From NCBI GenBank assembly GCA_943789335.1, contig CALSTS010000002.1:1-64000 (forward strand): a DNA stretch of 64,000 bases, in the 5' to 3' direction. The position numbers and the translations under genes were made by a program. Below are positions 1 to 64,000 of the stretch, piece by piece. The notes beneath the pieces were generated by a model, which ran no database searches, was not told the DNA's origin, and worked only from the letters and a program-made list of their open reading frames with translations. Source of the DNA: an uncultured Pseudomonadales bacterium (GTDB lineage Bacteria; Pseudomonadota; Gammaproteobacteria; Pseudomonadales; Pseudohongiellaceae). Position 1 is the first letter of the stretch; each line of letters begins with the position of its first letter.

Positions 1-497
1 TTGCTAAAGATGTCGCAACAGGTAAGCAGCAATCCATAGTGATTAAAGCTTCTAGTGGTTTATCCGATGATGAGATTGAGCAAATGGTGACTGATGCTGA
101 ATCACATGCTGAAGAAGATAAGAAATTTGAAGAACTTATTACTGCTAGAAATACTGGAGATGGCTTAGTACATGCCACCAAGAAAACACTGACTGAAGCT
201 GAAGATAAAGTTGAAGCGGATGAAAAAGAGAAAATTGAAGCGGCGATTACTGCACTTGAAGAAGCGCTGAAAGGCGATGATCTTGCAGAAATAGAGGCCA
301 AAACAAAAGATCTTACTGAAGCATCAAGCTCTTTAGCAGAGCGTATGTATGCTGAAGCGCAGGCTGCTGGTGGAGATGCAGGTGCGGCTGAAGCAGGCGA
401 AGAAAATAATGGCGCAGATGATGCAGTTGATGCTGATTCGAAGAAGTTAAAGAAGACGAAAAGTAAGCAGCGCAACAATACTGATAGCGCAAGTTAA
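1..497 (+). CDS. dnaK: Chaperone DnaK (Hsp70), C-terminal part only
   Basis: Only the last part of the Hsp70 substrate-binding and lid region is present; the gene starts before the window. The frame is open from base 3 and encodes [20 protein letters not shown], typical of DnaK, followed by the helical lid and a Gly/Ala-rich linker. DnaK is the cytoplasmic ATP-driven folding chaperone that works with DnaJ and GrpE, and dnaJ follows directly. The reading frame as given ends in a basic tail ([12 protein letters not shown]) unlike any DnaK tail. Adding one T at about 437 gives [12 protein letters not shown] and a stop at 464-466, which matches the conserved acidic EEV-type end. The true end is therefore probably 466, and the tail to 497 is an indel artefact. 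Confidence 0.95.
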
Positions 498-507
498 GGA
501 AAATAAA

Positions 508-547
508 AAACTAACGTGGGTGAGCATTACCTACGTTAGTTTTTTTT
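508..547 (+). terminator. Rho-independent terminator between dnaK and dnaJ
   Basis: The arms AAACTAACGT and ACGTTAGTTT pair perfectly, with a further GGT/ACC pairing inside, and are followed by a run of T. The hairpin lies between the dnaK stop and the dnaJ start and probably reduces dnaJ transcription relative to dnaK. Confidence 0.85.
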
Positions 548-565
548 GGGTTTTTAGAGCAGGCT

Positions 566-1689
566 ATGAGCAAAAGAGATTATTACGAAGTACTCGAAGT
601 TGAAAAAGGCGCCTCTGACAAGGAGCTTAAGAAGGCCTATCGACGTATTGCCATGAAACATCACCCGGATAGAAACCCAGATGATGATAAAGCAGAAGCT
701 CGATTCAAAGAAGCCAATGAAGCTTATGAGATTCTTTCAGATAGTGAAAAGCGTGCTGCCTATGACCAATTTGGTCATGATGGAGTAGACCCTCAAGGTT
801 TTGGCGGGGGAGGCGCACAAGGTTTTGGCGATGTTTTCGGCGATATCTTTGGCGATATATTCGGCGGTGGTGGACGTTCCCGTTCACATGTTCAACGTGG
901 TGCCGATTTAAGTTATACCCTCGATTTAAACCTGGAAGATGCGGTTAAAGGTTCCAGTGTCAAAATTCGTATTCCCACCAGTGTGGCGTGTAAAACCTGT
1001 GATGGTAGTGGCGCAAAAGAAGGAACCACACCTGAAGATTGTGCCACTTGTGGTGGTGTCGGGCAGGTTAGAATGCGCCAGGGACCATTTTCAGTTCAAC
1101 AAACTTGTCCCACGCTGTCAAGGTGCTGGCAAAACCATAAAAGATCCTTGCCATAGTTGTCATGGGCGTGGTGCTGTTCAGGAAAAATAAAACTCTCTCA
1201 GTTAAAGTGCCTGCTGGTGTTGATACCGGCGACCGAATTCGTTTATCCGGTGAAGGTGAAGCAGGGCTGCATGGCGGGCCACCGGGCGACTTGTTTGTAC
1301 AAATGAATGTGAAAGCCCATTCAATTTTCGAAAGGGATGGTCGTGACTTATTTTGTGAAATTCCAATTAGTTTTACTGATGCGGCTTTAGGTGGCGAGTT
1401 GGAAGTGCCAACATTAGAAGGTAAAATTAAATTAAAAATTCCTTCAGAAACCCAAACCGGAAAATTATTCAGGCTGCGCGGAAAAGGTGTGACACCTGTA
1501 AGAGGTGGATCAAAAGGTGATTTGCTTTGTCGAGTTGTTGTTGAAACACCGATTCATCTAACTAAACGTCAGAAAGAAATTCTGAATGAATTCACAGAAA
1601 TTCAAACCAGTCAGGGTGATCGGCAGTCGCCGAAAAAGACGTCGTGGTTTGATGGAGTGAAGAAGTTCGTCGATACTCTAAAACCCTGA
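566..1689 (+). CDS. dnaJ: Chaperone DnaJ (Hsp40), with two apparent frameshifts
   Basis: DnaJ delivers substrates to DnaK and stimulates its ATPase. The J domain has the HPD motif at residues 33-35, followed by a Gly/Phe-rich region (about 75-105), four CxxCxGxG zinc repeats ([32 protein letters not shown]) and the C-terminal substrate-binding domains ending in TLKP. The frame breaks twice. One extra C in the CCC at 1109-1111 interrupts the third zinc repeat. An extra T at 1188, splitting a run of nine A, interrupts the sequence just after the fourth. Removing both restores a full-length DnaJ of about 373 residues. Both breaks sit at homopolymers, so sequencing error is more likely than a real pseudogene. 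Confidence 0.95.
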
Positions 1690-1710
1690 CCTGATCTGAA
1701 CTATTACGCT

Positions 1711-1800
1711 TGCTATTACTTCGTTAAAATAAAATTTAGATCAGTCACATACTATTTAGTATGCTCCTTCTCTAAATTTTGTTTTGCTTCATCTTAGCTG
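1711..1800. repeat. Intergenic palindromic element, copy A
   Basis: This is a nested inverted repeat. The inner stem is CATACT/AGTATG (1748-1753 with 1758-1763), the middle stem is AAAATTTAGA/TCTAAATTTT (1731-1740 with 1771-1780), and the outer stem is GCTA/TAGC. A diverged copy with the same architecture lies at 38390-38477 after infB. Inner-stem differences between the copies keep the pairing, which suggests selection on structure or a shared mobile origin. It lies in the gap between dnaJ and the next gene (1690-2019), where I see no gene. Confidence 0.6.
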
Positions 1801-1903
1801 CACTCATTGCGCGTAGTTTAAGAAAGCCTCTCATTAATTCCAACTTTCGCTGCGTCTAAGCATCAATCGTGATGCTCATAAAATTAAAAAAAAGAAATTG
1901 ATT

Positions 1904-1937
1904 TAATGTCCGATGTCGGGCGAAAGCGGACATTAAG
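1904..1937. repeat. Inverted repeat containing the CGGACATT motif
   Basis: The arms TTAATGTCCG and CGGACATTAA form a perfect 10-bp inverted repeat around the loop ATGTCGGGCGAAAG. The right half (CGAAAGCGGACATTA) recurs in shortened form near 3688-3700 and 63379-63396, so it looks like a dispersed intergenic motif. It lies downstream of the minus-strand gene that ends at 2020 and could act in its 3' end. Confidence 0.5.
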
Positions 1938-2019
1938 GTAGAAGGTAAAAACTATATTCATGAGTCTCTCTTGGCAATACCGAGGGAACGAGAATACCCA
2001 ATACATAAAATTGATTTAG

Positions 2020-2307
2020 CTAGATTGTGCGCGCTACTTCACCTTCTGCAATCACATCAATTGTCATGCCAAATTGCTCAGTCATTGGCTTAAGTAGCTC
2101 TTGAACTAGTGAGACTGCAGCTTCGGCAGCAGCTTTATCATGGTATGTGCTTACTAGAAGCCATTTATCGGTACCAGCTTCAATCATTTGATGTCCCGCA
2201 TGAAATTCGCTGGACTGGATTGCTGGTGTCAATACAGAGTCATAATGTTCCAACAGCTTAGCTGCATTATTTGGATTACAACCGATCCAATATGTTTTTG
2301 CATACAT
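2020..2307 (-). CDS. Small dimeric alpha/beta-barrel (antibiotic biosynthesis monooxygenase-like) protein
   Basis: This is a 95-residue cytoplasmic protein with no signal peptide or membrane segment. Its make-up (short beta strand, long helix, HAGHQMIEAGTDKWLLVSTY, second amphipathic helix) resembles the ferredoxin-like fold of the dimeric alpha/beta-barrel superfamily, which contains ABM-type monooxygenases and stress proteins. I assign the fold from pattern only; no catalytic residues can be named and no substrate can be inferred. The ATG at 2305-2307 is preceded by an AAGGAAA ribosome-binding site. The gene stands alone. The 2308-2783 gap on its upstream side holds promoters at most. Confidence 0.5.
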   Translation of the reverse strand: MYAKTYWIGCNPNNAAKLLEHYDSVLTPAIQSSEFHAGHQMIEAGTDKWLLVSTYHDKAAAEAAVSLVQELLKPMTEQFGMTIDVIAEGEVARTI

Positions 2308-2783
2308 CTTTAAATTTCCTTGTAGTTATTAAGTTATGTTGGCGCCTAGAATAGAAAAAGTGTTAAATTTTGGTGAGTAGTATTTTTATAGGCATTAAAT
2401 TTATAGCATATTTTATCGATGGCAGTATAAAAGCAAGTAACCCAGTGTTCGCTGCGGTTAGATAGAGGACATAATGAACTTTCAGTTAATACCTTTGTAA
2501 ACTTTTCTTACACAGGGAAGCGGCCTAATCTTGGAACAAATTCCGTAATAGAGTTTATGGGGTAAAGGGATTTTGACCGAATGATAAGTAATGGTGATGT
2601 AGTGAAAGCTTCTACTGAAGATCGGCTCTATCGGTATCGTAAAGATCTAAGTGTCACTTCTGATTAAAATAATTTATTTCAACTAGCTGTTTTTAAATGA
2701 GTATTTAACTTTGCACCCTTATTGCTTCTGTTACTATAAGCTTACATTTTACTAAAAAATATTTTAATTAAAAGGAAGTGGAA

Positions 2784-3511
2784 ATGACTGTTAACTCTGA
2801 AAGTTCAGAAATTTTGCAAGAATCTGTCAATTCGAAAAGGCAAAGAGCTGTTGTTGAACTTCTAGCATTTGTTGTATTCGCACTGGTTTCTAAAGAAGTA
2901 ATGGATCCTATTCAGGGCCAGCTTCATTAATCACTACGCTCATTATATTAACTATTTATATTCACCGGCGTGGTCAGAATTGGCGCTCTATGGGGCTGTG
3001 TAAGCTTCCAGGGCTAAAAGCTAAGTTGCTGGTTGTTCCGCAAGCAATGGCAATATTTGTAACGGTTCTTTTAAGCATTGTCCTTCTTACAAAAGGACTC
3101 GAGGCTATAGGGCTAACTTTCATGTCAGAACCTATTGATGGAGAAGTTGAGCGCTGGGGAGACCTTCAAGGCAATTTACCCATGTATCTAATATTGATTG
3201 CCTTATCCTGGGTTAGCGCAGGCTTTGGTGAGGAAATGTTTTTCAGGGGCTTCCTGATTACCAGGTTACAAACTGCTTTTAATAGCATTAAGTTTTCTTC
3301 AGCTATTTCAGTTTTGCTCGCAGCACTTTTGTTCGGTTATGTACATTACTACTACCAAGGTGTGGCGGGATTAGTTAATGCAGGAGTCATTGGTGTCATC
3401 TTCGGTATGTATTTTTTGCTTTATAAACGCAACTTGTGGCCACTTGTTGTCGCGCATGGCTGCATTAATTCTTTAGGTTTTACATCTGAGTTCATGGGGT
3501 GGGGCTTATAA
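2784..3511 (+). CDS. CPBP-family intramembrane metalloprotease, one apparent frameshift
   Basis: CPBP (Rce1/Abi-like) proteins are multi-pass membrane metalloproteases; substrates in bacteria are mostly unknown. The three family motifs are present: EEMFFRG (the EExxxR signature), the downstream His in FGYVHYYYQG, and a last His in AHGCINSLGF. Several hydrophobic segments surround them. The ATG at 2784 has an AAAGGAAG ribosome-binding site. The first frame stops at about 2930, but a missing base near 2911-2914 joins the N-terminal helix (ending VMDPIQ) to GPASLITTLIILTIY in the frame that carries the motifs. Either it is a recent pseudogene or, as with neighbouring genes, an indel error. If repaired it is about 242 residues. 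Confidence 0.75.
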
Positions 3512-3770
3512 AAAAGTTAAGAATGAATTAAGTAAGAATGAATGAATGGTTATTAAAAAGTGAGGGGGGGAGTCGAAGCTAACCGGCAAACTCTAAAAGT
3601 TTATTCATTAACTTTATCAATCAAAACAATAAAGGATTTAATAGATTAATAATGGTTATGTTTTGAGTGTCTACTTGCTACCTAAAGCGGACATTAGTCT
3701 TAATAGCGCTTTTTTCTTAATTCTTAGTTAGAATCAGTCAACAATACTAATAATAATGGAAGAAATAATC

Positions 3771-4469
3771 ATGTTGACCAATATTCGAAGAAAGTTGAGT
3801 TTGTTAGCGGTTTTCACCAGTGTTGCACTAACTGCAGTGTCCATAACAGGGTTTGCCCAGGAAGAAGCGGAGCGACCTGCTTTGCTATTTATGGAAACCT
3901 GGCAGCAATCTGAATCTGCGCTCGGAAGACCCATGAGCAGCCATGCCTCAGATAATGATTACTACTTGGCAGGGCAAAATGCTGTATCGAGCAATGATCT
4001 TGAACTTGGTCTTTATGGTTATAGAGCAGAAGACATTACGGTTTATGAGCATGAAGGACGTATTGATCTATGGACTGGGCTAGCCGGCTCTCCGGTTGCG
4101 GTGACGTTAAAATCCCGACGTGGATATATGGATCTAAGAGGACTTGCAAGAATGCGGGCAATCGTTCGCACAAACAATCTGCATGCACTTCACCCGGTTA
4201 TCAAACTTGCTGATGGTGTGCTTGCAGTAGGCAGTCAGTCTATTGAGACTGGAGGCGCTTTTCTCAGTGTTGAAGTGGCCTTTGAAAATCAGGATTGGTT
4301 TGTGCTTGACCCAGAAGAAGTAGCTGTAGGTGGTGCAGTTATGGATTTAGATCTGAGCCGAGTTGATGAAGTTGGCTTCGCCAATCTTTCTGCCGGAGGC
4401 GGGCATGGTTTTGCTGGTTGGAGTAATATCTCGACGCTAGAAGTCTTTTCTAATTCAATAACACGATAA
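3771..4469 (+). CDS. Secreted protein of unknown function, upstream of a sulfatase
   Basis: I do not recognise this family. The ATG at 3771 is chosen over the one at 3756 because GGAAG lies about 9 bases before it. The N-terminus has a clear signal peptide (basic start, hydrophobic core, cleavage near GFAQEE). The mature part is about 200 residues, rich in short beta-strand-like segments with no cysteine pairs. The C-terminal stretch (VDEVGFANLSAGGGHGFAGW) looks like a jelly-roll or galactose-binding-type sandwich, but this is inference. It ends 13 bases before the sulfatase start, so the two are probably co-transcribed and act together outside the cytoplasm. Confidence 0.7.
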   Translation: MLTNIRRKLSLLAVFTSVALTAVSITGFAQEEAERPALLFMETWQQSESALGRPMSSHASDNDYYLAGQNAVSSNDLELGLYGYRAEDITVYEHEGRIDLWTGLAGSPVAVTLKSRRGYMDLRGLARMRAIVRTNNLHALHPVIKLADGVLAVGSQSIETGGAFLSVEVAFENQDWFVLDPEEVAVGGAVMDLDLSRVDEVGFANLSAGGGHGFAGWSNISTLEVFSNSITR

Positions 4470-4482
4470 AATTTGGAAAATA

Positions 4483-6060
4483 ATGGTGACTAAATTTAAG
4501 CCTTTACTCGGAATTTTCATGTTTGGGTTGAGCATGCATACAGGAGCGGTTAGTGCCGCCGACTCTTCAACTAATGCAGGGCAGGTGGAACCTATGAATG
4601 TCCTGTTCATCATGGCGGATAATCAGCCTGCAGCTATTCTTGGCGCCTATGGTAATCCCGACGTGCGAACGCCAAATATCAATCAACTTGCATCTGAAGG
4701 TGTTCTATTTACTAACGCGTTTGCCGTGAACGGTATGTGTTCACCGACTAGGGCTACTTTGATGACCGGCTTAATGCCTTCTCAACATGGCGTGCATAAC
4801 TGGCTTGATGACGCCAAGCTAGATGAATGGCCAGATGATTGGTCTGTTGTCGCCGAATACAGAACCTTACCGCAGACATTAGAAAACCGAGGCTATCAAA
4901 CTGCAATGATCGGCAAATGGCATATGGGTCAGCCTTGGCAGGCGTCAATTGGCTATCAGCATTGGGTCACTTTTACTTACGGTCACACCTTGGATTTCTG
5001 GGACAATACTATTGTTGATAACGGTGAAACTTACCAAATTACCGATCGCCATATTGTCGATTTTTTTACGGAAGAAGCTGTCGACTATATTGAAAATGTT
5101 GATCATGATCAGCCATTCTATTTACAACTTAATTTCGACGGCCCCTACCTCAATCCGCCAACAAACACTGGGCCGGCAAGAAATCGTCATTATGAGTCTT
5201 ATCTGGATGAAGATTTTGAATCATTCCCGCGAGTGCCAGTTAATGAAAACATCCTTGACCAACTTTTAGACCCAGACACTCCAGCTTTTATGAAGAATCA
5301 GCACCGGCAATCAATTCTTCATCACAATGATCCTGAATCTATGGCTAATGTTGCCTCGCAAAATACGATAGTTGATGATGGTGTTGGTAGAGTCCTTGAA
5401 GCTCTCAAGCAAGCCGGCCTGGATCAGAACACACTAGTAATATACTCATCTGACCAAGGTAATTTCTATGGCCAGCATGGTTTATGGCAGCACACTATAG
5501 TAACGACACCAAGCAACCTATATGAAGCGGCACTTAATATCCCGCTTATCATTCGTCATCCAGGTTCAATTGCTGCAGGTGAAACAAGTGATTTGTTTAT
5601 TGGCCAATATGATATGGCAACGACAATACTCGACTATATAGGCATAGATGACGTTGAGTTTGAAAACAGTCCTGGAAATAGTTTCGCTAATTCATTGCTT
5701 GGCGAATCTATCGATTGGGAAAACGAAGTTTATTATGAACAAGAAGAATCACGAGGCGTTCGCACCCCAGAATTTGCTTACTGGAAACGCATAGATAGCC
5801 TGGGCGATAGTGAACTCTATGATATGACAAACGACCCTGGGCAATATTTCAATCTTATTGCTGATCCCGATTATCAGAGCATAGCAGCAGAACTAGATCG
5901 TAAAGTAAGGTCATTTTACGAAGAGTATTCAACTGAAAAATATGATCTCTGGAATGGTGGTACCGCTAAGGGTTCTGTTGCACGCCCAGGAATTTTCCAG
6001 GCCTTACACGGCGACCAATGGAAAACAGTCAGTGAGTCGCTGCCGCCTTTTGAAGAATAA
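4483..6060 (+). CDS. Secreted sulfatase (formylglycine-dependent, type I)
   Basis: The enzyme hydrolyses sulfate esters, probably in the periplasm. An N-terminal signal peptide (cleaved near VSAAD) precedes the alkaline-phosphatase-fold domain. The maturation motif CSPTR starts at Cys86, the residue converted to formylglycine. Metal-binding residues are visible in FIMADNQ (the usual Asp-Asp pair reads Asp-Asn) and in YSSDQG. The GKWHMG motif typical of sulfatases is also present. At 525 residues it is of usual length. Substrate cannot be told from sequence: a polysaccharide or small sulfate ester are both possible. A sulfatase-maturing enzyme is not in the window and must be encoded elsewhere. 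Confidence 0.9.
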   Translation: MVTKFKPLLGIFMFGLSMHTGAVSAADSSTNAGQVEPMNVLFIMADNQPAAILGAYGNPDVRTPNINQLASEGVLFTNAFAVNGMCSPTRATLMTGLMPSQHGVHNWLDDAKLDEWPDDWSVVAEYRTLPQTLENRGYQTAMIGKWHMGQPWQASIGYQHWVTFTYGHTLDFWDNTIVDNGETYQITDRHIVDFFTEEAVDYIENVDHDQPFYLQLNFDGPYLNPPTNTGPARNRHYESYLDEDFESFPRVPVNENILDQLLDPDTPAFMKNQHRQSILHHNDPESMANVASQNTIVDDGVGRVLEALKQAGLDQNTLVIYSSDQGNFYGQHGLWQHTIVTTPSNLYEAALNIPLIIRHPGSIAAGETSDLFIGQYDMATTILDYIGIDDVEFENSPGNSFANSLLGESIDWENEVYYEQEESRGVRTPEFAYWKRIDSLGDSELYDMTNDPGQYFNLIADPDYQSIAAELDRKVRSFYEEYSTEKYDLWNGGTAKGSVARPGIFQALHGDQWKTVSESLPPFEE

Positions 6061-6098
6061 TTAGCACTATTCTTAACAATTTTTTGATGGAGCCTTCA

Positions 6099-6956
6099 AT
6101 GAATAAATTTATGACACGCATTTTATTCACCTGCTTAATAGTACTCCCTGTCGCTGGATTTGCAGCAGAAAACCCTGATTGGACACGTTCATTTCCAGGT
6201 CACCGAGTGATCGGCAATCTTTATAGTGTTGGCACTTACGATTTGAGTGTGTTTTTGATTACCTCTGAAGCTGGTCATATTCTGATTAATACTGGTCTGG
6301 AAGATTCCACTGAGCAGATTAAAGATAACATTGAAGACTTAGGCTTTGCCTTGGAAGATGTGCGTATATTGCTCACCCAACAGGCACACTGGGATCATGT
6401 AGCAGCACTGGCTGAGATTAAACAAATCACGGGTGCAGAAGTGTGGGCGACTAAAGACGATAAGAGGGTGCTTGAAGATGGCGGCTTTAGTGATGCACAT
6501 TTTGGTGGACGTCAAACTTTCGAGCCCTTAGCCGTTGAGAAAATTATTGTGCAAGATGATCTCATTGAATTAGGCGATATTCGTTTAACGGTTCATGATC
6601 ATCCGGGCCATACTGAAGGCAGTTCCAGTTATGCCATGCTGGTGCAAGAAAATGGCCGGGAGTACAGGGTACTAATCGCTAATATGGGTTCCGTGAATCC
6701 TGGAAAACAACTAGCCGTTGACCCAACCTATCCTGGAGTCGCCGCTGACTTTGCGCATACCTTCACGCATCAAAAAAGCTTAGAGCCTGATGTCTGGGTA
6801 GCAGCCCATGCAATTCAGTATGATATGCATTCCAAATGGCAGCCGGGGCAAGCCTATAGTCCAGATACTTTTGTCGATCCAGAAGGCTACCTTGCTGCAG
6901 TAGAAAGTCATGAACAGGCCTTTCTAGAAGCCATGGCTTCTGAGCGAATCGAATAA
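6099..6956 (+). CDS. Subclass B3 metallo-beta-lactamase, GOB-like (Gln at position 116)
   Basis: This is a periplasmic zinc hydrolase with a signal peptide (cleavage near GFAAEN). From the ATG at 6099 (GGAG ribosome-binding site before it) the zinc ligands are Gln95-Ala-His97-Trp-Asp99-His100, His171 in HPGHTEGS and His237 in AAHAIQYDMH. In standard numbering these are Gln116, His118, Asp120, His121, His196 and His263. The Gln116 variant, the following LIANM (Met at about 221) and stretches such as ILINTGL and DLGF are hallmarks of the GOB branch of B3 enzymes. Beta-lactam hydrolysis is inferred from the family; B3-fold relatives without that activity exist. It follows a sulfatase and precedes an OFA transporter. 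Confidence 0.85.
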   Translation: MNKFMTRILFTCLIVLPVAGFAAENPDWTRSFPGHRVIGNLYSVGTYDLSVFLITSEAGHILINTGLEDSTEQIKDNIEDLGFALEDVRILLTQQAHWDHVAALAEIKQITGAEVWATKDDKRVLEDGGFSDAHFGGRQTFEPLAVEKIIVQDDLIELGDIRLTVHDHPGHTEGSSSYAMLVQENGREYRVLIANMGSVNPGKQLAVDPTYPGVAADFAHTFTHQKSLEPDVWVAAHAIQYDMHSKWQPGQAYSPDTFVDPEGYLAAVESHEQAFLEAMASERIE

Positions 6957-6965
6957 AAAGGTTGC

Positions 6966-8672
6966 TTGTCTCCTTTATTAATTATGTCTGGCTTACTCTC
7001 TAAAGAACGTATCGTTGCTCAGCCAGGTTTCAACCGCTGGAAAGTCCCTCCTGCCTCAATAGCTATACATTTATGTATTGGCTCTGTGTATGCATGGAGC
7101 ATATTCAATCTTCCTTTAACCAGAGCATTTGGTGTTGTGGCGCCAGCTTCCAATGACTGGAGTTTGCAGGACGTCACCTGGATATTTTCTGTTGCGATTG
7201 TTGCCCTCGGATTATCAGCTGCCTTTGCGGGCCGCTGGTTAGAAAAAGTCGGCCCTCGTATGGTCGGCGTTGTGGCTGCGATATGTTGGGGAGGCGGATT
7301 TCTAATTGGTGCACTTGGCATTTATATGCATCAACTTTGGTTACTTTATTTAGGTTATGGCGTAATTGGAGGTTGTGGGCTTGGCTTAGGATATGTTTCC
7401 CCGGTGAGCACCCTAATCCGTTGGTTCCCAGATCGTAGAGGTATGGCGACCGGCATGGCTATTATGGGTTTTGGTGGTGGCGCGATGATTGGTGCACCAT
7501 TGAAGCGTTTTTTTATTCAACGGTTTTATGAAGCGCCAGAGTATCTAGGCACCGTTGATCAGTTAACTCTCATAACACAAGCGGGTCGGCGATTTGTTGA
7601 AAGAGCTGGCGAGCAACTTGAAGTGGTGGTGATTGGCGCCAACGATGTTGCCAGTATGCTTGTGCCAGGTCCCGAAGGGATTTATGTCGTAGGCACTGGT
7701 TCAGTAGGAGTGGCTCAAACCTTCCTGGTTTTAGGGGCGCTTTATTTTGTTGTTATGTTGATTGCTGCGTTTTCTTATCGAGTGCCGGCTGAAGGTTGGC
7801 AGCCAGAAGGCTTTGTTGCCCCGACAGAAGATTCTGAGCAACGCAGCATGTTGACCACGCATAATGTCGATATTGATGAGGCCTTAAAAACACCACAATT
7901 TTACCAACTCTGGATTGTGCTTTGCATGAATGTCTCAGCCGGAATTGGTGTGCTCGGTGTTGCCAGTACCATGATGAGTGAAATTTTTGGTACAACCTTA
8001 CCATCTATTGTTGATGGTGCTTTTGCAGCGACTTATGTCAGCATGATCTCTGTATTTAATATGGTGGGTCGATTTATCTGGGCCAGTTCATCGGATTATA
8101 TTGGGCGTAAAAATACTTACTGGATCTTTTTTGCTTTAGGTATTGTGCTTTATTGTTCTGTGCCTTTTGCTGCACAACAAGTGAGCGTCAATCCTGCTGT
8201 GACTTGGCTGGTATTATTTTATGGCGCTACCATGGTTATCTTTACTATGTACGGTGGTGGATTTGCAACTATCCCCGCTTATCTGGCGGATGTGTTTGGC
8301 AGCAAATATGTAGGCGGTATTCATGGGCGCTTACTCACTGCCTGGAGTACAGCTGGCGTACTAGGTCCACTAGCCATTACCTCTTTGCGTGAATCAGCGA
8401 TAGCTCGAGCTATTGAACAATTGGCAAGTCAGGTAAATCCGGCTGATTTTCAGACACAATTTGGTGCTGGTTTAGATCAGTTGGATCAGTTGGTTGCTGC
8501 GCAAACTGTGACCATCTCACGATTGATGGAAATTGTACCTGCGGGTACTGTCGACCCAACGTCCGGGTTATATAACGGTACAATGTATCTCATGGCTGTG
8601 ATGCTGGCGGTGGGTCTGGTTAGTAATTATTTAATGAAGCCAGTAAATGAAAAACATTACCTTAAGGAATAA
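6966..8672 (+). CDS. MFS transporter, oxalate/formate antiporter (OFA) family
   Basis: This is an inner-membrane 12-helix major facilitator of 562-568 residues. The opening (VPPASIAIHLCIGSVYAWSI) and the segment GYVSPVSTLIRWFPDRRGMA are characteristic of the OFA family, whose members exchange small organic acids. The cytoplasmic loop motif between helices 2 and 3 (GRWLEKVGPR) is present. A long extra loop of about 70 residues sits between helices 6 and 7. The start is unclear: TTG 6966 follows an AAAAAGG site, while the ATG at 6984 lacks one. It closes the block of four same-strand genes that begins at 3771. Substrate unknown. Confidence 0.8.
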   Translation: MSPLLIMSGLLSKERIVAQPGFNRWKVPPASIAIHLCIGSVYAWSIFNLPLTRAFGVVAPASNDWSLQDVTWIFSVAIVALGLSAAFAGRWLEKVGPRMVGVVAAICWGGGFLIGALGIYMHQLWLLYLGYGVIGGCGLGLGYVSPVSTLIRWFPDRRGMATGMAIMGFGGGAMIGAPLKRFFIQRFYEAPEYLGTVDQLTLITQAGRRFVERAGEQLEVVVIGANDVASMLVPGPEGIYVVGTGSVGVAQTFLVLGALYFVVMLIAAFSYRVPAEGWQPEGFVAPTEDSEQRSMLTTHNVDIDEALKTPQFYQLWIVLCMNVSAGIGVLGVASTMMSEIFGTTLPSIVDGAFAATYVSMISVFNMVGRFIWASSSDYIGRKNTYWIFFALGIVLYCSVPFAAQQVSVNPAVTWLVLFYGATMVIFTMYGGGFATIPAYLADVFGSKYVGGIHGRLLTAWSTAGVLGPLAITSLRESAIARAIEQLASQVNPADFQTQFGAGLDQLDQLVAAQTVTISRLMEIVPAGTVDPTSGLYNGTMYLMAVMLAVGLVSNYLMKPVNEKHYLKE

Positions 8673-8757
8673 AGTCGATTTTTATCGATTTGCATATGTG
8701 CCCCTTTGAAGGACATGTAATAGAATAGTCAGTAAATCAAAGACGCAGGTAAGAATT

Positions 8758-9558
8758 ATGTTGAATGTGGCAATTGGCGGTTCAAATGGCCGAATGGGAA
8801 AATCACTTGTCCAAGCCGCTATGGATGAGCCTAAAATATCTATAGGCGCGGCATCAGTCACTGAGAATTGTCCTTCTTTAGGCGAGGATGTTGGTTTGAT
8901 CAGTGGAGTAGGACCACTGCATGTGGTTACGGTTGATGATTTTGAGCAAGTCATGGATGATTTCGACTTAATGTTTGATTTCACAGGTACTGAAGCAACC
9001 ATAATGCATTTAGATTTGTGCAGTCGTTATGGAAAAAAAATGGTGATCGGAACAACCGGATTCACCCTTGAAGAGAAGCAACACATTAAGGAAATCAGCG
9101 AGAAAATCGCTATCGTATTTGCCCCTAATATGAGTGTTGGTGTGAATGTCTTGTTTAAATTGATTGAACAAGCCACTGCGGTGCTTGGTGACTCCAGCGA
9201 TATTGAAATTATAGAAGCCCACCATCGTCATAAAGTTGATGCCCCGTCAGGTACGGCTTTGCATATGGGTGAAGTTGCTGCAGGAGTATTAGGCAGAAAT
9301 TTATCTGATGTTGCTGTATATGGTAGAGAAGGCCTTGTTGGAGAAAGACAGGATAAAACTATTGGCTTTGAAACCATTCGCGCCGGAGATATTATTGGAG
9401 ACCATACTATTATGTTTGCCAGTCCTGGTGAGCGTATTGAAATCACTCATCGATCCAGTTCGCGCATGAACTATGCTGCTGGTGCAATTCGCGCTGCACT
9501 TTGGTTACAAGACAAGGAAAATGGCTTGTACAATATGCAGGATGTTCTGGGTTTATAA
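8758..9558 (+). CDS. dapB: 4-hydroxy-tetrahydrodipicolinate reductase
   Basis: DapB reduces 4-hydroxy-tetrahydrodipicolinate with NAD(P)H in the lysine and diaminopimelate pathway, supplying peptidoglycan. The protein is 266 residues, the family norm. The N-terminal Rossmann motif is GGSNGRMG, the catalytic loop is IEAHHRHKVDAPSGTA (the HHRxKxDAPSGTA signature), and the C-terminal dimer region is intact. It lies on the conserved dnaJ-dapB-carA axis of gammaproteobacteria, but here accessory genes have been inserted on both sides. Confidence 0.97.
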   Translation: MLNVAIGGSNGRMGKSLVQAAMDEPKISIGAASVTENCPSLGEDVGLISGVGPLHVVTVDDFEQVMDDFDLMFDFTGTEATIMHLDLCSRYGKKMVIGTTGFTLEEKQHIKEISEKIAIVFAPNMSVGVNVLFKLIEQATAVLGDSSDIEIIEAHHRHKVDAPSGTALHMGEVAAGVLGRNLSDVAVYGREGLVGERQDKTIGFETIRAGDIIGDHTIMFASPGERIEITHRSSSRMNYAAGAIRAALWLQDKENGLYNMQDVLGL

Positions 9559-9762
9559 ATAAAAGGCATTTATAAATAGAGGCTTCACGAAAATAATCGC
9601 CATAGCGTATTTTATTAGTCAACTTTACAAGCCCTCGTAGACATATAGGAAAATACTTAGCACTATGAAATCAGAGCTGCTCCGTTAAATCAACTTGCAC
9701 TTCATTGAATAATCAGTATGGTGAAAGTATGTTTTAGTTAGTCAGCAAGAGGTACCTAGAAG

Positions 9763-11724
9763 GTGAGTAAAAAAGATAATAAAGCAAATATAGATTTATC
9801 CATTACGCGCAGGGATTTTGTTAACTCAACTTTGCTGGGTAGTGGAGCAGCTCTTCTTGCAATGCAGGCACCCTCATTTGCGCAGACACGAAGGGTAGAG
9901 ACATTAACACCGGGTGTTGACGAAAGCTGGTACGGCTATGGCGGTATCGGTGATTATGCCCCTTCACACGGCAATAGTCCTGAAGTCGTTAATATGGCGC
10001 ATAATTTACGAGATGGCATGTATGACGATGATAGCGATATCGACATTATCGATCTTGACGAAACATATGACCTGATCATCGTTGGAGCAGGTATGGCAGG
10101 ATTAGGTGCGGCATATGAATACAGTAAAACCGCAAGCCCTGAGCAAAAATGCTTGATGATCGAAAATCATCCGATCTTTGGTGGCGAGTCAAAAAGAAAC
10201 GAATTTGAAGTGGATGGAAGTTTGTTAATTGGTCCGCAAGGTGCAAATGGTTTTTCAGCACCATCAAACGAAGAAGCACTACGTTACCCTGATTTTAATC
10301 CAGATATTCGCTATATGGTTGAGTTGGGTATATCCACGGACTTTAGCTATGCGGAACTTAAAAATACCGACAAGAATATACAACTTGCTAAAGACAGCTA
10401 CGGATTTCAATATTGGCAGGAAGAAATTACCTCAGTGGGCTACTACCTTGGGAAAGATGAAGAAGGGAAAAACCAGTGGTCAGTGGATCCTATTGGCAAC
10501 GGTTACGCGGACATGGACGGATCTGAACAGGATAAACAGGATCTAGAAAATTGGCGCACGTTTAATTTTGAAACACCAGATCAACCGGATTTCGATCGGT
10601 GGATTGATAGTGTTACTTATAAGGAATATGTCGAAGATTATCTTGGCTTTAGCCCGTATGTAACGCGCCATGCGGATGTCATTTTAGCAGGGTCAGTTGG
10701 ACTTGGTAGCGACGCGCTTTCTGCAAACAGTGCCAGAGGGCTAGGTATGCCAATTCTAGGTGGTAATACCGTTCAGCAAACTACTAGCGGACCGAGTGAT
10801 TGGACAAGGCATTCATTGCCAGGTGGAAATGACGGATTTTCACGCCATTTTATTAAGAAGATAATCCCAAATGCTATTGAGGGCGATTATAATTTTAACG
10901 ATATCCTTAACGGAAAAGTTAGATTTTCTGAACTTGATAACCCCACTAACCCTATAAGAATGCGTTTGCGCTCGATGGTTGTAAATGTTGAGCATGACAG
11001 CGCCGATCCAGATAATTCAGAGGGCGTCTTTGTCACATATTCCAATGATAATAAGACTTACCGCGTAAAAACCAAGAAGCTGATTATGGCATCAGGTGGC
11101 TGGGTTAACCAATATGTTGTGCGAGATATGCCGGATGATATTAACGAAGCATATAGTAGTTTCAATCATGTGCCTTTTTTGATTGCTAATGTTGCTGTTA
11201 AAAACTGGCGGTTTATGGAGGAATTGGGCATTAGTAGTAGCGTTTGGAGAGACGGTATTTTTGGCAATTCTTGTAATGTGCGACTCCCCATGACGGTGGG
11301 TGATTACCAACCGGAAATTGATCCAGACAAGCCAGCGATCGTAACTTTTTACGTGCCGTTTTATTATCCTGGGCTTGATATGGTGCAGCAGGGAATTCGA
11401 GGAAGGGCAGAGCTTTTCTCAACTAGTTATGCGGAGTATGAAGAAAAAATTCGCGCACAAATGCTTGAGCTTTTCGGCGAAACCGGCTTCGATCCAGATG
11501 AAGATATAGCGGGGATTATTTTAAATAGATGGGGTCATGCTTATGTAACTCCTCAACCTGGTTTCTTCTTTGGTGTTGATGGTAAGCCTGCTCCAAGTGA
11601 TGTTATTCGCCAGGGGTTTGGCCGCATCGCCTTCGCCCATTCAGAGTTGCAAGGAAATCAGCATTGGGGCCCGGCTGCGGACGAAGGAAAACGCGCGGTA
11701 AGAGAACTGGCGAAGTTTGATTGA
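9763..11724 (+). CDS. Tat-exported FAD-dependent oxidoreductase, spermidine-dehydrogenase-like
   Basis: The start is GTG 9763. The N-terminus carries a twin-arginine signal (TRRDF, residues 15-19, then a hydrophobic stretch ending APSFAQ), so the folded flavoprotein should go to the periplasm. An FAD-binding Rossmann motif follows (IIVGAGMAGLGAAYEY, about residues 105-120), then the GGESKRNEF flavin loop. The opening of the mature part (SHGNSPEVVNMAHNLRDG) resembles the periplasmic spermidine dehydrogenase SpdH of Pseudomonas. The length of 653 fits that group. Oxidation of a polyamine or other amine is inferred, not shown. It stands alone, with about 200 bases of non-coding sequence on each side. 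Confidence 0.7.
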   Translation: MSKKDNKANIDLSITRRDFVNSTLLGSGAALLAMQAPSFAQTRRVETLTPGVDESWYGYGGIGDYAPSHGNSPEVVNMAHNLRDGMYDDDSDIDIIDLDETYDLIIVGAGMAGLGAAYEYSKTASPEQKCLMIENHPIFGGESKRNEFEVDGSLLIGPQGANGFSAPSNEEALRYPDFNPDIRYMVELGISTDFSYAELKNTDKNIQLAKDSYGFQYWQEEITSVGYYLGKDEEGKNQWSVDPIGNGYADMDGSEQDKQDLENWRTFNFETPDQPDFDRWIDSVTYKEYVEDYLGFSPYVTRHADVILAGSVGLGSDALSANSARGLGMPILGGNTVQQTTSGPSDWTRHSLPGGNDGFSRHFIKKIIPNAIEGDYNFNDILNGKVRFSELDNPTNPIRMRLRSMVVNVEHDSADPDNSEGVFVTYSNDNKTYRVKTKKLIMASGGWVNQYVVRDMPDDINEAYSSFNHVPFLIANVAVKNWRFMEELGISSSVWRDGIFGNSCNVRLPMTVGDYQPEIDPDKPAIVTFYVPFYYPGLDMVQQGIRGRAELFSTSYAEYEEKIRAQMLELFGETGFDPDEDIAGIILNRWGHAYVTPQPGFFFGVDGKPAPSDVIRQGFGRIAFAHSELQGNQHWGPAADEGKRAVRELAKFD

Positions 11725-11936
11725 TTTGGAATGTTAATCATATTGCCAGAGTAAGTCGTTGCTTGATCACCATGATGTTCCAAACCTAAGACATTATTCC
11801 GGCATAATCCGCTTATAATCCCAAACTAAAATTCCTCCCGTTATTGAGAAGAATTAGAGCTGGTAGTTAACAATTCTGCACCATGGGTAGCTAGCCTGAT
11901 AGCCAAAAATGGCCAGCAAGACATAAACGCTATGCA

Positions 11937-12539
11937 ATGACTATAGAATTACTTACCAAACATGTAGAAGCACAAAAGGGCTGCACTAAGTGTCCAGAAA
12001 TGCATCGACCTGCTGTCAGCTGTGGTCCAGTGCTAAGCAAAGTTGTGCTAGTCGGGCAGGCTCCAGGCGTTAAAGAGCCGATATTGCAACGGCCTTTTGC
12101 CTGGACTGCTGGTAAAACGCTATTTGGCTGGTTCCAGCAATATACAGGTCTGGATGAAGCGCAATTTAGAGAGTCAGTTTACATGACGGCGGTTTGTCGC
12201 TGCTATCCAGGGAAAAATCCCAAAGGTGGAGATCGGGTACCTAATCAGACTGAAATAAATAATTGTAAAACTTGGTTGGATGCAGATTTCAAACTGCTAG
12301 AACCAGAATTGGTAATAGCGGTGGGTAAATTGGCAATACAACAGTTTGTAAGCTTTGATAAACTGGTCGAGGTGGTGGGGCAGACATTTACTATTGAAAG
12401 AAGTGGTGTTGAGTTTGATGTTATTCCTTTACCTCACCCATCTGGGGTCTCAACCTGGCCGCGAATGGAGCCAGGTAAAACACTGCTGCAGCAGGCACTG
12501 CAGCAGATTAGTGAGCATAATGCTTTTCCAAATAAATAG
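11937..12539 (+). CDS. Uracil-DNA glycosylase superfamily protein, probable Fe-S type
   Basis: The fold-defining motifs are GQAPG (residues 40-44) and PHPSG near the C-terminus, which correspond to the two active-site motifs of family 4/5 uracil-DNA glycosylases. Cys16, Cys19 and Cys residues in AVCRCYPG are placed as in enzymes that bind a 4Fe-4S cluster. At 200 residues it is about usual length. It may remove uracil from DNA as a repair enzyme, but the motif variants do not match a characterised family exactly, so specificity is open. It is followed 37 bases later by tcyP with no evident functional link. Confidence 0.75.
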   Translation: MTIELLTKHVEAQKGCTKCPEMHRPAVSCGPVLSKVVLVGQAPGVKEPILQRPFAWTAGKTLFGWFQQYTGLDEAQFRESVYMTAVCRCYPGKNPKGGDRVPNQTEINNCKTWLDADFKLLEPELVIAVGKLAIQQFVSFDKLVEVVGQTFTIERSGVEFDVIPLPHPSGVSTWPRMEPGKTLLQQALQQISEHNAFPNK

Positions 12540-12576
12540 TGCTTTTACTATTTAATAAAACAACAAAGGATCAAAA

Positions 12577-13962
12577 ATGAATCTGATGGTGTTAATAAAT
12601 TTACTATTATTTGCAGGTTTGATTTATGTACTGATTGGCATGACTGGCAAAGGCTTCTCTCTGAGCCAAAGAGTCTTTACAGCCTTAATGCTGGGTATAG
12701 CTTTTGGCATATTGCTGCAGTTGTTTTACCAATCAAGCCCTGAGGCCATTCCCGAGACTCTGGAGTGGAGCAATGTGGTCGGCACTGCTTATGTGAGCTT
12801 GTTGAGAATGATTGTAATGCCTTTGATTCTTGTCTCAATTTTGGCGGCTGTGATTAAGTTAAGTGACCTGGCAAATCTTGGAAAAATTAGTATTTCAGTG
12901 ATAGGGCTTCTGCTATTTACGACCATGATAGCCGCCATTGTTGGTATCGTTATTAGCCTTGTCTTTGGTTTGAGTGCCGAAGGCTTCACACAGGGAGCCA
13001 GGGAACTGGCTAGAGAAGAAGTCTTACTTGACCGTCAAGCAGGTTTAAGTGCGATGAGTTTTCCTGATTTAGTTAGCTCATTCTTGCCGCAAAATATCTT
13101 TTTCGATCTTGCAGGCCTACGTGATACCTCGGTTATTGCTGTGGTGATTTTTTCCATTATTCTGGGTATTGCGGGATTACAAATGACCAAAGATGATGCT
13201 GAGAAAGGCGCTAATTTTAGGCATTTCATCGATATATCACAGGCTTTGGTGTTGAAACTTGTGCGCCTGGTTATTGGCTTTACACCTTATGGCGTGCTGG
13301 CTTTAATTTTTAATGTGGCGGCAAGCTCTGATCTGGGAGATATACTGGATCTGCTGAATTTCATATTAGCCTCTTATTTAGCCATTCTAGTGATGTTTGT
13401 TATACACGGCTTCCTGTTATTCTTATTCAAGGTTAACCCGATAGACTATTTTAAAAAGGTAGGACCGGTGCTGGCCTTTGCCTTTACCTCCAGAAGTTCG
13501 ATGGCAACCATTCCGCTTAATGTTGAAACTCAGGTTAATGACTTGGGTAATTCATCTGTAATAGCTAATTTCTCTGCCAGTTTTGGATCGACTATTGGTC
13601 AGAATGGTTGCGCCGGTATTTATCCGGCCATGTTAGCGGTAATGACTGCGCCGAGTATGGGGATCGATCCTACCAGTATTAGTTTTTTAGTCACCTTGGT
13701 TGCTATTGTCACTATTAGTTCCTTAGGCGTGGCAGGCGTTGGTGGTGGCGCTACTTTTGCAGCATTAATGGTTTTACCTGCAATGGGCTTACCTGTTGTG
13801 TTAGTCGCCTTGCTAATATCAATTGAGCCACTAATCGATATGGCGCGGACTGCGTTGAATGTGAGTGGCGCTATGACAGCAGGCACAATTACCTCACGCC
13901 TTTTGGCCCCCGGCGATAATAGACAGACAGAAGAAATAGAAGAAGCAGGAGCAAGTGAATAA
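12577..13962 (+). CDS. tcyP: L-cystine symporter, TcyP-like (DAACS family)
   Basis: This is an inner-membrane sodium or proton symporter of the dicarboxylate/amino acid:cation family. Its 461 residues match the length of TcyP (YdjN), and the segments LLRMIVMPLILVSIL, LFTTMIAAIVG and FGLSAEGFTQG closely follow that protein. The serine-rich motif (TSRSSMATIPL) and the conserved GATFAALMV region belong to the transport core. A good AAAGGATC ribosome-binding site precedes the ATG. Its stop overlaps the start of the sulfurtransferase gene, so cystine uptake and cysteine-derived sulfur transfer are probably co-expressed. Confidence 0.85.
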   Translation: MNLMVLINLLLFAGLIYVLIGMTGKGFSLSQRVFTALMLGIAFGILLQLFYQSSPEAIPETLEWSNVVGTAYVSLLRMIVMPLILVSILAAVIKLSDLANLGKISISVIGLLLFTTMIAAIVGIVISLVFGLSAEGFTQGARELAREEVLLDRQAGLSAMSFPDLVSSFLPQNIFFDLAGLRDTSVIAVVIFSIILGIAGLQMTKDDAEKGANFRHFIDISQALVLKLVRLVIGFTPYGVLALIFNVAASSDLGDILDLLNFILASYLAILVMFVIHGFLLFLFKVNPIDYFKKVGPVLAFAFTSRSSMATIPLNVETQVNDLGNSSVIANFSASFGSTIGQNGCAGIYPAMLAVMTAPSMGIDPTSISFLVTLVAIVTISSLGVAGVGGGATFAALMVLPAMGLPVVLVALLISIEPLIDMARTALNVSGAMTAGTITSRLLAPGDNRQTEEIEEAGASE

Positions 13963-14806
13963 AATGAATTACCTTATTACGGCTGATGAATTATTACAGC
14001 AACAAAACAGCGACGCTATAGTCGTGTTTGACTGTCGTTGCAGTCTTATGGATGCTGAAGCAGGAAAAAAAGCCTATCTACAAGGGCATATCCCTGGCGC
14101 TTTTTATGCTGATTTAAATAAACAACTGAGTAGCCCACACCAGCCTGGAATCACTGGCAGGCACCCCTTGCCAGATAGGGATAACTGGATTAATCAGGTG
14201 CAGCATTGGGGTATTCGTCCGGAGCATAGAGTGGTTGTTTATGATGATGTTGGCGGTGTGTTTGCGTCCAGATTGTGGTGGCTTTTACGCTGGGTAGGGC
14301 ACGATAATACGGCAGTATTAAATGGCGGTTGGCAGGCCTGGCTTGATGCAGGCGGAGAAAGCACTGAGAAAGTTCCTGAAGGTTTGGAAAGGTCAGACTT
14401 TGATTACGCTGCTCTTGAGCCTCTCACTCTGACCATTGATGTTGACGATATAGATACAGGCAATCAGTTATTGCTTGATGCTCGTGAAGCAAAACGCTTT
14501 GCCGGAGAAATGGAGCCTATTGACCCTATTGCCGGTCATATACCAGGCGCAATTTGCTCTCCTACAAGCGGCAACACCAATGCCACCGGAGAGTTTAAAT
14601 CAGCTGAGGAATTACGGGAAAAATTTGCTCCGGCACTTGAGGCGGGTCAAAAAGAGATAGTCTGCTATTGTGGCTCAGGCGTGAGCGCAGCTCAGAATGT
14701 TCTTGCTATGCGTGTTGCCGGTTTAGATGAGCCAAGACTATATGTGGGATCCTGGAGTGAATGGATAACTGACTCAACTAGACCTATTGCTACTAATACT
14801 GAATAA
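13955..14806 (+). CDS. sseA: 3-mercaptopyruvate sulfurtransferase
   Basis: This is a tandem rhodanese protein of 283 residues. The catalytic loop in the second domain reads CGSGVSA with Cys239; CGSG(V/A)(T/S)A loops mark mercaptopyruvate sulfurtransferases, whereas thiosulfate enzymes usually have CRxGx. The N-terminal domain (GHIPGAFYADLN) is the inactive rhodanese copy. The enzyme transfers sulfur from mercaptopyruvate, a cysteine catabolite, to thiols or cyanide. The GTG at 13955 overlaps the tcyP stop; ATG 13964 is an alternative. Pairing with a cystine importer supports a role in cysteine sulfur metabolism. Confidence 0.9.
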   Translation: MNKMNYLITADELLQQQNSDAIVVFDCRCSLMDAEAGKKAYLQGHIPGAFYADLNKQLSSPHQPGITGRHPLPDRDNWINQVQHWGIRPEHRVVVYDDVGGVFASRLWWLLRWVGHDNTAVLNGGWQAWLDAGGESTEKVPEGLERSDFDYAALEPLTLTIDVDDIDTGNQLLLDAREAKRFAGEMEPIDPIAGHIPGAICSPTSGNTNATGEFKSAEELREKFAPALEAGQKEIVCYCGSGVSAAQNVLAMRVAGLDEPRLYVGSWSEWITDSTRPIATNTE

Positions 14807-14834
14807 ACACCAATTAAGCGCTTATTAAATACTA

Positions 14835-15578
14835 ATGAAAAAAGCTGTTTTCCTTACATTAAGCCTACCTGCATTTGCGTTGCTAAGTGCGGCTCAGGCC
14901 TTAGCGCAAGCTTCTGTAGAACATGACTACTTAAGCCTGATTTCGGAATATGTTTATAAAATTGAAAATATTTACGATGGTAATTGGGCCTTTACCTACA
15001 CTGTAGAAGATAAACTTGAGATGGAGACTCGAACGGTTCGAAGAGACACAAGTTTGCCTTTCTTGGAAAGCGAAACCTTACTGGCGATCAACGGTATGTC
15101 GCCCTCTGCAGAAAGGCTACAAAGTCATGCTGAAAGAAGACAGCGCGCATTGCGTCGTAGACAAAACAATCAGAATCGACCAGTGGAAGATGAAGAAGAA
15201 GGCAATGAACAAGAACGGTTTATTGAGATGATCATTCCAGAGAGTATTCGCGTCATAAAGCAGGAAAATGAATTACTTTACCTTGGCTTTCAAGCAATCG
15301 AAGAAGAGCGTGAAAAAATTTATGAAAATCTCCAGGGCACGTTAATACTGGATCTTGAAGCAGAATATATAAAAGAGTTGCAAGTGAGCGTTAAAGAGCC
15401 GTTCTCCCCATTTTTGCTGTCAAAAATACAAGAAGGCTATTTTTCGATACGCTTTAACTTATTTGATGGCGTGCCCATGCAATCAGAAATAAGCTTTGAG
15501 TTGCAAGGCCATGCCTTTTATATCAGAGATCTATCTGAAGATCGTGAAGTTGAATGGACGGACTTTGAAAGAATTTAG
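14835..15578 (+). CDS. Secreted protein of unknown function
   Basis: The 247-residue product has a signal peptide (MKKAVFLTLSLPAFALL, cleaved near ALAQAS) and should be periplasmic. A highly charged stretch around residues 95-130 (Arg-rich, then Asp/Glu-rich) is probably a disordered or helical linker between two beta-rich parts. I do not recognise a family. The beta-strand pattern in the second half could fit a lipoprotein-carrier-like fold, but this is weak. It follows sseA by 28 bases on the same strand and could be its third operon member. Confidence 0.7.
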   Translation: MKKAVFLTLSLPAFALLSAAQALAQASVEHDYLSLISEYVYKIENIYDGNWAFTYTVEDKLEMETRTVRRDTSLPFLESETLLAINGMSPSAERLQSHAERRQRALRRRQNNQNRPVEDEEEGNEQERFIEMIIPESIRVIKQENELLYLGFQAIEEEREKIYENLQGTLILDLEAEYIKELQVSVKEPFSPFLLSKIQEGYFSIRFNLFDGVPMQSEISFELQGHAFYIRDLSEDREVEWTDFERI

Positions 15579-15639
15579 TCTGTTACAAGCACTATGAAAA
15601 TCTCATCTGGGGTAAGTAGTTATTAAAGGCATTCATTAT

Positions 15640-16485
15640 TTGCAGTTAATTATACTTGCTGCTGTGTGGGGATCTTCCTTTCTGTTTATGCGCATAGCCA
15701 GCCCTGAATTCGGCCCGATTTCGCTCATATCGCTGCGTTTATTTATCTCTGCAATAGCGCTTTTTCCTTTTCTGCTTTACAGGAAAGAGATTAAAGTGGT
15801 GCTAGCGAACTGGCCTAAGTTTTTATGGTCAGGACTTAATACCACAGCGGTTCCCTTTACTTTATTTAGTTATGTCACGCTTTCGCTAACGGCCGGAAAT
15901 ACATCACTGCTAAATGGCACAGTCCCAATGTTTAGCGCGATCATTGCGTGGTTCTGGCTAAAAGAGAAACTGTCCATTATTGGGGTCGTGGGGTTAATAC
16001 TGGGTTTTCTCGGGGTTTTTGTTCTAGCTTCTCCGGAGGGTGGCGCCTCCCAGGTTTTATGGCTGCCAGTCTTAGCGGCGCTATTTGCCTCGGCTTCATA
16101 TGGCTACGGTAGTTGTTTCTCGCGACTTCATATGCAGGGTTTTTCATCAATTACTATCGCAGCAGGCACGCAATTTTTTGCAGCATTATTTATGCTGCCC
16201 TTTGGTTTACTTTTTTGGCCTGAAACTAGCCCTTCGATGCTATCCTGGGCAAGTGTTTTTTCGCTGGGTATCGTCAGTACGGCATTTTCCTTGATTTTTT
16301 TCTTTCGCTTATTGCAACAGGTTGGCGTTGCAAACACAGTTTCAGTGGCTTATTTGATTCCTATATTCGGCATACTTTGGGGCTATCTATTTCTTGATGA
16401 AGCGGTAACTTCTGCTATGTTAATTGGTGGCTTCGGTATATTTATTGGTATTGCGTTGACAACTGGCTCTATTGGGAAAAAATAA
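15640..16485 (+). CDS. EamA/DMT-family transporter
   Basis: This is an inner-membrane protein of ten predicted helices, in two EamA repeats (first half opening AAVWGSSFLFMRIASPEF, second half ending WGYLFLDEAVT, the usual EamA repeat end). Family members export or import amino acids, nucleosides or other metabolites; the substrate here cannot be told. The start is uncertain: no ATG is available before the first helix, so TTG 15640 is used, without a clear ribosome-binding site. Confidence 0.85.
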   Translation: MQLIILAAVWGSSFLFMRIASPEFGPISLISLRLFISAIALFPFLLYRKEIKVVLANWPKFLWSGLNTTAVPFTLFSYVTLSLTAGNTSLLNGTVPMFSAIIAWFWLKEKLSIIGVVGLILGFLGVFVLASPEGGASQVLWLPVLAALFASASYGYGSCFSRLHMQGFSSITIAAGTQFFAALFMLPFGLLFWPETSPSMLSWASVFSLGIVSTAFSLIFFFRLLQQVGVANTVSVAYLIPIFGILWGYLFLDEAVTSAMLIGGFGIFIGIALTTGSIGKK

Positions 16486-16589
16486 TTATAAACTTTGAAA
16501 AATATCATCAGTAGCTCTGGACATATGAGGAGGTATTTTTATAGAATACTCCCTCAAGATGAGTGGTCCTGAATTGGAAAAAAATTGAT

Positions 16590-16629
16590 AAAAAGCGGAA
16601 TGAGTTTTTGCTCCTTCCGCTTTTTTTTA
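16590..16629 (+). terminator. Rho-independent terminator upstream of carA
   Basis: The arms AAAAGCGGAA and TTCCGCTTTT pair, with an additional GAG/CTC pairing inside, followed by eight T. It ends the transporter gene unit. It is 113 bases before the carA start, and a possible carA -10 box (TATAAA, near 16671) lies downstream of it, so an attenuator role is less likely. Confidence 0.85.
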
Positions 16630-16742
16630 GATGTTATTTTTGTTTTTGTGTTCAGAAATGAAAGTGCATTTATAAACCCGCCACAGGCACAACTCTCCCA
16701 AAAAGTAATTTATATACCAGCAATAAACTGAGGAAGTTTATA

Positions 16743-17906
16743 GTGTCATCTAGCGCCTACAAATCAGCCATTCTCGTTTTAGAAGACGGTTCTATATTTA
16801 AAGGTAAGGCTATTGGGGCCGAAGGCATATCAACCGGAGAAGTGGTTTTCAACACGGCCATGACGGGTTATCAAGAAATACTAACCGACCCTTCCTATGC
16901 CAAACAAATCGTTACATTAACTTATCCACATATTGGCAATACAGGTACTAACTCGGAAGATGAAGAGTCCAGTCAGGTATGGGCAGCCGGTTTGGTGATT
17001 AGAGACTTACCCATGCTGGCCAGTAACTTCCGCAATGAACAAAATCTAGATGCTTATTTGCAAGCGCGAAATATTGTGGCAATTGCAGATATCGATACGC
17101 GGCGCTTAACCCGAATCCTGCGCGACAAAGGCGCTACTAATGGCTGCTTATTAGCAGGATATATTGTGTCTGAAGACATCGAGGCGGCTAAAGCACAAGC
17201 CTTACAAGCTGCAAAAGATTTCCCGGGCTTAGTCGGCATGGATCTGGCCAAAGAAGTCACTTGCTCAAGTCAATATGAATGGACTGAAGGCAGCTGGCAA
17301 CTTGGGCAGGGCTACGACGGACAAGCCCCTGCAACTAACTATCATATAGTCGCTTATGATTTTGGCGTAAAACGAAATATCTTACGTATGCTGCGAGATC
17401 GAGGCTGTCAGGTAACCGTTGTTCCTGCTCAAACACCAGCCAGTGAAGTGTTAAGCATGAATCCTGATGGTGTGTTTTTATCCAATGGTCCGGGTGATCC
17501 TGAGCCATGTGATTATGCAATAGCGGCGATTAAAGAAATTTTAGAGACGGCTACACCGGTGTTTGGTATTTGCCTGGGTCACCAGTTACTAGCCTTGGCC
17601 AGTGGTGCGCAAACAGCACAAATGAAGTTGGGCCATCATGGCGCTAATCACCCTGTGCAAGATGAAGAGCAGGGTCGAGTATTTATCACCAGCCAAAATC
17701 ACGGCTTTGCAGTAGATGAGGCAAGCTTGCCAGAGAATTTAAAGGCGACTCATCATTCTTTATTTGATGGCTCACTGCAGGGAATTCATAGAACTGATAA
17801 AGCTGCCTTTGGGTTCCAGGGGCACCCTGAAGCTAGCCCTGGACCGCATGATATAGCCCCAGTTTTTGATCATTTTATTAAACTAATGAGTGATAGGTTG
17901 AGATAA
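16743..17906 (+). CDS. carA: Carbamoyl-phosphate synthase, small (glutaminase) subunit
   Basis: CarA hydrolyses glutamine and channels ammonia to CarB for carbamoyl phosphate, the precursor of pyrimidines and arginine. It is 387 residues. The class I amidotransferase domain is in the second half: the nucleophile lies in GICLGHQ (Cys277) and the His/Glu in [11 protein letters not shown]. The start is GTG 16743 with AGGAAG 6 bases upstream; no competing start is in frame nearby. carB begins 9 bases after the stop. Confidence 0.98.
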
Positions 17907-17914
17907 CTAAAAGC

Positions 17915-20900
17915 ATGCCTAAACGTACTGACATCAACAGCATATTAATCATCGGGGCAGGCCCAATTGTTATTGGACAGGCTTGTGAATTTGACTATTC
18001 AGGTGCTCAAGCTTGCCAGGCTTTGCGAGAAGAAGGTTACCGAATTATTTTGGTGAATTCGAATCCGGCTACCATTATGACCGATCCTGATATGGCGGAC
18101 GCAACATATATTGAGGCGATAGAATGGCAGGTTCTTGAAAAAATTATCGCCAAAGAAAAGCCCGATGCGATATTGCCAACCATGGGGGGCCAAACAGCGC
18201 TTAACTGCGCATTAGACCTTGATAAGCATGGCGTGCTAGAAAAATATGGTGTGGAATTAATCGGCGCTAAAAAGCATGCAATTGATAAAGCCGAAGATCG
18301 AGAATTATTTGATGACGCTATGGTGGCTATCGGCCTGGAAACACCAAAACACAGAATGGCTCGAAGCATGGAAGATGCCTTAGACGCTCAAAAAGAACTG
18401 GGCTTCCCTTGTATTATTCGTCCGTCATTCACCATGGGTGGTAGTGGTGGAGGTATTGCTTACAACAAAGAAGAGTTTGAAGAAATTTGTAAGCGCGGGC
18501 TTGATCTGAGTCCAACAAATGAATTGTTGATTGATGAGTCTTTAATTGGCTGGAAAGAATATGAATTGGAAGTCGTCAGAGATAAAAATGATAACTGCAT
18601 AATTGTATGTAGCATCGAAAACTTTGACCCCATGGGTGTGCACACCGGTGATTCAATTACGGTTGCTCCATCGCAGACCTTAACCGATAAGGAATATCAA
18701 ATTATGCGTAATGCTGCGATTGCAATATTACGTGAAATTGGTGTTGAGACTGGTGGCTCTAATGTGCAGTTTGGTGTTAACCCTGAAGATGGACGCATAG
18801 TGGTCATCGAAATGAACCCACGAGTATCGCGTTCTTCAGCATTGGCTTCAAAAGCAACTGGCTTCCCGATAGCCAGAGTGGCAGCAAAGCTGGCGGTTGG
18901 CTTCACGCTTGATGAATTGAGTAACGAGATTACCGGCGGTGCAACACCGGCTTCCTTTGAGCCATCCATTGATTATGTAGTCACTAAGATTCCTCGTTTT
19001 ACTTTTGAAAAATTTCCACAAGCGCCGGATCGTTTAACGACTCAAATGAAATCTGTGGGTGAGGTGATGGCGATCGGACGGACTTTCCAGGAATCCCTGC
19101 AAAAAGCTTTGCGTGGCATGGAAATAGGTATCAGCGGTTTGGATCCTGTGCATGATATTGAATCAAGTGATGCCGATAATATTTTGTTACGCGAATTAAA
19201 AGAGGCAGGCTGTGATCGCATTCGTTATGTCGCTGATGCTTTTCGTAAAGGCATGAGCGTTGAGGAATTGTTTGAGCACACGGCAATAGATCGTTGGTAT
19301 TTGATACAAATTGAAGACATTATTTTGGAAGAAAAAGCTTTAGCTAATGAGGGCATAAGTGCATTAGATAAAGATTTTCTTTTCCGACTGAAACGTAAAG
19401 GCTTCTCCGATAAACGCCTTGCAGACATCTTGCATGTTGATGAGCATTTAATACGCAACAAGCGCTATGAGTTAGATATTCGACCCGTATATAAACGCGT
19501 GGATACCTGTGCCGCAGAGTTCCGTTCGACAACTGCTTATATGTATTCCACATATGAAGAAGAATGCGAAGCCGAGGTCAGTGATCGCGAAAAAATAATT
19601 GTGCTTGGCGGTGGCCCTAACCGAATTGGTCAGGGTATTGAATTCGATTATTGCTGTGTCCATGCTGCACTCGCCATGCGCGAAATGGGTTACGAAACTA
19701 TAATGGTTAACTGTAATCCTGAAACTGTGTCGACTGACTATAATATTTCTGATCGGCTATATTTTGAACCTATCACTCTCGAAGATGTGTTGGAAATAGT
19801 TCATATCGAAAAGCCCAAAGGCGTCATTGTACAGTTTGGTGGGCAGACTCCACTAAAATTAGTAACCAGTTTAGAAGAGCTTGGCGTACCAATAATAGGA
19901 ACCTCAGCAGATGCTATCGACCGTGCTGAAGACCGCGAACGCTTCCAGAAAATGATTCAAAAGTTAGGCTTATTACAGCCACCAAACGCTACAGTAAGAA
20001 GTTTGGAGCAAGCCATCACAGAAGCTGACAATATTGGATACCCTCTGGTGGTTAGGCCCTCTTATGTGTTGGGCGGCAGAGCAATGGAAATTGTTTATAA
20101 CGAAGCTGAATTGAAACGTTATATTAAGGAAGCCGTGCAAGTGTCTAATGAGAGTCCAGTGCTATTAGATTACTTCCTGAATTCAGCCATTGAAATGGAT
20201 GTCGATGTGGTAAGCGATGGTAAACAAGTTGTGGTCGGTTCCATAATGCAGCATATCGAACAGGCTGGCGTGCACTCAGGTGATTCAGCTTGCTCATTGC
20301 CTCCTTATAGCTTGCCAATGGATATACAGAATATTATTAGAGAGCAGTGCGTCAAGATGGCTATTGAACTAGGTGTCGTAGGCTTGATGAATGCGCAGTT
20401 GGCTTACCAGGACGGTGAAGTGTATATCATTGAGGTAAACCCGCGGGCATCAAGAACAGTTCCCTTTGTTTCAAAATGTATAGGTGTTTCGCTGGCGAAA
20501 ATAGCGGCAAAATGCATGGTAGGTATTAGCTTAAAAGAATTAGGTTTTACTGAAGAAATAGTGCCAACTTTCTATTCAGTGAAAGAAGCTATTTTCCCTT
20601 TCAACAAGTTTCCTGGAGTAGATCCAATCCTTGGGCCGGAAATGAAATCAACAGGAGAAGTCATGGGGACAGGCTCAACATTTGCGGAAGCCTATTATAA
20701 ATCTCAAAGTTTTAGTGCAATGAACATAAAACAAGGCGGCAAGGTTTTTATTAGTGTCAGGGATGCAGATAAAGCTGAACTTCCTGAAGTGGCAAAAAGT
20801 TTTCATGATCTCGGTTTTCAACTTATTGCGACTAAGGGTAGTGCGGATGTGATTGCTAAAGCTGGTCTGCCTGTTGAAAAAGTGAATAAAGTAATGGAAG

Positions 20901-21133
20901 GTCGTCCTCACATAGTAGATATGTTGAAAAATGATCAAATAGACCTTATCGTAAACACTACTGAAGGTAGACAGGCGATTGCCGATTCAGCAACTATCCG
21001 AAGCACAGCCTTACGCCATAGTGTGTATTGCACCACGACAATTGCCAGTGCCAAGGCGGTGTGCGATGCTTTCATTTTCGGCGGGGATATTTCAGTAAAC
21101 AGTCTGCAAGACCTGACTGCCTCTGTACAATAA
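17915..21133 (+). CDS. carB: Carbamoyl-phosphate synthase, large subunit
   Basis: This is the 1072-residue synthetase with two ATP-grasp halves. The first forms carboxyphosphate and carbamate (opening [19 protein letters not shown]). The second phosphorylates carbamate ([17 protein letters not shown]). The C-terminal MGS-like domain (last 130 residues or so) is the allosteric site for UMP and ornithine in related enzymes. Frame and length are intact, which is notable given the indels elsewhere. It forms an operon with carA, and greA follows after 40 bases. Confidence 0.98.
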
Positions 21134-21173
21134 TCCAGACAAGTTTTGAGTCTTTACATATATTAGGAAGAGC

Positions 21174-21650
21174 ATGAGAAAAGTACCTATGACATTCGGC
21201 GGTGCCGAGGCGTTGAGAGAAGAACTCAATGAATTGAAAACCCAAAAGCGGCCAAAAATAGTTCAAGCAATTGCCGAAGCTAGAGAGCACGGCGACCTTA
21301 AAGAAAATGCTGAATATCATGCTGCGCGTGAACAGCAGAGTTTTTGTGAGGGGCGCATTAAAGAGATTGAAGGAAAGCTGGCTGATTCGGAAATAATTGA
21401 TATCAGAACAATACCTCACACCGGCAGAGTGATTTTTGGTACTACAGTAACTTTGTATAACCTGGATACAGAGCAAAAAGTGACCTATCAGATAGTCGGT
21501 GAAGATGAAGCTGACGTGAAAAATAATAAAATTTCAGTAGGCTCCCCAATTTCTCGTGCCATGATGGGAAAAGCTGAGGGTGATGAAATAGTCGTAAAAG
21601 CCCCGGGTGGTGATGTCGAATATGAAATTGAAAAAGTGCAGCATCTTTAA
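21174..21650 (+). CDS. greA: Transcription elongation factor GreA
   Basis: GreA rescues backtracked RNA polymerase by stimulating transcript cleavage. The 158-residue protein has the N-terminal coiled-coil finger with the conserved acidic tip and basic patch ([21 protein letters not shown]), and the C-terminal FKBP-like domain ([19 protein letters not shown]). The carAB-greA order is conserved in gammaproteobacteria. Confidence 0.98.
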
Positions 21651-21717
21651 GCAATAAGAATTCTTATACACCTTTTTGTGACTCCTTTGAATTGCAATCC
21701 TGGCAATAAAAATCTGC

Positions 21718-21744
21718 TATGATGCGCGCCTGACATCATCAGGC
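21718..21744 (+). promoter_or_regulatory. Putative dbpA promoter -10 and a hairpin covering the ribosome-binding site
   Basis: An extended -10 (TGCTATGAT) is followed by a G+C-rich stretch. Just downstream GCCTGA (21728-21733) and TCAGGC (21739-21744) form a 6-bp stem with loop CATCA. The AGG in the right arm is the only plausible ribosome-binding site for the ATG at 21752, so the stem would hide it. Confidence 0.4.
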
Positions 21745-21751
21745 AAATCTC

Positions 21752-23134
21752 ATGAACTCCGCGCCATTTAAAGACTTAGCCCTTCGTCCTGAACTACAGG
21801 TGAGCATTACGACGCTCGGCTATGAGGTAATGACGCCCGTTCAAGAGCAGACTCTTCCTCATTTGCTTAGCGGCAAAGATTTGATCGCCCAGGCTAAGAC
21901 GGGTAGTGGCAAAACAGCAGCGTTTGCAATCGGCTTACTCAATAAACTCGAGGCGCAATCCTACTACACTCAGGCGCTTGTGTTATGTCCGACTCGAGAA
22001 TTGGCGGACCAGGTAGCGGCAGAAATTCGTAGGCTTGCAAGCACTATCCCTAACACCAAGTTACTCACCCTCTGCGGCGGTAAACCCATGGGTCCGCAAC
22101 TGGCATCTTTACGGCGTGATCCGCACATTATTGTAGGGACTCCAGGACGTGTCCTGAAACATATCGAGAAAGAAACCTTACATCTTGAAAAAGTCGAAAC
22201 CCTGGTTTTGGATGAAGCCGACCGCATGTTGGATATGGGCTTTCATGACGACATTATGCAAATTATCAGTCAGACGGGTGACTCAAGACAGACTTCCCTG
22301 TTCTCAGCGACCTACCCTGAAGGTATTAAGCAAATTAGTGACAAGGTGCAACGAAATCCAGTTGATATTCGTGTCGAAGCCAGCCATCACAGCCCAGATA
22401 TCGAACAGCTTTTCTATCAAATAGACAAGAATGAGCGGGAAGAGGTGTTGTTTAAACTGATTGCACATTATCAACCTGAGTCGACTTTGGTGTTCTGCAA
22501 TACCAAACAGCAGTGTCAGCAAGTTGCGAATGAATTACGTCAACACGACTTGCACGCATTAGCCTTGCATGGTGATCTGGAACAGTTCGAGCGAGATCAG
22601 GTGCTCACCCAGTTTTCCAGTAAGAGCAGTTCGATTTTGGTTGCTACGGATGTGGCCGCACGTGGTCTTGATGTCAAAGAGCTGGCTGCTGTTATCAATT
22701 TTGAACTCAGTCACGATCCCGAAGTGCACATCCACCGTATCGGGCGTACGGCTCGGGCAGGCAGTAAGGGGCTGGCTTTGAGTCTGTTCACCGATTCCGA
22801 AAGTCGACGCTTGCAAGCCATCGAAGAATATCAAGGTTCGCCAGCCATTTTAGCCAGCACGTCGACACTTAAGGTACCGAAAAATTTAAAACTTTATCCT
22901 CCTATGGTCACTGTATTTGTGAATGCTGGTCGTAAGGACAAGCTAAGGCCGGGAGACTTGCTTGGCGCATTAACAGCTGGTGGGGAAATTGCAGGTGAGC
23001 AGATAGGCAAGATTAAACTGTTTGATAAGGTCGCTTACGTTGCCGTCGAACAGAAGGTGGCAAAGCTGGCGCTTACGATTCTTAGTGATGGAAAAATAAA
23101 GGGAAGAAAATTCAGGGTTCGCTTATTGCGCTAG
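21752..23134 (+). CDS. dbpA: ATP-dependent RNA helicase DbpA
   Basis: DbpA is a DEAD-box helicase that acts on hairpin 92 of 23S rRNA during large-subunit assembly. At 460 residues it has the Q motif (GYEVMTPVQ), Walker A (AKTGSGKT), DEAD box (VLDEADRMLDMGF), SAT (FSATYPE) and motif VI (HRIGRTARAG). The last 75 residues or so form the DbpA-type RNA-binding domain (RKDKLRPGDLLGAL, GKIKGRKFRVRLL), which separates it from other DEAD-box helicases. It converges with dacB. Confidence 0.95.
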   Translation: MNSAPFKDLALRPELQVSITTLGYEVMTPVQEQTLPHLLSGKDLIAQAKTGSGKTAAFAIGLLNKLEAQSYYTQALVLCPTRELADQVAAEIRRLASTIPNTKLLTLCGGKPMGPQLASLRRDPHIIVGTPGRVLKHIEKETLHLEKVETLVLDEADRMLDMGFHDDIMQIISQTGDSRQTSLFSATYPEGIKQISDKVQRNPVDIRVEASHHSPDIEQLFYQIDKNEREEVLFKLIAHYQPESTLVFCNTKQQCQQVANELRQHDLHALALHGDLEQFERDQVLTQFSSKSSSILVATDVAARGLDVKELAAVINFELSHDPEVHIHRIGRTARAGSKGLALSLFTDSESRRLQAIEEYQGSPAILASTSTLKVPKNLKLYPPMVTVFVNAGRKDKLRPGDLLGALTAGGEIAGEQIGKIKLFDKVAYVAVEQKVAKLALTILSDGKIKGRKFRVRLLR

Positions 23135-23184
23135 ATGCATTCTAGTAAGTAAGTTTAAACCGGAATTTGCTTAGTCCCAGTTAT

Positions 23185-24654
23185 CTATTGCAAGTAGACC
23201 CAAGTTAAAAGCGCGTCCATCAACTCCACTCCAGGGCCGCGATCTGCTAACTCATGATTAATGATTCCGCTCACTACAAAGGTCTTATTACTGCGGGAAT
23301 ACACGTATCCAGCAACAGCAGATACTTCATCTAGGGTGCCTGTTTTAACATGCATGCGACCTGTCATGTTGTCACCACGAAGCCGGTTTCGCATGGTGCC
23401 GTCAAGTCCGTTTATTGGCAATGAAGCAATGTACTCTGGCATATAAGCACTGGTGTATGCGGTTTGTAATATATCGCCTAGCAATGAAGTACTGACTCGA
23501 GTTTCACGAGACAGACCGGCGCCATTGGATAACTGCAATTGATTTGACGCTAGGCCTTTCAATTCCAGGTAAGATTGTACTGTCTCTATGCCCTTTTCAA
23601 CGGTAGCAGGCGAGCCTAGAAGCTCTGCTCCTAGTGTCAGCAACAGGTGTCTTGTCATAAGGTTGTTACTAAATTTATTAATCGATTTGATGACATCTGA
23701 CAAGGGAGATGATGACCAGATTAGAATTGGTTCGAGATTGTCAGGTGCTTCACCTAGCATCAAACGGCCTGCTAAATCGCCGCCTAACTCTTCCCACAAT
23801 TCATTAAACAGCCCGAAGGTATAACCAGGCGCATCTAATACTTCTCTAGTCATTTGATACTGAAGACAGCCTGAAGGAAACTGCCCTTCAAAAATCACTT
23901 CTGTCGAGTCATTTTGATTAATATTAAAGCTGATTCCTCGTTGGTAACCACGACAAGAGCCGTTGACCTGCCTCAGGCGGTTTTCTATTTTAAGATTCGG
24001 TAGTTGTGGATCAGTATGTATAATCACATTGCGACCATTCGGATCGGGATAAAAATAAAATGCCACTGACTGAAAATTGGAAATAACTGCGTTTGGATTA
24101 GTGTTATAGGAGCGGCCACCCTGATTATCTAAATCATCTTCTTGCTCAACAGAGGGGTCGAAATAACTACCATCAAGCACCAGGTTACCAGTGATGTATT
24201 CAATGCCGGTTCTTTGTAGAGCTTTTAGCATACTGCGAAGTTGTTCTTCGACTAGGAAAGGGTCTCCGCCGCCTTTCAACAACAGGTCTCCCTGGAGAAT
24301 CCCATCGGCCACTGAACCCAGTGCATATAACTCCGTCTTCCAGGTAAAAGCTGGGCCCAGAGTTTCCAGTGCGGCAAGGGTTGTAATTGTTTTCACAGCA
24401 GAGGCAGGATTCATCGGCTGATCTGCGTTAAACGCTAATAAAGGGTCAGCAGCCCCAACTTCCCTAACAAAAAAGCTGACGCTACTTGCTGGAAGATTAT
24501 GTCCATCCAATACGCGTTGTACTCGTGGAGGAATATCACCTATATCGGTTTCTATAATATCGATTTCTATAATTTCTTGCGCCTGAGTCGTCATTACTGA
24601 CAATGCCGACAACGCAGTCAAAGTAATTAGAAAATAATGCAATAATTTGAACAT
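23185..24654 (-). CDS. dacB: D-alanyl-D-alanine carboxypeptidase/endopeptidase (PBP4 type)
   Basis: This is a periplasmic penicillin-binding protein of class C that trims and cleaves peptidoglycan cross-links (peptidase family S13). A signal peptide ends near TTQAQE. The catalytic motifs are SAVK (Ser85, Lys88), SNN in KFSNNLMTRH and KTG in HVKTGTLDEV. The large inserted domain typical of PBP4 lies between the first two motifs, giving 489 residues. dacB often sits near greA in gammaproteobacteria. Confidence 0.93.
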   Translation of the reverse strand: MFKLLHYFLITLTALSALSVMTTQAQEIIEIDIIETDIGDIPPRVQRVLDGHNLPASSVSFFVREVGAADPLLAFNADQPMNPASAVKTITTLAALETLGPAFTWKTELYALGSVADGILQGDLLLKGGGDPFLVEEQLRSMLKALQRTGIEYITGNLVLDGSYFDPSVEQEDDLDNQGGRSYNTNPNAVISNFQSVAFYFYPDPNGRNVIIHTDPQLPNLKIENRLRQVNGSCRGYQRGISFNINQNDSTEVIFEGQFPSGCLQYQMTREVLDAPGYTFGLFNELWEELGGDLAGRLMLGEAPDNLEPILIWSSSPLSDVIKSINKFSNNLMTRHLLLTLGAELLGSPATVEKGIETVQSYLELKGLASNQLQLSNGAGLSRETRVSTSLLGDILQTAYTSAYMPEYIASLPINGLDGTMRNRLRGDNMTGRMHVKTGTLDEVSAVAGYVYSRSNKTFVVSGIINHELADRGPGVELMDALLTWVYLQ

Positions 24655-24686
24655 GAAGTTGAATTCCTCATTGTCGATGGTAATGC

Positions 24687-24995
24687 TTACTGTTTATAGC
24701 GCAGTATATTTGAAAGTTTTGGATTGGGATTTTTTGCTGGTTTATAGATTAACGCGACGTGCCCAATTAACTGAACTAATTCAGCACCTCGGGATTTACA
24801 TATTGAATGGACCAAGGCTTTTTTTGCCTCTCGGTCATTACTATGAACTTTAATTTTGATAAGCTCATGATCTTTTAATGCGCGATCAATTTCTGAGTTT
24901 ATGTTGTCATTCACGCCCTTGGCAATAATTACAATAGGCGATAATTGATGACCTATACTACGAAATTGTTTTTGTTGCTTATTATCGAGAGACAT
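24687..24995 (-). CDS. yhbY: YhbY-type CRM-domain RNA-binding protein
   Basis: The single CRM domain of about 100 residues binds pre-50S ribosomal particles in E. coli. Visible features are the opening LSPIVIIAKGVNDNINSEID, the basic central helix (DHELIKIKVHSNDREAKK) and RGAELVQLIGHVALIYKP, which contains the GxxxxLIG-like end of the domain. Start 24995 is preferred because AGGA lies 9 bases upstream; an ATG at 25022 would add nine residues. It is divergent from rlmE, as in related genomes. Confidence 0.92.
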   Translation of the reverse strand: MSLDNKQQKQFRSIGHQLSPIVIIAKGVNDNINSEIDRALKDHELIKIKVHSNDREAKKALVHSICKSRGAELVQLIGHVALIYKPAKNPNPKLSNILRYKQ

Positions 24996-25057
24996 ACTGA
25001 GCTGTCCTAAAAATTGATCCATTCTACCTAAATTCCCGTAACTTAAGTAAATATTAA

Positions 25058-25693
25058 ATGGTTAAAGTTAGTAAGAACAAAAGTAAGAGCAGTCAAAGCT
25101 GGTTGAAAGAGCATAGGGACGATATCTATGTTCGCCAATCTAAAGTGGACGGTTATCGTTCAAGAGCTGCGTATAAATTGTTGGAGATTAATAAGAAAGA
25201 CCATTTATTTAAAAAGGGCATGACCGTCGTCGATTTAGGTGCTGCCCCCGGAGGTTGGTCTCAGGTTGCATACCACATGGTGCAGCCTGGGGGAATGGTG
25301 CTTGCCACTGATATCCTTGCCATGGACGATATTCCCGGTGTGGACTTTGTACAAGGTGATTTCACCGAAACCAGCTGTTTGGACGAGCTTTTACTAAAGT
25401 TGGGAGACAGGCAAGTTGACCTTGTTATTTCTGATATGGCCCCCAATATAAGTGGTATGTCTGAAATTGATCAGCCGAGAGCCATGCATTTGATTGAATT
25501 GGCCGTAGACTTTGCTGAAAACAAACTACAGACAGGCGGTTCTTTGCTAATGAAAGTCTTTCAGGGAGAGGGCTTCGAGACTTTATTGAAGCAGCTAAGA
25601 GCCGACTACCATAGCGTGTTAAGTCGGAAACCAGATGCTTCCAGAGCACGATCTAAGGAAATTTATCTGCTGGCTAGAGGCAAAAAAGCATAG
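25058..25693 (+). CDS. rlmE: 23S rRNA (uridine-2'-O-)-methyltransferase RlmE
   Basis: RlmE (FtsJ/RrmJ) methylates U2552 of 23S rRNA in the 50S subunit. The 211-residue protein has the SAM-binding motif VVDLGAAPGGWSQVA and the K-D-K-E catalytic arrangement: a Lys in the SRAAYKLLEI region, Asp in DLVISDMAPNISG, Lys in LLMKVFQGEG and Glu near the end (SKEIYLLA). It precedes ftsH as in most gammaproteobacteria. Confidence 0.97.
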   Translation: MVKVSKNKSKSSQSWLKEHRDDIYVRQSKVDGYRSRAAYKLLEINKKDHLFKKGMTVVDLGAAPGGWSQVAYHMVQPGGMVLATDILAMDDIPGVDFVQGDFTETSCLDELLLKLGDRQVDLVISDMAPNISGMSEIDQPRAMHLIELAVDFAENKLQTGGSLLMKVFQGEGFETLLKQLRADYHSVLSRKPDASRARSKEIYLLARGKKA

Positions 25694-25882
25694 TTTTTAT
25701 TAAAACTATTGTTTTGAAGAAGCCCAAAGATAATGAACAATGATAGGAATAATCAGCTATTCATGCCAAAATAAAGGCAATATTAACAGTTAGCTAGATA
25801 GAAAAAATCCACCAGACTTTCCTGAGTTTACAAAACTAATGTATTGGTGACTCGGTAAAGAGTAAGGAGGGAGTATAAGCTC

Positions 25883-27842
25883 TTGAATGATATGGCAAAA
25901 AATTTATTACTTTGGATGATTATTGCGGCGGTTTTACTGACCGTTTTTAATAATTTCAGCCAACCCACTTCTTCGGAACAGTTGATCTATTCAGATTTTA
26001 TTGCTGAAGTTCAAGCTGGACAGATTTCTGAGGTCAATATTAGCAATCTCAGTATTCTTGGCGAACGCAATAATGGCAGTAGATTTACTACTGTTTTGCC
26101 ATATTTCGGCGACGATAAATTATTAGATGACCTTTTAGCCAATGATGTTGACGTTAGGATTACTGAACCTGAACGTCAAAGCATCTGGACACAGTTGCTG
26201 GTGGCTAGTTTCCCAATTCTTATTATTATTGCCGTTTTCATGTTTTTCATGCGGCAGATGCAAGGTGGCGGAGTTGGCGGTAAAGGCGGTCCGATGGCCT
26301 TTGGCAAAAGTAAGGCCAAAATGCTGAGTGAAGATCAGGTCAAAATTACTTTTGCTGATGTTGCCGGTGTAGATGAAGCTAAAGAAGATGTTAAAGAGCT
26401 GGTTGATTTCCTAAGAGAGCCAGATAAGTTCGAACGCTTGGGTGGAAGAATTCCACGTGGCGTTTTAATGGTTGGCCAGCCTGGTACTGGTAAAACCTTA
26501 CTAGCTAAAGCTATTGCTGGTGAAGCAAAAGTTCCATTCTTCTCAATCTCAGGTTCTGATTTTGTAGAGATGTTTGTGGGTGTTGGGGCTTCTCGTGTGC
26601 GTGATATGTTCGATCAAGCTAAAAAGCAATCACCCTGTATTATTTTTATTGATGAAATTGATGCGGTAGGACGACATCGTGGTGCCGGACTTGGTGGCGG
26701 ACATGATGAGCGTGAACAAACCTTAAATCAGCTACTCGTTGAGATGGATGGTTTCGAAGGTAATGACGGCGTTATTGTTATAGCAGCAACTAACCGACCC
26801 GACGTATTGGATCCGGCTTTATTGCGACCAGGTCGTTTCGACCGACAAGTTGTTGTTGGACTACCTGACATCCGAGGACGTGAACAAATATTAAAAGTGC
26901 ATATGCGAAAAGTACCAATTTCTGATGGCGTTAATGCCTCTGTATTGGCGCGTGCAACTCCTGGATTTTCTGGAGCAGATTTAGCTAATTTGGTGAATGA
27001 GTCGGCTTTGTTTGCAGCTCGTGGACAGAAGCAAAAAGTCACCATGGAAGAATTCGAAAAAGCCAAAGATAAAATCATGATGGGTGCCGAGCGTAAATCC
27101 ATGGTGATGTCCGATAAGGAAAAAATGAACACGGCTTATCACGAAGCTGGCCATACAATTGTTGGTCGTCTTGTGCCTGAGCATGACCCTGTTTACAAGG
27201 TCAGCATTATTCCACGCGGACGTGCCTTAGGTGTCACTATGTTCTTACCTGAGGAAGATCGTTATAGCCACAGTAAGCAAAGTATTCTGAGTCAGATATG
27301 TTCACTTTATGGTGGTCGTATAGCTGAAGAAATTACTCTGGGTAAAGATGGCGTTACAACGGGAGCTTCCAATGATATTCAACGGGCAACTCAAATGGCT
27401 CATAATATGGTCAAGAAGTGGGGCTTGTCTGAAAAGCTTGGACCACTTCAATATGATGATGAGCAAGAAGAAGTTTTCCTTGGGCGCTCAGCAGGCAATA
27501 CTGCTAAAGTGTTATCACTAGATACAACTAAAGCTATTGATGAGGAAGTTCGATGCCATTATCGATTCTTGCTACAGCAAAGCTTACGAGATATTGAAAG
27601 AAAATCGAGATGTACTTGAAGCAATGAAAGACGCTTTAATGGAATATGAAACGCTTGATGTTGGTCAGATTGATGATCTGATGGCTAGGAAAACACCTCG
27701 GACGCCTGCTGAGTGGGATGATGATGATTACCAGTCAGGGACGCCAACTTCTGCAAACAAAGAAGAAGATAAAAAAGATCTTAATAAAGAGACTAAAGAT
27801 TCTTCGGAAAAACCAATTGGTGGTCCTGCGGGAGAACACTAA
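25883..27842 (+). CDS. ftsH: ATP-dependent zinc metalloprotease FtsH, one apparent frameshift
   Basis: FtsH is a membrane-anchored AAA+ protease that degrades misfolded membrane proteins and regulators such as LpxC and sigma-32. Two membrane segments flank a periplasmic domain. The AAA domain has Walker A GQPGTGKT (the usual Pro after Gly is Gln), Walker B IIFIDEID and the SRH. Zinc-binding HEAGH follows. The start is TTG 25883 behind a strong AGGAGG. The frame stops at 27619, but one extra base at about 27554-27557 accounts for it: removal joins IDEEVR to [31 protein letters not shown], the conserved C-terminal helix, to give about 652 residues. Assembly error is the likely cause, since ftsH is essential in most bacteria of this group. 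Confidence 0.95.
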
Positions 27843-27863
27843 TCCATGTTTATTTAACGCAGA

Positions 27864-27889
27864 AAAGGAGCTCAATGAGCTCCTTTTTT
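27864..27889 (+). terminator. Rho-independent terminator after ftsH
   Basis: AAAGGAGCTC and GAGCTCCTTT form a perfect 10-bp stem with a 2-3-base loop and a T run. It falls between ftsH and folP, so folP may need read-through or its own promoter. Confidence 0.88.
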
Positions 27890-27905
27890 AATGTCTGAAT
27901 GATCA

Positions 27906-28746
27906 ATGAATTTCGCTGGCAAAATAGTAGACTTTAAAACCCCGAAAGTAATGGGTATTTTAAATGTAACACCTGACTCTTTTTCGGATGGAAGTGAGCT
28001 TTTCCTTGATTCTGGAAAATTATCTATTGATAAAGCACTGCAACGTGCAGAAGCGATGTATAAAGCCGGCGCCACATTTATTGATGTTGGGGGTGAATCT
28101 ACAAAACCCGGTGCTTCAATAGTAAGTCTTGAAGAGGAAATGGATCGTGTTTTGCCGCTGGTTGAGCGTATACATAATAATATTGATGTCATAGTTTCAA
28201 TAGATACCAGTTCTCCAGAACTTATGTTGCAAGGAGCAAAAGCTGGAGCAGGTTTGATAAATGATGTTAGAGCCCTACAAAAGCCTGGTGCAATTGAAGC
28301 AGTATGTGAGATTAATCTTCCGGTATGTTTAATGCATATGCAGGGGACACCAGCGACCATGCAAGAAGCGCCAAGCTATGACAATCTGATTTGCATGAAG
28401 TTGATCAGTTTTTTAGAACGATCGAATTTGCAGCTTGCACTCAACGCGGGCATAGATGAGAAATCAAATTATCGTTGACCCTGGTTTTGGCTTTGGCAAA
28501 ACACTTGAACATAACCTTGAACTACTGAGCAGACTTTCCGAACTTGAAAAGCTAAAATCTCCCGTTCTCATCGGGCTATCACGCAAAGCTATGCTGGGCG
28601 TGATTACCGGCAAGGGCGTGCAAGAAAGACAGGCGGCGGGTATTGCCGCTGCGGTTATCGCGCTCATGCAAGGGGCTAGCATAATCCGCACCCATGATGT
28701 GGCCGATACTGTAGATGCGGTCAAAGTTTGCCTGGCTGTAGAATAA
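27906..28746 (+). CDS. folP: Dihydropteroate synthase, with several apparent frameshifts
   Basis: FolP condenses p-aminobenzoate with hydroxymethyl-dihydropterin diphosphate in folate synthesis and is the sulfonamide target. Signatures are GILNVTPDSFSDG, DVGGESTKPG, LMHMQGTPATMQ and, in a different frame, VDPGFGFGKTLEHN and IIRTHDV at the end. The frame changes at about 28464-28468, where one A too many in TCAAATT separates GIDEKS from IIVDPGFG. Inside the first frame, LICMKLISFLERS would read LxHEVDQFLERS if a shift at about 28389-28392 is reversed by one T too many in the run at 28409-28414. So three indels within 80 bases are likely, and the repaired protein is about 280 residues, the usual length. 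Confidence 0.9.
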
Positions 28747-28818
28747 TAATGAACTTAAGTCACTCTGAAGCTACTAAGTAGTGGATTGCAAGATTGTTAA
28801 GCTTAAGAAGGATTAAGT

Positions 28819-30162
28819 GTGAGCAGAGTAAAAAAGTATTTTGGCACTGATGGTATTAGGGGTAGGGTCGGTGAGTACCCGGTTACTCCTGATTTTTTCT
28901 TAAAACTTGGCTGGGCAACCGGAAGAGTTTTCGCGAAAACTCCAGGCAGTACCGTCTTAATCGGAAAAGATACGCGTATTTCAGGATATATGTTTGAGTC
29001 TGCATTAGAAGCAGGACTGACATCAGCTGGCGTAGATATAAAACTGTTAGGACCAATGCCTACTCCAGGTGTTGCGCATCTCACCAGCACATTTCAGGCG
29101 CAGGCAGGTATTGTTATTAGCGCCTCGCATAATAGTTATGAAGATAACGGTATAAAGTTTTTTTCAGCCCAAGGGGCTAAGCTTAGTGACGATATTGAAT
29201 TTGCAATCGAAGATGCCTTGGATTCTGAATTGCAGACTGTTAGCTCAGATAAAATCGGCAAGGCCTCGCGCATTACGGATGCCAGTGGTCGGTATATAGA
29301 GTTTTGTAAAGGGACAATTCAAAGTGGTATAAGATTCAATGGACTGAAAATTGTTTTAGATTGCGCCAATGGAGCAACTTATCACATCGCTCCAGGCGTT
29401 TTCGAAGAGCTGGGTGCTGAAGTGATTGTGATTGCTAATACTCCAGATGGTTTGAATATCAATAAAGAATGCGGTTCAACTCAACCTCAGCAATTAGTAA
29501 ATAAAGTATTAGAATGCCAAGCTGACTTAGGAATAGCATTTGATGGTGATGGCGATCGCTTACAGATGGTGGATAACAAAGGGGAAGTTCTCGATGGGGA
29601 CGAGCTGCTCTATATCATAGCAATGCATAAGCTTGGGGCTAATCCAAATGACCAAGGTGTTGTTGGAACATTGATGAGCAATTTAGGATTAGAAATAGCC
29701 TTAAACGATATGAAGATTCCATTCCGTCGAACTCCTGTTGGAGATCGCTATGTAATGCAAGAGCTTAAAACTAGACAATGGTACTTGGGTGGAGAGTCTT
29801 CTGGACATGTTATTTGTTTGGACAAGACCACAACGGGTGACGGAATAATCTCAGCATTGCAGGTGTTAGCGGCTATGCAAGAAATGGGCAAGAATTTGTA
29901 TGACCTGAAATCTACAATGGAAAAATTCCCACAAACAATGATTAATGTCAGGCTTGAAAATCCTAAAGCCCTAAATGGTAATAAAGCTATTCAGTCTGCC
30001 GTTGCTGATGCTGAATCAACGCTCGGCAAAGAAGGAAGAGTTTTGTTAAGGCCGTCTGGAACCGAACCAATGGTAAGAGTTATGGTTGAAGGCTCAGATG
30101 AAGCTCTAGTTAGAAAATTGGCAACCGAGCTTTCACAGGTGGTATCCAGGGAATTGGCTTGA
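28819..30162 (+). CDS. glmM: Phosphoglucosamine mutase
   Basis: GlmM converts glucosamine-6-phosphate to glucosamine-1-phosphate for UDP-GlcNAc synthesis. The 447-residue protein has the phosphoserine loop [19 protein letters not shown], the magnesium loop [13 protein letters not shown], the sugar loop GGESSGH and the phosphate-binding loop [12 protein letters not shown]. The start is GTG 28819. The folP-glmM order is conserved. Confidence 0.97.
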
Positions 30163-30299
30163 TTTTATAGAATTTGCAGAAGTTTCAAAATTTATAACCT
30201 TAAGTGATTGAGCGATTCATCAAGCTGCTTTCCGGTTGCATGTTAACCCTTTCTTAAGTAGTATTGGCGGCCTTTTCGGCGGCGAGTAGCTGGAACAAT

Positions 30300-31055
30300 A
30301 TGCGAAGTAGTCTGGTAGTAGCAAACTGGAAAATGCATGGTCAAAAGTCCGAAGTGACTGAGCTTTTGAGCGCTATAAAAGATGGCGTCAAAAGGGGCCT
30401 TGCTAGAGCCGAAAAAGTGGTCATCTGCCCACCGAGTTTATTTTTAGGGCAGGTAGAACACGAATTAGCTGGGACTGAAATTGCTATTGGTGCACAAAAT
30501 GCTCATCCACAGACTAAAGGAGCATTTACGGGTGAAGTTGCGTTTGCCATGTTAAAAGAGTTTTCTTGTTCATTTGTCATTATTGGACATTCAGAACGAC
30601 GAGAGCTTTTTGCAGAAACTGATAAATTTGTTGCTGAAAAGTTTTTGGCGGCACAAGCGCAAGATTTAATCCCGATACTGTGTGTTGGGGAGACCCAAGA
30701 ACAAAGAGAAAGTGGTCTTACCAAGTCCATTGTATTGAAACAATTGCAGGCAGTAATAACGGAGGCCGGCATTGAGGCATTTTCAAACGCAGTTATTGCG
30801 TATGAACCAATCTGGGCGATAGGGACTGGATTAACTGCTACACCAGAACAGGCGCAAGAAGTTCATGCAACATTACGCTCTTTTTTGGCTGAAATAGATC
30901 AGAATATAGCTGACAACATCACTATTCTTTATGGTGGTAGTGTTAAAGCAAACAATGCCAACGCTTTGTTTGGCCAGGCTGATATTGATGGGGCATTAGT
31001 AGGTGGAGCATCATTAGATGCTGAAGAATTTTTAACTATCTGTGCAGCTGCATAG
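30300..31055 (+). CDS. tpiA: Triosephosphate isomerase
   Basis: TpiA interconverts dihydroxyacetone phosphate and glyceraldehyde-3-phosphate. The active-site Lys is in ANWKMHG, His in IIGHSERRE, Glu in AYEPIWAIGTG, and the phosphate-binding loop is YGGSVKANN. The ATG at 30300 gives the family-typical 251 residues; an upstream TTG in frame would add an unlikely Ala/Ser-rich tail. tpiA-secG-tRNA-Leu is a conserved arrangement. Confidence 0.97.
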   Translation: MRSSLVVANWKMHGQKSEVTELLSAIKDGVKRGLARAEKVVICPPSLFLGQVEHELAGTEIAIGAQNAHPQTKGAFTGEVAFAMLKEFSCSFVIIGHSERRELFAETDKFVAEKFLAAQAQDLIPILCVGETQEQRESGLTKSIVLKQLQAVITEAGIEAFSNAVIAYEPIWAIGTGLTATPEQAQEVHATLRSFLAEIDQNIADNITILYGGSVKANNANALFGQADIDGALVGGASLDAEEFLTICAAA

Positions 31056-31086
31056 CTGAGCAGGATTGGAATAAATAGGGAAAATT

Positions 31087-31470
31087 ATGGAATCCATAAT
31101 CATTATTGTACATGTGATCGCTGCAATTGCCGTTACTGCTTTGGTTTTACTACAGCAAGGGAAGGGGGCTGAAATGGGCGCCTCTTTTGGTAGTGGCGCT
31201 TCTCAAACTTTGTTTGGGTCTTCAGGCAGTGGCAATGTGTTGACTAAATCGACCACTATTTTTGCAACAGTATTTTTTATTACAAGTCTCAGTCTAGCGG
31301 TTATTGCAAGACAATCTGCTGATTTAAGCGTGCTTGGTGGTGATTTAATTGGTGACCTTGATCAAGTAAGCGCTGAACTGAATGCAAATCAACTTGATGC
31401 TGAAACAGTTGATCTCGAAGATGTTCCAGTCATTGAAACTGGAAATGATATTCCTGTCGCCCCAGAATAA
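31087..31470 (+). CDS. secG: Protein translocase subunit SecG
   Basis: SecG is a small inner-membrane part of the SecYEG channel. Two hydrophobic segments (residues 2-22 and about 55-78) flank the conserved cytoplasmic loop QQGKGAEMGASFGSGASQTLFGSSGSGNVLTK (given here as the family landmark). The acidic C-terminal tail is longer than in E. coli (127 versus 110 residues). tRNA-Leu starts 3 bases after the stop, so it is likely processed from the same transcript. Confidence 0.95.
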   Translation: MESIIIIVHVIAAIAVTALVLLQQGKGAEMGASFGSGASQTLFGSSGSGNVLTKSTTIFATVFFITSLSLAVIARQSADLSVLGGDLIGDLDQVSAELNANQLDAETVDLEDVPVIETGNDIPVAPE

Positions 31471-31472
31471 TA

Positions 31473-31559
31473 GCCGAAGTGGTGGAATTGGTAGACACGC
31501 TACCTTGAGGGGGTAGTGGCCTAACGGCCGTGCCGGTTCGAGTCCGGCCTTCGGCACCA
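31473..31559 (+). tRNA. leuU: tRNA-Leu (anticodon GAG)
   Basis: This is an 87-base class II tRNA with acceptor GCCGAAG/CTTCGGC, an encoded CCA, anticodon stem CTACC/GGTAG with loop TTGAGGG (GAG at 31507-31509), a variable arm (TGGCCTAACGGCC), and T arm GCCGG-TTCGAGT-CCGGC. It occupies the same place after secG as leuU in E. coli. Confidence 0.98.
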
Positions 31560-31587
31560 TTTAATTGGTGTGAAACCCAAGCAGTTC

Positions 31588-31616
31588 TTGACCAACAGGG
31601 GGAAGGTTCTTATAAT
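31588..31616 (+). promoter_or_regulatory. Promoter of the initiator tRNA
   Basis: TTGACC (31588-31593), a 17-base spacer and a perfect TATAAT (31611-31616) form a near-consensus sigma-70 promoter, 66 bases upstream of the tRNA. Confidence 0.75.
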
Positions 31617-31682
31617 CACCGCCCTCTCAAGCTCGGACGTATTTAGGCTTGAAAAAAGTTTTAGAAAATTAAGATAGTTTGA

Positions 31683-31759
<77 letters not shown>

Positions 31760-31768
31760 CTTTAAAGA

Positions 31769-31796
31769 GTCAGCCTTCTGGGCTGGCTTTTTTTTT
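31769..31796 (+). terminator. Terminator after tRNA-fMet
   Basis: CAGCC-TTCTG-GGCTG forms a stem-loop followed by a run of nine T. A weaker copy of the same hairpin recurs at about 31893-31920. Confidence 0.8.
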
Positions 31797-31816
31797 GCCT
31801 ACTTTTACAGTTTTAT

Positions 31817-31926
31817 AGCTCGTCGGGCTCAATTCTTTATAAGCCCAGGAAGGTCGTGGTTTCTTTTCCTGCCCCCGCTACCACTTTAAAGAGTCAGCCT
31901 TCTGGGCAGGCTTTTTTTTTGCCTAC
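31817..31926 (+). repeat. Degenerate tandem copy of the tRNA-fMet 3' two-thirds plus its terminator
   Basis: The segment repeats 31704-31802: AGCTCGTCGGGCTCA, then an insertion in what was the anticodon loop (ATTCTTTATAAG), AAGGTCGT, a changed T arm, and an intact CCTGCCCCCGCTACCACTTT followed by the terminator hairpin and GCCTAC. A shorter trace (AGCT-TTT-GTCGGGCTCG) follows at about 31937-31953. The lost D arm and distorted anticodon arm mean it cannot be a working tRNA. An open frame across it (31856-32044) is not a gene. Confidence 0.8.
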
Positions 31927-32036
31927 AATAAACGAAGCTATTTGTCGGGCTCGGCTTGTATTTCTTGATTTTCAATTAGAACACCCTGCTTTGCAAAGCG
32001 AAGGCGAGGCTTCGTCAGAGGGATTTGTCTCGCTTA

Positions 32037-33278
32037 TCAGGTGACCGAATTAACGATTTGAAATTCTTTACGATCCCATTGAGCAGTTTGCATAACTTCT
32101 TCAAGAATAGTCACCGCATTCCAAATATCGGCATAGCTCATGTAAAGTGGCGAAAACCCAAACCGGATGGTATCAGGTGCTCGGAAATCTCCAATAACCT
32201 TGTGTTTAATCAAAGCCTGCATAATGGCGTAAGCATTATCATGGGCCAAAGCGACATGACTACCTCTTTGCTCCGGATCCCTAGGGGATGCAATGGTAAA
32301 TTGAAAGCCAGCGCAGCGCTCTTCAATTAGTTCGATAAAAAGCTGCCCCAATTTTTGGGATTTCCTCCGAATATCCTTCATTTCGTATTTCAGAAAAACA
32401 TCTATCCCGACTTCCATTGCTGTTAGCGCCAGCACGCTTTGAGTGCTGCATAAGAACCGTCCTATCCCTTCTGTGGGGGCATAATCATCGACGAATTTAA
32501 ACGGTTCTGCATGCCCCCACCAACCTTGTAAAGGCTGTGTTAGTTGATTTTGTAAATGCTTTGCTACGAAAATAAACCCAGGGGCTCCTGGGCCCCCGCT
32601 TAAATATTTGTAGGTACAGCCTACGGCGAGGTCAGCCTCTAATTCATTCAGGTCGACCGGCAATGCGCCCGCACTGTGACAAAGATCCCACAGAATAAGA
32701 GCGCCATGTTGATGAGTACGCTCGGTAATCGCTTTTCTATCGAGAAGATGGCTTGTCTTGTAGTGCACATCCGTCAACACAACCAATGCCGTACGCTCAT
32801 CAATCTCTTCAATGATTTTATTGCGATCCTGTACGGCCACGATTTCCACATCGCCAGCGAAAGACTCGGCCACACTCTGCAACATATACAAATCGGTCGG
32901 AAAGTTACCGGCTTCAGTCACGATACGGGTTCGCCCTGGACGGGCATTCAGAGCAGCGACCACGAGTTTATACAGGTTAATAGAGGCACAGTCGGTAGCC
33001 ACCACCTCACTGTCACTGGCACCAATAATCCGGGCTATCTTGTCTCCGATTCGATAAGGTGCCTCGAACCATTTATTATGATTCCAACTGCCAATAAGGT
33101 CATTTGACCACTCTCGGGTAGTGAAATCCTGAATGCGCTCCGGAACTGCTTTAGGCATCACCCCTAAAGAATTACTATTAAGATAGATAGTATTTTCCGG
33201 AATCGAAAACTCCGATTTTGCATTTTTCAGTGGGTCAACAAGATCAAGCGCTTCTGTGTCAGCTAAAGTAAGGGGCAT
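32037..33278 (-). CDS. kynU: Kynureninase
   Basis: KynU is a PLP enzyme that cleaves kynurenine or 3-hydroxykynurenine to anthranilate or 3-hydroxyanthranilate plus alanine. The PLP-lysine motif is CTYKYLSGGPGAPGF. Substrate-loop landmarks NSLG near the start, FPTDLYMLQ, WDLCHSAGALPVDLN and GWWGHAEPF all fit the family. The start at 33278 (MPLTLADTE) gives 413 residues, close to the usual length; longer starts add a hydrophobic tail not found in the family. No other kynurenine-pathway gene is in the window. It interrupts the usual tRNA-fMet-rimP adjacency on the opposite strand. Confidence 0.93.
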   Translation of the reverse strand: MPLTLADTEALDLVDPLKNAKSEFSIPENTIYLNSNSLGVMPKAVPERIQDFTTREWSNDLIGSWNHNKWFEAPYRIGDKIARIIGASDSEVVATDCASINLYKLVVAALNARPGRTRIVTEAGNFPTDLYMLQSVAESFAGDVEIVAVQDRNKIIEEIDERTALVVLTDVHYKTSHLLDRKAITERTHQHGALILWDLCHSAGALPVDLNELEADLAVGCTYKYLSGGPGAPGFIFVAKHLQNQLTQPLQGWWGHAEPFKFVDDYAPTEGIGRFLCSTQSVLALTAMEVGIDVFLKYEMKDIRRKSQKLGQLFIELIEERCAGFQFTIASPRDPEQRGSHVALAHDNAYAIMQALIKHKVIGDFRAPDTIRFGFSPLYMSYADIWNAVTILEEVMQTAQWDRKEFQIVNSVT

Positions 33279-33308
33279 ATTATTTTCATTCAAACCTATT
33301 ACTAAAAA

Positions 33309-33323
33309 CCAATTATATATTGG
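33309..33323. promoter_or_regulatory. Short dyad upstream of kynU (possible operator)
   Basis: CCAATTATATATTGG has 5-bp arms CCAAT/ATTGG around an AT core, 31 bases before the kynU start. Position and symmetry suit an operator, but no regulator gene is next to it. The rest of 33324-33690 shows no gene. Confidence 0.3.
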
Positions 33324-33699
33324 TAATAATAGGACCACTATCGGTAAGCTAAGTTATTTCCCTAGTGAGAAGGACAATTTGGGTTGCTCCCAAGTATCCT
33401 CCGTACTATAAATCAGTGCGAATAGACCAGATTTCTGGATAAAAGCGATGCTCTAGACTTTTGTGAAGTATATAGATTTCAGTCTAATCACGCTCATAGC
33501 CTATATGATTACTCAGCTTTATGAGAGTAGAGTGGGCTTGCTTGATAACTTATTTTGAGTTCATGACAACGTGGAATAATAAGGTGTTAATTGGCGATGT
33601 GGGATAGTCAAAAGAGCACCATTGTGGGGCTTTCTAGCCGTTAATGTAATTGAGCTCGATAGTCGAGTTAAAGCCTTGTAAGCTTTGCTTATCTTCTCA

Positions 33700-33728
33700 T
33701 TGATGAAGGGAGGATTTCGGGTTACAAT
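33700..33728 (+). promoter_or_regulatory. Sigma-70 promoter upstream of the rimP operon
   Basis: TTGATG (33700-33705), a 17-base spacer and TACAAT (33723-33728) are followed by a G+C-rich start region (CCGCGCCC), as in growth-rate and stringent-controlled promoters. Confidence 0.65.
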
Positions 33729-33741
33729 CCGCGCCCTAAGT

Positions 33742-33766
33742 AAAAAGCCCCTCTGAGGGGCTTTTT
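33742..33766 (+). terminator. Strong hairpin terminator just after the promoter
   Basis: AAAAAGCCCC-TCT-GAGGGGCTTTTT is a nearly perfect palindrome ending in T. It starts only about 14 bases after the -10 box at 33723-33728. It would stop nearly all transcripts from that promoter unless antitermination occurs. Confidence 0.85.
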
Positions 33767-33805
33767 GTTAGGCCTTTAAGTAGTTGTTTGTAGATAGAAT
33801 GTTGG

Positions 33806-33830
33806 AAGTGGGCCTAGTGCCCATTTTTTA
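33806..33830 (+). ncRNA. Candidate rimP leader hairpin
   Basis: TGGGC-CTAGT-GCCCA followed by six T lies 24 bases before the rimP start. A conserved hairpin with this position and composition is known upstream of rimP in gammaproteobacteria (rimP leader). Assignment rests on position and shape only. Confidence 0.5.
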
Positions 33831-33853
33831 TTTCTATTTCGGGTATATAAAGA

Positions 33854-34309
33854 ATGGCCAGCAGAACCTCAGTATTGACTGCTTTGATAGAACCGGTGAT
33901 TAATGCCATGGGTTATCAGCTCTGGGGAGTTGAATATATTGGGCAAGGAAAGCATAGTATTTTACGGGTTTATCTAGATAAACCTGGTGGTGTCGATGTA
34001 GATGATTGCGCACAGGCTAGCAGACAAATTAGCAGCTTGTTGGATGTAGAAGATCCAATTAAAAGTGAATATACCTTGGAAGTGTCTTCGCCTGGTTTGG
34101 ACAGAATGTTATTTAGCCAGGAACAATTCCAGGAATACGCTGGATATCACGCCAAGATAAGATTGACTGAATCTTTTGAAGGTCAAAGAAATTTTACAGG
34201 TCAGCTTAAAGCTGTAAAGAATGATGAAGTTGTTTTAATCATAGGTGATGAAGAATTTACTTTACCTTATGAATTAATAGAGAAAGCGAACTTAATATCG
34301 CAAGTATGA
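33854..34309 (+). CDS. rimP: Ribosome maturation factor RimP
   Basis: RimP acts in 30S subunit assembly. The 151-residue protein has the N-terminal alpha/beta domain ([28 protein letters not shown], the conserved strand-turn core) with [11 protein letters not shown], and the C-terminal SH3-like barrel. [12 protein letters not shown] is the family signature. It is the first gene of rimP-nusA-infB-rbfA-truB, with 13 bases before nusA. Confidence 0.96.
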
Positions 34310-34322
34310 AGGTAGCAAGAAC

Positions 34323-35816
34323 ATGATGAACAAAGAAATCTTAATGGTGGCAGATGCCGTTTCTAATGAAAAAGGCGTCTCAAGGGAAGTTATTTTTTCT
34401 GCTATTGAGGCAGCTTTAGCTACTGCTTCAAAGAAACGCTATGTTGATGAAGAAGCTGAATGCGAAGTTATCATCGATCGGGAAACCGGAGATTATGAAA
34501 CTTATCGGGTTTGGAAAGTTGTTTCTGATGATGAGTTAGCGCTTCTGGGTTCAGAATTCACTCTTGAAGAAGCTCATGAGAAAGATACTAAGCTTGTAGC
34601 TGGCGACGTTTGGAAAGAAAAAGTAGACAATGTTGAGTTTGGACGTATTGCTGCCCAGACGGCTAAACAAGTTATTGTGCAGAAAGTACGTGAAGCTGAA
34701 AGAGAAATTGTTGTTGGTGAATATACCGATAAAATCGGAGAACTCGTCACTGGTACAGTTAAAAAAGTAACTCGAGATAATGTCATTGTTGATTTAGGAA
34801 ATAATGCTGAAGGTTTGTTACCTAGAGAGAATTTAATTCCACGCGAAACTTTTCGTATTAATGACCGTCTTCGCGCGCTATTGGTAGAAGTTAGAGAAGA
34901 AGTCAGAGGGCCCCAATTACTCTTAAGTAGAACAGCTCCAGAAATGCTAACTGAGTTATTCAAAATTGAAGTCCCGGAGATTGCTGAAGAACTTATTGAA
35001 ATTAAAGCAGCAGCCAGAGACCCAGGTTCACGTGCAAAATTATCCGTAAAAACCAATGATGGGAGAATTGACCCTGTTGGTGCTTGTGTGGGAATGCGAG
35101 GTTCGCGCGTTCAGGTAGTTTCAAATGAGCTAGCGAACGAGCGCATCGATATAATTCTTTGGGATGATAACCCAGCACAAATGGTTATTAATGCAATGGC
35201 CCCGGCTCAAGTTGCATCTATTGTTGTAGATGAAGAAGCTCACACCATGGATATTGCGGTGGCAGAGGATAATCTGGCACAAGCTATTGGGCGTAATGGT
35301 CAGAATGTCAGACTCTCAAGTGAGTTATCCGGCTGGACTATTAATGTAATGAGTGAAGAACAAGCGGTTGAAAAATTGCAAGAGGAATCCGCTGGGACAG
35401 TTGCAAGTTTCATGGCAGCTTTAGATGTGGATGAAGATGTTGCAGAAATTCTTGTTCAGGAAGGCTTCACTAGTTTGGAAGAAATTGCTTACGTCCCTCT
35501 AGAAGAAATAGCTGAGATTCAGGATTTTGATGAAGAGATTGCTGATGAGTTAAGAGCACGAGCAAAAGATGCGTTGTTGACTAAAGCTATTGCTTCTGAA
35601 GAAGAGCTTAGCAATGCAGGAATTAAAGATGATTTGTTAAACATGGAAGGCATGGATAATGAACTTGCCATGAGCTTATCCAAGATGGATGTGAAATCTA
35701 TGGAAGATTTGGCAGAGCTAGCCATCGATGAATTAATGGAAGTTGATGGCATGGATGAAGAACGTGCGGGTAAACTTATTATGACTGCTCGTGAGCCTTG
35801 GTTTGCAGAAGAATAA
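34323..35816 (+). CDS. nusA: Transcription termination/antitermination protein NusA
   Basis: NusA binds RNA polymerase and RNA and modulates pausing, termination and rRNA antitermination. Domain order in the 497-residue protein: N-terminal polymerase-binding domain, S1 (about 135-200), KH1 and KH2 ([12 protein letters not shown] and [12 protein letters not shown]), then two C-terminal acidic repeats of about 70 residues that bind the polymerase alpha subunit and N-type factors. The start is the first ATG of the pair at 34323 and 34326. Confidence 0.97.
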
Positions 35817-35860
35817 ACCATAGCAATATAAGTAAGTAAATTGACTTATTGAGGAAATAA

Positions 35861-38375
35861 ATGGCTGATTTAACCATAGCTGAACTGGCCAAATTGGTTG
35901 GAGTGCAAGAAGATCGTTTACTTGAGCAAATCAAGGAAGCTGGCTTGCCCCAAACAAAAACAAGTGACTCCCTTTCCAATGAGGAAAGAAGCAAATTATT
36001 AATGTCGCTTAAAGGCAAACATGGTGATGATAGTCCAGTTGAATCCAGTCCACGAAAAATCACACTACAACGTAAAACAGTAGGGACACTTAAATCCTCA
36101 GATAATCAAGGTCGCAGCAAGTCAGTTAATGTTGAAGTTAGAAAGAAACGCACATATGTGAAGCGCAGCGTAGAAGAAGCACAAGAGGCCCAACTAGAAG
36201 CTGAAAAAGCTCGGCTAGAGGAAGAAAAAGCTCAAGTTAAACTAGAAGCAGAAGAAACTGCCAAACAAGAAAAAATTACTCAAGAGAAAGCAAAAAAATC
36301 TGCGCCAAGGGCTGCTGATTCGATTATCCCAGATGTTGTAGCTGCTCCTGATGGAAACAAACCAGAAGCTAGAAGAGATTTCAAAAAAGGTACGCTTAAG
36401 AAAGAAAGTTTCAGAAATTCTGCTAGTGAAGAAAGTAATAAAAAAGGTCAACCAAGACGCAAAGGCGCTCTGTCTGATGACAGAAAATTTAATAAAATTA
36501 GACCAACTGATGACTTTATTCTTGATGGACAAGAAGATGTTGGAGGTGGACGCCGCCGTAGTTCACGCAAATTAAGTCAGGGCCAAAAAGAACATAAATT
36601 TGAAATGCCGACTGAATTTATTGCTAAAGAAATAGAGGTTCCTGAATCTATTAGTGTTTCTGAACTTGCGTTACGCATGTCAGTTAAAGGTGCAGAACTG
36701 GTAAAAGCTCTGATGAATATGGGTGTTATGGCAACGGTAAATCTCGTGCTTGATCAAGACACATCAATTCTATTGATAGAAGAAATGGGCCACAAAGCTA
36801 GGGCTGTTTCTGATGACAAACTTGAAGAAGATCTAGTTGAGTCTGTTAAATATGAAGGTGAAGAATCCCCAAGGGCTCCTGTGATCACAGTCATGGGACA
36901 TGTTGACCATGGTAAAACTTCATTGCTGGATTACATTAGGAAATCGTCTGTAACAGAAGGTGAAGCAGGCGGCATCACTCAACATATAGGTGCTTATCAT
37001 GTTGAAACTGATCATGGCATGCTTACATTCCTTGATACGCCAGGCCATGCAGCATTCAGCGCCATGCGTTCGCGCGGGGCACAAGCGACTGATATTGTCA
37101 TCCTAGTTGTCGCGGCAGATGATGGGGCTAAACCTCAAACAGAGGAAGCGATTCAACATGCACAAGCCTCTGGTGTTCCTATTGTTGTTGCGATTAATAA
37201 AATGGACAAAGAAGGTGCTGATCCTGAGAAAGTTAAAAGTGAACTTTCCGCAAAAGGATTAGCTCCAGAAGATTGGGGCGGCGATACTCAGTTTGTTGAG
37301 GTGTCTGCCCATACAGGAAAAGGTATTCCAGAATTGCTGGAAGCTGCCTTGTTGCAAGCCGAGATTTTAGAATTAAAAGCTGTAATTGATTGTCCGGCAA
37401 AAGGAGTGGTAATCGAATCTCGCTTGGATAAGGGTCGTGGTGCGGTAGCAACGGTTCTTGTTCAAAATGGCACCTTGAAAAATTCAGATATTATTTTGGC
37501 AGGTCATGAGTATGGGCGTGTGCGCGCCATGATCGATGAAAATGGTAAGCAGATCAAATCTGCAGGACCTTCGATTCCTGTAGAAATTCTTGGTTTAAAC
37601 AGCACCCCAGCTGCTGGCGATGATTTTTTTGTAGTAGAAGATGAAAGAAAAGCCAGAGAAGTTGCTGAATTTCGTCGTGAAAAATTCCGTGAAAACCAAA
37701 TTGCAAAACAACAAATTGCTAAAATGGAAAGCATGTTTGCCACCATGGGCAAAGATGATGCCAAAGTACTTAATATCGTATTAAAAAACTGATGTGCGCG
37801 GTTCGCTGGAAGCAATCACTTCATCCTTAGCTGGACTGGGGAATGAAGAAGTATCGGTCAATATCATATCTTCTGGTGTTGGCGGCATCTCTGAAACTGA
37901 TGTGCAACTTGCCCAGACCTCCAAAGCATCTATTATTGGATTCAATGTTCGTGCAGATAAGTCGGCTAAGACTTTGGTTGAAAATGAAGGATTAGAGTTA
38001 CGCTACTACAGTGTTATTTATAATCTGATTGATGATGTCAAAGCGGTGCTTGGTGGCTTGCTGGCGCCGGATCTACAAGAAGAGATTCTTGGTGTGGCTG
38101 AAGTGCGAGATGTTTTCAATTCACCAAAATTTGGTTCAATTGCCGGTAGCATGGTAGTAGAAGGCACTGTTTATCGTAATAAACCCATTCGCGTCTTACG
38201 CGATGATGTGGTTATTTATGAAGGTGAACTAGAATCTCTGCGCCGATTTAAAGATGAAGCGAATGAAGTGCGTAATGGCATGGAATGTGGAATTGGTGTT
38301 AAAAACTACACTGATGTTAAAGTTGGTGACAAGATTGAAGTATTTGAAACCAAAGAAGTTGCCCGCACGCTTTAA
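35861..38375 (+). CDS. infB: Translation initiation factor IF-2, one apparent frameshift
   Basis: IF-2 is the GTPase that places initiator tRNA on the 30S subunit. The long charged N-terminal region (residues about 60-230, Lys/Glu/Arg-rich and probably coiled) precedes the G domain: G1 [13 protein letters not shown]3 [12 protein letters not shown] and G4 NKMDKEG. The first frame stops at 37792, right after VLNIVLK; the rest ([13 protein letters not shown] to the C-terminal domain ending KEVARTL) is in the next frame. One A too many in the run of six at 37783-37788 explains it; five A gives [12 protein letters not shown], the normal sequence. The repaired length is 838 residues. infB is essential, so this is an assembly error or a slippage site rather than a loss. 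Confidence 0.95.
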
Positions 38376-38389
38376 AAGCTATTGCGCTC

Positions 38390-38498
38390 GCTATAACTTC
38401 GTCGAGAGTAAAATTTAGATCGGTCACTTACTGCTTGTAAGCTCCCTCACCAAATTTCACTTTCTTCTGGTTATAGCTTCGCTGATGACGCTTTTTTT
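38390..38498 (+). repeat. Intergenic palindromic element, copy B, possibly terminating infB
   Basis: GCTATAAC (38390-38397) pairs with GTTATAGC (38470-38477), AAATTT (38411-38416) with AAATTT (38452-38457), and CTTAC (38427-38431) with GTAAG (38437-38441). It ends in a run of eight T, so it could stop transcription after infB. It shares sequence and shape with the copy at 1711-1800. Confidence 0.6.
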
Positions 38499-38528
38499 TA
38501 TTTATCATATTTAAAATATTAATTTTTC

Positions 38529-38897
38529 ATGCCTAAACCTTCTAATCGAAATAGCAAAATAGTTGATCTCTTAAAAAAAGAGCTGGCATTGTTGATTCAA
38601 TCTGAAATTAGAGATCCGCGTGTTGGGATGGTATCTGTGACGGGTGCTAAAGTAAGCCGTGATCTATCTTATGCTGAAGTATTTGTCACAATTTTAGGTA
38701 AAAATTCAGACGAAGATATTATTGAAAGCATGAAAGCCTTGAACAGAGCGTCAGGATTTCTGCGTAGCTTGCTTGCTAAAAACGCAAATCTTCGCACAAC
38801 GCCGAAATTAAGTTTCACATACGATAACAGCTTGAATAGGGGGCGGTTTTTATCTGACCTGATTGATGAAGCTATTGCCAGTGATAATAAAGACTGA
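38529..38897 (+). CDS. rbfA: Ribosome-binding factor A
   Basis: RbfA binds helix 1 of 16S rRNA during 30S maturation and cold adaptation. The 122-residue KH-like protein shows IRDPRVGMVSVTGAKVSRDLSYAEV and the C-terminal motif RTTPKLSFTYDNSLNRG, both family signatures. It lies in the conserved order after infB. Confidence 0.96.
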   Translation: MPKPSNRNSKIVDLLKKELALLIQSEIRDPRVGMVSVTGAKVSRDLSYAEVFVTILGKNSDEDIIESMKALNRASGFLRSLLAKNANLRTTPKLSFTYDNSLNRGRFLSDLIDEAIASDNKD

Positions 38898-38932
38898 GTT
38901 ATTAAAGCGATAAAATCAACAGCTAATACAGT

Positions 38933-39841
38933 ATGAGAAAACGACATGGCAGAAATATTTCAGGCATTCTAATCCTGGACAAACCTCAAGGCGAAACCTC
39001 CAATCGAAGTTTACAAAAAGTTAAAAGATTGTTTGAAGCATCTAAGGCTGGCCACACAGGCAGTCTAGACCCTCTTGCCACTGGTGTATTACCGCTTTGT
39101 TTTGGTGAAGCAACTAAAATTTCTCAATTCCTGCTGGATTCGAATAAAGCCTACACGACAAAAATTAAGCTAGGCGTTAAAACGGCGACAGGGGATTCAG
39201 AAGGAGAAGTGCTTGCTGAAAAAGATTGTAGTCATATTTCTTTGCAAGATATAGAAAAGGCCTTGGTTAATTTCAGGGGAGAAATTCAACAAGTTCCTTC
39301 CATGTATTCAGCGCTCAAACATAAGGGTGTTCCGCTTTATAAATTAGCTAGAGCAGGTAAAACGGTAGAACGAAAAACTCGTATAGTGTCTATTTATGAA
39401 CTTACCTTGATCTCTTATGAAGACACTTACCTAGAGCTAGATATCCACTGTAGTAAGGGGACGTATGTGCGGACTATAACCGATGACCTGGGAGAGGCTT
39501 TAGGTGTAGGGGCTCACGTCACTGCATTACGACGCACTCAGGCTGGACCGTTTACACTCGACCAAGCACAACGCTATGAAACCTTAGAGCAAATTAAAAA
39601 AGAAGATGATTTCGCTGCTATTGATGAATTCCTAATCCCTGCTGATCAGGCGATTCAGGAATTACCTGAAGTCATTCTTCCAGCTGCTACTGCTGAGTAT
39701 GTCTTACAAGGGCAGGCAGTAATTACAAGGCATCTGCCCACTGAAGGGCTTGTGCGCCTGTATAAAGAAGATGTATTCATAGGCATTGGTGAAATTCTAG
39801 ATGATGGCCGGGTTGCTCCCAAGCGCTTGTTTCTCTCCTGA
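38933..39841 (+). CDS. truB: tRNA pseudouridine(55) synthase
   Basis: TruB makes pseudouridine 55 in the T loop of tRNAs. The catalytic Asp is in AGHTGSLDPLATGVLPL. Other landmarks are ILILDKP near the N-terminus, the Tyr-containing KAYTTKIKLG, and the C-terminal PUA domain (after about residue 240). The length of 302 is normal. In most gammaproteobacteria rpsO comes next; here it is 9.4 kb away. Confidence 0.97.
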   Translation: MRKRHGRNISGILILDKPQGETSNRSLQKVKRLFEASKAGHTGSLDPLATGVLPLCFGEATKISQFLLDSNKAYTTKIKLGVKTATGDSEGEVLAEKDCSHISLQDIEKALVNFRGEIQQVPSMYSALKHKGVPLYKLARAGKTVERKTRIVSIYELTLISYEDTYLELDIHCSKGTYVRTITDDLGEALGVGAHVTALRRTQAGPFTLDQAQRYETLEQIKKEDDFAAIDEFLIPADQAIQELPEVILPAATAEYVLQGQAVITRHLPTEGLVRLYKEDVFIGIGEILDDGRVAPKRLFLS

Positions 39842-39908
39842 ATCATTTTTCTACAAAATCTGTTTTTATATATTCTCTGTAATTATTAGTGCCAATTTGA
39901 AGGAATTT

Positions 39909-39930
39909 ATCCCTATTTCTCTATAGGGAT
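39909..39930. repeat. Perfect 8-bp inverted repeat downstream of truB
   Basis: ATCCCTAT and ATAGGGAT surround a 6-base loop. There is no T run behind it, so it is a weak terminator or an operator for the gene at 40015. Confidence 0.4.
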
Positions 39931-40014
39931 AGAGATTATTGTCAAGCTAGTGTAATTTTAGCGCTAGCCGAAGTAATTCAATAAAAATTAACAATAGACA
40001 AAGGTAAGTTTCTT

Positions 40015-40890
40015 ATGTGTGATACTAGAACTGTAAAAGAAAATGAAGAATTTTTTAAGGCTAATCCTGACTTAAGTCGCCGTCAATTAGGTAAAGTTGT
40101 AGCTGGTGCAGGTGCGGCCATGATGCTGCCTCCTGTAGCTAATGCCCAAGATATTACCGAATCTCATATCGACATTACGACATCTGATGGTGTGGCGGAT
40201 TCCTATTTTGTTCATCCTTCAACAGGTGAACATCCTGCGGTCTTAATTTGGACTGATATTCTGGGTCTACGCCCAGCCTTTGAAATGATGGCAAGGCGTC
40301 TGGCGCAATCAGGCTATTCAGTTTTGGTGCCTAATCCTTTCTATCGGAGCGCCAGAGCGCCCGTAGTAGAAGAGGGAGCTTCGTTCCAGGACCCAGCAGT
40401 CAGAGAAACAGTCATTGGGATGCGTTCTATCCTTTCTGAACAAACCGACATTTCTGATGCTGCGGCTTTTGTTGAATTCCTGGATGCTCAGGATTCAGTT
40501 GATAGTAATCGTAAAATGGGAACTACAGGCTATTGCATGGGTGGTCCAATGGTCATGCGGACTGTGGGTACTAATAGTCGAATGGGTGCTGGTGGCACTT
40601 TCCATGGTGGTGGTTTGGCAACTGATGCTCCTAATAGCCCGCATCTTTTGATACCGCAAATGGATGCCAGCATGTTGATTTGTGTTGCTGCTAATGATGA
40701 TGAAGATGCTCCGGAAGTTAAAAATATCCTTAGAGAGGCTTTTGCAGCTGAAAATGTATCGGCAGAAATTGAAGTCTACGAAGGCACCTTGCATGGATGG
40801 TGCCCACCAGATAGCGCTGTGTATCATGAAGCTCAGGCAGAACGTGCTTGGAGTCGTTTATTAAATTTATTTGAGAGCGCCCTGGCTTAA
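40015..40890 (+). CDS. Dienelactone hydrolase family protein, probable Tat export
   Basis: This is an alpha/beta-hydrolase of 291 residues. A twin-arginine-like signal (SRRQLG then a hydrophobic stretch ending ANAQD) suggests export. The catalytic Cys sits in the nucleophile elbow GYCMGG, the Asp probably in ANDDED and the His in LHGWCPP, the Cys-Asp-His triad of dienelactone hydrolases. The true substrate is unknown; many family members are general esterases. It begins the six-gene plus-strand block inserted between truB and rpsO. Confidence 0.8.
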   Translation: MCDTRTVKENEEFFKANPDLSRRQLGKVVAGAGAAMMLPPVANAQDITESHIDITTSDGVADSYFVHPSTGEHPAVLIWTDILGLRPAFEMMARRLAQSGYSVLVPNPFYRSARAPVVEEGASFQDPAVRETVIGMRSILSEQTDISDAAAFVEFLDAQDSVDSNRKMGTTGYCMGGPMVMRTVGTNSRMGAGGTFHGGGLATDAPNSPHLLIPQMDASMLICVAANDDEDAPEVKNILREAFAAENVSAEIEVYEGTLHGWCPPDSAVYHEAQAERAWSRLLNLFESALA

Positions 40891-40920
40891 GCCCTCAATT
40901 TCAATCATAGGTAGTTGATT

Positions 40921-42288
40921 ATGAAAAAAGTTACATCTTTAGTTTTTGTTGTATTTGCTTTGGTAACTGCTTCGGCAGCTTACACTCAGAATGTTCCGCT
41001 TGAACGTCTAATGGAATATCTTGAGATTGATACGATTAATCCGCCAGGAAATGAAAGCCGGGGTGTAACTTTTTTCCAAAGAATTTTTGAAGAAGCAGGC
41101 ATCGACTATGAAGCTGTTGAGTCAGCTCCTGGTCGCGGAAATATATGGGCCCGACTTGAAGGCGGTGATGAGCCGGCTTTAGTCTTGCTGCATCATATTG
41201 ATGTGGTTCCTGCTACTCGAGAGTATTGGGATACTGACCCTCTTGAGGCGGTGATAAAAGATGGCATGTTATACGCTAGAGGAACTTCTGATACGAAATC
41301 CCTGGGAATTATGCATCTGGAAGCGTTTCTTTTTTTACATAGAAACAATATTCAATTAAATCGTGATGTTATTTTTATGGCGACGGCTGATGAAGAGGCT
41401 GGTGGTTTTTTTGGCGCTGGCTGGTTGGTTGAAAATCGACCTGAAATATTTGAGGGAGTCGGTTACTTGCTCAATGAAGGCGGTGGTGCAACCTTAATGG
41501 AGAATGATCAGATTCAGTTGGCCATTGAAGTTGCACAAAAAAGACCTTATTGGTTGAAGCTTGTTGCAACAGATGTCCCTGGTCACGGTTCTGTACCAAG
41601 AACAACGTCTGCCACTACTCGTCTAATTGCGGCACTTAACCGGATTCAGCAAAACCCTTTCGAACCCCATGTGGTTCAATCGGTGCGTGATATGTTTGCG
41701 CGTTTAGCGCCAAACGAAGATCCAAAATGGCAAGATGCAATGAGTAATATTGATGAGGCTATTTTAGACCCTGAATTTTTAAGAGTACTGCAAGACGAAA
41801 GACCTAGTTTCCATTCGCTGATTAGAAATACCTGCTCTATTACAATGCTCAGTGGCAGTGAAAAAATCAATGTTGTCTCGCCTGAAGCGAGTGCTGAATT
41901 GGATTGTAGGATTTTGCCGGATCAGGATGCTGAGGAATTTTTGAACGGTATACGTGAGCGCATTGCAGATGATCAGATAGAGATTGAAGAAATTATGTTA
42001 TTCAGTGCAGCAGCGTCCAGTACTGAAACAGATCTTTTTAGCCTGATGAGTAGGGTTATTGAGGAAAGGTATGCTTCAGTGAATATCGTTCCTTCAGCGA
42101 TGACTGGATTTACCGATAGTCATTTTTTTCGAGACTTGGGGATCATTAGTTATGGTTTTGATCCAGTTATTTTCCCAGATGGTGTAAATTCCAATATACA
42201 TGGAAATAATGAGCGTATTCCTGTTGAAGCGTTCAATCAGGGCGTGGAGTTGACCATCGATGTTGTACGGGAGTTCGTTGAGCGGTAA
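40921..42288 (+). CDS. Secreted M20-family peptidase/deacylase
   Basis: M20 enzymes are dinuclear-zinc amidohydrolases that cut dipeptides or N-acyl amino acids. A signal peptide ends near SAAYTQN. Zinc ligands and catalytic residues appear as HHIDVVP (His and Asp), RGTSDTKS (Asp), TADEEAGG (the Glu-Glu pair), and a late His in NSNIHGNNERI. The ATG at 40921 is taken as start. Product location would be periplasmic, supplying amino acids to the following transport and oxidation genes. Confidence 0.88.
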   Translation: MKKVTSLVFVVFALVTASAAYTQNVPLERLMEYLEIDTINPPGNESRGVTFFQRIFEEAGIDYEAVESAPGRGNIWARLEGGDEPALVLLHHIDVVPATREYWDTDPLEAVIKDGMLYARGTSDTKSLGIMHLEAFLFLHRNNIQLNRDVIFMATADEEAGGFFGAGWLVENRPEIFEGVGYLLNEGGGATLMENDQIQLAIEVAQKRPYWLKLVATDVPGHGSVPRTTSATTRLIAALNRIQQNPFEPHVVQSVRDMFARLAPNEDPKWQDAMSNIDEAILDPEFLRVLQDERPSFHSLIRNTCSITMLSGSEKINVVSPEASAELDCRILPDQDAEEFLNGIRERIADDQIEIEEIMLFSAAASSTETDLFSLMSRVIEERYASVNIVPSAMTGFTDSHFFRDLGIISYGFDPVIFPDGVNSNIHGNNERIPVEAFNQGVELTIDVVREFVER

Positions 42289-42370
42289 ATAGAAGCAGTA
42301 AAACTGCTTTTGCTGGTGAATTTGTCGATTAATGAAACCATTATATTAATACCAGAGCTAATTAGAAAGA

Positions 42371-43630
42371 ATGAAAATTATTGTTGTTGGTTCTGGCTTG
42401 ATGGGAGTTACTACCGCTTATTACCTTTCTGAACAGGGGCATGAAGTAATTGTTGTCGATCGCCAGCCAGGTCCTGCACAGGAAACCAGTTTTGCGAATG
42501 CCTGCGTCCTTCATCCAAGTCAAGCTAGCCCCTGGAATCATCCTGGCGTCGCCTGGCAAATATTGAAGTGGATGGGTAAGGAAAATTCCCCCTTTTTGCT
42601 TAGACCTAGTGCCATACCTTCATTACTTAAATGGGGGCTTACTTTCTTGCACCATTCTAAACCAGAAAGGTTTCATGCGAATCTAAAGGTCAATACCTTA
42701 CTGGCAAACTACAACATAGAATGTGTTGAGGAATTGAAGAAACAACACCCATTTGACTATTGTGCTCAAGGTTTGGGGAGTATGAAAGTTCTTGGCAATG
42801 AGCAGGAACTTGAAATTGCCATAGAACAGATAGCACTTTTCCAAGATATGGGTATTGAGTGCAAGGCTTTAGATCAAGCCGAAGTTTTTAACAAAGAACC
42901 TGCTCTAGTTGAAAATGGAAGTAAATTGGTTGGAGGGATTTTTTACCCGAAAGATCAAACCGGGGATGCTCATGAATTTTGTCAAAAACTGGCAGAGCTG
43001 GCCAAGTTGAAGCAAGTTGAATTTAAATATGATGTAAATGTTGAGGAATTTTTAACAGCGAATAACAAGATTACGGGTATAAAAACTAGCAAAGGCGATT
43101 ATTCTGCTGACGCTTATGTTCTTGCAGCCGGAAGCTATAGTCCCTTGTTGGCGAAATCGCTAAAACTGAAATTACCTATAAGGCCTATCAAGGGATACTC
43201 TATAACGCTTGAAATGGATGACTGGGAGTTAAAACCTCAGATGCCAGTGATTGATGAAGAAGCACACGTTGCAATAACCCCTTTAGGAAATCGATTACGT
43301 GCTGCGGGTACTGCCGAATTAAATGGCTATAACTCTGAAATTAATGCGCATCGTATCCAAATGGTTTTACAACAAGTTATAGCCAGATATCCCGAAGCTG
43401 GGGTGAATATAGAAGGTGCAAATATCAATGCCTGGGCCGGCTTAAGACCAACCACTGCTGATGGTGTCCCTATCATGGGCGAAACACCTATCAAGAATCT
43501 GTATCTGAACACAGGCCATGGTCATCTTGGTTGGTCGCTGGCTATGGCGTCAGGGAAAATAGTGGCTGATATAATCAACGGTAGCAATCCAGCTATAAGT
43601 ATTGCTCCTTATTCTTTAACTCGTTTTTAA
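42371..43630 (+). CDS. dadA: D-amino acid dehydrogenase, small subunit family
   Basis: DadA is a flavoprotein of the inner membrane face that oxidatively deaminates D-amino acids to 2-oxo acids, passing electrons to the respiratory chain. The FAD-binding motif IIVVGSGLMGVTTAYYLSEQGHEV is at the N-terminus. The family motifs ETSFANAC, GYSITLEM and WAGLRPTTADGVPIMG, and the end GHGHLGWSLAMASG, are all present. It has 419 residues against about 430 in E. coli. Genes for a transporter, RidA and an N-acyl-D-amino-acid deacylase follow on the same strand, supporting the assignment. A D-amino-acid-specific substrate cannot be told. Confidence 0.9.
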   Translation: MKIIVVGSGLMGVTTAYYLSEQGHEVIVVDRQPGPAQETSFANACVLHPSQASPWNHPGVAWQILKWMGKENSPFLLRPSAIPSLLKWGLTFLHHSKPERFHANLKVNTLLANYNIECVEELKKQHPFDYCAQGLGSMKVLGNEQELEIAIEQIALFQDMGIECKALDQAEVFNKEPALVENGSKLVGGIFYPKDQTGDAHEFCQKLAELAKLKQVEFKYDVNVEEFLTANNKITGIKTSKGDYSADAYVLAAGSYSPLLAKSLKLKLPIRPIKGYSITLEMDDWELKPQMPVIDEEAHVAITPLGNRLRAAGTAELNGYNSEINAHRIQMVLQQVIARYPEAGVNIEGANINAWAGLRPTTADGVPIMGETPIKNLYLNTGHGHLGWSLAMASGKIVADIINGSNPAISIAPYSLTRF

Positions 43631-43651
43631 ATAAGGATAGTCTCTTTTGAT

Positions 43652-44752
43652 ATGAAATATCTTAATTTTCAATTTTTAAAAGCAATAATACTTCCGGGTC
43701 TTATTTTTCAGTCAGTAGTGATCGCTGGTGGTTATGCTACTGGACGAGAGCTTGTGGAATTTTTTCTTTCAAATGGGCCGCGTGCAGGGATGTATGGCAT
43801 GTTGGTTGCGACGGTAGTCTGGTCCCTAGTGTTAGCAACAAGCCTGGAATTTGCCAGACTCACAAAAAGTAGTGATTACAGAACGTTTTTTAAGCATTTG
43901 CTGGGGCCGGCATGGTTTCTATATGAAATTGTATACATTATTACCATTGTGCTTATTTTGTCAGTAATTGGTTCAGCTGCTGGAATCCTGTTATCTGACA
44001 TGCTTAATACACCGCCATTTTTTGGCACAATATTTTTGATTGTGATAATTGGTTTGCTGACTTTTTTTGGGACAAAACTTATAGAAAAAGTTCTCGCAAG
44101 CTGGTCTTTGTTGTTATATGCGGTTTATATATCGTTTTTAATTCTTGGATTTACGAAATTTAGCGGGGCTATAGAATCAAGCTTTTCACTTCCGGCAGAA
44201 AATACTGCATGGGTGGGTGATGGTATTAAATATGCGAGTTACAATTTGGCGATCATCCCGACTATCTTATTTTGTATGAGGCACATTACATCGCGCCAAC
44301 AAGCCATCACTGGCGGTCTTATTGGTGGGGTACTGGCTATATTGCCAGGCATACTATTTTATTTGGTGCTTGTAGGTTTTTATCCAGCTGTACTGAGTGA
44401 AGCAGTTCCAATTAATTTTATTCTGGCAGCAATGGGGATTCCCATTTTTCAACTGATTTTTCAAATAGTGATATTTGGTACCTTTATTGAGACTGGGACA
44501 GCCTTACTACATGCCTTAAATGAGCGTATTGCCGTTACCTATGAAGAGAAATCACAACATATGCCGGTTTATTTACGTCCTGCTGTTGCTGTTGTTACTA
44601 TGGTAATTGCTGTTTTTGTTAGTGACAGGATTGGATTGATTAATTTAATTGCTCAAGGTTATGTTCTGCTCACATATCTATTTTTGGCGGTATTCGTGAT
44701 TCCATTATTCACTATTGGCTTGTATAAAATTATAAAGTTCAAAACAGCTTAG
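43652..44752 (+). CDS. YkvI-like membrane protein, putative amino-acid transporter
   Basis: This is an inner-membrane protein of 366 residues with about ten hydrophobic helices. The start (PGLIFQSVVIAGGYATGREL) and ASYNLAIIPTILFCMRHITS are typical of the uncharacterised YkvI family in the LeuT/APC-like fold group. The glycine-rich unwound segment in helix 1 (VIAGGYATG) fits a substrate site. Substrate is inferred only from context: dadA starts the same unit 22 bases upstream. Confidence 0.75.
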   Translation: MKYLNFQFLKAIILPGLIFQSVVIAGGYATGRELVEFFLSNGPRAGMYGMLVATVVWSLVLATSLEFARLTKSSDYRTFFKHLLGPAWFLYEIVYIITIVLILSVIGSAAGILLSDMLNTPPFFGTIFLIVIIGLLTFFGTKLIEKVLASWSLLLYAVYISFLILGFTKFSGAIESSFSLPAENTAWVGDGIKYASYNLAIIPTILFCMRHITSRQQAITGGLIGGVLAILPGILFYLVLVGFYPAVLSEAVPINFILAAMGIPIFQLIFQIVIFGTFIETGTALLHALNERIAVTYEEKSQHMPVYLRPAVAVVTMVIAVFVSDRIGLINLIAQGYVLLTYLFLAVFVIPLFTIGLYKIIKFKTA

Positions 44753-44813
44753 CAGTAAGAAAAAACCAAAATAAAATTCATATAAAATTTATTAATAGAG
44801 ACTAGAGTTAAAT

Positions 44814-45167
44814 ATGAGCATACAAAGATTACAAACCAGCGATCGAATGAGCCAGATTGTTATTCATGGCGATACTGTTTATTTAGCAGGGCAGACTGCA
44901 TTAGCGGCACCAGGAGAAAGTGTTGCAGCACAGACCAAGGCTATTCTTGATGGCATAGATGCAAAACTAGCAGAAGCCGGGACTGATAAAAGTAAAGTAC
45001 TGACCGCTACAATTTGGCTATGCAGCATGGATGATTTTGAAGAAATGAATATAGTATGGGATGAGTGGACAAAAGGTGGAAATGCACCATGTCGAGCTTG
45101 CGTGGAATCTCCCAGACTTGCAGCACCACAATTCACAGTCGAAATTGGTGTAATAGCCGCTAAGTAG
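44814..45167 (+). CDS. RidA-family reactive intermediate deaminase
   Basis: RidA proteins hydrolyse reactive imines and enamines released by amino-acid oxidases and PLP enzymes. The 117-residue protein has the catalytic Arg in PCRACVES, with the beta strand VYLAGQTAL and the fold core typical of the YjgF/YER057c/UK114 family. DadA releases the kind of 2-imino acid that RidA removes, which gives a specific biochemical link within the cluster. Confidence 0.9.
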   Translation: MSIQRLQTSDRMSQIVIHGDTVYLAGQTALAAPGESVAAQTKAILDGIDAKLAEAGTDKSKVLTATIWLCSMDDFEEMNIVWDEWTKGGNAPCRACVESPRLAAPQFTVEIGVIAAK

Positions 45168-45238
45168 ATTCAATTATATTAATTATTAGCAAACTGTTTT
45201 ATATCGACTTATATCGACAAAATTGAGTGAGAATTTTA

Positions 45239-46804
45239 ATGAATAAACAATACCCTTTACTTTCAAAGTTTAAAGTTACTTTCACCCTTATTTTAATTCT
45301 AGGAATTTCTGCGTGTTCTGAACCGGTTAGTTATGACCTGATTTTTCGTGGAGGTACAATAATTGACGGCAGCGATGGTGAAGCATATCAGGGTGATTTA
45401 GCAATCAATGGTGATCAAATCGTTGCTATTGGTCAATTAGATGATGCTAGTGGCGAGATTGAAATTGATGCCAGTGGTCTGGTGGTGGCGCCAGGGTTTA
45501 TCAATATCCACAGTCATGCTGTTGGCGATGCTCTGCCAACTGCGGTCAATATGATCAGTCAAGGCGTTACCACAGAAATTATGAATTCTGATGGCTATGG
45601 TCCTGTTGATATCAATACCCAGTTTGACTCTTACAGGCAAAATGGTCTTGCCTTAAACGTTGGTGGCTTTATAGGGTTCAATAGTGTCTGGAGCGAAGTT
45701 GTCGGAACTGAAAACATTAGGCCTACACAGGTTCAAATCAGTCAAATGCAGGACATCATCCGAGTCGGATTAGAAGCTGGATCCTGGGGAGTGTCAGCAG
45801 GGTTGGATTATGTTCCAGGTTATTACGCTACTACTGAAGAAGTGATTGCAGTTCTCGAACCCTTTGCTGCATGGAATGTAGTTTTTGCTAACCATGATCG
45901 TGTTACGCCAGAAAGTGGGTATAGCTCGGTTACAGGAATGACTGAAACAATCACCATTGGTGAAGAGGCTGGATTAATACCCTTGGTGACTCACATGAAG
46001 GTTCAAGGCTGGGAACAAGGCAAAGCTGATGAAATTCTTGAAGCAATGCGTGTTGCAAACACATCAAATTCAGAAGGCGCTGTTGCTGATGTTTATCCCT
46101 ATTTAGCTGGTCAGACTGGACTTGCTGCGTTGATTATTCCGAGTTGGGCTCAAGCTGGTGGTCGTGACGCTATGTTGGAAAGGTTCAGAGATAGTGAATT
46201 GCGTGCCAGTATTATTGAAGAAGCTGAAGCCTCTATGGACTTACGTTGGGGTGGTCCATCAGGCGTCTTTGTGGGTGGGCAGCAAGAATTAACAGACATC
46301 ATGAATGACCTTGAAACTGATTCACATGGTGAAGCCGTTATTCGTATATTAGAAGAATCTGATAATGGTGTAATTCTTCGTTTTGGTAGTGAAGAAGACT
46401 TGATTAAAATAATGCAGCACCCCAGTGTTTCAATAGCTTGTGATTGCGACGCCGCCCAAGAAGGTGAACCCGTTCATCCTAGATATTGGGGAACTTTCCC
46501 AAAAGTGCTTGGTGAATATGTGCGAGAAAAGGGAGCGCTTACCCTGGAAAATGCGATTTATAAAATGACTAGCTTGCCAGCTAAAACAATAGGAATTGAG
46601 GATAGAGGTTTACTAAAACCAGGTATGGCTGCGGATATCACAGTTTTTGATCCGGCAACTATTATTGATCATGCAACATTTGATACTCCGACAGCCAGGC
46701 CGGAAGGGATTGAATATGTTGTTATCAATGGTGAAATGGCATTTAGCAATGGAGTGGCCACTGGTGTTCAGGCCGGCGAGGTATTATCTCGAGCGCTTCC
46801 TTAA
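45239..46804 (+). CDS. N-acyl-D-amino-acid deacylase-like amidohydrolase, lipoprotein
   Basis: This is a metal-dependent amidohydrolase of about 521 residues. The N-terminus has a lipoprotein signal with a lipobox ending in Cys (LGISACSEP), so it is probably attached to a membrane facing the periplasm. The TIM-barrel metal motif is GFINIHSHA (a His-x-His). The later metal ligands fit VTHMKVQGW (His in the middle of the barrel) and CDCDAAQ (Asp near the end). The family removes acyl groups from N-acyl-D-amino acids. The start ATG 45239 is chosen over the GTG at 45227. It is the last gene of the D-amino-acid block. Confidence 0.82.
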   Translation: MNKQYPLLSKFKVTFTLILILGISACSEPVSYDLIFRGGTIIDGSDGEAYQGDLAINGDQIVAIGQLDDASGEIEIDASGLVVAPGFINIHSHAVGDALPTAVNMISQGVTTEIMNSDGYGPVDINTQFDSYRQNGLALNVGGFIGFNSVWSEVVGTENIRPTQVQISQMQDIIRVGLEAGSWGVSAGLDYVPGYYATTEEVIAVLEPFAAWNVVFANHDRVTPESGYSSVTGMTETITIGEEAGLIPLVTHMKVQGWEQGKADEILEAMRVANTSNSEGAVADVYPYLAGQTGLAALIIPSWAQAGGRDAMLERFRDSELRASIIEEAEASMDLRWGGPSGVFVGGQQELTDIMNDLETDSHGEAVIRILEESDNGVILRFGSEEDLIKIMQHPSVSIACDCDAAQEGEPVHPRYWGTFPKVLGEYVREKGALTLENAIYKMTSLPAKTIGIEDRGLLKPGMAADITVFDPATIIDHATFDTPTARPEGIEYVVINGEMAFSNGVATGVQAGEVLSRALP

Positions 46805-46831
46805 TAGGGCAGTGCCTATGGGCGGGTTTAT

Positions 46832-46864
46832 AGTGTCAGGTTAAATTCTTACCCTGACACTTTA
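46832..46864. terminator. Bidirectional terminator
   Basis: AGTGTCAGG and CCTGACACT form a perfect 9-bp stem with a 12-base loop, followed by TTT. It lies between the converging amidohydrolase gene and the minus-strand gene ending at 46898. Confidence 0.75.
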
Positions 46865-46897
46865 CTCTGGCAGTATAAATAAATTCAGCTCTTAGAT

Positions 46898-47308
46898 TTA
46901 TTCTCGCGGTGAGCCATAAGTGAAGCCTTCACTGCCATCTTCATTAACCGTAGTTACGAATTCCACATTACCTACATTAGGTGCATTTCGAGCTCTTGCG
47001 GCATGCACAATAACGGTATCGCCCTCTACTAAGGTATTCCGCCTCCAGCCGCGACGTAACAAGCTGCTGGCTGCTGCAAGCTCAAAGTCCCAATGAACTA
47101 CTTCTCCATTGTCATCAGTTGCATCTATATACAAGCGAGCATGCGGGTTGGTTAAAGCCAGTCTGACCACAGTGCCAGTGACAATAACCGGCTGGTTTAT
47201 ATCAAATTCAGATCTGAAATTATGATGGGCAAATAAAGGCGCTGAGACAAATAGCCCGGTTAAGATAGAAGAAAGTATTATCAGTTTAATTTTCATTATT
47301 TTCTCCAA
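46898..47308 (-). CDS. Secreted DUF6152-family protein
   Basis: The 136-residue product has a signal peptide ending near PLFAHHN. The pattern HHNFRSEFD (His-His start, conserved Phe/Asp), VIVTGTVVRLALTNPHARLYID and the last beta strands fit DUF6152, a family of small periplasmic OB-like beta proteins of unknown role. It is separated by only 5 bases from the gene upstream, so both are in one transcript. Confidence 0.75.
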   Translation of the reverse strand: MEKIMKIKLIILSSILTGLFVSAPLFAHHNFRSEFDINQPVIVTGTVVRLALTNPHARLYIDATDDNGEVVHWDFELAAASSLLRRGWRRNTLVEGDTVIVHAARARNAPNVGNVEFVTTVNEDGSEGFTYGSPRE

Positions 47309-47313
47309 TTAAA

Positions 47314-48150
47314 TTAATTAAAGTATTGAGTTGATTGTTCGTTTTCACAGACCCACTCGATTAAGTTATCACCTGGCATAATGCTTTGCTCAATCCGCAG
47401 TGAAAAAGGCTCTGTATAAGCACCTGGGTCATCAATGAGAATATCGATTTCTAACTTTCCGTAAGTGGGCCGACTAAAGCGTTCAACGGTTCTTAACTGT
47501 TCGGTGGTAGGGCTGCCATTAAAATCAAGCCAACCATCACCTCTAAAGTTTGTCGTTTCAACTACCAAAGTATCGCCTTCCCAATGACCTACTGAATAGC
47601 CATACCACCACTCTAGAGCCTCATCATCTGGCGCAGGACGCCCATCCATAAAAACCTGACGTACACCCGCGCTGGCTTCATAAATGATAGCCAATCTATC
47701 GTCACCTTGAACAATGTCTCTGGGCTGTCCGTGGGTGTGAAATTGCATATGGCCTAGTGGCAGACAGTAGCTATCAGGATTATCTATGCCATTATTTTCC
47801 ATACGCCTGGCACGCTCTTCGCGCGCCCATGGTTGATAAGGTAAGCCATTTTCAAAACCGAAGCCCTGATCCCAAAAAGTGGCATAAGGGGGAACGCCAG
47901 GAGGCGGCTCAGCTGGTTCCCCAACAGGTCTGCCTTGCTCACCGCCCTGATGATGCCTAATTACATTCCAGGTTCCAGTAAAATCAACATTCCCATTAGC
48001 TGTACGAGGTGCTGGGGCGTCCATATCAACGGTTCCATCGGGCAGAAGAGGAGTGCCAGGCACAAGATAATAGGGCCATTGAGCGCTTACAGGCATGGAA
48101 ACTAGCAGTGAAGTGGTAATAATTAGCGATATGGCAAAGGAGCGTTTCAT
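47314..48150 (-). CDS. Secreted protein of unknown function, partner of the DUF6152 gene
   Basis: The 278-residue product has a signal peptide (cleaved near PVSAQWPY). Its body (FTGTWNVIRHH, LPLGHMQFHTHGQPRDIVQGDDRLAIIYE, YSVGHWEGDTLVVETTNFRGDGW) is rich in aromatic and acidic residues and resembles a beta-sheet-rich family often found as the neighbour of DUF6152 genes. That neighbourhood is a recollection, not computed here. The function is unknown; a periplasmic binding role is possible. Confidence 0.65.
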   Translation of the reverse strand: MKRSFAISLIITTSLLVSMPVSAQWPYYLVPGTPLLPDGTVDMDAPAPRTANGNVDFTGTWNVIRHHQGGEQGRPVGEPAEPPPGVPPYATFWDQGFGFENGLPYQPWAREERARRMENNGIDNPDSYCLPLGHMQFHTHGQPRDIVQGDDRLAIIYEASAGVRQVFMDGRPAPDDEALEWWYGYSVGHWEGDTLVVETTNFRGDGWLDFNGSPTTEQLRTVERFSRPTYGKLEIDILIDDPGAYTEPFSLRIEQSIMPGDNLIEWVCENEQSTQYFN

Positions 48151-48322
48151 AGATCTACCTCAAATAAAATTATATTTATTAAGCCCTTTAAGGATGCAAA
48201 CGATAAAACAAATCATCTTCAAAATGCAAACCTGTTTTGTCTACCTAGCTAACAAAGCCTCAACACTTTCTAGTGTAAAACATAATTGTTATTAACTTTA
48301 TGAAAGATTTGTGATTTTTAAA

Positions 48323-48874
48323 TTAAGCGGCAAAAGCGTCCATATCAGGTAGGCGGGTGGCAATATCGCTGCCAGTTTTATCAGCAACCCAGCCATCTAC
48401 ACTAGGGAAAAATCGAATAAGCTTAAAGTCTGGGTCTGCTCCCATATCAAACCAGTGACTAACCATTGAAGGGACGCTGATAAGATCACCTTTTTCACAT
48501 AACAGCAGGTAGACTTTTTCATTGAGGTGGAAATAAAAAAGTCCGCTGCCTTCCACGAAAAAGCGTATTTCAAAATCACTATGGGTATGTTCAAAATTAA
48601 ACTGTTGGCGTATTTCATCTTTGTTAGGGTTGTCCGGGCTTAATATTGCAACATCAACGAGTTCAAATCCGTAAGTTTTATTAAGCGTGGAGATTGAATC
48701 TTTGTAGGCGTCTAGAATGGTTTCTTGATCAGCATCTTCAGGTAAATCAGATGCTGTCTGCCAGCGTTCAAAAATTATATTTAGCTCATTCATCTGAGAA
48801 GTGATTATGCCAACATCATTAGTCGGTTCTGATAATGATTGTCCCGCTTCATTAAAAACTTGTAGTTCGCTCAT
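48323..48874 (-). CDS. mtnD: Acireductone dioxygenase-like cupin
   Basis: MtnD oxidises the acireductone of the methionine salvage pathway, using Fe or Ni. The 183-residue cupin has the first metal motif HTHSDFEIRFFVEGSGLFYFH (His, His, Glu) and the second His in PSMVSHWFDMG. VFNEAG and DVAIL... fit the family. Other salvage genes (mtnA, B, C, E) are absent nearby, so either they are elsewhere or this solo copy has another role. Confidence 0.85.
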   Translation of the reverse strand: MSELQVFNEAGQSLSEPTNDVGIITSQMNELNIIFERWQTASDLPEDADQETILDAYKDSISTLNKTYGFELVDVAILSPDNPNKDEIRQQFNFEHTHSDFEIRFFVEGSGLFYFHLNEKVYLLLCEKGDLISVPSMVSHWFDMGADPDFKLIRFFPSVDGWVADKTGSDIATRLPDMDAFAA

Positions 48875-48981
48875 AGTGCTAACCTTATTTATACAATTTT
48901 AAAATTCATGAGTATGGCTAAGGTTAAAATCATAACGATGGGACAGTGTGATGTCTATATAAAGGGCGGAAGCATTATCAA

Positions 48982-49037
48982 GCAGAAGCAATTTGTAGGT
49001 GAGGAACGGTAGCGAGCGAACTACAAATCGATTCTGC
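48982..49037. repeat. Long inverted repeat upstream of rpsO
   Basis: The 17-base arms at 48982-48998 and 49021-49037 (core ATTTGTAG/CTACAAAT, outer GCAGAA/TTCTGC) pair at 14 of 17 positions, with a 22-base loop. The 48875-49255 gap otherwise holds the rpsO leader and its promoter region. I see no gene in it. Confidence 0.55.
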
Positions 49038-49255
49038 CCTCTGAACTATTACCACTCACTATTTCTAGCGCTGAGAAAAGTAAGGTGAAATACGCTTATG
49101 ATACGAGAAAAAGTGTATCCAATGCCTGTTTTATGCTATCTTTCGCACCCCGTCATTTTTGGCGTAGGAGCAGACCAGTTAACTATTAATATGCATGGTT
49201 AATTTGGCTTTATAAGGATGTTACTTAATTAATAGCATATTCATAGGAGAATAAG

Positions 49256-49525
49256 ATGGCTTTATCAGTCGATGAAAAAGCAGAAATCATTCGCGATTTC
49301 GCCCTGGCCGAAGGTGACACAGGTTCCCCAGAAGTTCAGGTTGCACTATTAACCAATAATATCAACCACTTACAAGATCACTTCAAAGAGCATAACCATG
49401 ACCATCATTCCCGTCGCGGACTGATTCGTATGGTTAATACTCGTCGTAAGTTGCTTGATTATCTAAAACGCAAAGACCTTACACGTTATAGCACGCTGAT
49501 TAAAAGATTGGGTCTACGTCGTTAA
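49256..49525 (+). CDS. rpsO: 30S ribosomal protein S15
   Basis: S15 binds the 16S rRNA central domain. The 89-residue protein has [13 protein letters not shown], the [21 protein letters not shown] core and ends LGLRR, all conserved. The ATG follows an AGGAGA site. rpsO-pnp is a conserved pair; a translational autoregulation by S15 is known in E. coli but is not shown by this leader. Confidence 0.98.
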
Positions 49526-49585
49526 TCAACCCTTCTCACCTGACTGGCATTGGGTCAGTCAGGCTCATACGTTAGGAAAAAATAT

Positions 49586-51700
49586 ATGTTAAATCCGATA
49601 AGGAAAGAATTTAAATATGGCAACGATACGGTTGTCATGGAAACAGGTAAAGTTGCTCGTCAGGCTACCGGTGCAGTTATGGTATCCATAGGTGGAACGT
49701 CAGTTTTAACCACAGTTGTTGGTAGAAAAACTGCAAAACCAGGACAGGATTTCTTCCCACTAACTGTTAATTATCAAGAAAAAACTTATGCCGCTGGTAA
49801 AATACCAGGTGGCTTCTTTAAACGCGAAGGTCGTCCTACTGAAAAGGAAACACTGACTTCACGTTTAATTGATAGACCAATCAGACCCTTATTCCCTAAA
49901 GGCTTCATGAATGAAGTACAGGTTGTTTGTTCTGTCATTTCATCAGAAAAGAATGTCGATCCGGATATTGCTGCAATGATTGGAACATCAGCAGCACTAT
50001 CAATATCAGGTATTCCATTCTCAGGTCCTATCGGCGCTGCACGCGTTGGTTTCACGGAAGCTGAAGGGTATGTTTTAAACCCAAGTTATGAAAACCTCGA
50101 AAGTTCTGATCTGGATATGGTTGTAGCAGGTACTGAATCTGCCGTATTAATGGTGGAATCTGAAGCTAAAGAACTTAGTGAAGACTTCATGCTGGGAGCT
50201 GTGTTATTTGCCCATCAGGAAATGCAGGTTATTGTTCAGGCAGTAAAAGAACTTAAAGCAGAGGCGGGTAAGCCAGATTGGGAATGGGTTGCTGAAGAGA
50301 AAAATACAGCACTTATTGAGTCTATTTCAGGTGCTTTTGCTGCTGGAATTACTGAAGCCTATACCATCTCTGACAAAATGCAGCGTCAGGATAAACTGGG
50401 TGAATTGCAGGGTCAGGCTGTTGAGCAATTTGCTAATGAAGAGTCTGAGCCGGCAGTAAGCGCTGGAGAAATTCAGGATATTTTTGCTTCATTGGAGAAG
50501 AAAATTGTTCGTAGCAATATTATTGCTGGGCAGCCACGTATCGATGGCCGCGATAATAATACTGTAAGGTCAATTTATGTTGAGACAGGTGTTTTACCTA
50601 AAACACATGGTTCTGCCTTATTTACGCGTGGCGAAACTCAGGCCTTAGTTGTAGCAACTCTTGGACCTATCCGTGATGCTCAAATGATTGAAGGTCTTAC
50701 GGGCACCATTAAAGATCCTTTTATGCTGCATTATAACTTTCCACCATTCAGTGTGGGTGAAACCGGCTTTATGAGCGGACCAAAACGTCGTGAAATTGGT
50801 CATGGCCGATTAGCTCGTCGTGGTGTATCAGCTGTTTTACCAAAAGAAGAAGATTTTCCATATGCAATTCGCGTTGTATCTGAGATTACAGAATCCAATG
50901 GTTCTTCTTCGATGGCTTCAGTTTGCGGTACCAGCTTAGCTTTGATGGATGCTGGCGTACCTTTGAAGGCACCAGTTGCTGGTATAGCGATGGGTTTGAT
51001 TAAGGAAGATAACGGTTTTGCCGTATTAACAGATATTCTGGGTGATGAGGATCACCTTGGTGATATGGACTTTAAAGTTGCTGGATCTGCAGCCGGTATT
51101 ACAGCATTGCAAATGGACATAAAAATTCAGGGAATTACTGAAGAAATTATGGAAACTGCATTGCAACAAGCTAATACAGCCAGAATGTTTATTCTAGGCG
51201 AAATGAATAAAGTGATTTCAATTTCTCGCGAAAATGTTTCTGAGAATGCGCCAAGTATGGGCATGATCAAAGTACATCCGGATAAAATCCGTGATGTTAT
51301 TGGTAAAGGCGGCGTAACCATTCGATCTATTACTGAAGAAACAGGCGCATCAGTTGATATCGATGATGATGGTAATGTTCGCATTTATGGTGAAGACGCG
51401 GCCTCTCGTGATGCTGCTGTAGCCATGGTAGAAGAGATTACTGCTGAAGCTGAAATCGGCAAAATTTATAAAGGCCTTGTTTCCAAAATAGTTGATTTTG
51501 GAGCCTTTGTGACAATTCTGCCTGGTAAAGATGGCTTAGTACATATTTCTCAAATTGCTCAAGAGCGTGTAGAGAAAGTGACTGATCATTTAAGTGAAGG
51601 GCAAGAAATTGCTGTAAAAGTACTTAAAGTAGATGATCGTGGTAAAGTCAGTCTAAGCATGAAAGATGTGACAGACGAGGAAAAAGCTGAAGTGTTGTAA
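49586..51700 (+). CDS. pnp: Polyribonucleotide nucleotidyltransferase
   Basis: PNPase degrades RNA 3' to 5' by phosphorolysis as a homotrimer in the degradosome. Two RNase PH domains (first with [20 protein letters not shown], second with [14 protein letters not shown]), a linking helical domain, then KH ([16 protein letters not shown]) and S1 ([20 protein letters not shown]). The ATG 49586 with AGGAAA before it gives about 704 residues; the TTG at 49550 is rejected. Confidence 0.98.
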
Positions 51701-51725
51701 GATAAGCTTCAACTTCTGAAATAAT

Positions 51726-51761
51726 AAGAGCCCGATATTCTGTTTGAATTCGGGCTTTTTT
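51726..51761 (+). terminator. Terminator after pnp
   Basis: AGCCCGA/TCGGGCT, extended by ATTC/GAAT pairing, is followed by six T. Confidence 0.85.
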
Positions 51762-51922
51762 ATGTCTGAAAAACTATTTTTGGCCATATTGTTTCAGATT
51801 TTTTACCAGCCGATTAAACTATTCGATAATTCTTTGGGAACCTGGAAGCAGGTCTGTAACCTAAGGATAGAACTGTATAGAAAGAACAGAAGCATAAAAG
51901 CAGCAAAAAAATTGGAAATATA

Positions 51923-52843
51923 ATGAATGATAATAAGTTAATTTTTTCAATGGTTATAGGCGTTATCGTCCTGTTTGGTTTGTTTATGTTGATAACCGGA
52001 GGAGAGCAAGAACCTGTTACCATGATTGTCACAAATGAAGTCGAGCAGGAAGAATTTTCATTACCTTCGCAAGCCGGTATTACAGATGAAATTATAGAAG
52101 ACCCTGTTATAGAAGCTGTAGAGATAATTACTGAGCTTGAGGATTTAAGTGATGAAATTGTTGAGGAATTAGCTGAGCCCTTAGAAGAAGTAATCGCAAT
52201 AACTATAGACTTGATTGAGCCTGAACCAGTAACACCGACTTTACCTTCTTTGAATAATAGCGATGATTATGTCAAAGAAGAATTAGCTGCCATTGATGGT
52301 GGTTCGCCTATATTAGCCCATTTAGTTTCAGAAGAGCTGGTTAGGAAATTTGTCGTGATGATTGAAAATATAAGTAGAGGTGAGTTTCCCGAACGTAATC
52401 TGCCAGTTCTTTATCCGGAAGAAAGAATGACAGTGACTGAACTCGGCAGTGATTTCTATCTGATAGATGAACAATCTTATCAACGTTTTAATAGATTGGT
52501 TGAAGTACTCACAAATATTAGTACAGAAACAGCAGTCAATTTTTATCATCAACTACAGCCACTTTTTCGTGAGTCTTATGCAGAACTAGGTTTACGCAAT
52601 AGTAATTTTAATGATGTCTTTTTACAGGCTATAGACAATGTGCTTGAAGCCAGAACGGCCCCTCAGCCTCAGCAACTTATCCGCCCAAATTTAAATTACC
52701 TTTATGCTGATCCCGCAATAGAAAGCTACAGCACAGTTGAAAAGTTATTACTTCGCTTAGGCCCTGAAAATACAGAAAGCCTGCAACGCAGGCTGGAATT
52801 CTTTAAACGTCGACTAGAACTTGACGCTTCACTAGCAAACTAA
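51923..52843 (+). CDS. DUF3014-domain protein, membrane anchored
   Basis: The 306-residue protein has an N-terminal membrane segment (about residues 5-25), then a Glu-rich, low-complexity linker (residues 35-105), then a C-terminal DUF3014 domain starting LPSLNNSDDYVKEELAAI and continuing SEELVRKFVVMIENISRGEFPERN. The domain is conserved in gammaproteobacteria and has no known role. Topology is probably one membrane helix with the domain in the periplasm. It converges on the adenosine kinase gene, overlapping by 4 bases. Confidence 0.8.
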   Translation: MNDNKLIFSMVIGVIVLFGLFMLITGGEQEPVTMIVTNEVEQEEFSLPSQAGITDEIIEDPVIEAVEIITELEDLSDEIVEELAEPLEEVIAITIDLIEPEPVTPTLPSLNNSDDYVKEELAAIDGGSPILAHLVSEELVRKFVVMIENISRGEFPERNLPVLYPEERMTVTELGSDFYLIDEQSYQRFNRLVEVLTNISTETAVNFYHQLQPLFRESYAELGLRNSNFNDVFLQAIDNVLEARTAPQPQQLIRPNLNYLYADPAIESYSTVEKLLLRLGPENTESLQRRLEFFKRRLELDASLAN

Positions 52844-53838
52844 ACAATTTGTTTTAGTAAATCCTGATGTTGTTCAGCTGGTAGTCGTGGGCCAAATTGA
52901 CTCACAATAGTTGCAGCACCCAAGCTAGCCAGGCGTCCAGAAGTTTCAAAATCCAAGCCAGCTGATAAACCATATAGGAAAGCTCCCGCAAACATGTCAC
53001 CAGCTCCATTTGAATCTACTGCGGTAATTTGATGTGCTGCAATTTCAATATAGTTATCACCATCAAATAATAATGCGCCTTTAGATCCCATAGTGATAAC
53101 AAAAGTCTTTGCTATGGTTTTTAAAGCTGCAGCTGCCGCTTTGATAGTTTCTTCGCCGGTCCAGCTTAAGGCTTCTACTTCATTAGCAAAAAGAAGATCG
53201 ACACCGTCTCCGATCATGTCTTCTAAGCCGCCTCTAAAAAACTGCACCATACCGGGGTCAGATAAAGTGATTGCTGTTAAAACACCATTTGCCTCAGCGA
53301 TTCTTTTAGCTTCTACACAGGCTTTACATGCGTCAGGTGAACTTACTAAATAACCTTCCATATAGAGATATTTGGAATTAATTAAAGCGTCTTCATTGAT
53401 ATCATCACTGGTCAGTTCTGAAGAAACACCAAGGTAAGTCAGCATAGTGCGCTCAGCATCTGGACTTACCATGACTAAGCATTTGCCGGTAACACCATCA
53501 TCACTTCTTATGCTGTCTTTGTTGGTATCAATATTATGATTACCTAGCTCATCCAAATAAAAATCACCAAAGTCATCATTTGCAACTTTACATGAATAAA
53601 AAGTGTTGGCGCCAAATTGTGATGCGGCATATAAAGTATTTGCCGCTGAACCACCACCTGCACGTTTTTTTAAGCCATAACGTTCCATAAGGCGCTCTAA
53701 TATGGTGCTTTGAGATTCACCATCTACTAAAGTCATTAGGCCTTTTTGAATGCTCTCATGTTGAAAAAAGTCATCTTCGACTTCGAATTCTTTATCAACG
53801 AGGGCATTGCCTAAAGCATAAATATGGTAGTTTTTCAT
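52840..53838 (-). CDS. PfkB-family adenosine kinase
   Basis: This is a ribokinase-fold sugar/nucleoside kinase of 332 residues. The GG switch is in RAGGGSAANTLYA. The catalytic motif DSNGAGDMFAGAFLYGL carries the Asp base (DxxGAGD). KTFVITMGSKGALL is the ATP-site strand. This branch is usually annotated adenosine kinase; the substrate is inferred from similarity. Ends of the DUF3014 gene overlap its 3' end. Confidence 0.82.
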   Translation of the reverse strand: MKNYHIYALGNALVDKEFEVEDDFFQHESIQKGLMTLVDGESQSTILERLMERYGLKKRAGGGSAANTLYAASQFGANTFYSCKVANDDFGDFYLDELGNHNIDTNKDSIRSDDGVTGKCLVMVSPDAERTMLTYLGVSSELTSDDINEDALINSKYLYMEGYLVSSPDACKACVEAKRIAEANGVLTAITLSDPGMVQFFRGGLEDMIGDGVDLLFANEVEALSWTGEETIKAAAAALKTIAKTFVITMGSKGALLFDGDNYIEIAAHQITAVDSNGAGDMFAGAFLYGLSAGLDFETSGRLASLGAATIVSQFGPRLPAEQHQDLLKQIV

Positions 53839-53864
53839 GAAAATTCCTAGTTAAAAATCTAGCG

Positions 53865-55166
53865 TTATGAAAGTTGTGAAAATGCAATTTCTGCAGCTTT
53901 GAGAGTTAGTTGAATTTCTTTTTCACCATGAGCAGCCGATAAAAAGCCTGTTTCGAAAGCGGAAGGGGCCAAATAAATTCCTTGGTCTAACATGCTATGA
54001 AAGTATTGTTTGAAATGCTCAAGATTGCATTGCATAACTTGATCGAAACTTGAGATTTTTGACTCTTCTGAAAAAAAGCATCCAAACATAGCGCCAACTT
54101 GATTAGTACAAAATGGAATGCCAGCTGCGTCAGCATGGTGTTGAAGACCGGTTAATAATTTCTCGGTATTGTCAGTTAGCGCTTGATGAAAGCCAGGTTT
54201 TGAAATTTCATTAAGCATTATTAAACCCGCAGTTACTGCTAAGGGGTTGCCCGAGAGGGTACCAGCCTGATAAACAGGGCCTAAGGGTGCAAGCATGTCC
54301 ATATATCTCTTCTTGCCGCCGAATGCCCCTACAGGCAAGCCACCACCTATAACTTTACCTAAAGTGGTCAAGTCAGGATCAATATTATAAATGCTTTGGG
54401 CGCCGCCGAGAGCTACTCTGAAGCCAGTCATTACTTCATCAAAAATCAGCAGGCTTTCGTGGGCTTCAGTAATGCTGCGTAAAGTTTCTAGGAAGCCTGG
54501 TGTGGGAGGCACAAGATTCATGTTGCCGGCAACGGGCTCAACGATAACACAGGCAATCTCTTGGCCATGTTGCTTGAAGAACTCTTCTATTGCTTCGCTA
54601 TTGTTATAAGGCAGTACATAAGTTTGTTGAGCTGTGCTTTCAGGTATTCCTGCTGAGTCGGGCGCTCCCATCGTCAAAGCACCAGAACCTGCTTTAACTA
54701 AAAGCGAATCCACATGGCCATGATAACAACCTTCGAATTTGACAACTTTATCTCGTTTGGTAACACCACGAGCTAATCTGATTGCACTCATGGTAGCTTC
54801 TGTACCAGAGTTAACTAGCCTTACGCTTTCAATCGAAGGCATTATTTTGCAAATAAGATCGGCTATTTCAATTTCTTTTTCAGTGGGTGCGCCAAATGCT
54901 AGACCAAGCTCTAATTGCTGCTTTAAAGCTTCAATTACTTTTGGATGACAATGACCAATAATTAATGGCCCCCATGCGCCGATATAATCAATATAACCGT
55001 TGTCATCAGCATCATAAACATATGCCCCTTCGCCTCGGGAAAAGAAAACAGGATTTCCTTCAACGCCCTTAAAGGCACGAACAGGCGAGTTTACTCCGCC
55101 AGGGATATGTTTTTGTGCGCGCGCGAACAAGGCTTTAGAGCGTGAGTAAGATTTACCCTCAGACAT
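53865..55166 (-). CDS. hemL: Glutamate-1-semialdehyde 2,1-aminomutase
   Basis: HemL makes 5-aminolevulinate for tetrapyrroles. The PLP-lysine motif is [17 protein letters not shown]. The N-terminal [15 protein letters not shown] and [17 protein letters not shown] are family signatures. At 433 residues it has normal length. It follows hemJ by 9 bases; both act in heme synthesis. Confidence 0.97.
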
Positions 55167-55175
55167 ATAGGTTTC

Positions 55176-55604
55176 CTAAAAAGGTTTAACGACGACGAAA
55201 ATTATAATAGCTATTAACAAAATTACTGGCGCTTCATTGAACCAGCGATAAAATTTATGTGAATGTGTATTTTTGTTTTCTTTAAAAACTTTTAAATAGT
55301 GCCAACAGAAAATATGAAAAATAAGAAGCAAGAAAACACAGGCTAACTTTGCATGCATCCAGCCAGACTGCCAATAAAATTGAAAATTAGTACTTAAAAG
55401 TAATCCACCAAAAATAATAGTTAAAACGGCAGAAGGGGTCATAATACCCCAGAAAAGTTTTCGCTCCATTATCTTAAAACGCTCAAAACTTAATTCATCA
55501 TCGGCCATGGCATGATAGACATAAAGTCTCGGCAAATAGAAAACCCCTGCAAACCAGCAGGTCATGGAGATAAGATGAAAAGCTTTATACCAGAGGTAAG
55601 CCAT
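55176..55604 (-). CDS. hemJ: Protoporphyrinogen IX oxidase HemJ
   Basis: HemJ is an inner-membrane protein of 142 residues with four helices that oxidises protoporphyrinogen. The conserved His of the first helix (KAFHLISMTCWFAGVFYLPRLYVYH) and Lys/His of the third (WMHAKLACVFLLLIFH) are present. Coupled to hemL, which supplies an early step of the same pathway. Confidence 0.9.
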   Translation of the reverse strand: MAYLWYKAFHLISMTCWFAGVFYLPRLYVYHAMADDELSFERFKIMERKLFWGIMTPSAVLTIIFGGLLLSTNFQFYWQSGWMHAKLACVFLLLIFHIFCWHYLKVFKENKNTHSHKFYRWFNEAPVILLIAIIIFVVVKPF

Positions 55605-55895
55605 ATGTGATCTTCGTTACTAAATTATCACGTAATAATAACATTATTCTAAGTCAGCCTGCATGTTGGGAGTTGACCAAATTGTGTTTAAAATTGAAAG
55701 TAGCGACAAGATTAGCAATAGCAGTTTAGTAGTTGGCTTGCTTCCGCTTCTCACTTGAAAACCGGCTAATACTGTCTAAGATTAGCCAAAAAATACAATA
55801 AAACACACCAGAATTAATGTTTTATAGTGGGAAAGGGTTGAGTTTTGCTATTATAGCGCCCCTAAATTAAATATAGCCCTTTGCAAGAGTAGAAA

Positions 55896-56927
55896 ATGAT
55901 TAACGTAGGTGTTGTTGGTGCTACCGGATACACCGGTGTTGAACTCTTAAGAATACTGGTTTTGCATCCAGAAGTTTCTATACAGATGGTCACTTCCAGA
56001 TCGGAAGAAGGCGTTGCTGTGTCTTCAATATTTCCAAATTTACGTGAACATCTACAGCTTTATTTTTGTGCCCCAGATCCTGATCTTCTAGCGGAATGTG
56101 ATTTAGTCTTTTTTGCTACGCCTCATGGGACTGCGATGGCATTAGTGCCAGAACTTTTAGCAAAAGGCGTGAAGGTAATAGATCTTTCTGCTGATTTTAG
56201 AATTAAAGATGCAAAATTATGGTCACATTGGTATGGGATGGAACATACTTGCCCAGAATTGTTACAAGAAGCGGTTTATGGTTTGCCTGAAGTAAATAGA
56301 GAGCTTATTAGAAAGGCCTCACTTGTTGCTAATCCGGGCTGCTATCCAACTGCTGTGCAATTAGGTTTCATTCCTCTTCTTAAGAATAATTTGGTTGATC
56401 CAGGCTCATTAATTGCGGATGTTAAGTCGGGCGTTAGTGGTGCAGGAAGAAAAGCAAGTACAGGTACTTTATTGTGTGAAGCCAGTGAAAATTTCAAAGC
56501 TTACGGAATAAATGGGCATAGGCACCAACCTGAGATTGTGCAAGGGTTAAATGAACAAAGTAAAGATTTGGTTAACCTGACTTTTATGCCGCATTTAGTT
56601 CCTATGATCAGAGGTATTCAAGCAAGTTTGTATGCTTCTTTATTAAAAGATACTGTTGATTTGCAAAGTTTGTATGAAGATTTTTATAGTGATGAAAAAT
56701 TTGTTGATGTTTTGGAAGCTGGTTTAAGCCCTGAAACCAGAACAGTAAGAGGCAGCAATATGTGTCGACTGGCAGTCACTCAACCAGAAGGTAGTGATAA
56801 AGTTGTTGTGTTGGTGGCTGAAGATAATTTAGTCAAAGGTGCGGCAGGTCAAGCGGTACAAAATATGAATATTATGTATGATCTTGACGAATCGCTTGGT
56901 TTAAATCTTGTTTCGGTATTACCGTAA
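55896..56927 (+). CDS. argC: N-acetyl-gamma-glutamyl-phosphate reductase
   Basis: ArgC is the third step of arginine synthesis. The Rossmann motif is [15 protein letters not shown], the catalytic Cys is in [13 protein letters not shown], and the His in [10 protein letters not shown]. At 343 residues it is of normal length. The upstream 55605-55895 gap holds the divergent hemJ and argC promoters and no gene. Confidence 0.97.
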
Positions 56928-56941
56928 ATTAAAGGCAAAAA

Positions 56942-57682
56942 ATGGCGGTAGTTAAAGGTAGTAAACAAATTAAGATGGTTGTAGTTCCGCATAAGCCTAT
57001 GCGGAACATAATGTTAATGTTGGGCGCTCTTTTTATGGCGGCTTTTTTGACTAGTGCTGGTATTTATTATGGTTATAACCTTGGAACTAATGAAAATATT
57101 GATATTCGTATAGAACGCGATCAATTAAGTATTGAAGTTGTTTCTCTTCAAGCACAACTAGAAATCAGTCAACAAGATCTAGTTAATGTTGAGCAGGCAA
57201 TTCTGGTCGATAGACAAGCACTAGTTGAAGTGCAGGAAATGATGGTTGGTTTACGAGAAACAAATGCTCAGTTGGAAGAAGATGTTTTGTTTTATAGGCA
57301 AATCATGTCACCTGAAAATGATGAGACAGGGTTATCAATAGGTCAGCTTGACCTAAGTGCGACCGAAGAGGAGAATCGGATTCGATATCATATTGAATTG
57401 AAGCAACTAGCTAATAATGAAAATCTTATAAGTGGTTATGCTAATGTCAATATTTTGGGCGCACAAAATGGTAACGAGATTTCCTTTCCACTTAGAAGTT
57501 TAGCTCAAGACGAGAGCCAATTAGACATAAGACTGCAATTCAGATACTTTCAAAACATTGAAGGTGAACTAATAATTCCTGAAAATTTTATACCTGAAGC
57601 TGTTCAAATACTGGCAGTTTCACAAGGTGATAATGCAAAAACTGTACAGAAAAATTTTGCATGGCTTGTAGAGCGCCAGTAG
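56942..57682 (+). CDS. Single-pass membrane coiled-coil protein, DUF6776-like
   Basis: The 246-residue protein has a basic N-terminus, one membrane segment (residues about 21-44) and a coiled coil (about 55-120, heptads rich in Leu, Gln and Val). The C-terminal beta-rich part (YHIELKQLANNENLISGYANVNILG) fits the DUF6776 group. In Pseudomonas a gene of this kind lies between argC and a bactofilin gene, as here. That suggests a role in cell-envelope organisation alongside the bactofilin, by context only. Confidence 0.65.
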   Translation: MAVVKGSKQIKMVVVPHKPMRNIMLMLGALFMAAFLTSAGIYYGYNLGTNENIDIRIERDQLSIEVVSLQAQLEISQQDLVNVEQAILVDRQALVEVQEMMVGLRETNAQLEEDVLFYRQIMSPENDETGLSIGQLDLSATEEENRIRYHIELKQLANNENLISGYANVNILGAQNGNEISFPLRSLAQDESQLDIRLQFRYFQNIEGELIIPENFIPEAVQILAVSQGDNAKTVQKNFAWLVERQ

Positions 57683-57757
57683 GCCAGTAGAAAGGTGATA
57701 GAAATATAGTAGAACCTTAATAAAAAAATAATTCTATAAGCATCAAAGAGATTACTC

Positions 57758-58198
57758 GTGAAAAATAAATTTAGTGAAAACGTAACAACCTTAATTTCAA
57801 AGTCAACTGAAATAAATGGTGACCTGCATTTTTCAGGCACACTAGAAGTTGAAGGAAAATTAGAGGAAACATTTACGCTGATACTGATGTGCCTGCTGAA
57901 GTAAGAATTAGGAAAGCGGGCTGGTTCAAGGTGAAATAAAAGCGCCTTCAATTATTGTTAATGGCCTGTGGAAGGTGATGTCTACTCCAGTGAACATATT
58001 GAGTTGGCAGCAAAAGCAAGAGTAGTTGGTAATGTCTATTATCATTTAATTGAAATGGTAACGGGCTCTGAAGTTAATGGTAGTCTTTGTCATCGTACAC
58101 CTGCTGAATTGAAACATAAGCAACTTGATGTACAGCAGTCTTCAATACAACCTGAAATAGAAGCTGTTGTTGTCGAAGCAGCGAAAGTATCTAACTAA
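57758..58198 (+). CDS. Bactofilin, three apparent frameshifts
   Basis: Bactofilins polymerise into cytoskeletal filaments by their right-handed beta-helix. From GTG 57758 the N-terminal frame encodes TLISKSTEINGDLHFSGTLEVEGKL, the central frames encode IYADTDVPAEVRIRKAG and VQGEIKAPSIIVNG, and the last frame encodes EGDVYSSEHIELAAKARVVGNVYYHLIEM, all in order. Three one-base losses repair it: a G in 57865-57866, a base at 57918-57923 and a base at 57966-57970. The repaired product has about 147 residues. It could be a real pseudogene, but losses in other genes of the window favour assembly error. Confidence 0.8.
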
Positions 58199-58285
58199 TA
58201 CTTGACTGATTTGGTTGGTTATTGTCATAATAACCATGTTCCAGCAATTCTCATTTAGTTTCAGGTTTTATTAGTAAAAAATTCT

Positions 58286-58639
58286 ATGTCTGTAGTCCAA
58301 ACACATGATGCTGTGGCAATGGCGTTAAGCGATAACGCAGCAAAAAAAGTAAGCACTCTGATTGCTGAAGAAGGCAATCCAGAACTCAAATTGCGTGTAT
58401 TTGTTACCGGAGGAGGCTGCTCTGGGTTTCAATATGGCTTTTCATTTGATGAAGCGGTCAATGATGATGACACGATAATTTCAAATAATGGTGCGAAGTT
58501 ATTAGTAGATCCCTTAAGTTTTCAATATTTGGTGGGTTCACAAGTTGACTATGCTGAAGGCTTGGAAGGATCTAGGTTTATTGTTAATAATCCATTGGCA
58601 ACCACAACCTGCGGTTGCGGCATGAGCTTTTCCATCTAG
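58286..58639 (+). CDS. erpA: Iron-sulfur cluster insertion protein ErpA
   Basis: ErpA is an A-type carrier that delivers Fe-S clusters to apoproteins. The three cluster cysteines are in [11 protein letters not shown] and [10 protein letters not shown]. At 117 residues it is typical. Its place between the bactofilin and anmK follows Pseudomonas order. Confidence 0.96.
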
Positions 58640-58812
58640 TAGCTATTACGTTTATCCAAGCGTTGTTGCTTATCTGCACAGTCAGCCACAAATAATTTAT
58701 AAGGCGGATAAGCGCCTAGCCTTGGCTTTGCTCAAGATGCTAAAAAACTGATAGTCCTCTTAAGACCTTTGGTGGCGCTAGTGTATTTTTTCGTTTGGTT
58801 TTATTTTCAGAG

Positions 58813-59930
58813 CTAATCTGGGTAATAGATACCACCCAACACATGTGGTTTAGATGAGCCGGTTATTGTGGAGAAGTCGAGGGCTTGCCTGTTTAAGGTT
58901 TTGTTGGCAAACCAGGCAAAAGCGATGGCCTCCAGGGCATCACTATCGATACCATAATCATCGCTGCTGGAAATTTTAAATGTTTCAAGTTGAGTCGCCA
59001 GACTTTGAATTAACTTGGGGTTTTTGTGCCGCCACCGCAGACTATTATCTCACCAGTTTCTAATAAACCCTTAACTGTTTCGGCTATGCTTATTGCGGTT
59101 AACTCAACTAAAGTTGCCTGAACATCTTGCGGAGAAATGTCATTGGCATAATCTGCTAGGACCTTATCTATCCAAAGTGAATTGAAGTATTCTCGGCCTG
59201 TGCTTTTGGGTGGAGGGCAGGAAAAATAAGAATCTTCAAGCATAAATGCCAAGAGCTCCGAATTTGATTCCCCAGTGGCAGCCCATTTACCATCCTTATC
59301 AAAATGTTGATTTAAATTCTGTTGCACCCATGAGTCTAAAAGAATATTTCCTGGCCCGGTATCAAATCCAATAATTTGCATATCATCTTTTTTGAGTAAG
59401 GTGATATTTGCAATGCCGCCAATATTTAAAATGATTTTGTCAGCTTGGATATTTTTAAAGACCTGCTGATGAAATATTGGTAGTAAAGGGGCACCTTGTC
59501 CACCTAAAGCCATATCCTTTCTTCTAAAATCTGCCACGGTAGTAATTCCTGTTAGAGCAGCAATGGTATTAGGATCAGCAATTTGAATAGTAAAAGCGCT
59601 GTTATTTTGTCTTGGTGGTTGATGTCGAATGGTTTGACCATGAGAACCAATAGCTTGAATCTGGGAGGCGCTGATTTGATTTTTTTCCAGTATGGAGATG
59701 ACTGCACTGGCAAAAAGTTTTCCTAGCTCGACATCAGTTTCGCCAAGTTTTTTTATTTGGTCATCACCTTGTTCCTGGCAAAGATCAAGTATGTCGTGTT
59801 TTAGTTTTTCAGGGATATCAACATTGATAAAATCAATGACATTTATGGGTTCGGCTAAGTCAATCAGCACGCAATCTATAGCATCCATGCTGGTGCCGGA
59901 CATTAGACCTATAAAGAGTTCGGAACTCAT
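58813..59930 (-). CDS. anmK: Anhydro-N-acetylmuramic acid kinase, one apparent frameshift
   Basis: AnmK phosphorylates and opens 1,6-anhydro-MurNAc in cell-wall recycling. The N-terminal ATP motif is GLMSGTSMDAIDCVL. The first frame stops at 59010 after VCGGGTK. One missing A in the run at 59021-59025 (five on the minus strand where six are needed) explains it: the next frame continues NPKLIQSLATQLETF, ...YGIDSDALEAIAFAWF and ends LGGIYYPD with a stop at 58813. The repaired protein is about 372 residues. It overlaps the upstream M23 gene by 4 bases (ATGA). Confidence 0.93.
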
Positions 59931-61342
59931 TCCCTTGTATTAACAGGAAGAGTATTTTGAGCGAGAGTTGGAGATGAAGTTATTGTATTCAGTTGAGTTA
60001 ATAAAATTTGAGACTGCTGTATAAAGCGATCCATTTCTTCGTCAGGAACTGATTCGGCTTTTGGTAGCTGATCATGGACTGTACGAGGATTTCTATGTGA
60101 ACCATCAATCAGAAATTCATAGTGTAAGTGTGGCCCGGTTGCGCCCCCAGTACTACCAACATAACCAATGGTATCGCCTTGTTTTACACGAGAACCTACG
60201 CGAACACCTCTGGCATAAGAAGACAAATGTGCATATTTAGTTTCAAACCTTTCACCATGTTGAATAACCACTAAGTTTCCAAAAGAGCCATTTCGTGAAG
60301 CCCAGGTAATACGCCCATCTCCAGCAGCAACAACAGGAGTGCCGTTAGGAGCTGCATAATCAGTACCTTTATGCGCTCGAATAGTATTCAGAATTGGATG
60401 ACGCCTTGAAAGGGTAAAGTTGGAACTAATACGGGTGAAATCGACAGGGTTTCTGATAAAGGCTTTGCGCATACTTTCACCTTGAAGGTTGTAGTAATCA
60501 ACGTCGCCATTTAAATTAACATAGCGGATAGCCGTAAAATCTTCACCCTGATTAGTATACTGTGCCACCTGAATAGAGCCGTTGCCAATAAATTCGCCAT
60601 CTAAATGACGTTCATCATAGAGCACATTAAAACTATCGCCAGCACGAGTATCCAGCATGAAATCAACTACCCCACCAAAAATTCCAGCTATTTCCATAGT
60701 GACCGCGGCAGAAATACCTCCACGTTGTGCCGCCAGAAATAATGAATCATTAATAGTGGCTTCTTTATATCTGGGTATAAGTTGTGGCTCGCGTTCTATA
60801 CGTGCAATATCAAATTTGTTTGCTTCATTTAATTTAAAAAGATAACTTTCAAGCGGGCTGATAATGACTTCGAGTTCATTTAATTTTCTCTCTTCATTAA
60901 CATCAAATGCCAGACTGTAACCAGGATAAAGTCTGGTTAGAATGCTTGCATCGCCACCGCTATTTGAAACGCGATAAACATCTTGAGGTGTGAGGCCTGC
61001 TCGGTCAAAGATCAAAGATAAATTATCACCTGAACGAACTTCGACAATGCTTCTAGTGCTCTGAATAATTTCTTGTTCAGTTTCAACACTTAACACATTT
61101 TCTAGAGGTGGTTCTTGTATATTGTTTAAAGGATCAAAGGTGGATGTTGAGAACGCTAAATTATTAATTTCCAGTATGGGGTCAGTGCTTTGTTGTTCTG
61201 TGACGATCGATTCAGAATCTGGCACTAAGAGCAAAATAATGAGCGTAAAAACCATCCCTAAACAAGCATTTCGATGCTTGTAAGGAAGCGCATTTGATGT
61301 CAGCCTGTTAAGCAGCTGTTTTGTTAAATCAATAAGATTCAT
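59927..61342 (-). CDS. M23-family murein endopeptidase (MepM/OapA-like)
   Basis: The protein cuts peptidoglycan cross-links. An N-terminal membrane anchor is present (about residues 28-42). A LysM-like/OapA region follows (VRSGDNLSLIFDRAGLTPQDVYRV). The C-terminal M23 domain has the zinc ligands HKGTDYAAP (His, Asp) and PHLHYEF (HxH). The RNG SFGNLVVIQHG and YVGSTGGATG loops are conserved. The pairing with anmK links wall cleavage to recycling. Confidence 0.9.
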   Translation of the reverse strand: MNLIDLTKQLLNRLTSNALPYKHRNACLGMVFTLIILLLVPDSESIVTEQQSTDPILEINNLAFSTSTFDPLNNIQEPPLENVLSVETEQEIIQSTRSIVEVRSGDNLSLIFDRAGLTPQDVYRVSNSGGDASILTRLYPGYSLAFDVNEERKLNELEVIISPLESYLFKLNEANKFDIARIEREPQLIPRYKEATINDSLFLAAQRGGISAAVTMEIAGIFGGVVDFMLDTRAGDSFNVLYDERHLDGEFIGNGSIQVAQYTNQGEDFTAIRYVNLNGDVDYYNLQGESMRKAFIRNPVDFTRISSNFTLSRRHPILNTIRAHKGTDYAAPNGTPVVAAGDGRITWASRNGSFGNLVVIQHGERFETKYAHLSSYARGVRVGSRVKQGDTIGYVGSTGGATGPHLHYEFLIDGSHRNPRTVHDQLPKAESVPDEEMDRFIQQSQILLTQLNTITSSPTLAQNTLPVNTRE

Positions 61343-61544
61343 TCTAATCCTATAGTACCTTATTCAATATATAAGCTAAGCTACTGGAAACTCAAAGGAT
61401 TTTATCTTGCTTATTTTGATCTGCCAAGTACTTATTTCAAAAATACTTTTTTTTGGAGGAAGAGATTTTAGGCTTAAATGCAAATATGCCTTGTAATTGC
61501 AGGGCTATCTTGTAAAGTTGCCGCTTTTATTTTTTATGATCGTT

Positions 61545-62828
61545 ATGACAAGCACTAATCCCAATATCGTTGAAGAACTTAGAAACCGGGGGCTCCTAGC
61601 CCAGACAGCTGGTGAAGATGAGCTGGAAAGTCACTTATTAACAGGTGGCCGAACGGTATATTGTGGCTTTGATCCCACCGCGGATAGCTTGCATATCGGT
61701 AGCTTGGTGCCCTTGTTGGCCCTTAAACGTTTCCAATTGGTAGGTCATAAGCCTGTTGCGGTAGCAGGTGGAGCAACAGGGATGATAGGCGACCCAAGCT
61801 TCAAATCGCAGGAACGAAAACTTAATACTGCTGAAGTGACACAGGCCTGGACTGCAAGTATCAAAAAACAGTTAGAGCAGTTTATTGATTTTGATTGTGG
61901 GGATATCTCTGCTTTGGTCGTTAATAATCTGGAATGGACTGAAAACCTGGATCTGATTTCCTTCTTACGTGATATTGGTAAACACTTCTCAGTCAATGCC
62001 ATGATCCAGAAAGAAAGCGTAAAACAGCGTATAGAGCGTGAAGGGGAAGGTATCTCCTTTACGGAATTCACATATATGATTTTACAATCTTACGATTTTG
62101 CTGAATTAAATCGTATGTTTGACTGCACAGTGCAGATTGGTGGAAGCGATCAGTGGGGGAATATCACTGCAGGCATAGACCTTACGCGTCGAATGAATCA
62201 ACAGCAGGTTTATGGCCTTACTTTACCTCTGGTTACCAAGTCTGATGGTGGCAAGTTCGGTAAAACCGAAGAAGGCACTATCTGGCTTGATCCAGCAAGA
62301 ACGTCTTGCTATGCCTTTTATCAGTTCTGGATTAATACGGCTGATGCTGATGTGTATAAATTTTTAAAATATTTCACTTTTTTAGATGTGGAAGAAATTG
62401 ATGCTATTGAAGAAAAAGATAAACATGCTCAGGGCAGACCAGAAGCGCAAAGTATATTAGCCAAAGAAGTCACCAGACTCGTTCATGGTGAAGAAGGTCT
62501 AGTAGCAGCAGAACGTATCTCCGAGGCGTTATTCAGTGGTGATATTTCAGCTATGACGGAAAGTGACTTTGAGCAATTAAAACAAGATGGCATGCCATCG
62601 TCCTATTCCTCTGTCACTACATTGCCGCTGATACAGGCTTTGGTTGATAGTGAACTAGCTAGCTCCAATAAAATGGCTCGTGAATTTATTGGAAACGGAG
62701 CGGTTGTAGTTAATGGTGAAAAAGCTTCAGATAATGCTGCTGAACTTAATTGGGATTCAGCATTTTTCGGTAAATACTTTCTTTTAAAGCGTGGCAAAAA
62801 ACTTTTTCACCTACTTTATAAAGCATAA
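61545..62828 (+). CDS. tyrS: Tyrosyl-tRNA synthetase
   Basis: TyrS attaches tyrosine to tRNA-Tyr. The class I signatures are HIG in [16 protein letters not shown] and KFGKT (KMSKS-like). The Tyr-binding [10 protein letters not shown] is near the N-terminus and the C-terminal S4-like domain ends near RGKKLF. Start 61545 (MTSTNPNI) is preferred; TTG 61497 adds a hydrophobic stretch not found in the family. No strong ribosome-binding site is near 61545. Length 427. Confidence 0.95.
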
Positions 62829-62896
62829 GTTAGATTCAGTTAGTAAGATTCAAATAGCTAATTAGGACAGTTTTGATTTCCTGGGAATTAAAGCTC

Positions 62897-62924
62897 TTGT
62901 CTGCAAATGCTGACTCTGTATAAT
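62897..62924 (+). promoter_or_regulatory. Stable-RNA-type promoter before the tRNA-Ile array
   Basis: TTGTCT, a 16-base spacer and a perfect TATAAT (62919-62924) are followed at once by GCGCG. A G+C-rich discriminator is typical of rRNA and tRNA promoters under stringent control. Confidence 0.75.
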
Positions 62925-62975
62925 GCGCGTTCCTCGTTTTTGAGAACTACCACTTTGGTTGCTATTTGAAAATTT

Positions 62976-63183
62976 GGGTCTGTAGCTCAGTTGGTTAGAG
63001 CATACCCCCCGCTTAAGGGTTTAGAGGAGGGTGAGGTCGGTTATCGACCTGGTTAGAAATATTCCAGACGTTAAAGTTTGGGTCTGTAGCTCAGTTGGTT
63101 AGAGCATACCCCCCGCTTAAGGGTTTAGAGGAGGGTGAGGTCGGTTATCGACCTGGTTAGAAATATTCCAGACGTTAAAGTTT
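62976..63183 (+). repeat. Two identical 104-bp degenerate tRNA-Ile copies in tandem
   Basis: Units are 62976-63079 and 63080-63183, identical base for base. Each opens with the first 26 bases of the tRNA-Ile that follows (GGGTCTGTAGCTCAG and the D arm). The anticodon arm is changed (ACCCCCCGCTTAAGGGT, no GAT), a 13-base segment is added (TTTAGAGGAGGG region), and the T arm is replaced by the hairpin AGGTCG-GTTAT-CGACCT. Each ends CCAGACGTTAAAGTTT without CCA. They cannot work as tRNA-Ile. Confidence 0.85.
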
Positions 63184-63260
<77 letters not shown>

Positions 63261-63401
63261 GTTTTTATAATATATTCAACCTGTTGGATATTTAAAAATT
63301 GTAGGCTGATTCATTATTTATACGTTTTCTTTTTTGTGTGACCATTACAAGCTGCCACAATTACCCTTATGTCCTCTATTGGCCGAAAGCAGACATTACT
63401 C

Positions 63402-64000
63402 TTAGCTATTGATAAATCTAAACGTTAGATTAATTCTAGGTTCAGTAATCTTTAATTGCTTCGGCACTTGATGTTCCCAAAATTGTTGAAAATCTCCCCG
63501 CATAATTAAGAGTGTACCGGCATGCAGTTCAATGCGTTGTTTGCTATTACTCTTGCCTTTTAGGCGGTAGTCAAAATAACGAGAAGCACCTAGCGATAAG
63601 GAGAAAATTATAGGCTGTTTGCCTAACTCTCTTTCTGAATCCGCATGCCAGCCAACTGAATCTTTTCCATTACGGTAGAGATTGGTGAGAACACTATTAA
63701 TAGGGGCATTGAATTCGGAAGTTAATTTGCTTTTAATTTCCTGTAGCCCAGGGTGCCAGGGTAAAGCTTTGTAGCTTGTTCCGGAATAGCGATAAATTTT
63801 ACCCTCGTCACCATACCAAGCGACCAAACGAGGTGATTGGATAGTTTTGCCGGCCATCAATAGGGTTTCTGTGTTCCATGCGAGTTCTTTTGACAAAAGC
63901 TGAAAAAAACGGCCGCTTTCCGAAGAGTTTAACCAGTCGGGATAACAGCTCAATTCTCCCTTGTCTTTAGTAAGTGTAATTGTTTGCTGGTGTTGAGAAA
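63402..64000 (-). CDS. alkB: AlkB-family 2-oxoglutarate-dependent dioxygenase, 5' end beyond the window
   Basis: AlkB-type enzymes reverse alkylation damage such as 1-methyladenine in DNA or RNA. Fe ligands are His and Asp of GWHADSE and the late His of FWEHQVPK; the 2-oxoglutarate Arg is in PRINLTFRF. The substrate Tyr/Arg region is SLSLGASRYFDYRLKG. The frame stays open to base 64000, upstream of the TTG at 63953, and the extra stretch (TKDKGELSCYPDWL) fits the family, so the start is outside the window. It resembles the ALKBH2/3-like group. Confidence 0.9.
   Translation of the reverse strand, partial: SQHQQTITLTKDKGELSCYPDWLNSSESGRFFQLLSKELAWNTETLLMAGKTIQSPRLVAWYGDEGKIYRYSGTSYKALPWHPGLQEIKSKLTSEFNAPINSVLTNLYRNGKDSVGWHADSERELGKQPIIFSLSLGASRYFDYRLKGKSNSKQRIELHAGTLLIMRGDFQQFWEHQVPKQLKITEPRINLTFRFINS

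What the first reader, a model, noticed from the sequence alone, without database searches (positions are those of the whole stretch)
6099..6956. GOB-like B3 metallo-beta-lactamase in an environmental gammaproteobacterium
The zinc site has Gln at the 116 position and Met near 221, the unusual pattern of GOB enzymes known from Elizabethkingia. Finding it beside a sulfatase and an OFA transporter, with no resistance genes or mobile elements, suggests an old chromosomal gene whose natural role may not be antibiotic defence.
Basis: partly seen in the sequence, partly recalled or inferred. Interest (0 to 1): 0.55.

Follow-up and report, generated by a model that had tools for sequence, protein, structure and literature searches.

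The report
Marine GOB-like B3 metallo-beta-lactamase gene
A seawater bacterium's chromosome carries an intact gene for a zinc enzyme of a type that destroys penicillins and carbapenems; it belongs to a known kind that is widespread in the ocean, and what is added here is which marine bacteria carry it and that its unusual zinc-binding glutamine probably arose separately from that of the clinical GOB enzymes.

Summary
Window 6099-6956 (+) encodes a 285-aa subclass B3 metallo-beta-lactamase, probably exported: it passes NCBI's B3 equivalog cut-off (287.8 vs 240 bits), and its predicted fold matches C. pinensis B3, LRA-12 and GOB-18 at Z about 40. Ligands are Gln/His/His + Asp/His/His, with Met at 221; all 83 rows of the close set keep Gln116 and the five other ligands. 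It is not a GOB-family member (242.9 vs 560 bits; about 41% identity to GOB-18). In trees Met221 fits shared ancestry with GOB/LRA-12, but a single Gln116 clade is rejected (AU p = 0.0007), so Gln116 probably arose separately. Close relatives (58-81%) occur in 50 of 137 genomes of the host's family (Pseudohongiellaceae-like marine gammas) and in Acidobacteriota. The sulfatase and OFA neighbours vary within the genus and say little about function. The gene is chromosomal and under purifying selection; no plasmid or phage record searched exceeds 37% identity. Marine GOB-like sequences of the same identity range, with the same guess about other roles, were published in 2018 without hosts. New member of a known kind; modest interest.

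The parts
6099..6956 (+). B3 metallo-beta-lactamase gene (285 aa)
   Evidence: ORF, NF033105 over cut-off, PDB sequence hits, fold match Z about 40
6099..6167 (+). N-terminal Sec-type signal peptide, about 22-23 residues
   Evidence: read by eye; the model has a helix at residues 3-22 with low pLDDT; no signal-peptide program was run
6381..6383 (+). codon of Gln116 (Q95), Zn1 ligand position
   Evidence: sequence; Gln in 83 of 83 rows of the close set
6387..6398 (+). codons of His118, Trp119, Asp120, His121 (H97-H100)
   Evidence: sequence; His118, Asp120 and His121 in 83 of 83
6609..6611 (+). codon of His196 (H171), Zn1 ligand position
   Evidence: sequence; 83 of 83
6684..6686 (+). codon of Met221 (M196)
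   Evidence: sequence; Met in 82 of 83, Leu in 1
6807..6809 (+). codon of His263 (H237), Zn2 ligand position
   Evidence: sequence; 83 of 83
4483..6060 (+). type I sulfatase (CSPTR motif, recalled), 38 bases upstream, same strand
   Evidence: Pfam PF00884 E 3e-45; variable within the genus
6984..8672 (+). OFA/lactate-type MFS transporter, about 27 bases downstream
   Evidence: NF049980 331.9 bits over cut-off 320; present without the lactamase in G052
4471..6980 (.). 2.5-kb sulfatase + lactamase block, replaced by 32 bases in the sister genome G052
   Evidence: blastn against L076: window 3701-4470 and 6981-9559 align to 7909-8675 and 8708-11283

Best explanation
An intact chromosomal subclass B3 metallo-beta-lactamase of the QHH/DHH (B3-Q) type. 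It is exported to the periplasm, binds two zinc ions (Gln116/His118/His196 and Asp120/His121/His263), and opens the beta-lactam ring with a zinc-bound hydroxide, giving intrinsic, probably low-level beta-lactam (including carbapenem) tolerance. It is one of a marine lineage shared by Pseudohongiellaceae-like Gammaproteobacteria and Acidobacteriota. In our trees its Met221 is inherited with the GOB/LRA-12/Acidobacteriota group, and its Gln116 is convergent with GOB's. Shown: family, ligands, fold, distribution, selection. Inferred: export, zinc content, hydrolysis, physiological role.
For: B3 equivalog over cut-off. Nearest solved proteins LRA-12, GOB-18, C. pinensis B3 and FEZ-1; LRA-12 and GOB-18 are reported strong carbapenemases with the same ligands and Met221 (PMC5531557, passages). 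AF2 model pLDDT 92.5, fold Z 39.5-40.0 to the three nearest, and the first 42 of 50 listed entries all B3 or B3-like before a drop to 20.4. Ligands invariant in 83 of 83 rows. dN/dS 0.06-0.10. B3-Q enzymes expressed in E. coli conferred resistance (PMC7381538, passages). Activity is bracketed on the tree: active GOB/LRA-12 on one side, FEZ-1 on the other.
Against: I found no assay of an enzyme of this lineage. B3-Q enzymes ranked weakest of the resistance-conferring B3 groups in PMC7381538. The close type is absent from 2 of 5 genus members and 87 of 137 family genomes (many are incomplete MAGs), so it is dispensable. No ampR-like regulator or other resistance gene was seen next to it.
Confidence: 0.85

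Rival explanations
1. The enzyme hydrolyses beta-lactams only as a side activity; its natural substrate is another ester, lactone or amide (for example an acyl-homoserine lactone or a cell-wall fragment).
For: Marine B3 enzymes MIM-1 and SAM-1 hydrolyse homoserine lactones as well as beta-lactams (PMC7392888, passages). The genes live in uncultured environmental MAGs (record titles). Neighbours vary and include gamma-glutamyltransferases in 6 of 81 loci, in both phyla.
Against: Nothing in the ligand set departs from active beta-lactamases. The bifunctional enzymes are canonical HHH/DHH with three disulfides (PMC7392888). No neighbour is conserved across the lineage. Natural beta-lactams exist in the environment (general knowledge).
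Confidence: 0.3
2. A direct GOB-family gene recently transferred from Bacteroidota.
For: Shared Gln116 and Met221; GOB and PEDO-1 profiles are the best named sub-families.
Against: 242.9 bits against a GOB cut-off of 560; about 41% identity; one Gln116 clade is rejected, p-AU 0.0007; GC3 0.379 is like its neighbours' 0.35-0.42.
Confidence: 0.03
3. The sulfatase, lactamase and transporter form one functional operon (for example for use of a sulfated substrate).
For: Same strand with gaps of 38 and about 27 bases; same order in G051. A sulfatase-like gene (by eye) also lies about 2.3 kb downstream in 7 of 81 loci, all Acidobacteriota of one syntenic block.
Against: G050 has lactamase and OFA without the sulfatase, G052 OFA without either, G049 none; 0 of 48 close-type loci of other genera of the family have either neighbour (flanks short at contig ends). 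In the 7 Acidobacteriota loci another gene stands between.
Confidence: 0.07

Closest known systems
LRA-12 (PDB 5AEB, Alaskan soil metagenome)
   Same: QHH/DHH ligands, Met221, B3 fold; 45-46% identity
   Different: Pro222 and Tyr119 against Gly222 and Trp119; Gln116 probably of separate origin
GOB-1/GOB-18 (Elizabethkingia, PDB 5K0W)
   Same: QHH/DHH, Met221, B3 enzyme, chromosomal
   Different: about 41% identity; fails the GOB family cut-off; other phylum
Marine GOB-like homologues of the Global Ocean Sampling survey (PMC5895761, passages read)
   Same: 38-44% identity and 56-63% positives to GOB-1 there; our 83 rows give 36-45% and 57-63% to GOB-18. The paper says all carry the position-116 residue that marks GOB (printed 'G116')
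   Different: hosts were not identified there; I did not have their sequences, so that the two sets are one lineage is inferred
B3-Q group of Pedroso et al. 2020 (PMC7381538, passages read)
   Same: QHH/DHH definition; at least six origins of Gln116 reported
   Different: that paper's species list was not seen; whether this lineage was in it is unknown
C. pinensis B3 (PDB 6N36)
   Same: best fold match, Z 40.0, tied with LRA-12 and GOB-18; Asn220 shared
   Different: His116 and Ile221

Membership tests
Subclass B3 metallo-beta-lactamase | NCBIfam NF033105 equivalog score over 240 bits | tested here: met
   287.8 bits
Subclass B3 metallo-beta-lactamase | ligands 116/118/196 and 120/121/263 (HHH/DHH or a known variant), no Cys221 | tested here: met
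   QHH/DHH, Met221
Subclass B3 metallo-beta-lactamase | B3 fold | tested here: met
   model pLDDT 92.5, Z 39.5-40.0
Subclass B3 metallo-beta-lactamase | zinc-dependent hydrolysis of beta-lactams | not testable with these tools
   needs protein
B3-Q variant group | Gln at 116 with the other five ligands unchanged | tested here: met
   window and 82 of 82 other rows of the close set
GOB family | NCBIfam NF012101 score over 560 bits | tested here: not met
   242.9 bits
GOB family | Gln116 and Met221 together | tested here: met
   but Gln116 is not one clade
HARLDQ motif MBL-fold protein (not B3) | NF000405 score over 350 bits and altered ligands | tested here: not met
   161 bits; ligands are not the HARLDQ set

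The most novel reading that the evidence does not exclude
A separate, ocean-wide B3 lineage in which Gln116 evolved independently on a Met221 background, moving between Gammaproteobacteria and Acidobacteriota, and whose main job is not drug resistance; it would supply the hosts of the unassigned 'marine GOB' sequences and a second natural experiment in the same metal-site change.
Probability: 0.25. Interest if true: 0.55.

Novelty: new member of a known kind. Interest (0 to 1): 0.3.

Why it matters
It names likely hosts for GOB-like sequences known only from ocean reads, gives a large set of natural B3-Q enzymes (82 Met221, 1 Leu221) and nearby Acidobacteriota His116/Met221 relatives for testing what Gln116 does, and shows that the lineage is chromosomal, with no close plasmid or phage copy in the collections searched.

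Tried and rejected
Function from neighbours: clustering all ORFs round the fetched family loci and then round 81 loci gave no neighbour shared across the lineage. A gamma-glutamyltransferase beside the gene in 3 Vicinamibacteria and 3 gamma loci (about 32% identical across phyla, different sides and distances) is noted but may be chance. A sulfatase-like gene about 2.3 kb downstream in 7 of 81 loci belongs to one syntenic Acidobacteriota block.

Direction of transfer between the phyla: the 116-row tree nests most gammas in Acidobacteriota, but a 38-row tree places the two side by side, and one clade of gammas is not rejected (p 0.53). Direction is left open. L109 (Acidobacteria-titled) falls among gammas and L112 (Proteobacteria-titled) near Acidobacteriota; mislabelled bins are possible.

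Repeats at the edges of the sulfatase-lactamase block: none that look like an element's ends.

Limits of the trees: only four typed solved-structure references (LRA-12, GOB-18, C. pinensis, FEZ-1), with GOB-18 on a long branch, and the Gln116 test was chosen. One search used 116 of 133 rows (L121, L173 and 15 distant rows dropped); one search used 48 of 133 and one search used 38 of 133. In one search one of 42 rows (L188, 19% identity) is probably misframed; it went into the fold job. Plasmid, phage and viral searches: 19 plasmid records at 21-37% identity, 6 phage-collection records at 33% or less, none in viral contigs.

Papers: search listings; passages of PMC5531557, PMC7381538, PMC10318434, PMC5895761, PMC9726936, PMC7392888. 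That hosts of this lineage are not in print rests in an open-access library only.

Full report
What is there. Window 6099-6956 (+) is a complete 285-codon gene with an ATG start, a GGAG ribosome site and a hydrophobic N-terminus that looks like a Sec signal (signal read by eye). It is the only match in its own genome (2.36 Mb, 10 contigs, 91% complete). NCBIfam NF033105 (subclass B3) scores 287.8 against a cut-off of 240; the named sub-families GOB (242.9 of 560), PEDO-1 and ESP-1 follow, all far under their own cut-offs. The nearest solved structures by sequence are LRA-12, GOB-18, C. pinensis B3 and FEZ-1. An AlphaFold model made from 42 sequences (mean pLDDT 92.5; one row, L188, is probably misframed) matches these at Z 37.9-40.0; the first 42 of the 50 listed entries are all B3 or B3-like enzymes, and the next drops to Z 20.4.

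Zinc site. Gln116, His118, Asp120, His121, His196 and His263 are present, and Met at 221. Among close-type homologues of the same bacterial family (window plus 50 loci), Gln116 is readable in 49 of 51 rows and is Gln in all 49; Met221 is Met in 51 of 51; the two unreadable rows are a frameshifted gene (L086) and a contig-edge fragment (L087). In a second set (window, 80 named loci, 2 sampled Acidobacteriota; two of these rows are identical proteins, and many of the 80 are the same genes as in the first set) all 83 have Gln116 and the other five ligands, 82 have Met221 and 1 Leu221. Trp119 (78 of 83) and Gly222 (75 of 83) mark the lineage; LRA-12 and GOB-18 have Tyr119 and Pro222.

Who has it. 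The host's family includes genomes whose records are titled uncultured Pseudohongiella sp. (the contig lengths of G134, G135 and G136 equal those of OX638323, OX638341 and OX638378), so the family is most likely Pseudohongiellaceae (lineage looked up). In 137 family genomes, 86 have some B3 match at E <= 1e-20: 50 of the close type (58% identity or more, besides fragments; my count from the rows) and 36 only a distant type (32-39%). In an even sample of 369 Gammaproteobacteria only the window's own genome has a close copy, with three others at 36-39% (E <= 1e-45); in 398 Pseudomonadota, own plus 11 at 34-38% (E <= 1e-40). In 396 Acidobacteriota 53 match at E <= 1e-45: 3 close (64-68%), several at 45-50%, the rest 33-46%. 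The best 80 of 348 GTDB relatives are Gammaproteobacteria/Proteobacteria and Acidobacteriota (Vicinamibacteria, Bryobacterales and others), several of the latter on multi-megabase chromosomes, so they are not stray contigs. One Arenicellaceae-titled MAG also has it.

Trees. With the columns of positions 116 and 221 left out, the proteins with Asn220-Met/Leu/Ile221 form one group (100/99 in 116 of 133 rows; 100/100 in 48 of 133 rows). Inside it, GOB-18, LRA-12 and C. pinensis (His116) pair with Acidobacteriota His116/Met221 proteins (99/89; 95/81), and this lineage, with a few further Acidobacteriota Gln116 proteins, is the sister group. Position 116 needs 2 changes; holding all Gln116 rows together costs 46 log-likelihood units, p-AU 0.0007. 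The simplest reading is one Gln116 origin here and another on the GOB/LRA-12 line; one gain with two reversions needs more steps. Caveats: four typed references only, GOB-18 on a long branch, and the grouping was tested after seeing the first tree. The two phyla need at least 3 changes of label, but direction is unresolved. Multiple origins of Gln116 were already reported (PMC7381538, passages).

Neighbourhood. In the genus the dnaJ-dapB interval is variable: G049 has none of these genes; G052 an unknown gene and OFA; G050 lactamase and OFA; G051 sulfatase, lactamase and OFA; the window an unknown gene, sulfatase, lactamase and OFA. Against G052 the 2.5-kb sulfatase-lactamase block is a clean presence/absence difference (32 bases in its place). 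By dapB identity (95, 90, 88, 76%) G052 is nearest and G049 farthest, so loss in G052 is simplest. Outside the genus neither neighbour was found within about 9 kb in 48 close-type loci of the family (flanks cut at contig ends in several). Against this, 7 of 81 loci in a second comparison, Acidobacteriota of one syntenic block, have a sulfatase-like gene (by eye) about 2.3 kb downstream with another gene between. Selection is purifying: dN/dS 0.10 and 0.06, with synonymous sites near saturation. GC3 is like the neighbours'. Plasmids: 19 records at 21-37% identity; phage collection: 6 records, 33% or less; viral contigs: none.

What is known. Ocean-survey work in 2018 found 18 GOB-like B3 sequences at 11 sites, 38-44% identical to GOB-1, and already suggested roles other than resistance (PMC5895761, passages). 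LRA-12 and GOB enzymes are strong carbapenemases (PMC5531557, passages), and B3-Q enzymes confer resistance in E. coli (PMC7381538, passages). Marine B3 enzymes MIM-1 and SAM-1 also cleave homoserine lactones (PMC7392888, passages).

Verdict. An ordinary, intact, old chromosomal B3-Q enzyme of a marine lineage. The added value is hosts, conservation and the probable separate origin of Gln116.

Noticed in passing
window 1100-1165: dnaJ is split into two frames here (566-1156 and 1162-1689), whereas G050 and G052 have one ORF; the dnaK C-terminus (39-497) also ends differently from G050's. Probably sequencing errors near the contig end, or real frameshifts.
   Followed up: partly
window 1690-8700 (dnaJ-dapB interval): A variable gene slot between two conserved genes across five genomes of the genus: a CAAX-type protease, a MATE-like pump (by eye), this lactamase and others come and go.
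   Followed up: partly
L092, L093, L094 (genera g6, g7 of the same family): B3-like proteins with HHH/DHH ligands but Cys at 221 (Gly-Cys-Asn), the residue that binds zinc in B1/B2 enzymes; L092's protein just passes the B3 cut-off (243.6 of 240).
   Followed up: partly
L117, L123, L130, L120, L131, L144: A gamma-glutamyltransferase-family gene lies beside the B3 gene in three Vicinamibacteria and three gamma loci, about 32% identical across phyla.
   Followed up: partly
L086 (G131): The B3 gene is in two frames, a possible pseudogene or sequencing error.
   Followed up: no
L214, L215: Pseudomonadota B3-like proteins with Gly at 221 and Asp at 220.
   Followed up: no
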